Virus record (IMG/VR): IMGVR_UViG_3300046752_000029
Span: 1-46,692 of that record
Direction: 5' to 3' (one strand)
DNA length: 46,692 nucleotides
DNA from: a virus
This document shows, piece by piece, positions 1 to 46,692 of the stretch. The position numbers were made by a program, and so were the translations under genes. Under the pieces are notes generated by a model. That model worked only from the letters and a program-made list of their open reading frames with translations, made no database searches and was not told the origin of the DNA. The stretch's first letter is position 1; each line of letters opens with the position of its first letter.

Positions 1-22
1 AATCTAAGATAGAATATTGAAA

Positions 23-1480
23 ATGAAATTAGATCACTTAAATGACGAGACGATAAAAGAAATCTTAATGATTCAAGATCGTCTGAAAATTATAGATGCT
101 AAATCAGAATCAAGAGACTCCTTTTTAGGCTATATAAAACACGTCTGGCCTGAGTTTATCGAAGGGGAGCACCACCGATTATTCGCGCAAAAGCTAGAAG
201 ATGTTGCGAAAGGCAAAATTAAAAGATTAATTGTCAATATGCCACCCAGACATACCAAGTCTGAGTTCGCTTCAGTCTACTTCCCCTCTTGGTTTATGGG
301 ACTCAAACCAAATACCAAGATCATGCAGACCACGCACACCGCGGAATTATCTGTGAGATTTGGTAGAAAGGTAAGGAACCTTATGGATCAGAACGAATAT
401 AAACAATTATTTGATGATTTTGGTTTATCTGCCGATTCCAAATCAGCTGGGCGATGGGAAACCAATAAAGGTGGCGAATACTTTGCGGCAGGTGTGGGTG
501 GAGCTATTACTGGGCGTGGTGCCGACTTGTTAATCATCGATGACCCACATTCAGAGCAAGATGCTATGTCGCCGTCGGCTTTAGAGAATGCTTGGGAGTG
601 GTATTCTTCTGGACCGCGACAAAGATTACAGCCGGGAGGCTCAATCGTCATAGTCATGACGCGTTGGAGTACCATCGATCTTACTGCTAAATTGATTAAA
701 CGTATGTCCGAAGATAGTGCTGACCAATGGGAAGTACTAGAGTTGCCAGCGATTATGGATTCTGGCGAACCACTTTGGCCTGAATATTGGAAGATCGAAG
801 AATTGGAAGCTGTCAAAGCTTCTATTCCAGTAGCTAAGTGGAATGCTCAATATATGCAGAATCCAACCAGTGAAGAGGGCGCCATTGTTAGACGTGAGTG
901 GTGGAATATCTGGGAAGATGAAGAACCGCCACCAGTTGATTATATTATTCAATCTTACGATACCGCTTTCTCGAAAAAAGAATCGGCTGACTATTCAGCG
1001 ATTACTACTTGGGGTGTGTTTCGTCCGAGTGATGACGCCCCGGATTCAATAATTCTTTTGGATTCTAAAAAAGGTCGTTGGGATTTTCCAGAACTCAAGG
1101 GAATCGCCTACGACGAATACCAAATCTGGAGTCCCGACATGGTCTTGATTGAGGCTCAATCGAGTGGGACTCCTTTGACTCAAGAGCTGAGAATGATGGG
1201 CATACCTGTAATTAACTTCCGACCCTCGCGAGGTAACGATAAAGTTACTAGAATGCACTCGGTAGCACCGATGTTTGAATCGGGTATGGTCTGGGCACCA
1301 GAGATGGGCTTTGCCGATGAACTTATTGAAGAATGTGCTGCGTTTCCGTTTAGTGAACACGATGACTTGGTAGATTCCATGACACAAGCTTTAATGAGAT
1401 TTCGTCAAGGTAATTTCATCTCGCTTGATTCGGATGAAATTATGGAAGATAATGACTTCACGAATAAAGTTTATTACTAG
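23..1480 (+). CDS. terL: Terminase large subunit (packaging ATPase-nuclease)
   Basis: This is the DNA-packaging motor: an N-terminal ATPase pumps DNA through the portal and a C-terminal RNase H-like nuclease cuts the concatemer. Visible are a Walker A-type loop PPRHTKSE at about residues 74-81, a Walker B LLIIDD at about 169-174, and nuclease acidic motifs SYDTAF (about 312-317), VLIEAQSSG and HDDLVDS near the C terminus. At about 485 residues it has the usual family length. A TTG at 17 is in frame but the ATG at 23 is preferred; neither has a convincing Shine-Dalgarno sequence. No small terminase subunit is seen next to it; it may lie to the left of the window. Portal, scaffold and capsid follow downstream. 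Confidence 0.97.
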   Translation: MKLDHLNDETIKEILMIQDRLKIIDAKSESRDSFLGYIKHVWPEFIEGEHHRLFAQKLEDVAKGKIKRLIVNMPPRHTKSEFASVYFPSWFMGLKPNTKIMQTTHTAELSVRFGRKVRNLMDQNEYKQLFDDFGLSADSKSAGRWETNKGGEYFAAGVGGAITGRGADLLIIDDPHSEQDAMSPSALENAWEWYSSGPRQRLQPGGSIVIVMTRWSTIDLTAKLIKRMSEDSADQWEVLELPAIMDSGEPLWPEYWKIEELEAVKASIPVAKWNAQYMQNPTSEEGAIVRREWWNIWEDEEPPPVDYIIQSYDTAFSKKESADYSAITTWGVFRPSDDAPDSIILLDSKKGRWDFPELKGIAYDEYQIWSPDMVLIEAQSSGTPLTQELRMMGIPVINFRPSRGNDKVTRMHSVAPMFESGMVWAPEMGFADELIEECAAFPFSEHDDLVDSMTQALMRFRQGNFISLDSDEIMEDNDFTNKVYY

Positions 1481-1494
1481 AGGATTAAAAGATT

Positions 1495-2103
1495 ATGGCT
1501 AGAATTACAAAAAAACCTGCAAAAAAAATTACAACAAAGTCTGTAACAAAAGCAACAAATAAAGTAAAGAAAACTGTTAACAGTCCAGCCGCTAGGAAAA
1601 GAAATCCTAAACCAGGTTCAGTAAAAAGAGTTCAACAAAGAAGACAAACTGCAGCCGACAGGTTAAAGAAGCCTTTAAAAAAACCTTTAACAAAACCTTT
1701 AACAAAATCTTTGAATAGCAGAGGATCTCAAAGAAAGCCAGTTAACAAATCAACCAACAAAACAAACCTCCCAACTCAAAAACCAACTCCTAAAAAATTA
1801 CCTGGAAGACTGGGTAAGATAGCTGCTGTTGGTACAGCTTTAGGCGCTGGAGCTCTAGCTTTAATGCGTAAAAAAGATCCTACTTTCGGCGAAGCTTTCA
1901 AAAAAGCTAGAAAAGAAAAAGGACCTAACTCAACTTTTAATTACAAAGGTAAAAAATACAGCACGGTTACTAAAGACCAAGTTGAAAAAGCTGGACACAG
2001 CACTTTAAGATCTTATCTAAATGCTGGCGGTAAAAAGAAAAAAACTGGTTTAACAACTAAAAGAAGAAAAACTGGCGGACCACCTTTAAGACGTAGGAGA
2101 TAA
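1495..2103 (+). CDS. Lysine-rich small phage protein with FGEAF...GTF-type motif
   Basis: Function unknown. The 202-residue product is extremely basic, rich in Lys, Arg, Thr and Pro in its first 100 residues, including a fourfold 12-nt DNA repeat coding KPLK/KPLT units. A short hydrophobic stretch (IAAVGTALGAGALALM, about 110-125) could be a membrane or packing helix. It is followed by FGEAFKKARKEKG...FNYKGKKYST, a short motif I recognise from many phage proteins near packaging genes, and then another basic tail. It lies 14 bp after the terminase with an AGAGG-like ribosome site. DNA or RNA binding in the head is plausible from charge alone, but that is inference. Confidence 0.8.
   Translation: MARITKKPAKKITTKSVTKATNKVKKTVNSPAARKRNPKPGSVKRVQQRRQTAADRLKKPLKKPLTKPLTKSLNSRGSQRKPVNKSTNKTNLPTQKPTPKKLPGRLGKIAAVGTALGAGALALMRKKDPTFGEAFKKARKEKGPNSTFNYKGKKYSTVTKDQVEKAGHSTLRSYLNAGGKKKKTGLTTKRRKTGGPPLRRRR
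1669..1716 (+). repeat. Four tandem 12-nt units inside lysine-rich gene
   Basis: Four consecutive in-frame 12-base units, consensus AAACCTTTAACA with a few substitutions, encode KPLK-KPLT-KPLT-KSLN. The middle two units are identical. This looks like replication-slippage expansion in a low-complexity basic segment. Confidence 0.85.
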
Positions 2104-2105
2104 TT

Positions 2106-2669
2106 ATGTCAGTAACAAAATTAGCAAAAGCTGCTGCAAAAATAAGACAAGCAAGATTAAAAAAAGCTGAAGAAGCGGCAAAAAAAGTTAGAAAAGAAGG
2201 AAAGTCTTACGATAAAAAAATAAAGAAAAATATAGTAAAAGATATTTCTAAAGGAAAAAAGCCAGCACCTGCTACTATGCCGGGTCAACCAAAAAAACCC
2301 ATGTCAAAAAATAAAAAACTTGGCGCTTTAACAGAAGGTACAAAAAAGAAAAGAAGAGACGCTAGAATAAAACGTATGGAAAGAGCGGGTCCTTTAGGTT
2401 TAAAAAAACCTAAAGATGAAATGCCTTTAAAATTTGGCGCAGGTGGTGTAGTTAAAAAAGTAGCTTCAAGTTTAATAAACAAATACAAACCAAAAATAAA
2501 AAATCAAAAAGAAGATTATGGTCTTTACAGCAAACAAGACTATTCTGGCGTAATTAAAGAAGCAGAAAAAACTAAAAAAAGAATACAAAGAAACAGAAAA
2601 GTAGCAGGCACCGTCGGCGGAGTAACAGCTGCAACTGTAGTAGCGAGCAACGTAAAAGATAAAAAATAA
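2106..2669 (+). CDS. Lysine-rich hypothetical protein
   Basis: A 187-residue, strongly basic protein that I do not recognise. The N-terminal two thirds are an Ala/Lys-rich, probably helical region (KLAKAAAKIRQARLKKAEEA at the start), followed by a Lys/Pro/Gly linker. The C terminus carries a small hydrophobic stretch (VAGTVGGVTAATVVAS, about 167-182) before a basic end, a layout much like the preceding gene: basic body plus one short Gly/Ala/Val-rich hydrophobic segment. It starts two bases after the preceding stop and lies directly upstream of an XseB homologue, so it is translated in the packaging operon. A head-internal DNA-binding role is only a guess. Confidence 0.75.
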   Translation: MSVTKLAKAAAKIRQARLKKAEEAAKKVRKEGKSYDKKIKKNIVKDISKGKKPAPATMPGQPKKPMSKNKKLGALTEGTKKKRRDARIKRMERAGPLGLKKPKDEMPLKFGAGGVVKKVASSLINKYKPKIKNQKEDYGLYSKQDYSGVIKEAEKTKKRIQRNRKVAGTVGGVTAATVVASNVKDKK

Positions 2670-2675
2670 TTTTTT

Positions 2676-2921
2676 ATGTCAAAGAAGATTGAGGATCTCT
2701 CTTACGAAGAGACGATGGAGAAGATTACCAATATCACAAATTATTTAGAGAAAGATAATCTCAGTCTTGATGAATCTATCGAAGCATTTGCCTATGGGGT
2801 AAAACTTAGCAACCATGCTAAAAAATTGTTAAACTCTGCTGAAGATAAAATGAAAAAAGTCTTAGACAAGGAGCACGTAGATGACTCAAAAAAACTCGAA
2901 AGTAAAAATATATTTGACTGA
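2676..2921 (+). CDS. xseB-like: Exonuclease VII small subunit (XseB) homologue
   Basis: The 81-residue product aligns by eye over its whole length with bacterial XseB, the small helical subunit of exonuclease VII (the large nuclease subunit is XseA). The shared pattern is SYEETMEKI...YLEKDNLSLDES followed by FAYGVKLSNHAKKLLNSAED, matching the XseB consensus F-E-x-A-L...LE-x-G-x-L-x-L-E-E-S...F-x-x-G-x-x-L...L-x-x-A-E. Length equals that of the bacterial protein. No XseA is seen in the window, so the product would have to join or titrate the host large subunit, or act alone. It sits between lysine-rich proteins and the portal, and its last 41 bases overlap the next gene. Family call is strong; role in the phage is unknown. 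Confidence 0.85.
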   Translation: MSKKIEDLSYEETMEKITNITNYLEKDNLSLDESIEAFAYGVKLSNHAKKLLNSAEDKMKKVLDKEHVDDSKKLESKNIFD

Positions 2922-3105
2922 GTTTAGGGTACAAGGTGAAAACACAATTTACGAAGGACCTAATATATTTGCTAGTAGCTCAGAAATAGCAGAAAATATA
3001 GCGGAACAGATGGGAGTTACTGTAGTTGGGGAATTACAAGATATAATTTCTCTTTACGATGACTTGTACGAAATATTTGATAAAGATGAAAGAGTATTAC
3101 ACTAA
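2881..3105 (+). CDS. Small conserved phage protein (GPNI..AxS..EAE..VVGEL type)
   Basis: A 74-residue acidic protein with the pattern YEGPNIFASSSEIAENIAEQ...VVGELQDII. I recall this from marine phage genomes as a short protein near packaging or portal genes, without known function. The start ATG overlaps the 3' end of the XseB-like gene by 41 bases in another frame and is preceded by an AAGGAG site inside that gene. Its stop TAA overlaps the portal start ATG by one base (TAATG), so translation of the three is probably coupled. Confidence 0.75.
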   Translation: MTQKNSKVKIYLTEFRVQGENTIYEGPNIFASSSEIAENIAEQMGVTVVGELQDIISLYDDLYEIFDKDERVLH

Positions 3106-5579
3106 TGGCAGATATAGATAAAGCAATAGGTTCTGATGATCTAATAGATTTAGAAGTAGATAATCAAGACAAAACAATTAACGTCGAAGTACCAGAAGAC
3201 ATCGAGATAGATTTATCTGTCTTCGAGCGCGGGGAAGATGGAACCCTAACCTTTGGTTCGGTGTTAACGCCAGATTTATCAGAACAATTCAATGACAACT
3301 TAGCTGAATATTTAGAGCAAGATGAGCTCGATGATATTTACAGTGATTTAGTTGACGCCGTAGAAGCCGACAAATCCTCACGACAAGGTTGGGAAGATAC
3401 TTACAAGGAAGGTTTAGAAACTTTAGGAATGAATTATGAAGAAAGGTCACAACCTTTCGAGGGTGCCTCTGGCGTTATGCATCCATTGTTAGCAGAATCG
3501 GTAACTCAGTTTCAAGCACAAGCTTACAAAGAAATACTACCATCGAATGGTCCAGTAAGAACTCAAGTAGTTGGTGCTAAAAATCCAGACAGTGAAGCAC
3601 AAGCTGGTCGTGTTAGTGAATTCATGAACTATCAATTGATGAATGTCATGGAAGAATACGATACTGAAACAGATCAAATGTTATTTTATTTACCATTATC
3701 TGGTTCGGCATTCAGAAAAGTTTACTACGATCAAAATTTAGGCCGTGCTGTTTCTAGATTTATTCCAGCAGAAGATTTAGTTGTGCCTTATGCCACAACT
3801 GATATTTATAGTGCTGGCAGAATTACGCATATCGTTGATATGTCTATGAACGATATTAAAAAATTACAACAAGCTGGATTTTACCGAGATGTCGATATAT
3901 CTGAATCAATGATAGTCGATACCGATACAGATTCTATCCAAGAAGAAATAGATGAATTGCAAGGTGTCGAACCTAGCTATGGCGAAAGCGATCAATGTGA
4001 ACTTTATGAAGTGCATACTGACTTAGATATTCCAGGGTATGAAGATGTAGATGCTGAAGGTGAACCTACAGGAATTAAATTACCTTATGTGATTACGCTT
4101 TCAACTACTACTAACGAAGTATTATCGATTAGAAGAAACTACAGACAAAACGACCCATTGAAAAAACGCATAAATTATTTTGTGCATTATAAGTTTTTAC
4201 CGGGTTTAGGTTTCTATGGATTTGGGTTAACTCACATGATTGGTGGGTTATCAAAAGCGTCAACATCTATTCTAAGACAATTGATAGATGCTGGTACATT
4301 GTCTAACTTACCAGCTGGTTTTAAAGCAAGAGGTATTCGTATCAGAAACGATGACCAACCGCTACAGCCGGGCGAGTTCAGAGACATGGATGCTCCAGGC
4401 GGGAGCTTACGAGATGCTTTTGTCCCACTGCCATTTAAAGAGCCATCTGGCACTTTACTTAATCTGCTAGGTACCTTAGTAGATAGTGGCAGAAAATTTG
4501 CAGCCTTAGCTGAAATGCAAATAGGTGACGCTAACCAAAACATGCCAGTTGGTACTACCGTAGCTTTACTAGAGCGTGGTACCAAAGTCATGTCAGCAAT
4601 CCATAAAAGATTGCATTCTTCACAAAGATTTGAATTTATTTTATTAGCCAAAGTATTCGCTGATTACTTACCACCAGAATATCCTTACATGAGTTCTGCT
4701 GGTGACGGCATGATTAAACAAATGGACTTTGATGAACGCGTAGATGTACTACCAGTTTCAGATCCAAATATTTTCTCCATGAGTCAGCGTGTTATGTTGG
4801 CTAATGAAATATTACAAGTCGTAAATTCAAACCCAGAGATTCATGGCATACAAGGTATCTATGAAGCGTATCGCAGAATGTATGCTTCGATGGGTGTGCA
4901 GAACATAGAACAGTTATTGCCACCACCGCCACAACCGATGCCAACTGATCCAGCAAGTGAAAACGCTTTGTTGATTAAAGGGCAACCTTGTCAAGCCTTC
5001 CCTGGACAAGATCATGATGCGCACATCAATGTGCATATCTCATTAGCACAAACAAGTTCAGTAATGATTGAGCCTATTATCATGACTAACATTCAAGCAC
5101 ACGTTTATCAACATGTAGCTTTACGTGCCGCTGAGATTGTCGACATGCAAAATATGCAAGACCCAGAGTTTATGCAAATACAACAAATGCTTATGGAAAT
5201 GCCACCAGAAATGGCTATGCAACAACAGCAAAAAATAGATGAAGCGATTGCGAAAGATGTGTCACAAATTCAAGCTGGACTGATGTCGCAAATCAATATG
5301 GCATTTGTGCCACCAGCGCCACCAGCAGACCCATTGGTAGCTTTGCGTGATAAAGAATTAGATATTAAGGCTCAAGATGTAGAACGTAAGAGCCAAGAAT
5401 TTGCAGCTAGACAACAATTTGATGCTATGCAAGCCATGAAGCAAATGGAATTAGCTAGAGAAAAATTAAATGTTGCTAGAACGATTGCCGAGATGAAAGA
5501 TGATTTAGGTCGTGATAGATTAGATTCTAGCGCTAGAATAAAAAAAGCAGAATTGCTGATAAAGAATAGAGGAAATTAA
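3105..5579 (+). CDS. Portal protein
   Basis: An 824-residue portal, the dodecameric ring at the capsid vertex through which DNA enters and leaves. The long P22-like type is suggested by length, by the segment SVTQFQAQAYKEILPSNGPV (about 128-147), by the stem/wing region around FVHYKFLPGLGFYGFGLTHM, and by the following GTLSNLPAGFKARGIRI and MPVGTTVALLERGTKVM segments typical of this class. The N terminus is acidic. The C-terminal 200 residues are Gln/Met-rich and end in a charged predicted coiled coil, consistent with a barrel extension. It is next to the terminase, as usual, and translationally coupled to the small gene before it. Confidence 0.93.
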   Translation: MADIDKAIGSDDLIDLEVDNQDKTINVEVPEDIEIDLSVFERGEDGTLTFGSVLTPDLSEQFNDNLAEYLEQDELDDIYSDLVDAVEADKSSRQGWEDTYKEGLETLGMNYEERSQPFEGASGVMHPLLAESVTQFQAQAYKEILPSNGPVRTQVVGAKNPDSEAQAGRVSEFMNYQLMNVMEEYDTETDQMLFYLPLSGSAFRKVYYDQNLGRAVSRFIPAEDLVVPYATTDIYSAGRITHIVDMSMNDIKKLQQAGFYRDVDISESMIVDTDTDSIQEEIDELQGVEPSYGESDQCELYEVHTDLDIPGYEDVDAEGEPTGIKLPYVITLSTTTNEVLSIRRNYRQNDPLKKRINYFVHYKFLPGLGFYGFGLTHMIGGLSKASTSILRQLIDAGTLSNLPAGFKARGIRIRNDDQPLQPGEFRDMDAPGGSLRDAFVPLPFKEPSGTLLNLLGTLVDSGRKFAALAEMQIGDANQNMPVGTTVALLERGTKVMSAIHKRLHSSQRFEFILLAKVFADYLPPEYPYMSSAGDGMIKQMDFDERVDVLPVSDPNIFSMSQRVMLANEILQVVNSNPEIHGIQGIYEAYRRMYASMGVQNIEQLLPPPPQPMPTDPASENALLIKGQPCQAFPGQDHDAHINVHISLAQTSSVMIEPIIMTNIQAHVYQHVALRAAEIVDMQNMQDPEFMQIQQMLMEMPPEMAMQQQQKIDEAIAKDVSQIQAGLMSQINMAFVPPAPPADPLVALRDKELDIKAQDVERKSQEFAARQQFDAMQAMKQMELAREKLNVARTIAEMKDDLGRDRLDSSARIKKAELLIKNRGN

Positions 5580-5601
5580 TGAATGTGATAAGATTAAAAA
5601 C

Positions 5602-5641
5602 GCTAGGGCCTAGTTTTCAATCTTCTCCCCTTGGCCCTAGC
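5602..5641. other. Perfect 9-bp inverted repeat between portal and next gene
   Basis: GCTAGGGCC (5602-5610) is exactly complementary to GGCCCTAGC (5633-5641), with a 22-base pyrimidine-rich loop. It is notably GC-rich for this genome and lies in the 75-base gap after the portal gene. No T run follows on the plus strand, so it is not a normal intrinsic terminator. It could be an mRNA processing or stability element, or a protein-binding site. Confidence 0.7.
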
Positions 5642-5654
5642 ACCTTAAAAGGCT

Positions 5655-5975
5655 ATGGCAATTACTAGGTCACAACTTAAAAAGACCACTAGAAAAAGTC
5701 CAAAGGGCAAAATGCCCTCCAAAAATAAAAAGAATTTTAGACCTACTAAAAAAGGTGCAGGTATGACTGCAGCAGGAGTCAGAAAATATAGGAAGCTGAA
5801 CCCCGGTTCTAAATTAAAAACTGCCGTAACTGGCAAGGTGAAGAAGGGTAGTAAAGCAGCTAAGAGACGTAAATCATTTTGTGCTAGATCAGCTGGACAA
5901 ATGAAGAAGTTTCCTAAAGCAGCTAAGAATCCTAATTCAAGATTAAGACAAGCAAGAAAAAGGTGGAAGTGTTAA
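5655..5975 (+). CDS. Lysine/arginine-rich phage protein (DUF6321-like)
   Basis: A 106-residue strongly basic protein. Its central and C-terminal segments (GMTAAGVRKYRK, then KRRKSFCARSAGQMKK and RLRQARKRWKC at the end) match a short conserved family I recall as DUF6321, found in phages and environmental viral sequences. Two conserved cysteines (in SFCAR and at the C terminus) could bind metal or form a disulphide. It is abutted by the next gene without a gap (stop at 5973-5975, start at 5976). The function is unknown; the charge suggests nucleic-acid binding, perhaps inside the virion. Confidence 0.8.
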   Translation: MAITRSQLKKTTRKSPKGKMPSKNKKNFRPTKKGAGMTAAGVRKYRKLNPGSKLKTAVTGKVKKGSKAAKRRKSFCARSAGQMKKFPKAAKNPNSRLRQARKRWKC

Positions 5976-6260
5976 ATGGCTACAAATACTAGAAATAAAA
6001 AAACTGTAAAAAAAGTTGTTAAAGCTTTAAACAAAGCTAGCAAAACTCATGCTAGACAAGCTAAATCTTTAAGTGCTTTAAAATTAAAAAAAGGCGGTAA
6101 AGCTAAAAAGAAAGGCGGTTCTAAACCAACTAATCCAGCTTTATACGCTAGAGTAAAAGCAGAGGCCAAACGTAAATTTAAAGTTTATCCTTCAGCTTAT
6201 GCTAACGCTTGGTTAGTTAGAACTTATAAAAAACGTGGTGGCGGTTACAGAAGTTCGTAA
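5976..6260 (+). CDS. Basic phage protein with YPSAYAN...RGGGYR motif
   Basis: A 94-residue Lys/Ala-rich protein. The first half is a helical Lys-rich region; the second half holds ALYARVKAEAKRKFKVYPSA followed by YANAWLVRTYKKRGGGYR, a compact conserved motif seen in many phage and algal-virus proteins and commonly left as a domain of unknown function. It begins immediately after the preceding stop codon. Together with its neighbours it forms a run of very basic small proteins between portal and scaffold; a nucleic-acid-compacting or packaging role is an inference only. Confidence 0.8.
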   Translation: MATNTRNKKTVKKVVKALNKASKTHARQAKSLSALKLKKGGKAKKKGGSKPTNPALYARVKAEAKRKFKVYPSAYANAWLVRTYKKRGGGYRSS

Positions 6261-6265
6261 CTAAT

Positions 6266-6850
6266 ATGAGAAGCCTTCATTTTCTGCTTCCTGAAGCATT
6301 ACCAAATAATATTATTGAAGATATAAAAAATATGGCGTTACAGTTCCCAGAGGAAATGGGAGTGATTGGCGGAGAAATAGGTAAAAATGCTACGCAAGAT
6401 AAAGATCTTAGAAGGTCTCAAATTCGTTGGATAGACCCACGTACAGACGATACAGCTAAATTAACTAATCTTTGTACTAATTTATTTTGTGATGTTAATA
6501 GAGAAATTTTTGGGCTAGATATTGAAAGAATATTTAATATTCAATACACAGAATACTTAGCAGCTAACAAAGGTTTTTATTATAGACATATAGATAGTTT
6601 TGCAGGCAGAGGAGAAATGTATGATAGAAAACTTAGTATGACCATACAGTTATCTGATTCAGATGAATATGAAGGAGGTGATTTTGAATTCGATAATGAT
6701 ATTTTAAAAAATCCTCCTGATAGAAATACTTTAAGAGAGAAAGGTAGAGTTTTAATTTTTCCTTCTTTTATACCGCACAAGGTAAATCCAGTTACTAAAG
6801 GAATTAGAAAAAGCCTAGTGACTTGGATAGAAGGACCAGCTTGGAGATAA
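6266..6850 (+). CDS. 2-oxoglutarate/Fe(II)-dependent oxygenase (prolyl-hydroxylase-like)
   Basis: A 194-residue member of the 2OG-Fe(II) oxygenase superfamily, which uses 2-oxoglutarate and O2 to hydroxylate a substrate. The iron-binding facial triad is visible as H108-x-D110 (YRHIDS) and H171 (FIPHKV), and R181 (GIRKSL) fits as the 2-oxoglutarate-binding arginine. The segment LSMTIQLSDSDEYEGGDFEF is typical of the PKHD/prolyl-4-hydroxylase subgroup. Such enzymes are common in marine phages; the substrate is unknown and could be a protein or a nucleotide. It lies among basic structural-region proteins and is probably co-transcribed with them. Confidence 0.9.
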   Translation: MRSLHFLLPEALPNNIIEDIKNMALQFPEEMGVIGGEIGKNATQDKDLRRSQIRWIDPRTDDTAKLTNLCTNLFCDVNREIFGLDIERIFNIQYTEYLAANKGFYYRHIDSFAGRGEMYDRKLSMTIQLSDSDEYEGGDFEFDNDILKNPPDRNTLREKGRVLIFPSFIPHKVNPVTKGIRKSLVTWIEGPAWR

Positions 6851-6925
6851 TCATGGTAGAAAGTTGCAGGAAAAACTCAACAAGTTAAAATATTTGCACA
6901 AGGAAAAAAATAATAAGGAAAAAAC
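6851..6925 (+). pseudogene. Possible frameshifted remnant of a tiny basic ORF
   Basis: This 75-base gap starts with ATGGTAGAA, and another frame then reads VAGKTQQVKIFAQGKK up to a stop at about 6913. The two pieces could be joined by an indel in the A run at about 6860-6862. Intact, this would have been a basic peptide of about 20 residues. The evidence is only the reading frames; it may be chance in A-rich DNA. Confidence 0.25.
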
Positions 6926-7273
6926 ATGGCAAAGCCTAGCGGCGGATTAACAGAATGGTTTGGTAAAGGACCCAAAGGCGATTGGGTTGATATTGGCGCA
7001 CCAAAGAAAAAAGGTAAGTTTCAAAAGTGTGGTCGAGCTAAAGTAAAAGGTTCTAAAAGAAAATATCCTAAATGCGTACCCAGATCAAAAGCTAAAAGCA
7101 TGACAGCTGCACAAAGAAGCAGCGCAGTTAAAAGAAAACGTGCAGCTGGTAATCCGGGAGGCAAACCTACCAACGTAAAAACTTTCGCTAAAGATGGCAA
7201 ACTAATACGAAAACACCACAAAGGTTGTGGTAAAGTGATGTCAAACAGAAGGAAGAAAACTAGATATTCATAA
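6926..7273 (+). CDS. Basic cysteine-containing phage protein (DUF5872-like)
   Basis: A 115-residue protein with the conserved string GDWVDIGAPKKKGKFQKCGR, followed by KGSKRKYPKCVPRSKAKSMT and KRKRAAGNPGGKPTNVKTF. I recall this as a small widespread domain (DUF5872 or close to it) in phages and giant viruses. The paired cysteines in FQKCGR and YPKCVP plus the later CGKV could bind zinc. It is the last of the basic proteins in the head module. A ribosome site AAGGAA lies just upstream of the start. The function is not known. Confidence 0.8.
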   Translation: MAKPSGGLTEWFGKGPKGDWVDIGAPKKKGKFQKCGRAKVKGSKRKYPKCVPRSKAKSMTAAQRSSAVKRKRAAGNPGGKPTNVKTFAKDGKLIRKHHKGCGKVMSNRRKKTRYS

Positions 7274-7279
7274 AAATTA

Positions 7280-7468
7280 ATGGCAGAAGATCTCAATTTA
7301 GCCGAATGGCTATTAAAAAAAATTAGACAAAGACAAGAAGATATACTTGAAACATTGGGTGCAGGTAATATAAAATCCGTTGAAGATTACAGATTTCACA
7401 TTGGTGAGTTAACAGCACTTCGCACCATGGAATCTGAAATAAGAGAAGTGCTGCAAGAAGAGGATTAA
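7280..7468 (+). CDS. Small helical hypothetical protein
   Basis: A 62-residue acidic protein, apparently all helical (LAEWLLKKIRQRQEDILETL...FHIGELTALRTMESEIREVL). Small proteins of this shape lie between packaging and scaffold genes in several podoviruses, with no assigned function. It starts six bases after the preceding stop and is followed two bases later by the GroES-like gene, so it belongs to the same transcript. The single-domain helical hairpin could mediate protein-protein contacts. Confidence 0.65.
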   Translation: MAEDLNLAEWLLKKIRQRQEDILETLGAGNIKSVEDYRFHIGELTALRTMESEIREVLQEED

Positions 7469-7470
7469 CG

Positions 7471-7947
7471 ATGACCGAACTAGCAGTTCCTAACCACATC
7501 GCAGAAGAAAGAAAAAAGGAAAGAGAAGAAGCAGCAAGATCAGATGTAGATAAAGCTTATGTCAAAACTGAAGACAGAGTTTTAGATCCTACATTGCTAG
7601 ATAAATCATTACTTGAAAGAATGCCTAATCCCACTGGCTGGCGTATATTGGTTTTACCTTACAAGGGTAAAGGCGTAACCGAAGGTGGCATACACTTAAC
7701 CACATCTACTTTAGATCGAGAATCTTTAGCTACAGTAGTTGCCTATGTTTTAAAAGTAGGTCCTACCGCATATAAAGAAGACGATAAATTTGAAGGCGAG
7801 GCTTGGTGTAAAGAAAAAGATTGGGTATTGATTGGCAGATATGCGGGAGCTCGCTTTCGTTTAGAAGACAATCACGAAGTAAGAATTATTAATGATGACG
7901 AGGTAATCGGTACCATTAATGATCCCGATGATATTAAAACTTTATAG
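7471..7947 (+). CDS. GroES-like co-chaperonin
   Basis: A 158-residue protein whose core (about residues 50-150) reads as a GroES/Cpn10 fold: PTGWRILVLPYKGKGVTEGG, then STLDRESLATVVAYVLKVGP, then CKEKDWVLIGRYAGARFRLE and EVRIINDDEVIGTI. Co-chaperonins cap the host GroEL chamber; phage versions such as T4 gp31 help fold the capsid protein. The position just before scaffold and capsid genes supports that job. A charged N-terminal extension of about 45 residues is absent from bacterial GroES. No GroEL is in the window, so the host chaperonin is the likely partner. Confidence 0.88.
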   Translation: MTELAVPNHIAEERKKEREEAARSDVDKAYVKTEDRVLDPTLLDKSLLERMPNPTGWRILVLPYKGKGVTEGGIHLTTSTLDRESLATVVAYVLKVGPTAYKEDDKFEGEAWCKEKDWVLIGRYAGARFRLEDNHEVRIINDDEVIGTINDPDDIKTL

Positions 7948-7954
7948 GTGATTT

Positions 7955-8953
7955 ATGGCTGAACAAGAATATGCTTTACCAGATATTTCAGAAGAGCAAG
8001 TAGAGAAAGCTGCTTTACCAGTTGGTAAAAGAGCTGATCAAGAAGCTTCTGATGAAACTAAGTTCATTGATCTTGAAGAAAACAAAGATGAACTTAAATC
8101 TATTGAAGAAGACACTATTCAAGAAAACTTTGAAACCAGTGACAAGGTAGTAGAAGAAAACAAAGACAAAGGCGAAGTTGAAAAGAAAGCTGCTTATGCA
8201 CAAAACAGAATTAACAAAGCTGTTGCTCAAGCAAAAGATTTTCAAAGACGCGAACTTATGGCTGTGCAATATGCTAAACAGCTAGAAGAAGAAAACAATA
8301 AATTAAAAGCGACCAAACAATCTTTTGAAAAGACTATGTTTGATAGTCGTAAGAGCGAAACTGATTCAACTATTGAATTAGCTAAACAAGCTCACAAACA
8401 GGCTGTTGAGGCAAACGATGCTGAATCTATAGCAAGAGCTACTGAATTATTGAGTACTGCTATTGCTGAGAAAAAATATATCGAAGCATCTGAACAAAGG
8501 AGCCAGTTTGAAGCAGATTATGACCAAGCGGTAACTCAAGAAGTTGAGAGCCCACTTCCAGAACCACAACAGGTTCAAGAATATGCAGAGCCTTCTCCGA
8601 AGGCACAGTCATGGGCAAATAAAAACTCTTGGTTCGGTCAAGACCGAGTAGCCACTACTGTGGCCCTTACTATTCATGAGCAATTAGCTAATGAAGGTTT
8701 TGATTTAAACTCAGATGAGTATTACAATGAATTAGATAACAGACTTAGGTCGGAAATACCTAATAAGTTTGATAACAACGTGGAAGCTACAAAACCCGTC
8801 CAAACCGTTGCTTCACCATCACGCACTACATCGACTGGACGCAAACCAAGTAATCGAGTGGAGCTCTCTCCAAGCGAGCAAAGACTAGCGAAACGTTTAG
8901 GCGTTTCATTTAAAGATTACGCAATACAAAAAGCGAGGTTACAGAAATCGTGA
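7955..8953 (+). CDS. Scaffolding / capsid assembly protein
   Basis: A 332-residue, acidic, largely helical protein without cysteine, lying between portal and capsid genes where scaffolds normally sit. Residues 60-180 look like a long coiled coil. The C-terminal part has SWANKNSWFGQDRVATTVAL, IHEQLANEGFDLNSDEYYNE and LDNRLRSEIPNKF, which I recognise from scaffold-type proteins of podoviruses. The basic C terminus (SEQRLAKRLGVSFKDYAIQK) may contact the capsid. The ribosome site is AGGTGA. Scaffolds guide procapsid assembly and then leave. The following gene starts inside its stop codon. Confidence 0.82.
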   Translation: MAEQEYALPDISEEQVEKAALPVGKRADQEASDETKFIDLEENKDELKSIEEDTIQENFETSDKVVEENKDKGEVEKKAAYAQNRINKAVAQAKDFQRRELMAVQYAKQLEEENNKLKATKQSFEKTMFDSRKSETDSTIELAKQAHKQAVEANDAESIARATELLSTAIAEKKYIEASEQRSQFEADYDQAVTQEVESPLPEPQQVQEYAEPSPKAQSWANKNSWFGQDRVATTVALTIHEQLANEGFDLNSDEYYNELDNRLRSEIPNKFDNNVEATKPVQTVASPSRTTSTGRKPSNRVELSPSEQRLAKRLGVSFKDYAIQKARLQKS

Positions 8954-9420
8954 ATAAAGAAACTAAAACTGAAAAAAGGGCACCTAGAGCTGAAGAATCT
9001 AGGGAAACAAAAAAGGCTAAGACTCCTTGGAAGCCGCCTTCCATGTTAGAGGTTCCTAGTGATCCTCCAGCTGGTACGGTCTACCGATGGATAAGAGCCG
9101 AGACGTTAGGTCAAGAAGACCGAACTAATGTTTCCAAAAGATTCCGAGAGGGCTGGGAGCCAGTGAAACCAGAAGAAGTTCCTGGTTACGATTATCCAAC
9201 CGTCGATGATGGTCGTCACGCGGGCGTCATTGGAGTGGGTGGTTTGATACTCTGCAAAATAGACAAAGAAATTGTCGAACAAAGATCTGAGTATTTTAGT
9301 CAAGCCACACAAAATCAAATGACGGCAGTGGACAATGACCTTATGCGTGAAGAAAACCCTGCAATGCCTATCTCTAGGGAAAGGAAAAGCAAGGTTACAT
9401 TTGGTGGAGGGGGTAAATAA
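8950..9420 (+). CDS. Conserved hypothetical protein between scaffold and decoration genes
   Basis: A 156-residue protein with a basic N terminus (EKRAPRAEESRETKKAK) and the conserved-looking stretch GTVYRWIRAETLGQEDRTNV, SKRFREGWEPVKPEEVPGYD, HAGVIGVGGLILCKIDKEIV. I recall similar proteins just before capsid genes in pelagiphage-type genomes, function unknown. The start is GTG at 8950, overlapping the scaffold stop (GTGA), so translation is likely coupled. Its C-terminal Gly-rich end (VTFGGGGK) is unusual. A structural or capsid-maturation role is inferred only from position. Confidence 0.75.
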   Translation: MNKETKTEKRAPRAEESRETKKAKTPWKPPSMLEVPSDPPAGTVYRWIRAETLGQEDRTNVSKRFREGWEPVKPEEVPGYDYPTVDDGRHAGVIGVGGLILCKIDKEIVEQRSEYFSQATQNQMTAVDNDLMREENPAMPISRERKSKVTFGGGGK

Positions 9421-9465
9421 CTTCCTCTGATTTATTAATAGTTTGGAATTTAAAGTCGAAAAAAC

Positions 9466-10053
9466 ATGGCAAACGAAACTACTAAAATGGGATTAATCCC
9501 TGTTAGAAAAGTCGGTGGACAATCATGGACTGGCGGCCAACAAAAATACAGAATCGCGAGTGGCGCGACTACTGCTATTTTCCAAGGTGATTTGGTAACT
9601 CAACTTACTGCGGGAACTATTGGTAGGCATGCTGCCTCTGGTACTGTACCAATTGTTGGAGTCTTCAATGGCTGTTCATACACTGACCCTACTAGTGGTG
9701 AAACAGTATTTAGTAACAGTTACCCCGGCAGCATTGCTGCTAGTGATATTGTTGCTAATGTTATCGATGACCCAATGGTTCAATTTTCTATTCAATCAGA
9801 CGAGGCTTTCCCCGTAACTGATTTGTTTGGTAACTTTGATATCGTTGATTCATCTCCTGTCGGCGACACAAAAACTGGAACTTCTAATATGCAATTAGAT
9901 ACTTCAACTGGTGCTACTACAGCAACTTTACCTTTGAAGGCTATTGACATTTCACAAGATCCAGAAAATTCCGACGTAGCTAGCGCAGGCACAAACGTAG
10001 TAGTGGTTATTCAAAACCACATTATGGGTGCTAAAAGCGCTGGATTAGCGTAG
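9466..10053 (+). CDS. Probable head decoration / cement protein
   Basis: A 195-residue protein of beta-rich composition (Thr, Ser, Gly, Val), placed directly before the major capsid gene. It starts MANETTKMGLIPVRKVGGQS and includes IASGATTAIFQGDLVTQLTA and a C-terminal VVVVIQNHIMGAKS, a pattern I associate with structural proteins adjacent to the capsid gene in marine phages. Position, size and composition fit a capsid-stabilising protein. No catalytic motif is seen. The alternative is a minor head protein. Confidence 0.72.
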   Translation: MANETTKMGLIPVRKVGGQSWTGGQQKYRIASGATTAIFQGDLVTQLTAGTIGRHAASGTVPIVGVFNGCSYTDPTSGETVFSNSYPGSIAASDIVANVIDDPMVQFSIQSDEAFPVTDLFGNFDIVDSSPVGDTKTGTSNMQLDTSTGATTATLPLKAIDISQDPENSDVASAGTNVVVVIQNHIMGAKSAGLA

Positions 10054-10063
10054 AGGTTTAATA

Positions 10064-10972
10064 ATGGCAATTTCTAGAGCACAATTAGCGAAAGAATTAG
10101 AACCAGGATTAAACGCCCTTTTCGGTTTAGAGTACAACAGGTACGAAAACGAGCACGCTGAAATCTTTGATACTGAATCTTCTGACAGAGCGTTTGAAGA
10201 AGAAGTATTACTAGTAGGTTTCGGAAATGCTCCAACTAAAGCTGAAGGGCAAGGCGTAAATTTTGATACAGCAATGGAGTCATACACTGCTCGATACTCT
10301 CACGAAACAATTGCATTAGCATTTGCTTTGACTGAAGAAGCTATCGAAGATAATTTGTATGACAAACTTGGCGCGAGATATACTAAAGCATTAGCTAGAA
10401 GTATGGCTCACACTAAGCAAGTTAAAGCTGCTTCTGTATTAAATAACGCTTTTAACTCAAGCTTTACTGGTGGTGATGGGAAGGAGCTTTGTGCTACTGA
10501 TCACCCATTAGCAAGCGGCGGAACTTTTGCAAACGAACCTAGCACTGATGCTGATTTGAACGAAACTTCATTAGAAGCGGCGTTGATCGATATTGCTAAC
10601 TTTAAAGATGACCGAGACATGATCTTGGCTCTTCAAGGTATGAAATTAATCGTTCCTACAAATCTACAGTTCGTTGCTGATAGACTGTTACAAACACCTG
10701 GTAGAGTAAGTACTGCTGATAACGATATTAATGCTATTAGAAACATGGGAATGTTACCTGATGGCTATGTTGTAAATCACTTCTTGACAGATACAGATGC
10801 GTTCTTCCTCAAAACTGATTGCCCAGATGGGTTTAAACATTTTGAAAGAACTCCTTTGTCAACTGCAATGGAAGGTGATTTTGATACTGGTAATATGCGT
10901 TTCAAGGCTAGAGAAAGATATTCATTTGGTTTCTCTAACCCAAGAGCAGTTTACGGATCTAAAGGAGCTTAA
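10064..10972 (+). CDS. Major capsid protein (HK97 fold)
   Basis: A 302-residue protein that would form the icosahedral shell. Features are the N-terminal LEPGLNALFGLEYNRYENEH, the long helix ALAFALTEEAIEDNLYDKLG continuing to KALARSMAHTKQVKAASVLN (the spine helix of HK97-type capsids of the Mu gpT-like class), KLIVPTNLQFVADRLL, and the C-terminal KARERYSFGFSNPRAVYGSK. No cleavage protease gene lies nearby. The order scaffold, decoration, capsid and then a strong terminator fits. The AGAGG ribosome site precedes the ATG. Confidence 0.93.
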   Translation: MAISRAQLAKELEPGLNALFGLEYNRYENEHAEIFDTESSDRAFEEEVLLVGFGNAPTKAEGQGVNFDTAMESYTARYSHETIALAFALTEEAIEDNLYDKLGARYTKALARSMAHTKQVKAASVLNNAFNSSFTGGDGKELCATDHPLASGGTFANEPSTDADLNETSLEAALIDIANFKDDRDMILALQGMKLIVPTNLQFVADRLLQTPGRVSTADNDINAIRNMGMLPDGYVVNHFLTDTDAFFLKTDCPDGFKHFERTPLSTAMEGDFDTGNMRFKARERYSFGFSNPRAVYGSKGA

Positions 10973-11027
10973 TCTTAGTACTGATTTATAAGAAGTAAAT
11001 CCCACTTTTTAACTCAAGGGATAAAAG

Positions 11028-11055
11028 AAAGGCATCGACGGATGCCTTTTTTTTT
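11028..11055 (+). terminator. Rho-independent terminator after capsid gene
   Basis: GGCATC (11031-11036), a GACG loop and GATGCC (11041-11046), flanked by AAA on the left and followed by nine Ts. It is a textbook intrinsic terminator 55 bases past the capsid stop and would end or attenuate the head-gene transcript. Confidence 0.93.
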
Positions 11056-11152
11056 GGCAGAAAAATTGCTATCCTATGACAACTAGGATTAATTTTCCGT
11101 TACTGACTGACCTAGCAGACTCGCCAAGACAGTAACACTACGGAGGTAAAAA
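11056..11152 (+). promoter_or_regulatory. Structured leader before decoration-type gene
   Basis: Two inverted repeats lie between the terminator and the next gene: ATCCTA/TAGGAT (11071-11076 and 11084-11089) and GTTACTG/CAGTAAC (11099-11105 and 11130-11136). The leader ends in a strong GGAGG (11142-11146) seven bases before the ATG. A promoter for the following genes is expected here, but I see no convincing -35/-10 pair. Confidence 0.5.
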
Positions 11153-11635
11153 ATGGCAAACTCAACTTTTAACGGTCCAGTTAGATCTGAGAATGGTTTT
11201 AAAACTATTATCAAAGATAGCACAACTGGCGGATTAACTAATGAAATGACTATGTCAACTTACAGCACTTCTATTACAATTGCTGCTTCTGGAACTTCTC
11301 ACAAAGAAGCTTCTATTGGAATACCATCAAACTTTATTCCAATGGGTGTAGCGATAACTGTAACTGGTGCCGCTGCTAACGCAGTAAATTTAGTAGATAT
11401 TGGTACTGATGCAGATACTGATGGTTTTGTAGATGGAATCTCAATAGCTATTAACTCAACTGGTTTCAAAGGGTTCTTCCCTTGTAACGGAGTTTTAGGT
11501 ATGTCTGGTGGTACTACAACTGCAGCTACTGAAACAGCTGATGAAGTGGAAGTAGTTATTTCTGGAACAGCAGGAGCTGGTGGAGTAATCGCATTAAAAT
11601 TCTTTGGAATCGCGTCTGACTCACCAACTGCATAA
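11153..11635 (+). CDS. Virion structural protein, beta-rich
   Basis: A 160-residue protein, Thr/Ala/Gly-rich and poor in charged residues, beginning MANSTFNGPVRSENGFKTI. This start is familiar from marine phage structural proteins encoded right after the capsid gene, where they are taken as head fibre or decoration proteins. It has the strongest ribosome site in the region (GGAGG), consistent with an abundant virion component, and a structured leader that follows the capsid terminator. No enzymatic motif is seen. The following gene has a similar composition. Confidence 0.75.
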   Translation: MANSTFNGPVRSENGFKTIIKDSTTGGLTNEMTMSTYSTSITIAASGTSHKEASIGIPSNFIPMGVAITVTGAAANAVNLVDIGTDADTDGFVDGISIAINSTGFKGFFPCNGVLGMSGGTTTAATETADEVEVVISGTAGAGGVIALKFFGIASDSPTA

Positions 11636-11647
11636 TAGGAGCTAACT

Positions 11648-11923
11648 ATGGCAACTTCTGATGTTATAACAGCTTCTGTAACTTCAACTGGCGACATGAC
11701 CACTAATCGTTCAAGACTTCGCGGTTTTGTAGTTTCAGGTGGAGCTTCAGATGGCACAGTTACTTTTAAAAATACTAGTTCAGGAGCAACACTGTTGGTG
11801 TTGCCCGTGAATGCTGACACTACAGAAACATTAAATATTCCAGACAATGGCGTATTGTTTTCTAGTGGCATACATGCAACTTTATCTAACATAGATAGAG
11901 TGACTATATTTTTTACAGGTTAA
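11648..11923 (+). CDS. Small beta-rich virion protein
   Basis: A 91-residue Ser/Thr/Gly-rich protein. The pattern RLRGFVVSGGASDGTVTFKN followed by GATLLVLPVNADTTETLNIP and NGVLFSSGIHATLSNIDRVT resembles small jelly-roll-like decoration proteins that recur in phages. It has a good AGGAG site and lies 12 bases after the previous structural gene. The most likely role is a minor head or neck decoration; the exact assignment is uncertain. Confidence 0.68.
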   Translation: MATSDVITASVTSTGDMTTNRSRLRGFVVSGGASDGTVTFKNTSSGATLLVLPVNADTTETLNIPDNGVLFSSGIHATLSNIDRVTIFFTG

Positions 11924-11936
11924 TAAGGAGCATTAA

Positions 11937-12092
11937 ATGGTTTATAAAAAAACTAAAGGCTATGGCAAAGGCGGCATGGCTAAAAAAACTAAAGGCTATC
12001 GTAGCGGCGGTATGATGAAAAAAACCAAAGGCTACAGAGCTGGTGGTAAAGCAACTAAAGGTTACAGTAGAGGCGGCGCTGCTAAAAAATAA
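11937..12092 (+). CDS. 51-residue tandem-repeat basic peptide (KKTKGYxxGG)
   Basis: A real small gene of 51 codons, preceded by AAGGAG with six-base spacing. The protein consists of about four copies of a repeat close to KKTKGYxxGG (KKTKGYGKGG, KKTKGYRSGG, KKTKGYRAGG, then the shorter KATKGYSRGG). It is very basic, rich in Gly and Tyr and lacks hydrophobic residues, so it is probably disordered. I recall such Lys-Gly-Tyr repeat peptides in other marine phages near neck genes. Possible roles are binding DNA in the virion or acting as a flexible linker; neither is shown. Confidence 0.85.
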   Translation: MVYKKTKGYGKGGMAKKTKGYRSGGMMKKTKGYRAGGKATKGYSRGGAAKK

Positions 12093-12115
12093 ATAAAAAG
12101 AAGATTGAGGTATAA

Positions 12116-12796
12116 ATGCCATATTTGATGAGCAATGTCCCATACTTTAAATGTTGGGTCAGAAGAGAGTTCACATGTAATCATTTACGCTATCATGGAG
12201 AGTATTTACATGCGCTAGCAATAGCCGTAAATACTATCCCTGATAGATCACTGAGCTTTCAAGTTGTCTTTACCGGGTGCGAGATAGATGACGAGGATTG
12301 GAAAGAAGGCAATATTCACGGCGGTGCTATGTGGGCAAGAATGCCTATTCAAGCATTAGTAGCTGATGTACCTTTAGATGAATGGCCAGAACCTATGGAA
12401 GATCATTTGTGTCAACCATGGGATTGTGAATCTAGACATCATTCAATCATAACTATGGATAGAGTAAGTTCTTCGCCATGGATGTGTAAGATCGATAATA
12501 AATTTTATCAAGGTAAATATTTATTTACTGTAGATTACACAGACCATGAGATAGCAGATGATCCTGCTCAACATAAGCAATCACATGTGATATATTTAAC
12601 AGACGCTGGAAAGTGGACTGGTAATATAGTTGCACTTCCTAACAATAGAGTTAGAGCAACTAGCCCAGCTTTGTGGAGAACTGGCGAAGGAGCACCTGAT
12701 TTTACTCCTTCACAGCATCTGCATTCTGCTGAAGGTCATGAAAGTTATTTAGATCCTAGGATAACTTTTAATAATTTATATAGTGATGAGGATTAA
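12116..12796 (+). CDS. Conserved hypothetical protein of the neck region
   Basis: A 226-residue protein that is Trp-, His- and Cys-rich for a phage structural region, starting MPYLMSNVPYFKCWVRREFT. Notable segments are VVFTGCEIDDEDWKEGNIHG, GAMWARMPIQALVADVPLDE and GKYLFTVDYTDHEIADDPAQ. It is encoded between decoration-type and adaptor genes in a tightly packed order, and has a GAGG ribosome site. I recall homologues at the same place in marine podoviruses, with no known role. The many Cys/His residues might bind metal. It does not resemble a known tail enzyme. Confidence 0.72.
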   Translation: MPYLMSNVPYFKCWVRREFTCNHLRYHGEYLHALAIAVNTIPDRSLSFQVVFTGCEIDDEDWKEGNIHGGAMWARMPIQALVADVPLDEWPEPMEDHLCQPWDCESRHHSIITMDRVSSSPWMCKIDNKFYQGKYLFTVDYTDHEIADDPAQHKQSHVIYLTDAGKWTGNIVALPNNRVRATSPALWRTGEGAPDFTPSQHLHSAEGHESYLDPRITFNNLYSDED

Positions 12797-12798
12797 AC

Positions 12799-13464
12799 AT
12801 GGCAACATCAAACAGTACAGACTTTGAACCAAATGTCGCAGAGTTTATTGAAGAAGCTTATGAAAGATGTGGGTTAGAGTTAAGAACTGGATATGATTTA
12901 AAATCTGCAAGAAGATCTATTAATCTTATGTTAGCTGAGTGGGCTAACAGAGGATTAAATCAATGGACAATATCTGAGGCCACACAAACAGTTACTGAGG
13001 GCACTAGAGAATATACTTTAGATTCTAGCGTTATAGATGTTTTAGATGTAGTGTTAAGAAGAACCGAAGGCTCAACTACTACTGATACACAAATGTCTAG
13101 AGTAAGTAGAAGTGAATACATAAACATTCCAACTAAAGGAACCAAAGCTAGACCTAATCAATATTTTTTAGATAAACAAAATACCCCGGTTTTAAAAGTA
13201 TGGCCAGCCCCAGAAAATTCTACAGATATTTTAGTTTTTAATAAAATGGTAAGAATGGATGATGCTGACAAAGCAACCAACACTATGGATTTACCATTTA
13301 GATTTTATCCTTGTTTTGTAGCTGGCTTGGCGTACTACTTATCTATGAAAAGAAACCCACAATTAACAGAACAATTAAAAATAATATACGAAGAAGAATT
13401 TAGAAGAGCTGCTGATGAAGATGGAGATCGAGCATCTTTTAGAATCAATCCTTCACAAAGTTAA
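12799..13464 (+). CDS. Head-to-tail adaptor (P22 gp4-like)
   Basis: A 221-residue protein with the N-terminal helical signature of podovirus neck adaptors: FIEEAYERCGLELRTGYDLK followed by SARRSINLMLAEWANRGLNQ and W. The central beta part ends REYTLDSSVIDVLDVVL, then a C-terminal helical region (PFRFYPCFVAGLAYYLSMKR). P22 gp4 and similar adaptors bind under the portal and connect it to the tail, so the product is expected in the virion neck. It lies two bases after the preceding gene and in the usual neck order. Strict assignment between adaptor and tail accessory factor would need structural comparison. Confidence 0.8.
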   Translation: MATSNSTDFEPNVAEFIEEAYERCGLELRTGYDLKSARRSINLMLAEWANRGLNQWTISEATQTVTEGTREYTLDSSVIDVLDVVLRRTEGSTTTDTQMSRVSRSEYINIPTKGTKARPNQYFLDKQNTPVLKVWPAPENSTDILVFNKMVRMDDADKATNTMDLPFRFYPCFVAGLAYYLSMKRNPQLTEQLKIIYEEEFRRAADEDGDRASFRINPSQS

Positions 13465-13466
13465 TA

Positions 13467-14288
13467 ATGGCTTACGCAAAAGGTAAACAAGCATACGGAA
13501 TATGCGACATATCTGGGTTTAGATACAAACTAAAAGATATGAAAAGAACTTGGGACGGCTTATTAGTGGGTCCTGATCAATGGAGCCCAAAACACCCTCA
13601 ATTAGAACCAAGAACTCATGCAGCTGATCCAGAAGCTTTATTCAATCCTAGACCAGATAGAACAGAAGATGGCGGGACTGGTTTTGTTGTTGTAACTGCA
13701 CCAAGCATAACAAAAAACTTTTCTATGTTGTCTAGTACTATTCCTAGCAAATTTGAATTAGCTAAATTATCTGGCAACCTAGGGGATATTAGTGTCCTTG
13801 AAAATAGTAGGCCGCCAATATCTGTAGACTTGTCTGGAGTATCTGCAACTAGTTCTTTAGGAACAACAACCGTTACGGGTAACATAAGCACAACTGTTGA
13901 CGTAACTAGTTCACAATTACTTGGATTAACTGGATCAATAACTGTTACTTCAAACTTTACAGAATACGAAGTTAGGGTAGCTTCTTTTGGAGGCGGTAAT
14001 AGATACTTTATAGATAGTGTTGTCTATCCTACATTAAATTTATCTGAGGGCAGTACTTATAGATTTGATCAATCTGATTCATCTAATTCTGGGCACCCAT
14101 TAAGATTTTCTACTACTGCCAATGGTACACATGGCGGAGGCACAGAATATACAACAGGAGTTACCACTAACGGAACACCTGGAAGTTCGGGTGCTTATAC
14201 ACAAATAACTGTAGCAGTAGGAGCTCCAACACTTTATTATTACTGTACTAATCATTCTGGCATGGGAGGTCAAGCAAACACTCCTTAG
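13467..14288 (+). CDS. Virion protein with C-terminal plastocyanin-like (cupredoxin) domain
   Basis: A 273-residue protein. Residues 1-70 (AYGICDISGFRYKLKDMKRT) resemble a conserved N terminus of phage neck/tail proteins. Residues about 75-165 are Thr/Ser/Val-rich and beta. Residues about 167-270 look like a cupredoxin: SSNSGHPLRFST supplies H210 and YYYCTNHSGMGG supplies C260, H263 and M266, which is the His...Cys-x2-His-x2-Met ligand order of type-1 copper proteins. Copper binding itself is inferred. Similar domains occur in other marine phage structural proteins. The stop is followed by an extended -10 box for the next gene. Its role in the virion is unknown. Confidence 0.78.
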   Translation: MAYAKGKQAYGICDISGFRYKLKDMKRTWDGLLVGPDQWSPKHPQLEPRTHAADPEALFNPRPDRTEDGGTGFVVVTAPSITKNFSMLSSTIPSKFELAKLSGNLGDISVLENSRPPISVDLSGVSATSSLGTTTVTGNISTTVDVTSSQLLGLTGSITVTSNFTEYEVRVASFGGGNRYFIDSVVYPTLNLSEGSTYRFDQSDSSNSGHPLRFSTTANGTHGGGTEYTTGVTTNGTPGSSGAYTQITVAVGAPTLYYYCTNHSGMGGQANTP

Positions 14289-14290
14289 TT

Positions 14291-14299
14291 TGATATAAT
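14291..14299 (+). promoter_or_regulatory. Extended -10 promoter just before a start codon
   Basis: TGATATAAT has the extended -10 form TGnTATAAT; the ATG of the next gene begins six bases later at 14306. A transcript started about seven bases after the box would have essentially no 5' leader. No good -35 is seen, as is normal for extended -10 promoters. Confidence 0.55.
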
Positions 14300-14305
14300 T
14301 TAATT

Positions 14306-14986
14306 ATGACTTATACACAGCTACAAGATTTAATTAAAAACTTTTGTGATAGCACAGAAACTACTTTTGTTAATACTATTGCAGACTTTATTAAAAATTC
14401 AGAAGAAAGAATATTTCAACTAGTAGAATTTGATTTTTTTAGAAAGAATGTAACTGGAGTATTTACTGCTGGAAATAGATTTTTAACAACACCTTCAGAT
14501 TATATAGCCAGTTTTTCTCTAGCAGTATTGGATTCTGGCGGGGATTATCATTACCTTTTAAAAAAACATCCTACATTTATGCAAGAATATTCAGAAGATC
14601 CAGCTGATACTAACTTGAGAGGATTGCCTTTGTACTACGCTGATTTTGATAAAGAACTTTCTACAGCATCTAACAATGGATCTACCATAACAGTAAGTCC
14701 AGTACCAGATGCAAACTACAATGCAGAACTTCATTATCTTTACAAACCAGCTTCTTTAACTTCTGGTTCTGGTAGCGGTACTACTTGGCTATCAACAAAT
14801 GCAAGAAGCGCTTTGCTATACGGTTCTTTAGTTGAGGCTTATACTTTTTTAAAAGGAGAACCAGACATATTAGCTCAATACGAAAAAAGATTTATGGAAG
14901 AAATAGCAAGACTTAAAAATAGAGCAGAGGGCAGAAGTAGAAGAGATGAATATAGGGCTGACGCACTAAGAACAAATGTAACTTAA
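14306..14986 (+). CDS. Neck / tail-tube connector protein (T7 gp11-like)
   Basis: A 226-residue protein with segments typical of podovirus tail tubular A or adaptor proteins: FVNTIADFIKNSEERIFQLV, then TAGNRFLTTPSDYIASFSLA, then LPLYYADFDKELSTASNNGS, and NARSALLYGSLVEAYTFLKG with EPDILAQYEKRFMEEIARLK. This family sits beneath the portal and links it to the nozzle. The helical N and C termini flank a beta core. The gene is preceded by an extended -10 box with no obvious ribosome site, suggesting leaderless translation in addition to read-through from upstream. Confidence 0.8.
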   Translation: MTYTQLQDLIKNFCDSTETTFVNTIADFIKNSEERIFQLVEFDFFRKNVTGVFTAGNRFLTTPSDYIASFSLAVLDSGGDYHYLLKKHPTFMQEYSEDPADTNLRGLPLYYADFDKELSTASNNGSTITVSPVPDANYNAELHYLYKPASLTSGSGSGTTWLSTNARSALLYGSLVEAYTFLKGEPDILAQYEKRFMEEIARLKNRAEGRSRRDEYRADALRTNVT

Positions 14987-14996
14987 AGAGAAAAAA

Positions 14997-15764
14997 ATGG
15001 AGAAGATTCAAGAACTTCAAGGTAAAAAAATAGCTTTAGTTGGCTTAGGTAAAAGTTGGTTTGACTTTGCATTAGCTAGATCTAACGGTGAGCAGTTTGA
15101 TGAAATATGGGTAATCAATGCTGTAGCCAATGTAATTAAACACGATAGAGTTTTTATGATGGACCCAGCTTCTAGGTTTTTAGATAGCGATGATGCTGGG
15201 TTACAAACCAACGGCATGAAAGAAGTTTTGTTAAGTCATCAAGGCCCTATCTACACATGTGAATTAGATGATCGTTGCCCAGGATTAGTTGAATACCCAA
15301 TCGAAAAAATAGTGGCAGAAAATAATTCTTTTTATTTAAACAACACAGTTGCCTATGCAATAGCTTTTGCTTATTGGCACAGAGTTGGTTCTTTGCATTT
15401 ATTTGGTATAGATTTTGGTTACAAAGGTAATTTATATTTTGCCGAAGCTGGTCGAGCTTGTTGTGAATATTGGTTAACTAATTGTATGAATGTTGGTATA
15501 GAAGTAGGAGTAGCGGCCTCTAGTTATTTACTAGATACAGCAGTAGAGCCAGAAGAAAAACTTTATGGCTATCATAGACTGGAAGATCCTTTAATAGTTG
15601 ATTATGATTCTGAAAAACAACAATTAAAAGTAAGAAAAAAAAGTGCTAGAAAAGAAAAACAATACACGCCTCAGCCAACCTTTGTTGGTAGAGAAGATGA
15701 TAAAGCAGAGATACAATTAAAAGAAATCATAGAAGAAAGTCACAACGAACCAAAAAAATGGTAA
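14997..15764 (+). CDS. Rossmann-like conserved phage protein
   Basis: A 255-residue protein whose N terminus has a nucleotide-binding-like pattern (KKIALVGLGKSWFDFALARS) followed by DEIWVINAVANVIKHDRVFM, MDPASRFLDSDDAG, YLNNTVAYAIAFAYWHRVGS and LHLFGIDFGYKGNLYFAEAG. It is well conserved among phages in my recollection, but no function is established. It looks like the Rossmann half of DUF115/motility-accessory or glycosyltransferase-like proteins. The C-terminal 60 residues are charged and likely disordered. It lies in the tail module between neck genes and fibre genes. A sugar-modifying role is possible but unproven. Confidence 0.7.
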   Translation: MEKIQELQGKKIALVGLGKSWFDFALARSNGEQFDEIWVINAVANVIKHDRVFMMDPASRFLDSDDAGLQTNGMKEVLLSHQGPIYTCELDDRCPGLVEYPIEKIVAENNSFYLNNTVAYAIAFAYWHRVGSLHLFGIDFGYKGNLYFAEAGRACCEYWLTNCMNVGIEVGVAASSYLLDTAVEPEEKLYGYHRLEDPLIVDYDSEKQQLKVRKKSARKEKQYTPQPTFVGREDDKAEIQLKEIIEESHNEPKKW

Positions 15765-16057
15765 TGAAAATAACTCCAGACGGAATGCCTCAGTTAGGCG
15801 TAGTAGAAACAAAGACATCAAATTTTGGTGGGCATCCTCCAGAATTTTGGGCAGAAAGATTAACTGAAAAAATAGTTGGTTACTCTGAAGATAACGAACC
15901 GCATGTTACAGAACAAGCAAAAGCTTATAGAGAACAAATAAAACAAGTTTGTTTAATTTATATAGAAAATGCTATAAAATCTTACAAAGCTACCTTGATT
16001 CAAGAATTGAGTAAAGGTGGTGAAGAAGAACTAGCTAAAATTGTTTTAAAACTTTAG
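15764..16057 (+). CDS. Small conserved tail-region protein
   Basis: A protein of 97 residues from the ATG at 15764, which overlaps the previous stop as TAATG; an in-frame ATG at 15758 is also possible but less likely. The N terminus is polar (GMPQLGVVETKTSNFGGHPP), followed by an amphipathic helical region with EQAKAYREQIKQVCLIYIEN and AIKSYKATLIQEL. I do not know a function. It is positioned just before the fibre-type genes, and may be a tail assembly partner. Confidence 0.65.
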   Translation: MKITPDGMPQLGVVETKTSNFGGHPPEFWAERLTEKIVGYSEDNEPHVTEQAKAYREQIKQVCLIYIENAIKSYKATLIQELSKGGEEELAKIVLKL

Positions 16058-16078
16058 CTATTTTATGAGGAAAAAAAC

Positions 16079-16507
16079 ATGGCAATAACTTCAACTTTAA
16101 CTACTAGTTTTAAAAAAGAACTATTAACTGGTGTTCACAATTTTACTAACAGTTCTGGTGATACTTTTAAACTAGCTTTATATACAAGCTCTGCTACTTT
16201 AGGCGCAACTACAACTGCATTTTCAACTTCACAAGAAGCCAGTGGTACTAACTATACTTCTGGAGGAGCCAACCTAACAAATGTAACTCCGACTAACGAC
16301 GGAACTACAGCGATAACTGATTTTGCTGATCTTACTTTTAGTACGGCTACTGTTACTGCTAGAGGTTGCATGATCTATAACAGTTCTGATTCTAATAAGT
16401 CAGTGGCTACTATAGATTTTGGTGGAGATAAAACTTCTACTGCTGGAGATTTCACAATAGTTTTCCCAGCGGCAGCAGCTAGTACGGCTATTATAAGAAT
16501 AGCTTAG
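16079..16507 (+). CDS. Beta-rich virion protein, tail/fibre region
   Basis: A 142-residue Thr/Ser/Ala-rich protein beginning MAITSTLTTSFKKELLTGVH, with DTFKLALYTSSATLGATTTA, SGTNYTSGGANLTNVTPTND and GCMIYNSSDSNKSVATIDFG. This pattern is common in marine phage tail modules, where it is annotated as a structural protein; the family is thought to be a small beta-sandwich. It is preceded by GAGG and followed after nine bases by a tail fibre with a strong AGGAGGA ribosome site. Confidence 0.75.
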   Translation: MAITSTLTTSFKKELLTGVHNFTNSSGDTFKLALYTSSATLGATTTAFSTSQEASGTNYTSGGANLTNVTPTNDGTTAITDFADLTFSTATVTARGCMIYNSSDSNKSVATIDFGGDKTSTAGDFTIVFPAAAASTAIIRIA

Positions 16508-16516
16508 GAGGAGAGC

Positions 16517-17689
16517 ATGGCTCTTGTCCTAAACGATAGGGTAAAAGAAACTACCACTTCTACTGGCACAGGCACCATAAATTTAGCAGGTGCTGAAACT
16601 GGTTTTGAAACTTTTGTAGCAGGTATTGGAAATTCTAATACTTGTTATTACACAATATCTCATCAATCGGCAAATGAATTTGAAGTCGGTTTAGGGACAA
16701 TTACTGACGCTACTCCCGATACATTAGCAAGAACTACAGTTATTAGTAGTTCTAATTCTGACTCTGCTGTAGATTTTTCCGCAGGAACTAAAGATGTATT
16801 TTGTACATTACCTGCAAGTAAAGCTGTATTTGAGGATGCTTCTAATAATGTAGCGATTCCTTCTGGAGGGGTATCTGTTGGTGGTTCAAGCTTAGACCCA
16901 TTATCTTTAACTTTTACAGGAACAGGTTTAGCTTTAAATGAAGATAGTGGTACTGCATTTTTTCAAATAGATAGTGGTAATGGTTCAAGAATAGACTTTG
17001 GAGTAGGTGGAACTAGAAATTTCCTTATTTATAGTGATGCTAGTAATTATGCAGAATTTAAAAGAACAACTAACCACCCAATCCTTTTCGGCACAAATAA
17101 TGCTGAAAGGATGAGAATTTTAGGCGGAGGAGGATTACAACTTGCTGCAGGTAATAATATATCAAACGCTTCAGGAGATTTAACTTTAGATGTTGCAGGA
17201 GATATTATTCTTGATGCAGATGGAGAAAATATAATCTTCAAAGATGGGGGTACTGAAAGAGGTCAAATAGATTTAGGCTCAGCAAACTTTACACTTCGTG
17301 CTTCTACATCAGACAAAGACATGATATTTAGAGTCAATGATGGTGGCTCTGAAATAGTAGCATTGACTATAGATGCGTCAGAGGCAGGAGCTGCAACTTT
17401 TAATAATAACGTCACAGCTTTCTCAGATGAAAGACTTAAAGATAATATTGAAACACTTGAAGATGGTTTAGATAAAGTAGAACAACTTAGAGGTGTCACT
17501 TACACCAGAGACGAAAAAGAAAACATAGGTGTTATAGCTCAAGAAGTAGAAAAGATATTACCAGAAATAGTATTAACAGCAGATGACGAAATGGGTACTA
17601 AGTCTGTAGATTACAGCAGATTAACAGCAGTATTGATTGAAGCTGTAAAAGATTTATCAGCTAGAGTAAAAGAACTAGAGGATAAATAA
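16517..17689 (+). CDS. Tail fibre with C-terminal S74 intramolecular chaperone
   Basis: A 390-residue fibre. The first part is a small N-terminal domain (ALVLNDRVKETTTSTGTGTI), then a beta-rich repetitive shaft (ASGDLTLDVAGDIILDADGE). The last 89 residues are an S74 domain: FSDERLKDNIETLEDGLDKV with S303 and K308 as the predicted Ser/Lys self-cleavage dyad, then EQLRGVTYTR, NIGVIAQEVEKILPEIV, DYSRLTAVLIEAV and a terminal coiled coil. S74 chaperones trimerise fibres and then cut themselves off. The ribosome site AGGAGGA is strong. The next gene overlaps its stop by one base. Confidence 0.9.
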   Translation: MALVLNDRVKETTTSTGTGTINLAGAETGFETFVAGIGNSNTCYYTISHQSANEFEVGLGTITDATPDTLARTTVISSSNSDSAVDFSAGTKDVFCTLPASKAVFEDASNNVAIPSGGVSVGGSSLDPLSLTFTGTGLALNEDSGTAFFQIDSGNGSRIDFGVGGTRNFLIYSDASNYAEFKRTTNHPILFGTNNAERMRILGGGGLQLAAGNNISNASGDLTLDVAGDIILDADGENIIFKDGGTERGQIDLGSANFTLRASTSDKDMIFRVNDGGSEIVALTIDASEAGAATFNNNVTAFSDERLKDNIETLEDGLDKVEQLRGVTYTRDEKENIGVIAQEVEKILPEIVLTADDEMGTKSVDYSRLTAVLIEAVKDLSARVKELEDK

Positions 17690-18468
17690 TGGCAATACCT
17701 GCAAGTGGTTCAGTGTCATTAAGTACAATACAAAGCGAATGGGGCGGTGGTAATCCTATTAGCATGAGTGAATACTATTCAGGAAGTTTGGCTAGTAATA
17801 GCTTAGTTTCTAGTACATCACCCACTGTAGCTACCTCAACTGGAAGTCAGTATTTTCCAGCAACACCAGGAAGCAAAGGTGTTCCAGGAACTGCTGCATA
17901 TACCTCATACTATAGGCAGTACGGTTTTAAAAATAGCAATGTAACTACCATACCCTTAGGTGGTTTTGGCTCTGCTTCTGCAACGACTACTAAAGTAACT
18001 GGTATAGATCAAGTAGGAGAGGCAGGACAAATACCTTCTTCGGGAGCTATACAATTTAATCATTTTAGAGGAACAACTGGCTCTGGCACATCAACCAATC
18101 TGGTGATGTATGGATTTGTTTTATATCATGCTACTTCAACTCTTTCAGGAGGAAGTGCTTCGAGCGGTTTTGGAAATTATTCTCCATATCTTTGGGTATC
18201 AGGTCATCATGGAACTACTGGTACTTTAGGAAATAACTGGTCTAATGTGCCTTTTCGTTATTTTGATACACCTGCTAAAAACGGAGCACCTGCAACAAGG
18301 TGGTATGGTTCAGATACTCATGTAAACAACAGTATTAATGTAGCAAAACAATACTGTTTTCATTATACCTATCCAAGTATAGGAGCTGTTACAGCATATA
18401 GTTATACAACTAATCAAAGCACAATGTTGACTATGTCGGGAACTTGGACTATTACGGTGCAATTCTAA
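17689..18468 (+). CDS. Tail fibre or receptor-associated structural protein
   Basis: A 259-residue Ser/Thr/Gly/Tyr-rich protein. It starts MAIPASGSVSLSTIQSEWGG GNPISMSEYY, a signature I know from marine phage fibre proteins with variable C termini, followed by a central IQFNHFRGTTGSG turn and a Tyr/His-rich beta C-terminal region ending in WTITVQF. The related protein at 22507 shares this design (ASGNLTLNQIH...IEIGDFYGAT). The aromatic-rich variable end suggests surface binding to receptor sugars, but that is inferred. The gene overlaps the upstream fibre and the downstream small gene by one base each. Confidence 0.75.
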   Translation: MAIPASGSVSLSTIQSEWGGGNPISMSEYYSGSLASNSLVSSTSPTVATSTGSQYFPATPGSKGVPGTAAYTSYYRQYGFKNSNVTTIPLGGFGSASATTTKVTGIDQVGEAGQIPSSGAIQFNHFRGTTGSGTSTNLVMYGFVLYHATSTLSGGSASSGFGNYSPYLWVSGHHGTTGTLGNNWSNVPFRYFDTPAKNGAPATRWYGSDTHVNNSINVAKQYCFHYTYPSIGAVTAYSYTTNQSTMLTMSGTWTITVQF

Positions 18469-18701
18469 TGGTAAAAAAAGCAGAAGATATTATTTATTAC
18501 GAAGAAACTGCGGGGGATGGTAATACATCGTATCGTTTCGATTATAGAGGTATTGCTATTCGTAAGCCAAAATCTATGTTCGATGGACAGACAGACTTAC
18601 AAATTAAACAAGAATTTTTTAGACACATAAAACAAGAAAATATATATGATATATTTAGTGTTGACACTAACGCTAAAAAAGTTACAACGGAGGAGATCTA
18701 A
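18468..18701 (+). CDS. Small hypothetical protein, first of inserted cassette
   Basis: A 77-residue protein with start ATG at 18468, chosen because it overlaps the preceding stop (TAATG); a longer reading from TTG at 18444 has little support. The sequence KKAEDIIYYEETAGDGNTSY RFDYRGIAIRK is probably beta, and the C-terminal half is charged and helical (TDLQIKQEFFRHIKQENIYD). I do not recognise it. It is the first of five genes (18468-20599) that do not look like fibre proteins although they lie in the fibre locus. Its stop overlaps the next start by one base. Confidence 0.6.
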   Translation: MVKKAEDIIYYEETAGDGNTSYRFDYRGIAIRKPKSMFDGQTDLQIKQEFFRHIKQENIYDIFSVDTNAKKVTTEEI

Positions 18702-19435
18702 TGACTGTAAGATTTGATTTTAATTGGATAGAAGAAACCCATAAAATTATTGATGATGAGTTTCAAGTCACTGTTACTGTAGGAAACAAAGGAGATATAC
18801 AAAGTCGAGATACTTTTGAAGAAGGATTGCTTTACTTTAGTGAGACTACTGCTGAAATAAAAGAACACATTCTTGACGAAGAAAGCTCTCATATTGTATA
18901 TCGACCAAACCATTTTATTCTTATACAAGGCAAAATCCAATCATGCCAAAGATGGTCGGAAGAGGATGGTATAGAAGCAAAGGACATTGAAAGACTCAAA
19001 GAAATTACTAAAAATGATAAAATTAAAAAAGGAGAATACACAGAAAGCACAACTGAAGATGCCATAACTAATAGAGAGTTTTTAACTAGCTATAAATTTG
19101 GAGCAGACTTTGATGAAGCATATCCTCGATCAGCCATGTGGCACTTAAACGGAAGATTTGCCAGTCAGACAGCCATGGAAGATGATACGAGGTTTCTTTG
19201 TTTTATGACTGAAAAGCCGGGATATAATTTAAAGCTTTTAGACATAGAGCCCGGTAAAACAAAAACTCTTTTGAAAGAAAATAATATTAATCATGTGTTT
19301 TTTTCTCAAGCTTGTTCTTTAAATCAACAATCTAATTACGTAGATCAATATGATGTAAAAAAATTAACAAGCCCATCAATTGACATAACAAACGAATCTT
19401 CGGAAGTAGCCAGAATAGTTTCTATCACAAAGTAA
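18701..19435 (+). CDS. Hypothetical protein with possible cupin-like C terminus
   Basis: A 244-residue protein with no family I can name. The first 70 residues are beta-like (VRFDFNWIEETHKIIDDEFQ, VTVTVGNKGDIQSRDTFEEG). A charged helical insert follows (IERLKEITKNDKIKKGEYTE). The last 100 residues (AMWHLNGRFASQT, then YNLKLLDIEPGKTKTLLKEN, HVFFSQACSLN and SSEVARIVSITK) have the alternating strand and PG-turn texture of a cupin, but with no clear metal-binding His cluster. It is translationally coupled to the gene upstream (TAATG), and precedes the Coq4 homologue by one base. Function unknown. Confidence 0.6.
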   Translation: MTVRFDFNWIEETHKIIDDEFQVTVTVGNKGDIQSRDTFEEGLLYFSETTAEIKEHILDEESSHIVYRPNHFILIQGKIQSCQRWSEEDGIEAKDIERLKEITKNDKIKKGEYTESTTEDAITNREFLTSYKFGADFDEAYPRSAMWHLNGRFASQTAMEDDTRFLCFMTEKPGYNLKLLDIEPGKTKTLLKENNINHVFFSQACSLNQQSNYVDQYDVKKLTSPSIDITNESSEVARIVSITK

Positions 19436-19436
19436 A

Positions 19437-20210
19437 ATGTTTAATTTATTTACTTTTTTAAAATTGTCTAAATCAATTTTATTAAAAGATTCTTACGAAC
19501 AAAGAGAATCACATCCAGAGGCCAGAGCAAGACTTTCAGAACTACAAGCTATGTATGCACAGCTGATGTTTATTACTAGAAAAAAAATGCGCAAAAACTT
19601 TACAAGCTCTCCTACAAGAATAAATATTGCTTTAGGATTAGATTGGAATGATCCTAAGTATTGTAAAAAAAATATAATACCTAAAATATCTAGTATGAAA
19701 TATTTAAGAAGTTTACCTCCTAATACTGCGGGTGGACATCTTGCTAAATTTTTTAACAAGTGGACCTTTAATGATCTTTATAAAAATAGATTTGAAAAAG
19801 AAACTGCGGAAGCTGATATGCTTTCTGACGATAGAATAAATACTTTAAGAAATAATGTTGGCAGACACATGATGCTAACGCACGATTTACACCACATATT
19901 ATTTAAATATGATACTTCACCTTTCGGCGAAGCTTTAATACAAGGCACTACTTGGAAACAAGTAGACAATATAGGGATGTGGTATGTAGGTTTTTTAGTT
20001 ACTTGCAGAATTGCTTGGCGATCAAAGTCATTCAAACCTTTTTTAATATATAGAGAAGCCTGTAAGATAGCTGAAAAAGTAAACAAACATAATCTAATAG
20101 AACACTCTTTGCTATACTTTCTTGAAAAAGATGTAGACCAAATTAGAAAAGAATTTGGTTTTGAAGAACCTGTTAGATATTTAAAATGGATTAAAAAAAA
20201 CGAGGAGTAA
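19437..20210 (+). CDS. coq4-like: Coq4-family protein
   Basis: A 257-residue homologue of Coq4, a protein needed for ubiquinone biosynthesis in mitochondria and many proteobacteria. The family metal motif HDxxH-x11-E is complete: H149-D150-x2-H153 (MLTHDLHHILF) and E165 (PFGEAL). The preceding YLRSLPPNTAGGHLAKFFNK segment and the following MWYVGFLVTCRIAW match the family pattern. The basic N terminus with MFNLFTFLKLSKSILLK could be amphipathic and membrane-associated. It lies in a cassette of small genes between fibre genes, next to two membrane proteins. A quinone-related metabolic role is inferred; it might act on a different substrate in phage. There is no SD-rich leader. Confidence 0.82.
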   Translation: MFNLFTFLKLSKSILLKDSYEQRESHPEARARLSELQAMYAQLMFITRKKMRKNFTSSPTRINIALGLDWNDPKYCKKNIIPKISSMKYLRSLPPNTAGGHLAKFFNKWTFNDLYKNRFEKETAEADMLSDDRINTLRNNVGRHMMLTHDLHHILFKYDTSPFGEALIQGTTWKQVDNIGMWYVGFLVTCRIAWRSKSFKPFLIYREACKIAEKVNKHNLIEHSLLYFLEKDVDQIRKEFGFEEPVRYLKWIKKNEE

Positions 20211-20212
20211 TT

Positions 20213-20338
20213 ATGGAAATAAAAGTTAGACTAATAACGCTTATAGGTGGTTTTTTATCAGGAGTCATCATTACTGCAACGGCAGCACTTATTTATTATG
20301 AGCTATTACCGTTTGCAATGCACCTTGGAGTTATATAA
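20213..20338 (+). CDS. 41-residue single-span membrane peptide
   Basis: A small gene with a GAGGAG ribosome site inside the end of the Coq4-like gene. The peptide starts MEIKVRLITLIGGFLSGVII and continues TATAALIYYELLPF, one clear hydrophobic segment, positive N-terminal side. It ends next to the start of another membrane protein (20339). It could be a holin-like peptide or a membrane partner of the Coq4-like protein; position supports the second view slightly, but no evidence decides. Confidence 0.7.
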   Translation: MEIKVRLITLIGGFLSGVIITATAALIYYELLPFAMHLGVI

Positions 20339-20599
20339 ATGAAAATAAAGGAAAAATTATTTTACTTAATGCCTGTATTAAATACAGCTTTTACAGAAGG
20401 TAAATGGAATTTTCCTATAATTAAAAAAGTAAAAGAATTTTATCAAAAACACGGTTTATTATTAACTATTGGTTGGATAGTTTTTATTGTAGTAGGAACT
20501 AAGATTGTATTTATTAATGGAACAATTTTTCTTTTAAATACTTTTTTAGGAACAGACATTGCTTATGGCCCTGTCTATCAATTTTTATCTGGTAATTAA
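20339..20599 (+). CDS. Small membrane protein next to Coq4 homologue
   Basis: An 86-residue protein with a basic N-terminal part (EGKWNFPIIKKVKEFYQKHG) followed by a long hydrophobic stretch LLLTIGWIVFIVVGTKIVFI NGTIFLL that could span the membrane once or twice. It starts directly after the preceding stop (TAA then ATG) and ends directly before the next structural gene. I do not recognise the family. It may belong with the Coq4-like gene as a membrane anchor or be a holin or lysis modulator. Confidence 0.65.
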   Translation: MKIKEKLFYLMPVLNTAFTEGKWNFPIIKKVKEFYQKHGLLLTIGWIVFIVVGTKIVFINGTIFLLNTFLGTDIAYGPVYQFLSGN

Positions 20600-21319
20600 A
20601 TGTTTGGAATAAGTGCATTTGCAGAATCACCTTTCGCTTCCCTAGCTGGAATCGGAGGCAATGTAAATGTATCTTTAATAGGACAGTCTGCGACTGGATC
20701 AGTAGGCACGACAACTTTTGTTTGTGTAGCTCACATAAATCCTACAGGCCAAGGAGCAACTTCTGCGGTGGGAGGAGTAGGCATTACTGCTGGCGGAGAT
20801 ATAGGTGTTACTGGTCTTGCCATAACATCTGGCTTAGGCAGTCCAGCACTTACTGCAAATGCCATAGTTAGTGATTATGGAAATAATCCTGATGAACCTT
20901 TATCAGCACTAACAGGTGCAATAAGTGGTGTAGGTGTAAATGCTCAAGCTGTAGCAACTTTACCTAGTTTAAGCACAAGTGTTGGTTCGGTAGGAGTAAC
21001 CGTAACCGGGGTAGCAAATGTTACACCAGCTGGGCAATTAGGTACTTCTGCTTTAGGAACGATTACACAAAGATCAAGTAATACTATTGTTTTATCAGGA
21101 TTTGGGTTAACTAGTGGTTTGGGAACCATAACATCAATAGCTAAAGCAAATGTAACTCTTGTTGGATTTGAAATGACAAGTGAATTATCTACGGTATTAG
21201 TTTGGTCTATGTTAGATGATTCTCAGTCATCAAGCTTTAGTGAAATAACAGAATCACAAACATCAAGTTTTAGTGAAATAACAGATACTCAAGATCCTAA
21301 TTGGGAAGATGTGGCTTAA
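20600..21319 (+). CDS. Repeat-rich structural protein (GxSATGxVG-type)
   Basis: A 239-residue protein of low charge, made of repeats near VxxTGxxATSAVGxVxVTG (for example VSLIGQSATGSVGTTTFVCV, INPTGQGATSAVGGVGITAG, ITSGLGSPALTANAIVS). The start MFGISAFAESPFAS matches a known N terminus of marine phage tail or virion proteins whose middle is a variable beta repeat. The C terminus carries 11-residue repeats SQSSSFSEITE, SQTSSFSEITD and TQDPNWEDVA. Such repeats suggest an elongated beta solenoid or fibre. Its start follows directly after the previous stop. Confidence 0.8.
   Translation: MFGISAFAESPFASLAGIGGNVNVSLIGQSATGSVGTTTFVCVAHINPTGQGATSAVGGVGITAGGDIGVTGLAITSGLGSPALTANAIVSDYGNNPDEPLSALTGAISGVGVNAQAVATLPSLSTSVGSVGVTVTGVANVTPAGQLGTSALGTITQRSSNTIVLSGFGLTSGLGTITSIAKANVTLVGFEMTSELSTVLVWSMLDDSQSSSFSEITESQTSSFSEITDTQDPNWEDVA
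21221..21316 (+). repeat. Tandem 33-nt in-frame repeats at gene end
   Basis: Two nearly identical 33-base units (21221-21253 and 21254-21286) encode SQSSSFSEITE and SQTSSFSEITD; a third diverged unit (21287-21316) encodes TQDPNWEDVA before the stop codon. The pattern suggests recent duplication of a C-terminal motif. Confidence 0.8.
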
Positions 21320-21334
21320 TGTTAATAATTTAAT

Positions 21335-21340
21335 TATAAT
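21335..21340 (+). promoter_or_regulatory. Possible -10 box before second S74 fibre
   Basis: TATAAT at 21335-21340 lies 16 bases before the fibre start, in a short AT-rich gap, followed by a GAGG ribosome site. The -35 region is weak, so this may be a chance match in AT-rich DNA. Confidence 0.35.
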
Positions 21341-21356
21341 TTAACGAGGTAAAAAC

Positions 21357-22523
21357 ATGGCAAGTACGTTTGATAATAATCTCAGACTTAGAGAAATGGG
21401 AACTGGTGATGAATCAGGTACTTGGGGTACTCGTACTAATGAAAATCTTGAACTGATTGGAGAGGCTTTCGGTTATGGCACTGAAGCAGTTAGTGGTACA
21501 ACGCACACAACAACAATAGCTAATGGATCTACTGACCCTGGTAGAGCAATGTATCTTAAATACACTGGCGCTTTAGGCGCAAATTGCACGATAACTTTAG
21601 CGCCTAACACGATTTCAAAATTATGGTTTATTGAAAATGCAACTACTGATTCAGGTAGTTCAGGACCATACAGCATTATTATATCTCAAGGATCTGGTGC
21701 AAATATCACTATACCAAATGGTAAAACTAAATTAGTTTATACAGATGGAGTTGGGTCTGGAGCTGCTGTAGTTGACGGTTTTGATAAAATAGATATAGGT
21801 GCTAATGCAACAAGAAACGGTGGCAGTTTTAGTGATGTTACTGCAACTTCAACAACAACTTTTACCAATAAAACTTTTGATGCAGACGCAACAGGTAATA
21901 GTTTAACTAATGTAGAAGATGCCAATATTAAATCAGGTGCTGCAATAGATGCTACTAAAATAGCTGATGGCTCAGTAACAAGTACAGAGTTTCAATATAT
22001 CAATACACTTTCATCTAACGCACAAACCCAAATAAGTGCAAAATTAAATTCAGCTTTACCTAATGATGCTTGGATTAGTTCCGCTGATGGCAGGAATAGA
22101 CTTTATTTTACTTCAAACGCTAATACTGTAATGAAGTTTGATACTCAATGGCGAGTTGATAATAATGCTGGCACTACTATGTTGAGTTGTGATACTAGCG
22201 GTAATTTTACAGCTACAGGTAATGTAGGTGCATATTCTGATATGGCGCTGAAAGAAGACATTTACCAAATAGAAAACGCTTTAGAAAAAGTAAATCAATT
22301 AAGAGGCGTTCACTTTACTCGTAAATCAAACAGCTCAAAAGAAATAGGAGTAGTAGCTAACGAAGTAGAGAAAGTGGTGCCAGAGCTAGTAGATGAACAT
22401 GAAGACAAAGAGTTAGGCACAGTAAAAACTATGAAATACGCTAATACAGTAGGACTACTTATAGAAGCAGTTAAAGATTTAAGTAAACAAGTAGAAGAAC
22501 TGAAAAATGACTCTAGCAACTAG
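21357..22523 (+). CDS. Tail fibre with S74 chaperone, second copy
   Basis: A 388-residue fibre. The N terminus MASTFDNNLRLREMGTGDES GTWGTRTNENLELIGEAFGY is a signature of marine phage fibres; it is followed by a Thr/Ser-rich shaft. The last 96 residues form an S74 domain: AYSDMALKEDIYQIENALEK with S294 and K299 as predicted dyad, VNQLRGVHFTRK, EIGVVANEVEKVVPELV, and a C-terminal coiled coil with TVGLLIEAVKDLSKQVEEL. Its design matches the fibre at 16517, although the N-terminal parts differ. The next gene starts inside its 3' end. Confidence 0.9.
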   Translation: MASTFDNNLRLREMGTGDESGTWGTRTNENLELIGEAFGYGTEAVSGTTHTTTIANGSTDPGRAMYLKYTGALGANCTITLAPNTISKLWFIENATTDSGSSGPYSIIISQGSGANITIPNGKTKLVYTDGVGSGAAVVDGFDKIDIGANATRNGGSFSDVTATSTTTFTNKTFDADATGNSLTNVEDANIKSGAAIDATKIADGSVTSTEFQYINTLSSNAQTQISAKLNSALPNDAWISSADGRNRLYFTSNANTVMKFDTQWRVDNNAGTTMLSCDTSGNFTATGNVGAYSDMALKEDIYQIENALEKVNQLRGVHFTRKSNSSKEIGVVANEVEKVVPELVDEHEDKELGTVKTMKYANTVGLLIEAVKDLSKQVEELKNDSSN

Positions 22524-23238
22524 CGGTAACTTAACTTTAAATCAAATACACATAGAAGCTGGAGGCTCCTCTGGTTCAGCATGCACAATAAACGATACTG
22601 ATATTAGAGGCCTACAAGCAGGTGCTGGACAAACTATAAATTCTAGTTCAGGCACTGCTATTGAAATAGGAGATTTTTATGGGGCTACTAATGATCCAAG
22701 AACTAGTTTAACAGGCTCTCCAAGTTTAACTGGTACTCTAACAGTCGCAGAGAAATATTCTGTAATTTATATTGTTAACAGTCAATATACCACTAGACAT
22801 AACGGTTATGTAAATTCAAATATAAATTTAGGAACAGATAGTGTAGGAAATAATGTTCAACCTATGGGTGCTTGGCTAAATAACTCTACTTGGATGGGAG
22901 CAACTGTAGCAGGATTTTATTCTAGCTATTCAAGTGCTGCATTTTTTGGCGGTGTTCCCACTGCCGTAACCTATACTTTTGCTTTAGATAATGCAGTTTA
23001 TAATTCTGGTTGGACTTCTATTTCTCTATATCATCCTTACAGTAATTATAGTAATCCTTATGTATTTACAAGAGCTTCTGCAAATTATTCTTATTATACA
23101 GGCAGGACTATTTGGACTTGGACTTTAAACACGTACACTCCTTACAATGCCTCAGCTGGTCCTGAAAATTTAATATTGGGTTCTCCTAGAGTTAACTCGT
23201 ATCAAAGTACAGATTATCAAACATTAACAATTGCATGA
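22507..23238 (+). CDS. Fibre-associated structural protein, related to 17689 gene
   Basis: A 243-residue protein rich in Ser, Thr, Asn and Tyr. It starts MTLATSGNLTLNQIHIEAGG and has EIGDFYGATNDPRTS early on, echoing the N-terminal layout of the protein at 17689 (ASGSVSLSTIQSEWGG). The rest is a beta-rich, aromatic-rich C-terminal region (NYSYYTGRTIWTWTLNTYTP). It overlaps the upstream fibre by 17 bases. Each S74 fibre is followed by one of these proteins, which suggests a fibre/tip pair arranged in two copies. Confidence 0.75.
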   Translation: MTLATSGNLTLNQIHIEAGGSSGSACTINDTDIRGLQAGAGQTINSSSGTAIEIGDFYGATNDPRTSLTGSPSLTGTLTVAEKYSVIYIVNSQYTTRHNGYVNSNINLGTDSVGNNVQPMGAWLNNSTWMGATVAGFYSSYSSAAFFGGVPTAVTYTFALDNAVYNSGWTSISLYHPYSNYSNPYVFTRASANYSYYTGRTIWTWTLNTYTPYNASAGPENLILGSPRVNSYQSTDYQTLTIA

Positions 23239-23250
23239 TATATTAAGGAT

Positions 23251-23385
23251 ATGGAAACTTTATTATGGATAATATTTGTATTAGTAGTTGGTAAAGCTTT
23301 ATTAAAAGCTGTAGCTCCTTATGCAAATAAAACTTTAGACGATAAATTAAAAGGGTATTGGGAAGATTTAAAAAGTTATTTTTAA
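23251..23385 (+). CDS. 44-residue membrane peptide
   Basis: A small gene starting 12 bases after the fibre-associated gene with an AAGGA ribosome site. The peptide METLLWIIFVLVVGKALLKA VAPYANKTLDDKLKGYWEDL has a single N-terminal membrane segment and a charged C-terminal tail. This is a holin- or spanin-like shape, and it heads a run of three small membrane proteins. No definite family. Confidence 0.7.
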   Translation: METLLWIIFVLVVGKALLKAVAPYANKTLDDKLKGYWEDLKSYF

Positions 23386-23396
23386 TTTAGATTGCA

Positions 23397-23747
23397 GTGG
23401 ACGATCTAGTTAAAATAATTAACGAAGTAGGATTTCCAATAGCAGCAACTTTAGGTTTAGGATTTTTTCTTTGGAAACTTTTAAACAAAATCATTAATGG
23501 CATGGAACAAAAAATAGATGTAGTTGATGACAAGATAAATGAAAGCATGGCAGCTATGGAAAAAAGACTAGATTCTAAATTAGACTCGCAAACGGGTATA
23601 TTAATTCAGCTAATAGACAGAGTTAGATCTGTAGATAATGAAATAATACGACAAGATGTTTTATTAAAAACTTTGTTAAATGCGCCAGAGCTTATAGAGC
23701 CTGATAAATTATCTAAATCCGAAAGAGATGACAAACGTAAAGATTGA
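23397..23747 (+). CDS. Putative holin-like protein with coiled coil
   Basis: A 116-residue protein starting at GTG (23397). Residues 8-27 (INEVGFPIAATLGLGFFLWK) form one membrane span; the rest is a charged, heptad-rich coiled coil (EQKIDVVDDKINESMAAMEK, RLDSKLDSQTGILIQLIDRV). BhlA/UviB-type holins have an N-terminal span followed by a charged helix, which is the nearest shape. It belongs to the small membrane-protein run 23251-23985. Other possible roles are a tail-membrane or antiholin function. Confidence 0.6.
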   Translation: MDDLVKIINEVGFPIAATLGLGFFLWKLLNKIINGMEQKIDVVDDKINESMAAMEKRLDSKLDSQTGILIQLIDRVRSVDNEIIRQDVLLKTLLNAPELIEPDKLSKSERDDKRKD

Positions 23748-23775
23748 TATAAAATGTAACGAAATATAAAAAAAC

Positions 23776-23985
23776 ATGGCAAGAACTACAGTAACAGAAA
23801 TAGATAAAAGACTTAGCTCACATGAAGCAGCTTGTGAACAAAGATGGAGAGAAAATTACAGACGTTTAGATGCTATTGAACAAGGCATTACTTCAATAAA
23901 CAAAAGTATAAGGAACAGTTTAATTTTTACCGTAACGGTATTTTTAAGTGTTACAGCTTACTTAGCGCAACAAACTCTTTTTTAA
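23776..23985 (+). CDS. Putative XhlA-like holin or lysis protein
   Basis: A 69-residue protein with a charged amphipathic N-terminal helix (EIDKRLSSHEAACEQRWREN YRRLDAIEQG) and a C-terminal membrane segment (NSLIFTVTVFLSVTAYLAQQ). This order, including an H-E-x-x-C-x-x-R-W motif, is that of XhlA-type phage hemolysin/holin proteins. With the two preceding membrane proteins it likely takes part in lysis timing. The upstream gap contains AAATATAAAAAAAC but no clear ribosome site. Confidence 0.65.
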   Translation: MARTTVTEIDKRLSSHEAACEQRWRENYRRLDAIEQGITSINKSIRNSLIFTVTVFLSVTAYLAQQTLF

Positions 23986-24002
23986 CAAGGTAGGTATTTA
24001 GT

Positions 24003-25892
24003 ATGCCTTACAATAAGATTTTATTTAAACCCGGAATAGATAAAGAAGGGACCAGTCTTACCGCAGAGAATGGTTGGTTTGATGGTAATCTAGTTAGGTT
24101 TAGAAAAGGTCTTCCAGAAAAAATAGGAGGTTGGGCAAAAAATTCTAGTTCTACTTTATTAGGAACTCCTAGAGCCTTACACGATTGGATAAAATTAGAT
24201 GGTACAGATCTTTTAGGCCTTGGTACTACTTTTAAATATTACATAAAAGAGGGATCTAATTTTAACGATATTACTCCTCTTAGGGAAACAACCTCTGCTG
24301 GCGATGCAACATTTGCTAAAGTTGGAAATAGCGACGCTACGATAACAGTTACTGAAAATGGACATGGAGCTTCAATTAATGATTTTGTAACCTTTAGTGG
24401 AGCTGCAAGTTTAGGGGGTAATATAACAGCAACTGTATTAAATCAAGAATATCAAATTGCTAGTATTGTTGATGGTAATAGTTATACCATTGAAGCAAAA
24501 GATACTAGCGGCAACTCTGTTTTAGCCAATTCTTCTGATAGCGGAAATGGTGGTGGTAGCACAGTAGCAGCTTATCAATTAAATGTTGGATTAGATTCTT
24601 TTGTAGCTTCTACTGGTTGGGGTGCTGGAACTTGGAGTTCTAGTGGTTGGGGTTCTTCTACTCCTTTAGCAGCCAACAATACATTAAGAATATGGACTCA
24701 TGATAATTTTGGCGAAGACTTAATAATAAATCCTAGAGCAGGTTCTTTATTTAGATGGGACGCTACCAATGGATTAACAACTAGAGCAGTAGAATTACAA
24801 AATATATCTGGAGCTAATTTAGTTCCGACTCGTTGTTTGCAAGTACTAACTTCTGATATTGATAGGCATTTAATTGTTTTAGGTTCTGATACTTTAAATG
24901 CAAATGGTACCGCAAGAACTGGCGTAATAGATCCATTATTAATATCTTTTTCTGATCAAGAAAATTTATTGGAGTTTGAATCTAAAGCTACTAATACAGC
25001 TGGTTCAATAAGAATATCCTCTGGATCTTTAATAGTAGGGGCATTAAAAGCTAGGCAAGAAACTTTAATCTGGACTGATGTTTCAATGCACTCGCTACAA
25101 TTTATTGGCGCTCCGTTTACTTTTGGAGTTAATTTAATTAGTGAGAGTGTTGGTTTGATTGGGCCAAAAGCAGCAATAAATGCAGACAACGGAGCTTATT
25201 GGATGGCAGCAGATGGATTTTATTTCTACAACGGTTCTGTTCAAAGATTGCCTTGTTCTGTTTTAAATCATGTTTATGATGATATGAACTTAAATGAAGT
25301 TTACAAAAACTTTGCTTTTACTAATAGAGAATTTAATGAAGTAGGCTGGTTTTATTGTTCTAGTTCATCTACTGAACCAGATAAATATGTAGTCTTTAAT
25401 TACTTAGAACAGGTATGGAGCATAGGAGAATTAGCAAGATCCTCTTGGATTGATAGAGGTATATTTCAATACCCTATGGCAATTGGAAAAGATAGTAATT
25501 CTTTTTACTTATACGATCACGAAAATGGTAATGATGCTGATGGCTCGCCAATGGATAATGTTTTTATAGAGTCAGGAGATTTTGATTTAGAAGATGGCGA
25601 TAAATTTATTTCAGTTAGAGAAATAATTCCAGATATAAGATTTACCGGGAGCAATGGTAACGCAGCATTAAATGTTGTTTTAAAAACCAGAGACTTCCCA
25701 AATGATACACCGACAACAAAAGTTACCTCATCAATCACTAACACAACAAAAAAAATAGATACTAGAGCAAGAGCTCGACAAGCGATTTATAGAATAGAGT
25801 CTGACGATGACAACGATGTGTCGGTAAGAAACGGTATGGAGTTTAGATTAGGAGCAACTAGATTTAATTTTAGAGAAGACGGAAGAAGATAA
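24003..25892 (+). CDS. Tail structural protein, stabilisation/nozzle type
   Basis: A 629-residue protein. The N-terminal segment TSLTAENGWFDGNLVRFRKG LPEKIGGW is a marker I associate with phage tail stabilisation (P22 gp10-like) or tail nozzle proteins of podoviruses, and is followed by a long beta-rich body with Trp/Gly repeats (STGWGAGTWSSSGWGSSTPL). Segments such as MHSLQFIGAPFTFGVNLISE and DGFYFYNGSVQRLPCSVLNH resemble beta-propeller blades. It would plug the tail tube below the adaptors. Exact role within the tail is uncertain. Confidence 0.75.
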   Translation: MPYNKILFKPGIDKEGTSLTAENGWFDGNLVRFRKGLPEKIGGWAKNSSSTLLGTPRALHDWIKLDGTDLLGLGTTFKYYIKEGSNFNDITPLRETTSAGDATFAKVGNSDATITVTENGHGASINDFVTFSGAASLGGNITATVLNQEYQIASIVDGNSYTIEAKDTSGNSVLANSSDSGNGGGSTVAAYQLNVGLDSFVASTGWGAGTWSSSGWGSSTPLAANNTLRIWTHDNFGEDLIINPRAGSLFRWDATNGLTTRAVELQNISGANLVPTRCLQVLTSDIDRHLIVLGSDTLNANGTARTGVIDPLLISFSDQENLLEFESKATNTAGSIRISSGSLIVGALKARQETLIWTDVSMHSLQFIGAPFTFGVNLISESVGLIGPKAAINADNGAYWMAADGFYFYNGSVQRLPCSVLNHVYDDMNLNEVYKNFAFTNREFNEVGWFYCSSSSTEPDKYVVFNYLEQVWSIGELARSSWIDRGIFQYPMAIGKDSNSFYLYDHENGNDADGSPMDNVFIESGDFDLEDGDKFISVREIIPDIRFTGSNGNAALNVVLKTRDFPNDTPTTKVTSSITNTTKKIDTRARARQAIYRIESDDDNDVSVRNGMEFRLGATRFNFREDGRR

Positions 25893-26221
25893 TGGCCAAG
25901 ATACTAGAAACTAGATTGCCTTTAGCTGGGTTAGAAATAACGCCAGAAGTATTTAATAGATTAGTCAGAATATTAGAAATAAATCTGCAAAAGGTAGACT
26001 TAAATGCTACGCCTATAACAAACGAACAAAGAAAATTAATAGATAATTTTAATCCAGGAGATTTAGTATTTAATACTGATACTAATCTTTTAGAATTTTT
26101 TGATGGTTCAGGTTTTAAAGATATTACAAGTACATCAAAAACTTCTTTACAAGCAAATGCTTCTTTAGGAGAAGTAACTGTTAATGAAGAAGGATCAATA
26201 TCAATAAAGGTGAGTATATAA
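25892..26221 (+). CDS. Small tail-region structural protein
   Basis: A 109-residue protein with an N-terminal helical part (EVFNRLVRILEINLQKVDLN) and a C-terminal beta part (GDLVFNTDTNLLEFFDGSGF KDITSTSK). The pattern of a small helix-bundle region followed by a short head- or fibre-binding beta motif (F-N-T-x-T-x-x-L-E-x-F-D-G-x-x-F) is common at the ends of phage fibre and tail genes. The start overlaps the upstream stop by one base (TAATG), and the lysis gene follows after one base. Function unknown. Confidence 0.65.
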   Translation: MAKILETRLPLAGLEITPEVFNRLVRILEINLQKVDLNATPITNEQRKLIDNFNPGDLVFNTDTNLLEFFDGSGFKDITSTSKTSLQANASLGEVTVNEEGSISIKVSI

Positions 26222-26222
26222 A

Positions 26223-26699
26223 ATGAGTAAATGGGATAGCGATACTAAATTAAGTAAAAATTTTAAACTAAAAGAGTTTGAAAAAAGTTTTGTAGCAAAG
26301 AGAAAAAATATAGATAATTGTGTTCATGATGAAGAAACTTTTAAAAACCTTGAACGACTATGTAAAAACATCGTTCAACCAATTAGGAATCATTTCAAAA
26401 TTCCTTTTAGCCCTAATAGTGCTTATCGCAGTATCACTCTTAACAGATACATTGGCTCTTCTGATACTAGTCAGCATGTATTAGGTCAGGCAGTAGATTT
26501 AGAAATACCTAGGGTAAACAATCAAGATCTTTTTGATTATGTAAAAAATCAATTAAATTTCGACCAAGTAATTTTAGAATACTATGATGGTGTAAATCCA
26601 AGCAGTGGCTGGGTCCATATATCTTATGTATCAGACAAAGATAATAGGAACAGAGCCATGACTTTCGATGGTAGCCATTATAGAATAGTAGAGGATTAA
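26223..26699 (+). CDS. Endolysin, M15-type L,D-/D,D-peptidase
   Basis: A 158-residue peptidoglycan peptidase of the M15 family. The zinc-binding residues are visible as H85 and D92 in SQHVLGQAVDLEIP and H132 in GWVHISY; the preceding NSAYRSITLNRYIGSSDTS loop is also typical of the family. It would cut peptide cross-links in the cell wall at lysis. No signal peptide is seen, so release depends on a holin, which is encoded immediately downstream. Length fits single-domain M15 endolysins. Confidence 0.92.
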   Translation: MSKWDSDTKLSKNFKLKEFEKSFVAKRKNIDNCVHDEETFKNLERLCKNIVQPIRNHFKIPFSPNSAYRSITLNRYIGSSDTSQHVLGQAVDLEIPRVNNQDLFDYVKNQLNFDQVILEYYDGVNPSSGWVHISYVSDKDNRNRAMTFDGSHYRIVED

Positions 26700-26704
26700 G
26701 TATT

Positions 26705-27088
26705 ATGATTGAATCACTAGTAAAGCCAGTAAGCAATTTAATTGGTAAATTTGTTAAAGATAAAGATTTACAAGCACAATTAGACCATGAGCTATCGACT
26801 TTATTTCATAAAGCTAATCTAGCTCAGATAGAAGTAAATAAGATAGAAGCTCAAGGTAAGCCCTTTCAAAGAAACTGGCGACCTTCTGTTGGCTGGATAT
26901 GCAGCTTTGCATTAGGTTATCATTTTATACTATCTCCTATAATTGAGGTTATAATAAAAGTTTCTGGCTTACAAATAGATATGCCAGAGTTTGATTTTTC
27001 GCAGTTATCTGCGATTCTCATGGCACTTCTAGGAATGTCTGGGCTTAGGTCATACGATAAAATGAAAAAAACTGACACTAAAAAATGA
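26705..27088 (+). CDS. Holin, GTA-type three-transmembrane
   Basis: A 127-residue protein of the GTA holin 3TM family. The amphipathic N terminus (AQLDHELSTLFHKANLAQIE VNKIEAQG) is followed by RNWRPSVGWICSFALGYHFI, then VIIKVSGLQIDMPEFDFSQL and ILMALLGMSGLRSYDKM, matching the family order of WRP motif, membrane segments and the C-terminal GLRSYDK. It would form the membrane lesion that releases the endolysin encoded just upstream. The start has no strong ribosome site. Confidence 0.9.
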   Translation: MIESLVKPVSNLIGKFVKDKDLQAQLDHELSTLFHKANLAQIEVNKIEAQGKPFQRNWRPSVGWICSFALGYHFILSPIIEVIIKVSGLQIDMPEFDFSQLSAILMALLGMSGLRSYDKMKKTDTKK

Positions 27089-28653
27089 AAAATATAAATA
27101 AAAATCAACAAGGTTTAAAATCATTAGCATCTGAAAGACCAGATGTAGTTAGAAAAATGGGCTATGATCCAGAAAGTTTTTACGCTGGCGGTTTAGCTAT
27201 GTTGGCAGATGGTGGAGGAGTTGATCTTGCTGGATTATCAGATCTTTTTGGAGGCATGGCTAAAGAAGAAACTACAGCTTTCAATGCCGTCATGGGAGAT
27301 GCTGTACCTGCAGCTAAGGCAAGCGTAACAAGAGTTGGTGGTTCTATGGGTCCAGATGACGCTATTGAAGAATACAAAAAAAGACAAGCGATAGAAGAAA
27401 TAGAAGACCAAAAAGAAGATGAAGAGATAGCTGAAATGTTTATGGGCGGCATCATGGATTTTGCTAAAGATATGGGCAGCGGCATGATGGCTGGTTTAAG
27501 AGCACCAGTAGATTATGCTAAAGACAGAGTCGGCGCAGCTAAAGAATATTTCTCTCCATCATCTCCGGGCGTAGAACTAACTGAAGGAGCAGAAAAAGGT
27601 ATAAAAGAAATTGTAGAAGACGCTACAGGCAAAGATGCTGAAGATCTTACAGAAGAAGAAAAGGCAGAGGTTTTAGCTGACCAGTCAATGGACAAAAAAG
27701 AAAAGAAAAAAGCAACTGCTGGAAAAGTAGCAGATGGTTTAGCTGCTCTAGCAGAAGGTATGGGCGGCATGGGCGGAGGCCAAATGTCTGAAGGATTTGT
27801 AGGACAACCTATCGGAGCTAGCCAAGTTCCTTTTACAAGAGTTGGTATGGCTGAAGGCGGAATGGCTGAAGACGGTATTAGAAACATGTTTATGGGAGGA
27901 GAAGCTACATTTACTTATGCTCCATTAGCTAATTTATATTCTGGTATTGGAGGGTTAGGAGATGCTGGAGTTTTTAATAATCCTGTATCTGCTAATATGT
28001 CTAGATCTTCAATGGAAGACGAACAAGCAGCAAGTCAAAGAGAAATGTTATCTTTAATAGACAGATCTCCTTTGTCAGCAGCTGATAAAACAATTCAAAA
28101 ACAATTGATAAACTTACAAGTAGGACAGCAGACATTACCTTTAAGTCCTCAGTATGTAGCTTCTGACGCACCATACAAAGCGCTTTACAGACCATATTTT
28201 TCTGAGGTAACAAAAGCTTACAATGCTGCTAACCCCGGACCTTTTAGCGCTATGGCAGCTCCTCCTAAAGAAAGAGTAGATTTTAATTTGGGTATGCAAG
28301 CAGATGGTAAAATGTCGGCACCAAGAAAAGTCGCTGGCGTAGAATACGCAAATGATGGAATGTTAATTGAAGGCAAATTTTTTCCAGAAACAGATGAATT
28401 AGTATCTGGCCCTGGAGGAGAGCGTGAAGATAAAATTCCAGCAATGTTAAGCGATGGTGAATTTGTTGTTAATGCTAGAACTGTAAGAGGTTTAGGTATG
28501 CAAATGGGTGCAGACCCAATGGATTTAGAAGAACAAAAAGATATAGGCGCTATGGTGCTTGAATATTTACAAGATACTTTGGGACCTAATGGAGAGATGG
28601 CTGAAAAAATAGGCGAAGAAGGATTAGGCGCTTTAGTAAGAAGCATGGCATGA
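27085..28653 (+). CDS. Internal virion protein (DNA-ejection module)
   Basis: A 522-residue Gly/Met/Ala-rich protein whose start overlaps the holin stop (ATGA). The middle is acidic and helical (EEIEDQKEDEEIAEMFMGGI). The last 90 residues carry GPGGEREDKIPAMLSDGEFV VNARTVRGLG, a motif I recall in virion-associated proteins near ejection genes of marine podoviruses. It opens the block of large internal virion genes. It is likely incorporated in the capsid and released with DNA, but that is inferred from position and texture. Confidence 0.75.
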   Translation: MKNINKNQQGLKSLASERPDVVRKMGYDPESFYAGGLAMLADGGGVDLAGLSDLFGGMAKEETTAFNAVMGDAVPAAKASVTRVGGSMGPDDAIEEYKKRQAIEEIEDQKEDEEIAEMFMGGIMDFAKDMGSGMMAGLRAPVDYAKDRVGAAKEYFSPSSPGVELTEGAEKGIKEIVEDATGKDAEDLTEEEKAEVLADQSMDKKEKKKATAGKVADGLAALAEGMGGMGGGQMSEGFVGQPIGASQVPFTRVGMAEGGMAEDGIRNMFMGGEATFTYAPLANLYSGIGGLGDAGVFNNPVSANMSRSSMEDEQAASQREMLSLIDRSPLSAADKTIQKQLINLQVGQQTLPLSPQYVASDAPYKALYRPYFSEVTKAYNAANPGPFSAMAAPPKERVDFNLGMQADGKMSAPRKVAGVEYANDGMLIEGKFFPETDELVSGPGGEREDKIPAMLSDGEFVVNARTVRGLGMQMGADPMDLEEQKDIGAMVLEYLQDTLGPNGEMAEKIGEEGLGALVRSMA

Positions 28654-29135
28654 GTAAATTTACTTTAGATAAACTTTCTTTTAACGAACAAGATGGCAAA
28701 GATATAGCTGACTTTTTAGCTAGATATTTTCATGCCGAACATTCCTTAGATGGCGGCAAGTCTCCAAAAATACATTGGGGCAAAACATCTTGGCAGATAA
28801 ACAATGTCTTATTAAAAGGCATTGTCTATGTGGTAAGAAAAAACGAAAACATCATTGGTACTTTAGGTTTAAAAGAATGCTCACACTGGTGGTCAGATGA
28901 CGCTTTTATAGGTGATACTTGGTTCTTTGTTAGACCAGAATTTAGAAATGTTAAAGATGATGTAAAGCCTTCTAATATGTTATTGGAAGCTGGCATGAAA
29001 TATGCTGAAGAACAAAATTTACCATTGATTATGGGCATATATAATGTCGGCAGTCTGGATAAAGCAGAAAAATTATTATTAAATAAAGGGTTTCACCAAA
29101 TAGGTGGAACTTATTATAATGGCATAAATAGGTAA
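28650..29135 (+). CDS. GNAT-family acetyltransferase
   Basis: A 161-residue protein with the GNAT fold pattern: NIIGTLGLKECSHWWSDDAF then IGDTWFFVRPEFRN (beta 4 and the start of motif A), helix SNMLLEAGMKYAEEQNLP, and the C-terminal KAEKLLLNKGFHQIGGTYYN. It would transfer an acetyl group from acetyl-CoA to an amine. The canonical Q/RxxGxG/A loop is not obvious, so CoA binding may be altered. Similar genes lie between internal virion genes in marine podoviruses; the substrate is unknown. Its start overlaps the previous stop (ATGA). Confidence 0.85.
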   Translation: MSKFTLDKLSFNEQDGKDIADFLARYFHAEHSLDGGKSPKIHWGKTSWQINNVLLKGIVYVVRKNENIIGTLGLKECSHWWSDDAFIGDTWFFVRPEFRNVKDDVKPSNMLLEAGMKYAEEQNLPLIMGIYNVGSLDKAEKLLLNKGFHQIGGTYYNGINR

Positions 29136-29139
29136 TATT

Positions 29140-30273
29140 ATGGGTTGTACTTGCGAACAAAAACAACAAGAAGGGCCACCAGCTAAAGCAGTTGAGTTGC
29201 CTACTACTGGTTATTCTTTTATATCTCCTTATATAGAGGACTATAGTAGAAGAATATTAGGATCTTATTTTGGAGAGCCTGGACAATACGAAGGCTTAAT
29301 ATCTCAAGAAAGACCTATACCTATTGAAGGCACAGCACAACTATCTGATTTAGAAAGACAAGCAGCAACTGGTGCTGGAGGTTTAGAAAGATTTGCAGGC
29401 TATACTCCAGAAGGCATTAATTATTTAAGAGATGCTGGCGCTTTAGCGAGAGATCCTATGGCAGCAGCTCAAGCTAGATTTAATCCTTATGAAGATGCTG
29501 TAGTACAACAATCGATAGATGATATTACCAAAGCTTATCAACAACAGGATATTGGTATAAGAGATGATGCCTACAAAGCTGGAGCTTACGGCGGTTCTAG
29601 AGGAAGACTAGCACAAGCAGAAAATCAAACTGCTTTAGGTAGAGGTTTGCTAGACGCTGTTAGTGGTATTAGAAGACAAGGATTTCAAGATGCTCAAACT
29701 CAAGTTGGTCAGAATATAGGTCAACTATCTAATATTGGTAGTGGTATATCTAATCTCGCTGGCGCTGGACAACAACAAGCGATCGGCAGAATAGGTGCAA
29801 TGGCTACTCAAGGTGCTGCTGCAAGAGGAATAGAACAAGCAGACATGAGTAGAAGATTTAGAGCAGCTGATAAACTAGCTGATGAACCATTCAACAGACT
29901 ACAAAGAGGTCAGCAACTACTAGCTGGAATGCCTGCTGGAGGTGTTTCTGGGGGCACAGGAGCTCAAATATATCAACCACAAGTATTTACTCAACCTTCA
30001 CCATTATCTCAAGCAGCTGGATTAGCTTCTGCTGTTACTGGTGCAGTAGCCATGAGTGATGTTGAGTTAAAAGAAAACATTAGAAGAGTAGGAGATTATG
30101 ACAACAACCTTGGCTGGTACGAATGGGATTGGAATAATAAAGCTAAAGAAATAGGAATCGAAGCAGAACCTACTGCTGGATTCTTAGCGCAAGAAGTTCT
30201 TGAAGTAGAGCCAGAGGCAGTAACTATTAAAGATGGTTACTACGCAGTTGATTACTCGAGGTTAATGAAGTGA
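29140..30273 (+). CDS. Internal virion protein with truncated S74-like end
   Basis: A 377-residue Gly/Ala/Gln-rich, helical protein (AGAGQQQAIGRIGAMATQGA). Residues about 306-377 form an S74-like module: SDVELKENIRRVGDYDNNLG with S306 and K311 in the same spacing as in the fibres, then TAGFLAQEVLEVEPEAVTI and YYAVDYSRLMK. The family's terminal helices are missing because the protein ends at the SRLMK position. The N terminus MGCTCEQKQQEGPP has two cysteines. Position suggests a component of the DNA-ejection apparatus. Confidence 0.8.
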   Translation: MGCTCEQKQQEGPPAKAVELPTTGYSFISPYIEDYSRRILGSYFGEPGQYEGLISQERPIPIEGTAQLSDLERQAATGAGGLERFAGYTPEGINYLRDAGALARDPMAAAQARFNPYEDAVVQQSIDDITKAYQQQDIGIRDDAYKAGAYGGSRGRLAQAENQTALGRGLLDAVSGIRRQGFQDAQTQVGQNIGQLSNIGSGISNLAGAGQQQAIGRIGAMATQGAAARGIEQADMSRRFRAADKLADEPFNRLQRGQQLLAGMPAGGVSGGTGAQIYQPQVFTQPSPLSQAAGLASAVTGAVAMSDVELKENIRRVGDYDNNLGWYEWDWNNKAKEIGIEAEPTAGFLAQEVLEVEPEAVTIKDGYYAVDYSRLMK

Positions 30274-31400
30274 GCAAAGGTATAGGTGATTACACAAAAT
30301 ACCTTGTCGGAGATGAAGGATTTCTTATTGACACTAGTAATCCTGGATCAGCTTTACTGGATCTTGGCATTTTAGGTTTGGCTGCTACTGGAGTTGGAGC
30401 GCCTATTGCTGCTGGATTAAAAGCTGGAACAAAAGCAAGAAAAGCAAAAAAATTAATAGAAGAAGCCAAGAAGGCTCGTAAAAGACGTTTGGCTGAAGCT
30501 GGTACAGCAGAGGCTGGAACTTCAACTGGAGAAATTGCAGGTTTAATTATGGGGGTTGACGGTATGGCTAAAGGTGGCTTAGCTGATTTACCAGTGCAGC
30601 ATGCTTTTAAAGGTCTTAATGTAGGTAAAGCGATTGCAGATTATTTTCTTAAAACAAAAAAAATAAAATCTGAAATGCCTACAGGACAAGCTGGACCTTT
30701 TACAGTTAAAGGAAAAGAAATAGACCCATCTAAATTTAAGTCAGAAAAAGAAATTAAAAGTTTAGATAAAATGAATGTAGCAGAAGCTGGATTGCTTACA
30801 TCCATATTAGGTTTAATGGGAGGTATATCAGCCACTAAAGACAGAACTAAAGAAGAAGTTACTGAACAAGCAGCTCCAGCTTCAATTAAAGAACCAGAGA
30901 AGGAAACATTCTTAGATAAATTAAGAGACATGGACCCAGCTTTAGCTAGAGCTTTGATTGCAGGTGGGGCAAAGATGTTGCAACCAACCGAAGGTCCAGC
31001 AAGAAGTTTCTTAGGACTTGGTGAATTTGGCGAAGGATTCTCAGAATCTTTAGCTGCTTCAGAAGCTGGTAAACCAGTTGAGCAAAAGGCTTACGAGGCT
31101 TATGTTGCTTCTATTCCAGAAGGACAAACAGTTCCTACTTTTGCTGACTACATGAACTATTTCACTTTAAAACAAGAAGATAGAATGGCTATAGAGTCTA
31201 GAGTAGAAGAAATTCTTAAAGAAAGACATGGTAGTGACACAAAATTATCAAATGTAGTTCTTGTATCAAAAGATCCAGTTACTGGTAAAGACAAAGTAAT
31301 AAGAGCAAATGAAGCTTTATTAAACGCTGGAGTCAATTATAAAGAAGTAGCTAATAAAATAGCTGCAGAAGCAATACCAGCAGCTAAATTGGAAGAATGA
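30270..31400 (+). CDS. Internal virion / ejection protein
   Basis: A 376-residue protein starting at GTG (30270), four bases overlapping the previous gene. It has an N-terminal hydrophobic stretch (ALLDLGILGLAATGVGAPIA), a basic helical region (KARKAKKLIEEAKKARKRR), an Ala/Gly-rich middle and a C-terminal charged domain (YKEVANKIAAEAIPAAKLE). The alternating hydrophobic and basic segments are typical of ejection proteins that insert into the cell envelope. No named family; placement between two other ejection proteins supports the role. Confidence 0.72.
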   Translation: MSKGIGDYTKYLVGDEGFLIDTSNPGSALLDLGILGLAATGVGAPIAAGLKAGTKARKAKKLIEEAKKARKRRLAEAGTAEAGTSTGEIAGLIMGVDGMAKGGLADLPVQHAFKGLNVGKAIADYFLKTKKIKSEMPTGQAGPFTVKGKEIDPSKFKSEKEIKSLDKMNVAEAGLLTSILGLMGGISATKDRTKEEVTEQAAPASIKEPEKETFLDKLRDMDPALARALIAGGAKMLQPTEGPARSFLGLGEFGEGFSESLAASEAGKPVEQKAYEAYVASIPEGQTVPTFADYMNYFTLKQEDRMAIESRVEEILKERHGSDTKLSNVVLVSKDPVTGKDKVIRANEALLNAGVNYKEVANKIAAEAIPAAKLEE

Positions 31401-31403
31401 CGC

Positions 31404-34400
31404 ATGCCTGTAATAGACATAGACGGAAAGAAAGTTTTTGTCCCAGAGGGTACGTCTGACCCAGAATCAGCAGCAAGAAGAACATTAAAATCAGTTTCAG
31501 GAGGAGAAAGTTTTCTAGGTGAAGTTGGTAGAGGTATAGGTGCTGGCTTAGTTGGCATACCTCAAGGTATTGCTACATTAGGCTCGACCATAGTTGATGG
31601 TGTCTTTGATACTGATTTAACTGACAGTCTTAATAAATACTTTGAAGAATTTAAACCAGAGACAAACAGCACGGCTGGTCACATCGCTCAATACATAACT
31701 CAATTTGGTATTCCTGGGATAGGAGTTGCTAGTGCTTTATCTAAAGCTGGTAAAACTGCACAGATATTATCTGCTGGTGCTGTAGATGCAGCGGTTGCTA
31801 CTGACGATGTAGAAACTCTATCGGATTTATTTTTTGATGAAGTTAGCGATCAAGAAAGATTAGCTTCAATCAATGGTTCTGAAGCAGCGGCCAGTAGATT
31901 GTTAGAAAGAGTTGCAGTATTTGGTGAAACTGCTGGAATAGTTGGAGCCTTACCAGTAGCTTTAAAAGCTTTAGCCAAAACTGGAAAAGCAACTGTAGAT
32001 GTTGCTGGAGTAGCAGCAGCACCATTAGTAAAAGCAGTGGCATCTAGCCCAGTTACTACTGCTGTTACTAATAGACTCATGCCTTCTACTGGACAAAAAT
32101 TTACTAGCGTGGAAGATGCAATAAATGAAAGATCAAATAGTTTCATGGACTTTGTTAAAGATAGATTTACTTTTCAAGGTGGATTAGTAAGCGATGATAT
32201 TGCTCAATTAAAAGAAGCTCAAGTTCAAGAAACGAGAAGACAATTAGCACAAGTAGAGCAAGACTTTGGAGAAGTAATGACCACAATAAAAAAAGCTGGA
32301 GTTCGAGGAACTTTAAATGCTACAGATCAAGATAATTTAGCTAAAGCTATTGGTGATTATTATTCGCCATTGACTAAGCTTAGTTACAGAGATGATGCTA
32401 TGGAGATATTAGCTGATCCAAATTTAAAAAGAAAAGTTGCAGAAGATATTCAAAATAGAGCTTTACAAGTTATTAAAAGTTACGAAGATGGAGTTGGAAA
32501 TAAAATAGATTATAAAGCTTTAGGCATACCCGATAATCAAAAAATATCTACTTTACTAGAACAGCAAAGAGAGATAGTTGATTTAAATTCAAAAGCGATT
32601 GATGACTTCGCTAAAGATTTTGATAACACATTTATACCAGAGGATTATGGCAACATCTTAAAAGATAACTATCTTCTTTACACAAACAGAAGTTACAAAG
32701 CTATGATTGATAATAGTTATGTTGTAGATCCAGAACAAAAAGCAAAAGCAATTACAGAATTAGAAAATGCTTTAGTAAGTTCTGGAATGAAAAATGGTAC
32801 TGAAGCAGAAAGAAAAATATTAAGAGCTAATGCTGAAAAAGCCTTTGATGATTTTACATCTGGTAAAGCAGATGCTTTTCAATTTGAAAGTCCACAAGGA
32901 AATGCAAATGTTTTAACTGGAGCAGTAAGAAAAGATATTTTAAAAGGCAGAACTTTAGATAACTTGCCAGAGGTAAGAAAAGCTTTAGGAGAAGTAGCTG
33001 GATATTTAGAACAAGACTGGAGCAAATCTTTAGCCAATACACAATTACAAGCTTTTCAAACGGTAAAGAAACAAGCCAATCTAGTTGGTAGAGTTCAATT
33101 GTTTGATGATCTTAATAAATTAAATAAAGATGCACAGCTGTATGACATCAAACCTTTTATCTTTGATGAACAACAAGTCACTGGTTTAGGAGTAAATAGG
33201 TATCAACCCGGCGAATCATTTGAAGTAGGCGGTAAAGAGTTTGTAAAGTTTGATGATAAAGCTGGGCCACTAGCTGGTAAAGTTGCATCGAAAAGATTTT
33301 ATGATGCTTTATTAGATTCTACAGGAACTCGTTTAGACAATATTTATAACGCTTTAGGCACACCATACAAAACTTTTTTATCTTTGAAATCAGCAGCGCA
33401 ATACAACAAAACAGTATTGAGTCCGTCCGCACAAATTAGAAACCCAACTGGTGGTATTTTAATGACTCTTGCCGCTGGTAATATTCCAGGGGCTACTACT
33501 TTAGCTAAAGCTTTCGGCAAAGTATTTAATAGATTTAACAAAGATCCAGATAAAAATACTTTTGCTGTAAAGCCAGACAAAGATCTAATAGCTAGTGAAA
33601 CTGTTAAGTTAAAAAAATTAGGAATCATAGATGACAGTGCTGCGGCTATGACTGGTGAGATTGAAGACCTAGCCAAGTTTGCTGAACAATCTAATTTTGT
33701 TGGTAAGGTTGCTAACAGTAAATTAATAAAAGGATTTAGAAATAGTGGTTTTAATAAAGGTGCTAGAAAAGCTTACACTGGATCAGATAGTGTTATTCGT
33801 GTAGTTAATTTTTATCAAGAAAGAGACACTTTATTAAGAGCTCTATTAAAACATGGTGATAGTGCAATACCAGTTACATCTGTAAAAAATAAAACAGCTA
33901 TTCAAGGAACCAACGTAACTGGTAATCAATTGCTCGGAGCTGAAAACGTAGCAAAATTAAGAGAAGCTTTTGAAACAAAACCAATAAAGAAAGGTAACAT
34001 TGAAAAATTTTTAGATGATAATTTAGGAAACAAAGAATTAAAAAATAAATTCATGAGTTTTTTAGACGAAGAGAGTGCACAGTTAGCAAAGAATCATTAT
34101 CAAAATTACAACAGAGTAGGAAATATAGTTGGCGATTTAGCCAAGTTACCTATTGGTAACTTTGCTGCTTTTCCATCTGAAATAATTAGAACCATGGGTA
34201 ACATTGGTTATCGAGCTGCTCAAGAGTTAGCTAGTGGTAATCCAGAGCTGCAAAAGAAAGGTATGAAAAGAGCAGTAAGTGCATTGACTGTAACTACTGC
34301 CTTCCCAGCCGCTATGGTTGAGCTAGGTACACAACTGACTGGAGCAGACAGAGAGCAGATAGATGCTTATAAAAGATCTTTTGCTCCTCCCTGGGATAAG

Positions 34401-35486
34401 ACAGCTACATTGGTACCAACTGGAACTGATAGTCAAGGCAACATAACTCAAATGATGAATTTAAGTTATACAAATCCTTATGATTATTTATCTAGACCTT
34501 TTTCTAGATTGATAGCGGAAGCTGAGGAAGGAGAAGCTAAAGGGGAAAGTTTAGTTAATAGATATACTCAAGGATTTATGTATGGTTTGTACGAACTAAC
34601 TAAACCTTATGGAACTCTTTCTATTTCAACTCAATTGCTTCGTGATACAGTAATAGGGGAAACAGAAACAGGCAGAAGACTTTATTCTGCTAGTGATACT
34701 TTTGGTGACAAGGCCACTAAAGCTTTTGTGCACAACCTACAAGGCATGGCTCCACCAATTTTACCTTTTGATATTACTTCTGACCCAGCTGGTGGTATTT
34801 TAGGAATAGGTGCATCAATAAAAGATTTTCCAACAGCGGTGTTTAATAGCACTGGCTTGATGGGAGATGATAAATTAATTAATAGAAAAGGAAATAGAAT
34901 AGATCCAGCTGAAGCTTTAGTGCAAGGATTCAGTGGTTTAAAAATTATCAAACCACAAATAGGCAGAACTTTAAGATATAGAGGTTTTGAAACTAACGAT
35001 GTAATTAGAGCAGCTGCTAACGAATTTAATAGAGTTGCTAGATCTGCTAATGTTAGAGAAGCAGAAGACTTTACCAAAGCTTACATAGAATCTAATGAAG
35101 GTAGATACAGAGGTATGAGAGATCTTTATTTAGCTATAGAAGATGCAAGACTTTTGGGTTTGAGTGAGCAAGAGATATTAAAAGAACTTAAAACAGCTAA
35201 AGTTGCTAACGCTGATTACGTTATGGCTGGCTTGTTTAAACCTTCAGAACTTAGTAAAGAAGTTATCACAGAGGCTTATAGAGAAGATTACAATAAAGCT
35301 AGAAACTTTTTACCAACTTCAGACATTGGTTTTGCGCAAAGACAATTAACAGGACAGTCATTAGAAGGTGGTTATCAAACTCCGCAAGAAATAGCTGATC
35401 AAGTTAAGCCAACAAGAACTAATGTAGCTCCTCAACCAAGCGCTTTACGACAACAAGAACTTAATAAGTTATTAGGAATAGATTAA
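31404..35486 (+). CDS. Large internal virion protein
   Basis: A 1360-residue protein, the longest in the window. The N terminus MPVIDIDGKKVFVPEGTSDP is typical of very large ejection proteins of marine podoviruses. Hydrophobic Gly/Ala-rich segments near residues 40-70 (IGAGLVGIPQGIATLGSTIV) and 170-210 may be membrane-active, followed by long helical stretches. I do not see the lytic transglycosylase motif that T7 gp16 carries. It is expected to be ejected with the DNA to form a channel across the envelope. Its stop overlaps the end of a minus-strand gene by four bases. Confidence 0.82.
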   Translation: MPVIDIDGKKVFVPEGTSDPESAARRTLKSVSGGESFLGEVGRGIGAGLVGIPQGIATLGSTIVDGVFDTDLTDSLNKYFEEFKPETNSTAGHIAQYITQFGIPGIGVASALSKAGKTAQILSAGAVDAAVATDDVETLSDLFFDEVSDQERLASINGSEAAASRLLERVAVFGETAGIVGALPVALKALAKTGKATVDVAGVAAAPLVKAVASSPVTTAVTNRLMPSTGQKFTSVEDAINERSNSFMDFVKDRFTFQGGLVSDDIAQLKEAQVQETRRQLAQVEQDFGEVMTTIKKAGVRGTLNATDQDNLAKAIGDYYSPLTKLSYRDDAMEILADPNLKRKVAEDIQNRALQVIKSYEDGVGNKIDYKALGIPDNQKISTLLEQQREIVDLNSKAIDDFAKDFDNTFIPEDYGNILKDNYLLYTNRSYKAMIDNSYVVDPEQKAKAITELENALVSSGMKNGTEAERKILRANAEKAFDDFTSGKADAFQFESPQGNANVLTGAVRKDILKGRTLDNLPEVRKALGEVAGYLEQDWSKSLANTQLQAFQTVKKQANLVGRVQLFDDLNKLNKDAQLYDIKPFIFDEQQVTGLGVNRYQPGESFEVGGKEFVKFDDKAGPLAGKVASKRFYDALLDSTGTRLDNIYNALGTPYKTFLSLKSAAQYNKTVLSPSAQIRNPTGGILMTLAAGNIPGATTLAKAFGKVFNRFNKDPDKNTFAVKPDKDLIASETVKLKKLGIIDDSAAAMTGEIEDLAKFAEQSNFVGKVANSKLIKGFRNSGFNKGARKAYTGSDSVIRVVNFYQERDTLLRALLKHGDSAIPVTSVKNKTAIQGTNVTGNQLLGAENVAKLREAFETKPIKKGNIEKFLDDNLGNKELKNKFMSFLDEESAQLAKNHYQNYNRVGNIVGDLAKLPIGNFAAFPSEIIRTMGNIGYRAAQELASGNPELQKKGMKRAVSALTVTTAFPAAMVELGTQLTGADREQIDAYKRSFAPPWDKTATLVPTGTDSQGNITQMMNLSYTNPYDYLSRPFSRLIAEAEEGEAKGESLVNRYTQGFMYGLYELTKPYGTLSISTQLLRDTVIGETETGRRLYSASDTFGDKATKAFVHNLQGMAPPILPFDITSDPAGGILGIGASIKDFPTAVFNSTGLMGDDKLINRKGNRIDPAEALVQGFSGLKIIKPQIGRTLRYRGFETNDVIRAAANEFNRVARSANVREAEDFTKAYIESNEGRYRGMRDLYLAIEDARLLGLSEQEILKELKTAKVANADYVMAGLFKPSELSKEVITEAYREDYNKARNFLPTSDIGFAQRQLTGQSLEGGYQTPQEIADQVKPTRTNVAPQPSALRQQELNKLLGID

Positions 35487-35662
35487 ATACCAAACTTAAT
35501 ATGATCGGCACTACCATTTTTCTCAGCTATTTCTATTTCTTTAGTAGCTTTTTCGACCAACCATTCAACCGTGTTAGCACGGGTTCTATGAGTTAATGAT
35601 GCGAGTTTGCCTAGTTTTTTGTGAGTCTCTTTGTTTACTCCAATGGTTACATGGGTTGCCAT
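35483..35662 (-). CDS. Small ribbon-helix-helix-like protein on opposite strand
   Basis: A 59-residue gene, tail-to-tail with the large ejection gene. The strand-then-two-helices pattern THVTIGVNKETHKKLGKLAS and RTRANTVEWLVEKATKEIEI fits a small ribbon-helix-helix DNA-binding protein, with the alternating beta strand V-T-I-G-V. A strong AGGAG site lies nine bases before the ATG. It may act as a transcriptional regulator of adjacent promoters. The only conflict is its 4-base overlap with the upstream gene, which is normal for phages. Confidence 0.75.
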   Translation of the reverse strand: MATHVTIGVNKETHKKLGKLASLTHRTRANTVEWLVEKATKEIEIAEKNGSADHIKFGI

Positions 35663-35711
35663 ATAGCTTCTCCTGGTATGTCAATTGTTTCTTAAAATAT
35701 ATAAAAAATTG

Positions 35712-35717
35712 TATAAT
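35712..35717 (+). promoter_or_regulatory. -10 box five bases before nuclease start
   Basis: TATAAT at 35712-35717, five bases before the ATG at 35723, in a very AT-rich stretch that also holds the upstream region of the opposite-strand gene. A weak TTGTTT lies 21 bases upstream. The transcript would be leaderless. Confidence 0.55.
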
Positions 35718-35722
35718 AAATT

Positions 35723-36055
35723 ATGGGCTATAACAAGTACGGAGCTATAAAAGTGAAGCTAGATGGTATCACATTTGATAGCAAATTAGAGGCGGCAAGA
35801 TATAAATTTTTAAAAGAATTAGAATCTGCTGGCGCAGTGTCAGACATAGAAGTTCATCCACAATTTCCATGTTTTGTTGAAGGTAAAAAGATCTGCACTT
35901 ACATAGCAGACTTTAAATATAAAAACGTCAAAGGAGAAGAAGTCATAGAAGATACTAAGGGAGTATTGACTGATGTCTTTAAATTAAAAAAGAAATTAGT
36001 AGAAGCAATATACCCAGACGTAACCATAGAAATTATTCAATCGCCTAGGGCCTAA
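35723..36055 (+). CDS. DUF1064-type endonuclease-like protein
   Basis: A 110-residue protein matching DUF1064, a phage family with a PD-(D/E)XK-like core. Visible motifs are NKYGAIKVKLDGITFDSKLE, EARYKFLKELESAG, then YIADFKYKNVKGEEVIEDTK, supplying the acidic residue and the E-x-x-K-like end of the active site. It may be a structure-specific or packaging nuclease. The gene begins five bases after a -10 box and its stop overlaps the next gene (TAATG), so the two nucleases share a transcript. Confidence 0.85.
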   Translation: MGYNKYGAIKVKLDGITFDSKLEAARYKFLKELESAGAVSDIEVHPQFPCFVEGKKICTYIADFKYKNVKGEEVIEDTKGVLTDVFKLKKKLVEAIYPDVTIEIIQSPRA

Positions 36056-36546
36056 TGTCTCAAAAAACTAGGACTTGTACGCTTTGCAAGAAGAGACGGA
36101 AGATTAAATTTTTTGAAGCTAGAGAACAAGTTGGTGGTGGCACAACCTATCGTGGTCTTTGTAGAGATTGTCATGTGATAGATAGAAACAGAAAGCGATC
36201 ATCAAGTTACAAAAGTTTTTTAAATTTACTTCACAATCAACTAAGACATACTAGAGTTAGTAAGAATCCAGAAAGAGAATGGGAGATAACGCCAGAAGAT
36301 TTAATAGAAATATGGGAAACTCAAGATGGTCTTTGTGCTTTGTCTGGCGTATTGATGACTCACTATCGAGATGGCAGTGGTAAGAAAGATTTAAATGTAA
36401 CTATCGACAGAATAGATCCAGAGGAATGGTATGTCAGATATAACATTCAATTGGTTTGTCAGCGTGCCAACATCATTAAACACACTCTGAGCGAGGACAT
36501 GTTGCTCTGGTGGTGTGAAAATATCATAAGAAATAAAAAGAAATAA
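36055..36546 (+). CDS. HNH-like endonuclease with zinc finger
   Basis: A 163-residue protein. The N-terminal CTLCKKRRKIKFF...GLCRDC (two Cys pairs) looks like a zinc ribbon. The C-terminal part CALSGVLMTHYRDGSG, NVTIDRIDPEEWYVRYNIQL, VCQRANIIKHTLSEDMLLWW matches the HNH/endonuclease VII-like fold, in which the D-R-I-D segment and asparagine pair serve as active residues. It could be a homing-type nuclease or a recombination nuclease. It is coupled to the DUF1064 gene by a one-base stop/start overlap. Confidence 0.78.
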   Translation: MSQKTRTCTLCKKRRKIKFFEAREQVGGGTTYRGLCRDCHVIDRNRKRSSSYKSFLNLLHNQLRHTRVSKNPEREWEITPEDLIEIWETQDGLCALSGVLMTHYRDGSGKKDLNVTIDRIDPEEWYVRYNIQLVCQRANIIKHTLSEDMLLWWCENIIRNKKK

Positions 36547-36555
36547 AAAATTTTT

Positions 36556-36584
36556 TTTATATACAAAAATATTTTGTATATAAT
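36556..36584 (+). promoter_or_regulatory. Promoter with overlapping palindromic operator
   Basis: TATATACAAAA (36558-36568) and TTTTGTATATA (36572-36582) are perfect inverted repeats separated by three bases. The right arm overlaps a perfect -10 TATAAT (36579-36584); a 4/6 -35 (TTTATA, 36556-36561) lies 17 bases upstream. A repressor dimer bound here would block the promoter. The half-site TATACAAA recurs upstream of the Cro-like gene. Confidence 0.75.
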
Positions 36585-36590
36585 CCGCGC

Positions 36591-36689
36591 ATGAATTTGA
36601 AGAATATACTCACCGGGAGTGCTGGGTATATCATTAGTGTCAGCTTCTCTATATATATGATGAACATATATTTAGCGATCTACACTTAA
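36591..36689 (+). CDS. 32-residue leaderless membrane peptide (candidate)
   Basis: An ORF of 32 codons whose ATG lies six bases after the -10 box of the palindromic promoter, at the expected transcription start. The peptide (MNLKNILTGSAGYIISVSFS IYMMNIYLAIYT) is hydrophobic, with one possible membrane span. It has no ribosome site, consistent with leaderless translation. The exact match of promoter and start favours a real gene; the length alone does not. Function unknown, and convergent with the gene at 36698. Confidence 0.45.
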   Translation: MNLKNILTGSAGYIISVSFSIYMMNIYLAIYT

Positions 36690-36697
36690 ACCAGTGC

Positions 36698-36955
36698 TTA
36701 CTTATAGATCTGTTTTATTTTATAGCCTTTCTCAGAGTTGTTAAGGTTTATCATCTTGCGTTCTAATTTTGGTAATGATTGCCAGAACACTGGAGAGTGT
36801 TGGTAATCATATAAACCACAAACAGAACAACGACCGTTTTCCATACTGGTAGGCCAGTGGCAGGCGTTGATGCAAGGATAATCAGCGAGACTAGTAGTTT
36901 CGCCTCTAAGACTAGCTATGTTTTTAAATGTATTTAATTTAAATATTTTAGCCAT
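36698..36955 (-). CDS. Small Cys-rich hypothetical protein
   Basis: An 85-residue protein, last gene of the leftward operon. The pattern CINACHWPTSMENGRCSVCG (Cys-x3-Cys-His...Cys-x2-Cys) suggests a zinc-binding finger. The rest is a mixed helical/basic region. A GAGGTG site lies upstream of the ATG, and a minus-strand promoter (-10 TATAAT at 36983-36988, TTGCAA as -35) precedes it, so it may be expressed independently. I do not know the family. Confidence 0.68.
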   Translation of the reverse strand: MAKIFKLNTFKNIASLRGETTSLADYPCINACHWPTSMENGRCSVCGLYDYQHSPVFWQSLPKLERKMINLNNSEKGYKIKQIYK

Positions 36956-36982
36956 TACGCACCTCTTTATAGAGATATGCGT

Positions 36983-37013
36983 ATTATATAACGATTTTTA
37001 TATATTATTGCAA
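36983..37013 (-). promoter_or_regulatory. Minus-strand promoter for the Cys-rich gene
   Basis: On the minus strand a perfect TATAAT (36983-36988) lies 19 bases after TTGCAA (37008-37013), a fair -35 match, directly upstream of the 36698-36955 gene and its GAGGTG site. It falls in the gap after the RecB-like gene. Confidence 0.5.
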
Positions 37014-37021
37014 ACTTTTTG

Positions 37022-37882
37022 TTAAAAAGGTGTAGGTATCAAACCAAATATAAGTTCGTGATCAGGACAATTTTTCTTATCCATTTGTTGTTTTGGATTT
37101 AATAAAACACCTTTCTTACCACAACGCCAAGTAGCCCCGGAAACTTCTATCATTGGCTTTGAATGTTTGCAGTTTCTACAGTTTTTAAACTCTGGTTCTG
37201 CCCTACCTAGATAAACTTCTTTAGATTCTTTTGGTAAGTTCTTAACCTTCCAATCGTTTTCACTCAAGAATAAATCTGGTGGCTCTGGCGAAGTAATAAT
37301 TCTTTTCGCCTTCTCTATCAAAGATTGAAAGAGCTCATCATTATATTTAATTACTTCAGTATAAATATCAGAATTGTTTTTGTTGTAAACCAAAGCTAAA
37401 GACTTAGGTAATTTAAAAGCACCCATATAACAATGCACTTGCGCTTCATATTCTAGCGACCAACGCTCGTAACTACTTTCACTAACTAGATTATTAAATC
37501 TTCTGTCATTGGAACTCTTAACTTCTAGGACCATAGAATCATCATTATGTTCTGGCAAGTTTTTAACTACGCCATCTATGTGCCCAGAGAAGTGATCGCC
37601 AAGTAAAGAAGCTTTGAACTGATCGCCCTTTTTATCTTCAGTAAATACTTCTACGCCATCTGCTTTTTTAAGATACTCAATGACTACATCTTCAATAACA
37701 TTACCTAGTTCTAAGATCCTAGATACTCTTGGCTCAAACTTATTTGGTGGTAAACACCATCTAAAATTTAACCACAACATTCTTTCGTCTGGATTACCAA
37801 TCTGACTCATACCTAAATATGGTCGATACTTTGGTGGTTCAGATAACATTACATGATCTATCATTTTATTTATTTTGCTCAT
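37022..37882 (-). CDS. RecB/Cas4-like exonuclease with Cys cluster
   Basis: A 286-residue PD-(D/E)XK nuclease. The catalytic core is visible: SGHIDGVVKNL (D103), LEVKSSNDRRF (E120-V-K122), and YEAQVHCYMG with Q148, the RecB motif. Four cysteines at C235, C238 (CRNC), C254 and C272 (NCPDH) may bind an iron-sulphur cluster or zinc as in Cas4/AddB-type nucleases. It would degrade or process DNA ends during recombination. The start overlaps the helicase stop by four bases, so the two are coupled. Confidence 0.85.
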   Translation of the reverse strand: MSKINKMIDHVMLSEPPKYRPYLGMSQIGNPDERMLWLNFRWCLPPNKFEPRVSRILELGNVIEDVVIEYLKKADGVEVFTEDKKGDQFKASLLGDHFSGHIDGVVKNLPEHNDDSMVLEVKSSNDRRFNNLVSESSYERWSLEYEAQVHCYMGAFKLPKSLALVYNKNNSDIYTEVIKYNDELFQSLIEKAKRIITSPEPPDLFLSENDWKVKNLPKESKEVYLGRAEPEFKNCRNCKHSKPMIEVSGATWRCGKKGVLLNPKQQMDKKNCPDHELIFGLIPTPF

Positions 37883-39549
37883 AGAAATATCTCCTTATCA
37901 TTAAAAATTATTTTCTTTACATTAAAATATTTACCTTCTCTTTTTATGCCAACAGACTTAACTCCTTTAAGAGCTCCTTGATTTATCTTGGCCGCTGCTT
38001 GTTCAGAAGTTCTAGGCACACCCCAAATTTTTGGATCTACTAAACGGCACCAATGGTTGATTGCTAGTCCGTGCATTCTTGAATGACCAAACATAAGTGG
38101 CATCATTCTAGGTAAGAATTGATTATCAACATAAAAGAATACCTTACAATATTTGTTGCCATTTTTAGAGTCAGCAACAGCAGCACTAACACTGGTTACA
38201 ACTTCTAAAGAACTCTTGTTCTTTTGTTTCTCGTCAGAGATAACTGCTCCAGAATCTGCCTTGGTTTTCTTAGCTACCTTTCTTTCTTCCATAGGCACTA
38301 AGAAAGTTAAGAACTCTGCTACTGGGAACTCTTCATTGCATTCGACACATTTCTTTGCATGAGGTGGATTGACAGCCAAACAACTGCCACAGATTTTAGG
38401 TCTTCTTATTTTTACTTCTTGATCTGGCTTGGCTGTATCAATACAACCATGTCTAGCAATGTTCTCGCCATAATCTAAAAGCAAACAATTATCTTTCCCT
38501 GGGTACAGTCGCATACCTCGGCCACACATCTGAACGTAAAGCCCTAAACTTTTGGTTGGCCTTAACATAGCAATACAATCTGTTCTTGGTGCGTCCCAAC
38601 CTTCTGTTAAGACGCCGACATTACAAACAGCATGTACTTTTCCAGATTCAAAATCTTCTAGTATTTGTTTTCTTTCTTCTCCAGGGGTTTCGCCAGTTAG
38701 TAATCTTGATTCAATCCCATGCTTCTGCAAATGCATGTTCATTTTCATAGCATGCAATACCGATACACAAAAAAATACGGAAGCTGTTCTGCCTTTGGTA
38801 TATGCTTTGTCTAACCAATCGTTAATGATTGCGACGATGGTCTTCTCATCCATAGCTAATTTTTCTAAATCGGATTCTTTATAATCGCCACCTTTAAATT
38901 TAAGCTTGGCTTTACTAGCGTCAATAATAGTATTGTCATCTACTTTATAAGAAGTAATCCTAGCTAGATAACCTTGATCTATTAGTTCTGGTATCTTTGC
39001 TTGATAAGCAATGTCATGAAAGAAATGATCTTTTCTTTTGCCATAAATATAACCTTGACCCATACGATAAGGCGTAGCAGTACAACCTAAAACACGCATA
39101 GCTCGTTCAGCAGACAACTCATTGATTATCTTTTGGTATCTAGTTTGTTCGTCCGGGGATATGTTATGGGCTTCGTCAATAATGGTATAATCAAAGTGCC
39201 CAACTTTTTTTAATCTAGATCCAGAGGCTAACGTATCTCTTGAAGCTACAAGTATTTGAGAATCCAACTCAGATCTTTTCAGCCCAGCTGATAACACACC
39301 GACTGGTGCCTCTGGCCATACAGATTTTATTTTTTCTTCTGCTTGTTCGATAAGTTCTTGTCTATGTGCTAAGACTAAAAACCTAGCGTCAGAATATTTT
39401 TTTATGGTTCTTTTAATAAAGTTAGAAAATATAACTGTCTTGCCAGACGCAGTAGGCAAACTGAGTAGAGGGTGTTTCTCTATTGACTCAGTTGCAAACC
39501 AACTTTCTAGTGCAGTGATAGCGTCTTCTTGATACGGTCTTAGTTTCAT
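37879..39549 (-). CDS. SF2 DEAH-box helicase with zinc ribbon
   Basis: A 556-residue helicase. Motif I is PTASGKT (32-38), motif II DEAH (125-128), motif III GCTATP (155-160), motif V NVGVLTEGWDAP and motif VI QMCGRGMRLYPG. The RPYQEDAI start is the Q-motif-like entry of the SSL2/UvsW group. A C-terminal zinc ribbon follows (CGSCLAVN...CVECNEEF). It probably unwinds or anneals recombination intermediates, with the adjacent RecB-like nuclease. The gene lies in the leftward operon. Confidence 0.93.
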   Translation of the reverse strand: MKLRPYQEDAITALESWFATESIEKHPLLSLPTASGKTVIFSNFIKRTIKKYSDARFLVLAHRQELIEQAEEKIKSVWPEAPVGVLSAGLKRSELDSQILVASRDTLASGSRLKKVGHFDYTIIDEAHNISPDEQTRYQKIINELSAERAMRVLGCTATPYRMGQGYIYGKRKDHFFHDIAYQAKIPELIDQGYLARITSYKVDDNTIIDASKAKLKFKGGDYKESDLEKLAMDEKTIVAIINDWLDKAYTKGRTASVFFCVSVLHAMKMNMHLQKHGIESRLLTGETPGEERKQILEDFESGKVHAVCNVGVLTEGWDAPRTDCIAMLRPTKSLGLYVQMCGRGMRLYPGKDNCLLLDYGENIARHGCIDTAKPDQEVKIRRPKICGSCLAVNPPHAKKCVECNEEFPVAEFLTFLVPMEERKVAKKTKADSGAVISDEKQKNKSSLEVVTSVSAAVADSKNGNKYCKVFFYVDNQFLPRMMPLMFGHSRMHGLAINHWCRLVDPKIWGVPRTSEQAAAKINQGALKGVKSVGIKREGKYFNVKKIIFNDKEIFL

Positions 39550-39552
39550 TGA

Positions 39553-39696
39553 TCATCTTCCTTGTCCTCTATATGCTTTGAAGGACTTTCTTTTATTCTT
39601 GTTCATACTACTGAACTTTACGTTGCGTGAACCTTGACTAGTTTTTTTATACTTAGCCCTAGATATGTGTATTTTTACTTCTCTTCTTATAGCCAT
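39553..39696 (-). CDS. 47-residue basic conserved peptide (SSMNKxKxKSxKxYRGQG)
   Basis: A small gene; its ATG overlaps the stop of the next-upstream gene by one base (TGATG). The peptide is very basic and contains KYKKTSQGSRNVKFSSMNKN and KRKSFKAYRGQGR, a motif I recognise in short phage proteins adjacent to replication genes. No function is known; binding to nucleic acid is likely from charge. Confidence 0.8.
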   Translation of the reverse strand: MAIRREVKIHISRAKYKKTSQGSRNVKFSSMNKNKRKSFKAYRGQGR

Positions 39697-40124
39697 CAGT
39701 GTCTCGTTTTATCCTTGCTTTCCATTTGAAGTTTAACAGCGTCGAGTACTTCTTCTTCATCAAGCTCCTCTGGATCTATTACATAATCTTCATTCATAGA
39801 GTTCCAATCGGTGTTAGCTCCTCCAGCTAAATTGCCTAGCATATCTGCTTGAAAGAAAACTTCTTTTCTAGTCATGCCTTTTTCTTTAGCAATATCGTTA
39901 ATGACTCTGCCCCAGGATGCACCGATCAACATCGTTGCTTCATTGGTACTGTGTTCCAATACGTCGTAAGTGACGCAACAAACATAGGTTAATAATACTT
40001 CTAATAATTTATGTGGACTTTTGATTTCTCCCATTCTTTTGTTGAATGACATCATGTGCATTCGTAATTCTTCTAACAATTCCTTCTTGGAGATCACTTC
40101 CAAATCTATTTTGTCTTCTTTCAT
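39696..40124 (-). CDS. Hypothetical protein in recombination operon
   Basis: A 142-residue acidic protein. The N-terminal half is helical (ISKKELLEELRMHMMSFNKR), the middle has a Cys-containing helix (LLEVLLTYVCCVTYDVLEHS), and the C-terminal part is acidic (NEDYVIDPEELDEEEVLDAV). I do not recognise it. A GAAGGTG site precedes its ATG. Its first 116 bases overlap the end of the next gene in another frame. Confidence 0.65.
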   Translation of the reverse strand: MKEDKIDLEVISKKELLEELRMHMMSFNKRMGEIKSPHKLLEVLLTYVCCVTYDVLEHSTNEATMLIGASWGRVINDIAKEKGMTRKEVFFQADMLGNLAGGANTDWNSMNEDYVIDPEELDEEEVLDAVKLQMESKDKTRH

Positions 40125-40275
40125 ATAACACCTTCGCTCTCTTTAATCTGTTTATCGAAACAACACAAGCCGCAACTTCGTCAAATAATTCAACTGGCAG
40201 TATGTGATTGTTTAACTTATATATTTTTGCTAACAACTTCTCAGAGTTAGCGACTAATTTTTTATCATCAATCAT
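40009..40275 (-). CDS. Small helical protein overlapping the next gene
   Basis: An 88-residue protein in which residues 1-50 (KLVANSEKLLAKIYKLNNHI LPVELFDEVAACVV) are helical and look real. The remaining residues overlap the following ORF (40009-40124) in another frame and may be chance coding. It has an AGGAAA site before the ATG. The start follows a hairpin at 40295-40342. Function unknown. An alternative is that an indel has fused an unrelated tail to the original end. Confidence 0.5.
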   Translation of the reverse strand: MIDDKKLVANSEKLLAKIYKLNNHILPVELFDEVAACVVSINRLKRAKVLYERRQNRFGSDLQEGIVRRITNAHDVIQQKNGRNQKST

Positions 40276-40294
40276 ATTTGTTTCCTAATGTGTG

Positions 40295-40342
40295 CCTACC
40301 GAGCTCGTAACGCCGCTCGTATTAATTAACTTGCTCGGTAGG
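40295..40342. other. Perfect 10-bp inverted repeat with T run on plus strand
   Basis: CCTACCGAGC (40295-40304) is complementary to GCTCGGTAGG (40333-40342), with a 28-base loop, followed on the plus strand by ACTTTTTT. As a terminator it faces right, opposite to the leftward operon it lies in. In the minus orientation it sits between the SSB-like gene stop and the next gene's ribosome site. Confidence 0.75.
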
Positions 40343-40364
40343 ACTTTTTTGGGAGATGACCCAG

Positions 40365-40844
40365 TTATTTATCCCAAGGCATAGCGTCATCTTCTTCTTG
40401 TAAAGGTTTCGCCGCAGGCGCTTCCTCAGATGTAGATGATGTACCTTTGGCTAAATAATCTTGTATCTTATTACTGTCCTCGTACCCATTTGTTCCAGGT
40501 TCAATTTTGATCTTGGCTTGGAAAGGATTGTTAATCATTTCGTCCAAGGCACTAGCATTGAAACTGACATCGGTGCTTAACCCTAACGCTTTACGCCAAG
40601 CTTTAATTTTCCTAGCGGTTACGGTTACAGCATTACCTTCAAGAGTAAAATACTCCCAAAGTTTTCTATTAGAATGGCTTGGACCGAGTACTTGAAACTC
40701 GATTTCAACCATTGCATTTCCAGCTTTAGATGTTCTCTTTTCCCATTTGTTAGCAACTAATTCATAGTCGCCAGCAGGCATAGGTTTAAAGTCATCTTCT
40801 TGATCAGGCACTTCGCCTAACATTATTTCAAAGTCATCACTCAT
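40365..40844 (-). CDS. Single-strand DNA-binding protein (DUF669-like)
   Basis: A protein of about 159 residues starting at the internal ATG at 40844. The longer reading adds MLYFMSSRGVKFI, which comes from translation of the upstream zinc-finger gene, whose stop overlaps this ATG as ATGA. An OB-like core has PAGDYELVANKWEKRTSKAG, MVEIEFQVLGPSHSNRKLWE and FTLEGNAVTVTARKIKAWRK. It ends in the acidic tail DDAMPWDK, typical of SSB proteins. It fits the phage DUF669 group and would bind single-stranded DNA for the Sak4-like recombinase. Confidence 0.83.
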   Translation of the reverse strand: MSDDFEIMLGEVPDQEDDFKPMPAGDYELVANKWEKRTSKAGNAMVEIEFQVLGPSHSNRKLWEYFTLEGNAVTVTARKIKAWRKALGLSTDVSFNASALDEMINNPFQAKIKIEPGTNGYEDSNKIQDYLAKGTSSTSEEAPAAKPLQEEDDAMPWDK

Positions 40845-40957
40845 GATAAATTTAACTCCTCGCGAAGACATAAAGTACAACAAAGAAGGCCTTTGTATTT
40901 ATACCCACCGTCTAAAATTTCTTCTCCACAGTGGTCACACAAAATCTCCTCTGACAC
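40841..40957 (-). CDS. 38-residue zinc-finger peptide between Sak4 and SSB
   Basis: A GTG-started gene with a GGAGG site six bases upstream. The peptide holds CDHCGEEI...GLLCCTLC, two Cys-x2-Cys pairs that fit a zinc-binding treble clef or ribbon. Its TGA overlaps the SSB start (ATGA), and its start is one base beyond the Sak4-like stop, so it is exactly fitted into the operon. Likely role: a small DNA- or protein-binding adaptor; untested. Confidence 0.75.
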   Translation of the reverse strand: MSEEILCDHCGEEILDGGYKYKGLLCCTLCLREELNLS

Positions 40958-40958
40958 T

Positions 40959-41720
40959 TTATGCCTCCGACAGATTTTTAATTGATTTTTTATATTCGTC
41001 GTAAAACGAATCCCATTTGAGTTCTATCTTATCTGGAAGAGGAACTCGTCTCTTCGCGTCAAAGGCGGGAGAGAACTTCGTAAACAACATAGGATCACCC
41101 ATGGCAAGTGCCCTTGTCTGCTCGTTGAAGCCCTTCCCTTCTTTCACAGTACGAACTTGATGGTTCGCAAAGAAATTGAAATCGACCCATTCTCTAATAA
41201 TAGAAGCTGTCTTGTTGTGCAACTTCAATTGATACCTATCATAAGGTTCTCTCTCTGGGTCGTTAAAAGTTCTAATATCTACATGCGAAAGCAAGATGAC
41301 ATTCATCTTCTTTTGGTCATGCAAGATATCCAAACCTCTTAAAATCTTTCTAAACTTTTCTCTAGCCGCGGTGTAGCCTTTACCATAAGTAATCTCTTCG
41401 ATACCAGATACATTTTTTTCTTCACACACAGCTTCATGAGTAAGAATCTCTGCCCAGTCTGTAGTATCTAGGACAACTGTTTTACGGTCATGATCCATAG
41501 TGGCAAGTTTCTTTATGCAATCAATAATGTCTTGATACTTTTCACACAATGGAAACTTCTTAACATTTAAAAATGCTGTACCTTTCTCGGTACAAATAAA
41601 AACTGGATTAGGTGCTTGAGAGCCGAAGGTACTTTTACCTATGCCATCTACACCACCGATATTCATTCTCACTGGACCGGGCTCTAAGCCAGATAATAAT
41701 TCATCTTCAAGACTTGGCAT
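40959..41720 (-). CDS. Sak4-like RecA-type ATPase
   Basis: A 253-residue ATPase of the AAA_24/Sak4 type. The P-loop is GGVDGIGKST (22-31), Walker B is TVVLDTTDW (81-89), followed by a core with MNVILLSHVDIRTFND and the C-terminal EWVDFNFFANH. Sak4 proteins act as single-strand annealing recombinases stimulated by their SSB, which is encoded immediately downstream. No terminal DNA-binding extension is obvious. This is the likely recombination engine of the module. Confidence 0.88.
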   Translation of the reverse strand: MPSLEDELLSGLEPGPVRMNIGGVDGIGKSTFGSQAPNPVFICTEKGTAFLNVKKFPLCEKYQDIIDCIKKLATMDHDRKTVVLDTTDWAEILTHEAVCEEKNVSGIEEITYGKGYTAAREKFRKILRGLDILHDQKKMNVILLSHVDIRTFNDPEREPYDRYQLKLHNKTASIIREWVDFNFFANHQVRTVKEGKGFNEQTRALAMGDPMLFTKFSPAFDAKRRVPLPDKIELKWDSFYDEYKKSIKNLSEA

Positions 41721-42039
41721 TGTTGTACCTCCCTGGAACTACTTCTGTACCTAATTTTTTCATGGTAGCAACAAAGTCTATTAAGAAATTAGCTTTGCCT
41801 TTGGTTCTAGCATGTGGTTCGATTTGATCTCGATAATAAAATTGCATGAGACTTTTGTGAGTCATGCCTGAGATCTTTGCAATATGAGCAAAACTCAAAC
41901 CATCTGCTCTTAAATAATCTACTGCTTTTACAAAGTCATTAATATTGAAATAATGTTTTGCATAATAGTCGTAAGCATCGGCAAACAACTTTTCCTTAGA
42001 CTCGCTTTGTGCGGAAGTCATCTCTATTTTTTTACTCAT
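41707..42039 (-). CDS. Helix-turn-helix hypothetical protein
   Basis: A 110-residue protein. Residues 38-72 (VKAVDYLRADGLSFAHIAKI SGMTHKSLMQFYYRDQIE) look like a helix-turn-helix. It overlaps the Sak4-like start by 14 bases and the upstream gene's stop by four, so it is well embedded in the leftward operon. A DNA-binding role is inferred. No family name. Confidence 0.65.
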   Translation of the reverse strand: MSKKIEMTSAQSESKEKLFADAYDYYAKHYFNINDFVKAVDYLRADGLSFAHIAKISGMTHKSLMQFYYRDQIEPHARTKGKANFLIDFVATMKKLGTEVVPGRYNNAKS

Positions 42040-42491
42040 TTGGTTTTCCTCTTTTCAACAAAGCTGACGTATGGACGATCTGATATTTCAGTAGTCAAAC
42101 CTTCAGCTAATTTATAGTAATGGGATGGATGTTGTTCAGCTAGAGTAGAAGTTTTTCTTTTGTCTTCTTTATACTCTATTTGAAATGGCCAAAGATTAGC
42201 TGGCACCTTGCCTTCGGCATGTATCTTTGCAACATAGTCTTGATCCCAAGATTTCTTCAAACGGTACTCAACTTTAATATCAGAATCTAAATCATCAAGG
42301 GTTACTCGATGAGATCCCCCGGTATTACTAAGCTGAATTACTTGATCGTTTACTCTTGGGTGTCTTGCTATTGCAATGTCTAACTCTTTAGATTCCTCAC
42401 GGAGTTTCTTTTGCCATAGCAAATTCTTTTTCTTTCTTTCGATAAGTTCTTGGAGTTCGTCGAACTCGGTTTTCTCTTTTATATCGTTCAT
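42036..42491 (-). CDS. First gene of leftward operon, hypothetical
   Basis: A 151-residue charged protein. The N-terminal half is a coiled coil (FDELQELIERKKKNLLWQKK LREESKELDIAIARHP); the C-terminal half has a beta-like stretch (VEYRLKKSWDQDYVAKIHAE) and basic end. It is the leftmost starting gene of the operon, with a promoter at 42522-42550. I recall similar proteins near Sak4/SSB genes in marine phages, without known function. Confidence 0.68.
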   Translation of the reverse strand: MNDIKEKTEFDELQELIERKKKNLLWQKKLREESKELDIAIARHPRVNDQVIQLSNTGGSHRVTLDDLDSDIKVEYRLKKSWDQDYVAKIHAEGKVPANLWPFQIEYKEDKRKTSTLAEQHPSHYYKLAEGLTTEISDRPYVSFVEKRKTK

Positions 42492-42521
42492 AAAATCTCT
42501 CTTTAAATTTGTTCATTGCCA

Positions 42522-42550
42522 ATTAAATAGATAAAGATTCAGAATGTCAA
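42522..42550 (-). promoter_or_regulatory. Strong leftward promoter
   Basis: On the minus strand a perfect -35 TTGACA (42545-42550) and a 5/6 -10 TTTAAT (42522-42527) are spaced by 17 bases, the best sigma-70 promoter in the window. It drives the recombination operon starting at 42491. Confidence 0.82.
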
Positions 42551-42570
42551 ACACTTTTTTAAATTAATTT

Positions 42571-42583
42571 ATACAAATATGTA
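42571..42583. promoter_or_regulatory. Candidate operator between divergent promoters
   Basis: ATACAAATATGTA holds the inverted arms TACA and TGTA with a short spacer, and shares the half-site ATACAAA with the palindrome at 36558-36582. It sits between the leftward promoter and the Cro-like gene's own promoter, where a repressor site would be expected. Confidence 0.45.
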
Positions 42584-42591
42584 AAAAAAAA

Positions 42592-42620
42592 TATACATTA
42601 TGAAAATGCTTCTCTATAAT
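42592..42620 (+). promoter_or_regulatory. Promoter of the Cro-like regulator, leaderless
   Basis: -10 TATAAT (42615-42620) and -35 TATACA (42592-42597, 4/6) with 17-base spacing. The ATG at 42627 lies six bases after the -10 box, so the mRNA would start at or next to the start codon. Confidence 0.7.
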
Positions 42621-42626
42621 AACGCC

Positions 42627-42833
42627 ATGAATAAATTACAAGAATATATAAAAAACAGAGGCAAAGAGAATGTTGCAACGATATGTGATGTATCAGTACA
42701 TGCAGTCAGCTCTTGGTATTATGGAACAAGACAACCTACAGTCAAACAAGCTAAAAAGATTATGTTGGTTACTAATAAAGCTCTTAACTGGGAAGACATC
42801 TATGGACCTATTGAGGAAGAGGCTGAAGCATAA
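42627..42833 (+). CDS. Cro/YdaS-like transcriptional regulator
   Basis: A 68-residue protein. The start ATG at 42627 fits the promoter; the ATG at 42600 would lie upstream of the -10 box. It carries a helix-turn-helix (VATICDVSVHAVSSWYYGTR QPTVKQAKKI) with the Cro/YdaS pattern, then KALNWEDIYGPIEEEAEA. It is divergent from the leftward operon and likely controls it and its own promoter, as in Cro/CI-type switches; no second repressor is seen. Leaderless start is a feature also known for lambda cI. Confidence 0.83.
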   Translation: MNKLQEYIKNRGKENVATICDVSVHAVSSWYYGTRQPTVKQAKKIMLVTNKALNWEDIYGPIEEEAEA

Positions 42834-42853
42834 CAAATAATTTTGGGAGAAAT

Positions 42854-44860
42854 ATGTCGCTGATACTAAACGAAAATAAATCTTGGGAAAATATTTCCGA
42901 GGAAGCCAGACAAGAGATGATTTGGTCTTTCTGGGAAGAAGGCTTTCATTTAATACCTTGTGGTTCTCGAAACGAAGCTATCCCAGAATACTTTAGAAAG
43001 CGTCATCCGTTTGAAGACGATGACAAGCTCAGTGCAAAATGGGCAAAGACACCCAGAGTCAGATGGGAAACTTATCAAAGAAGACAACCCACGCAAGAAG
43101 AATTAAGAGAGTGGTTGGCTCGATATCCGGGAGCCAACTGGGCTGCTATCACTGGGATAACTTTTGTTGTCCTAGATTGCGATAGCGAAGAGGCGGTCAA
43201 GTTCGTAGAATCTGGTCAAGTAACTAGATCGCCTCTTAAACAGAAGACTCCTCGCGGTGGCTATCATTATTTTTATCAAGTCAATGAAGGTCTGAATGTC
43301 AGAAACATGACTGGTAAATTAGATGTCAGAGGCGAAGGTGGTTACGTTATGGTTTCACCTTCTACTAAATATTTTTTTGAAACAGCAGCTGGCTTGGTCG
43401 TGAACGACATCGATGATTTGCCGATGCTTAATATGGAAGACTTGAACAACATACATGATTACAATCAATCGGATAAGGTTACTTCGATTCTAGATAATAA
43501 AAACAAACTCACTGCTGACCCAGTAGATGTTGGTCAAAGAAACGATACCTTGGCTAGATTGATTGGTAAATGGATTAAAGAAGGTTGGGGTTATCGTGAA
43601 GTCTTGATTAAATGTTTTGATTGGAATCAAACTTTGCAACAACCTTTACCCTTTCCAGAAGTATTGCAAACATGTATGTCGATTACCCAAGGACATATCA
43701 AACGACACCCAGAAGATACGGATGCTGGTATCTTAGAATGGAAAACTAGTGAATGGGAGATAGATTTAAAAGATGAACTCAAAGAGATTATGGATCAAGA
43801 AGATCCTATCATCGACCAAAAGCGTAAAGATGATTTAACAGACCCACTAGGTTTAAAACCTTACAACGATGAGTTCTGGACTGGCTTGGAGCCTAGTTCT
43901 ATTGGTCAGTTTTGGGGTGATTGTTTTATCTTTGAACAATCTAGATGTTTGTTGATTGGTAAACCCAAGATAGGTAAGTCGCATTGGCTTGGCGGTTTTG
44001 CTGCGGCAGCCACAACTGGACAATCATTTATGGGCAAACCTTTTACGCGTCCTTGTAAAGTTATGTGGTTGCAAGCAGAGATTATCCAAGAGTTCTTAAA
44101 AAATAGAATCGATACTTACTACCAACCTTACATGCATGACCCAGACTTGATGGCGATGGGACATGCTAACTTGATACCGACTGGTAGATTGAGAAAGAAT
44201 TTAATGAGAGATAAAGATATTGATGGCATCGCTAGAAGTATTGAATATCATCAGCCAGATATTGTGATGATTGACCCTATCATTAATTTTTTTGATGGCG
44301 AAGAGAACAGCAACCAAGAGATACATAATTTATTATCTAGAGTAGATCGTTTGATTGAACTCTTTGGTGTTGCAGTAATCATCGCACATCATACTGGTAA
44401 AGAAAGAGCCGACGACGCTTCGTTTATGTCAGCACGTGGTGGTTCTGCTTTTGCTGGGTGGATGGATTCTGGTATCAAACTCATGGGACAAAAGCCAAAT
44501 GTAACGATGTTCTATGAAGCAAGAAACGCAAGGGAGCCAGATACACACTTGGCTAGATTTGATTTTGAAAAAGGAACATGGGACATGGTTGATTTTGACG
44601 AGGGTCCAGATGAAGTAGATATTGCTCAGAAGGTAGCTGATGCAATGGATAGAATTACTTTCTATACAAGACAAGAGTTAGAGATCTTGGCAAGACAAGC
44701 GTTGAAAGAAAACAATTTACCTAGTGGCGAACGAGCTGCAAGATACGCGGTTAGTCATGTGCAAAAGTATTTAGGCGATATAGTTAAGACTCATGCTATC
44801 CCTGGAAAACAAACTTGGCATTATCGATTTGATAACAAGGGTAGGAAACCTTGGGAATGA
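42854..44860 (+). CDS. Primase-polymerase / RepA-like helicase fusion
   Basis: A 668-residue fusion. The N-terminal part is an archaeo-eukaryotic-type primase: TGITFVVLDCDSEEAV (D108, D110), TPRGGYHYFYQV (H138) and NMTGKLDVRGEGGYVMVSPS. The C-terminal half is a RecA-type hexameric helicase: Walker A GKPKIGKS (369-376), Walker B IVMIDPI (470-476), AHHTGKERADD and SARGGSAFAGWMD. It would prime and unwind DNA at the origin. The GGGAGAAAT ribosome site is clear. No DNA polymerase gene is in the window, so synthesis may use a host enzyme or a gene beyond the edge. Confidence 0.9.
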   Translation: MSLILNENKSWENISEEARQEMIWSFWEEGFHLIPCGSRNEAIPEYFRKRHPFEDDDKLSAKWAKTPRVRWETYQRRQPTQEELREWLARYPGANWAAITGITFVVLDCDSEEAVKFVESGQVTRSPLKQKTPRGGYHYFYQVNEGLNVRNMTGKLDVRGEGGYVMVSPSTKYFFETAAGLVVNDIDDLPMLNMEDLNNIHDYNQSDKVTSILDNKNKLTADPVDVGQRNDTLARLIGKWIKEGWGYREVLIKCFDWNQTLQQPLPFPEVLQTCMSITQGHIKRHPEDTDAGILEWKTSEWEIDLKDELKEIMDQEDPIIDQKRKDDLTDPLGLKPYNDEFWTGLEPSSIGQFWGDCFIFEQSRCLLIGKPKIGKSHWLGGFAAAATTGQSFMGKPFTRPCKVMWLQAEIIQEFLKNRIDTYYQPYMHDPDLMAMGHANLIPTGRLRKNLMRDKDIDGIARSIEYHQPDIVMIDPIINFFDGEENSNQEIHNLLSRVDRLIELFGVAVIIAHHTGKERADDASFMSARGGSAFAGWMDSGIKLMGQKPNVTMFYEARNAREPDTHLARFDFEKGTWDMVDFDEGPDEVDIAQKVADAMDRITFYTRQELEILARQALKENNLPSGERAARYAVSHVQKYLGDIVKTHAIPGKQTWHYRFDNKGRKPWE

Positions 44861-44861
44861 T

Positions 44862-44870
44862 TGGTACAAT
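44862..44870 (+). promoter_or_regulatory. Extended -10 promoter before methyltransferase
   Basis: TGGTACAAT is an extended -10 form (TGn plus TACAAT), with the ATG of the methyltransferase six bases later. It overlaps the palindrome TACAATTTGTA (44865-44875), which resembles the operator half-sites elsewhere. Confidence 0.5.
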
Positions 44871-44876
44871 TTGTAT

Positions 44877-46160
44877 ATGAAAGTTTTAAGTTTATTCGAT
44901 GGCATGAGTTGTGGTCAGTTGGCACTGAATAGACTCGGCATCAAAGTCGATAAGTATTACGCAAGTGAGATAGATAAGTATGCGATACAAGTTACTCAAG
45001 CAAACTTCCCAGAAACAATACAAGTTGGCGATGTCTGTAATTTAAAAGCAGAAGATTATCAAGACATAGATTTAATTTTAGCTGGTAGTCCTTGCCAAGG
45101 CTTTAGTTTTGCTGGTAAGCAGTTGGCTTTTGATGATCCGCGTTCAGCGTTGTTCTTTGAATTTATTAGATTGTTGAAAGAGATCAAGCCAAAGTATTTT
45201 TTACTTGAGAACGTCAAGATGAAGAAAGAATTTCTGGAAGTCATTACCGATCAAGTATCAGCTTGTTATCCAGAGTTTCAAGGTAAAGATTTATTTGGTG
45301 GCAAGATTGAACCGATATTAATTAATAGTGCTTTGGTATCAGCACAATCTAGACAAAGATATTATTGGACAAACATACCTAATGTTGAACAGCCAGACGA
45401 TCTGGGCATAGTATTGAGAGATGTTTTAGAAGACGAAAGTCAAGCAGATTTGGTTGGCAATAACGGTAGAGAAGCATTTAAAGAAAATATACAGAAAGGC
45501 ACTGCTTTATTAGCTAGAGATTGGAAAGGTTGGAATACTTATGGCATGACTGGAGTACAAACTACACCCAAACAAGTAGGTATAGCATCAGATATTAATG
45601 GTCATGACATTTTAAAAAGAGTGTATAGCCCAGATGGTAAGTCGCCTACTTTGAATACTATGGGTGGCGGTAATCGTGAACCCAAGGTAGTTTCTGGAGG
45701 TGCTTTTCGCGGTAGAGCTTACGATGATAAAGGCAAACGCATGGATAAAAATGGCAACTCGGTAGCTAACAAAACAAAACAAATGTTAGAAATGAGAAAA
45801 GACGATAAAGCAAATGCAATAACTACAGTAGGCAAAGATAGTATTGTGGTATCAGAAAAAACTAATCAGATAAATCCTAGTAAAAAAGCTAGTGGCAGAC
45901 AACCTTACATACAAGACAGAGTCTTTCACAAAGATGGTAAGTCACATGCTTTGACAGAGTCTTTTGCTGACAGAACAAATGTTGGCGAACACAGTGATTT
46001 AACTTGGCGGAAACTGACGCCCTTGGAATGCGAAAGATTGCAGACAGTCCCAGACAATTACACTGATCATGTATCAAAGACACAAAGATATAAGATGTTG
46101 GGTAATGGTTGGACAGTCAGTGTGATCTCACATATCTTGAGTAATATGGAGAGTCAATGA
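44877..46160 (+). CDS. C5-cytosine DNA methyltransferase
   Basis: A 427-residue methyltransferase starting at ATG 44877, where the FDGMSCGQ motif I begins; a longer reading from 44793 adds a non-homologous leader that lies in the previous gene. Motif IV is PCQGFS (72-77), motif VI ENV (111-113), motif VIII QSRQR (157-161), then a long target-recognition region and motifs IX-X LECERLQTVPDNYTD...MLGNGWTVSVISHIL. It adds a methyl group to cytosine in a specific sequence, likely to protect phage DNA from host restriction. No cognate restriction gene is present. Confidence 0.93.
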   Translation: MKVLSLFDGMSCGQLALNRLGIKVDKYYASEIDKYAIQVTQANFPETIQVGDVCNLKAEDYQDIDLILAGSPCQGFSFAGKQLAFDDPRSALFFEFIRLLKEIKPKYFLLENVKMKKEFLEVITDQVSACYPEFQGKDLFGGKIEPILINSALVSAQSRQRYYWTNIPNVEQPDDLGIVLRDVLEDESQADLVGNNGREAFKENIQKGTALLARDWKGWNTYGMTGVQTTPKQVGIASDINGHDILKRVYSPDGKSPTLNTMGGGNREPKVVSGGAFRGRAYDDKGKRMDKNGNSVANKTKQMLEMRKDDKANAITTVGKDSIVVSEKTNQINPSKKASGRQPYIQDRVFHKDGKSHALTESFADRTNVGEHSDLTWRKLTPLECERLQTVPDNYTDHVSKTQRYKMLGNGWTVSVISHILSNMESQ

Positions 46161-46692
46161 GAAACCCATACAAGATAGAAGGCCCCGCATTGATTAGTTT
46201 CTCTGGTGGTAGAACGTCTGGCTTCATGTTGAAGCAGATAGTAGATGCTCACGATGGTGTCCTCCCAGAAGATGTGCACATAACTTTTGCAAACACTGGT
46301 AAAGAAATGCCTGAAACTTTGGATTTTGTCAGAGATTGTGGCGAACATTGGGGCGTCAAGATCAATTGGTTAGAGCTAGAGATAGGTGAAGAACGGCCGA
46401 TATATCGTACAAAAATAGTGAACTATGAGTCAGCTTCTAGAAATGGTGAGCCCTTCGCTGCTTTGTTAGATAGAAGGGCGTATCTACCTAACCCAGTAGC
46501 TAGATTTTGCACAGCCGAGATGAAGATTAGAAGAATGAAAGATTTTATGTGGAAGGTTCAAGGCTACAAACACTGGGACAATATCCTTGGTTTGCGACAT
46601 GACGAGCCGAAGCGTGTAGCCTCATCGCGTAATGCTTCGACTAAGGAGCGTTGGGATAACTACATGCCTATGTATGAAGCAAAGCATGGGAT
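46157..46692 (+). CDS. PAPS-reductase-family protein, cut at the right edge
   Basis: A partial gene (at least 178 residues) starting inside the methyltransferase stop (ATGA). The N-terminal pyrophosphatase loop is LISFSGGRTSG (SGGxxS, residues 16-21), followed by FANTGKEMPETLDFVRDCGE, FCTAEMKIRRMKDF and GLRHDEPKR. This is the adenine-nucleotide alpha-hydrolase fold shared by PAPS reductase and by DndC-type DNA modification proteins. Its role after a DNA methyltransferase is uncertain; it could activate a thiol or a nucleotide. The C terminus is missing. Confidence 0.85.
   Translation, partial: MRNPYKIEGPALISFSGGRTSGFMLKQIVDAHDGVLPEDVHITFANTGKEMPETLDFVRDCGEHWGVKINWLELEIGEERPIYRTKIVNYESASRNGEPFAALLDRRAYLPNPVARFCTAEMKIRRMKDFMWKVQGYKHWDNILGLRHDEPKRVASSRNASTKERWDNYMPMYEAKHG

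Follow-up and report, generated by a model that had tools for sequence, protein, structure and literature searches.

A divergent Coq4-family gene in the tail-fibre region of a pelagiphage-like podovirus

The podoviral sequence analysed here (IMG/VR virus record IMGVR_UViG_3300046752_000029, positions 1 to 46,692, referred to as the window at its full length of 46,692 nucleotides) carries in its tail-fibre region an open reading frame whose product was confirmed, by profile comparisons, as a divergent Coq4-family protein. A sequence-only reading had proposed that this protein might tune host ubiquinone during infection or that a repurposed metal site might modify another molecule. As a whole, this interpretation was partly supported. 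In our preferred explanation, to which we assign a probability of about 0.5, the protein would be an auxiliary metalloenzyme, probably decarboxylating an aromatic acid in the membrane, most likely a ubiquinone precursor of the host. The gene and the relevant parts of its product are located as follows:

19437..20210, + strand: gene of the Coq4-family protein, 257 aa, recognised with PF05019, a bacterial Coq4 HMM, hhalign and 11 viral relatives
19437..19667, + strand: N-terminal region, approximately residues 1-77; the Pfam and HMM matches start only at residue 77-79
19881..19931, + strand: codons of the HDxxH-x11-E motif (H149, D150, H153, E165), read directly from the sequence

The reading frame is uninterrupted and starts one base past the stop of the preceding open reading frame. 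The Pfam family Coq4 (PF05019) matched the 257-aa protein with 25.9 bits (E 7.4e-6) at a gathering cut-off of 22.9, and the alignment placed residues 79-245 on positions 67-220 of the profile, which has a length of 221. A hidden Markov model built from 56 proteobacterial Coq4 proteins assigned the protein 60.8 bits (E 5.7e-15, database size set to 1e6) and matched none of the other open reading frames in the window. When the viral alignment was compared with 21 bacterial Coq4 sequences in hhalign, the result was 98.2% with an E of 4.8e-14 over residues 78-254. The proposed homology to Coq4 was thus borne out by the Pfam score and the profile-profile comparison. The identity to the aligned bacterial members is low, mostly 15-22%. 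The protein has no match in PHROG, and NCBIfam yielded nothing useful. The Coq4 match is confined to the C-terminal two thirds of the protein and falls short of a full-length Coq4 domain, as the N-terminal 77 or so residues have no detectable Coq4 similarity. This N-terminal region opens with a hydrophobic stretch and is conserved among the viral relatives.

Weak single-sequence similarity and the absence of the gene from isolate phage records are features that would also be expected of a chance resemblance, or of an assembly artefact in which bacterial DNA was joined to a phage contig. Against chance, 5,000 shuffles of the residues of the protein reached at most 6.0 bits with the bacterial Coq4 model, compared to 60.8 bits for the native sequence, and the profile-profile E value was as given above. 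Against an artefact, the gene and its neighbourhood recur in 11 IMG/VR contigs at up to 30% divergence. Chance similarity and mis-assembly, both highly improbable, were rejected on the shuffle scores and the recurring synteny.

All metal-site residues named in the sequence-only reading occur in the protein, and H153 is separated from E165 by exactly 11 residues. Across 61 aligned viral and bacterial sequences, the columns of H149, D150, H153 and E165 show no variation, and G99, F105, Y158, G164, Q175, R237, P245 and Y248 are widely retained. The motif is intact in 11 of 11 viral relatives, across the 30% divergence among the viral copies. In support of the intact metal site, the motif aligns without gaps to the Coq4 structures 3MSQ and 6E12, and the four residues are equivalent to H120, D121, H124 and E136, the metal-site residues of Alr8543 (PDB 6E12; PMC9774615). 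A mixed profile of viral and bacterial sequences (A2) matched 3MSQ and 6E12 strongly, which is mostly owed to its bacterial members; the viral-only profile had 3MSQ as its top match with an E of only 0.2, aligned across the motif. Two AlphaFold models calculated from shallow viral alignments were of low confidence (mean pLDDT 41.2 and 51.6), and Foldseek returned no significant fold match for these low-confidence models.

The relatives of the gene on the 11 IMG/VR contigs share 70-100% identity with it. PF05019 scores among the relatives include 25.8 bits (L005) and 37.5 bits (L015). As far as each contig reaches, the gene is found in the order 244-aa protein, Coq4, 86-aa protein amid fibre genes. 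From seven additional viral scans, the only gains were the L015-L017 subgroup, one contig with a second type of Coq4 (L185, see below) and contigs with the neighbouring genes. A scan of genome contigs with the viral profile revealed no close cellular relative, the viral Coq4 gene was absent from the plasmids and isolate phages searched, and isolate phages queried with bacterial Coq4 and with the L185 Coq4 yielded nothing. In the window, the surroundings of the gene comprise:

16517..17689, + strand: upstream tail-fibre protein with a C-terminal S74 chaperone domain (PF13884, 63 bits; PHROG tail fibre families)
18444..18701, + strand: small protein of 85 aa with a TTG start, upstream in the cassette; 71-72% in syntenic contigs
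18701..19435, + strand: 244-aa protein without a family match; relatives 71-100% identical
20339..20599, + strand: putative small membrane protein of 86 aa with a hydrophobic stretch, directly downstream of Coq4
21357..22523, + strand: downstream tail-fibre protein with an S74 chaperone domain (PF13884, 50.9 bits; PHROG tail families)

With S74 fibre proteins on either side and a terminase and portal of the HTVC023P type, the location in a podovirus structural region, which had been regarded as unexpected, was verified. The 244-aa protein lies directly upstream of the viral Coq4 wherever a contig holds both genes and has no match in Pfam, PHROG or isolate phage records. The 86-aa protein, for which a membrane location is putative, likewise had no match in isolate phage records and retains 92-98% identity in diverged relatives; no other gene of the cassette is as well conserved, although local identity in the fibre-region gene that follows is only 36-42%. 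Purifying selection acts on the Coq4 gene. Pairwise estimates of a simple kind, in which the dS of several genes approaches or exceeds 0.9, gave a dN/dS of 0.11-0.18 for Coq4, 0.10-0.13 for the 244-aa protein and 0.07-0.11 for the 86-aa protein (0.07-0.18 for the three together), compared to 0.47-0.67 for the adjacent fibre-region genes at 17689 and 20600. Viral Coq4 thus has the features of an auxiliary metabolic gene: phage structural genes flank it in 11 contigs, selection maintains it, and related proteins are encoded by proteobacteria.

The position between two S74-domain fibre genes could also point to a non-enzymatic Coq4 fold that binds lipids or quinones, organises a complex or takes part in the virion or in fibre assembly, and a role as organiser of the CoQ complex has been proposed for Coq4 itself (PMC11495197; PMC9774615). 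We consider such a binding-only or virion role quite unlikely because the metal ligands are strictly conserved among the viral copies and because the cassette, with its low dN/dS, is unlike fibres in its evolution. Furthermore, the L185 Coq4 adjoins lysis genes and not fibres.

Comparison with HTVC023P, HTVC027P and 023Pt_psg01 revealed identities of 61% for TerL, 46-52% for the portal and 66-71% for the capsid protein, and the gene order of the window follows HTVC023P. These comparisons identify the window as a pelagiphage-like podovirus of the HTVC023P type, related to viruses of the most abundant bacterium of the ocean. HTVC023P itself has two 2OG-Fe(II) oxygenases and a putative ferrochelatase between its counterparts of the fibre-region genes, indicating that this phage group carries metal-enzyme genes at the equivalent stretch. 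A 2OG-Fe(II) oxygenase gene of the window (6266-6850; PF13640, 55.2 bits) is placed between the portal and capsid genes, whereas those of HTVC023P are in the fibre region. A gene for a C-5 cytosine-specific DNA methylase (44793-46160; PF00145, 171 bits) is present at the window end, beside a primase-polymerase gene. In TerL, the freshwater phage DSL-LC04, the host of which is given as Gammaproteobacteria, is equally close to the window. The G+C content of the window (36.7%) is nearer to that of the pelagiphages (36.0, 34.7 and 36.7%, with 36.0% for HTVC023P and 36.7% for 023Pt_psg01) than to that of DSL-LC04 (52.4%); it favours, without proving, a SAR11-like host, and SAR11 is the probable host.

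Coq4 was detected in none of 147 SAR11-order genomes, in 20 of 240 genomes of the class and in 32 of 399 of the phylum. UbiD was likewise found in none of 58 SAR11-order genomes. Coq7 was present in 53 of the 58, which indicates that the search works in SAR11 and that these bacteria probably make ubiquinone. In other alphaproteobacteria, the flavoprotein UbiN can serve in C1 decarboxylation (PMC10626278). If the host is a SAR11 bacterium, the phage gene would supply an enzyme type which the host lacks and would not be host-derived.

In animals, COQ4 bearing this motif decarboxylates C1 in a reaction that depends on Zn, and mutation of the motif abolishes the activity (PMC7615680); human COQ4 has also been described as an oxidative decarboxylase (PMC11495197). 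For the viral system, the data establish the gene and its family, a complete set of metal-site residues, purifying selection, a conserved cassette and the occurrence of Coq4 in another phage lineage; we infer that the protein binds a metal and is catalytic, and likewise its substrate, the host and the advantage gained. A pelagiphage-like podovirus would carry a divergent Coq4 metalloprotein as an auxiliary metabolic gene in its fibre region. By homology, H149, D150, H153 and E165 would bind a divalent metal, which is zinc in animal COQ4. A lipophilic aromatic acid may be the substrate on which the protein works at the membrane, and the most likely reaction would be removal of the C1 carboxyl group from polyprenyl-4-hydroxybenzoate, a ubiquinone precursor. 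During infection the quinone supply of the host could thereby be kept up or redirected, which makes the earlier suggestion that the viral protein tunes host ubiquinone plausible.

Several observations count against this ubiquinone reading. Besides the low identity, the long branch of the viral clade and an N-terminus that does not resemble Coq4, the window has no other recognised quinone gene, and uninfected SAR11 probably makes ubiquinone already without Coq4, so that the need for a viral copy is less evident. The SAR11 host is itself probable rather than proven, and the low-confidence models gave no confirmation of the fold. In addition, a control search detected PF05019 in Synechococcus elongatus. 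Cyanobacteria have plastoquinone in place of ubiquinone, and the domain alone therefore does not give the substrate. Coq4 paralogues are also often present in several copies per alphaproteobacterial genome, with up to six matches in one, so that the family appears wider than ubiquinone synthesis. Given the length of the branch, the novel N-terminus and the absence of further recognised quinone genes, a different substrate is a serious rival, less probable than the ubiquinone precursor but well within consideration: the Coq4-fold metal enzyme would have been repurposed for some other lipid or aromatic substrate, such as a different prenylated compound, a lipid of the membrane or a molecule of the cell surface, and might act jointly with the putative membrane protein encoded at 20339-20599. 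The fixed cassette around the gene consists of function-unassigned genes and not of quinone genes, which is in agreement with such a repurposing. On the other side, no observation points positively to another substrate, and the viral protein retains the metal motif of the family as well as the neighbouring residues Y158, G164 and R237. Decarboxylation of the ubiquinone precursor remains our preferred reading.

A second phage Coq4 was identified on contig L185 (IMGVR_UViG_3300012952_003062, positions 4133-4813). Its product is near-canonical (PF05019, 86.5 bits) with an intact motif, and the gene is flanked by a lysozyme gene on one side and a 2OG-Fe(II) oxygenase gene on the other; holin, Hsp20 and ThyX are encoded close by. 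In the phylogenetic tree, the L185 Coq4 is placed among bacterial Coq4s with moderate support (83%) and apart from the clade of the window; the latter forms a long branch, and its tree position is for this reason unreliable. The placement of L185 suggests that the two genes are likely separate acquisitions, and the presence of Coq4 in a second, unrelated phage contig indicates that marine phages of more than one lineage benefit from it.

We found no phage Coq4 in the isolate phage records, in PHROG or in the open literature searched. The main text of a study on pelagiphage gene content mentions neither ubiquinone nor Coq (PMC9599517). A wider proposal, which we put forward as speculative and rather doubtful in its full extent, is that marine phages acquired Coq4 on at least two occasions and thereby supply a type of ubiquinone C1 decarboxylase that SAR11-like hosts, having neither Coq4 nor UbiD, lack. 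The supply of respiratory quinone would then be a novel point at which viruses reprogramme their hosts. If active, the protein would point to viral control of the respiratory quinone in abundant marine bacteria. The diverged viral Coq4 and the near-canonical L185 form offer a natural test of the residues needed beyond the metal site, at a time when the reaction chemistry of Coq4 has only recently been established.

The HDxxH-x11-E spacing of the viral protein is the same as in the Coq4 family, including animal COQ4, Nostoc Alr8543 (6E12), 3MSQ and the proteobacterial proteins, and G99, F105, Y158, G164 and R237 around the motif are shared as well, within a match that spans residues 77-254. It differs from the family in its 15-22% identity to bacterial members, its long branch, its unrecognisable N-terminal 77 or so residues and the location of its gene in the fibre region of a lytic-type phage. 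The auxiliary genes of HTVC023P-type phages (PMC9599517) occur in the same phage group and in the same variable stretch, but belong to enzyme families unrelated to Coq4. L185 resembles the window in having a phage-borne PF05019 protein with an intact motif; unlike the window, it is a different phage type with a near-canonical Coq4 next to lysis and 2OG-Fe(II) oxygenase genes. A further parallel is ubiG, reported as a viral auxiliary gene from the Baltic Sea, through which viruses were likewise proposed to affect ubiquinone and electron transport in the host (PMC9301287); ubiG represents a methyltransferase step, whereas the gene of the window encodes a Coq4 metalloprotein.
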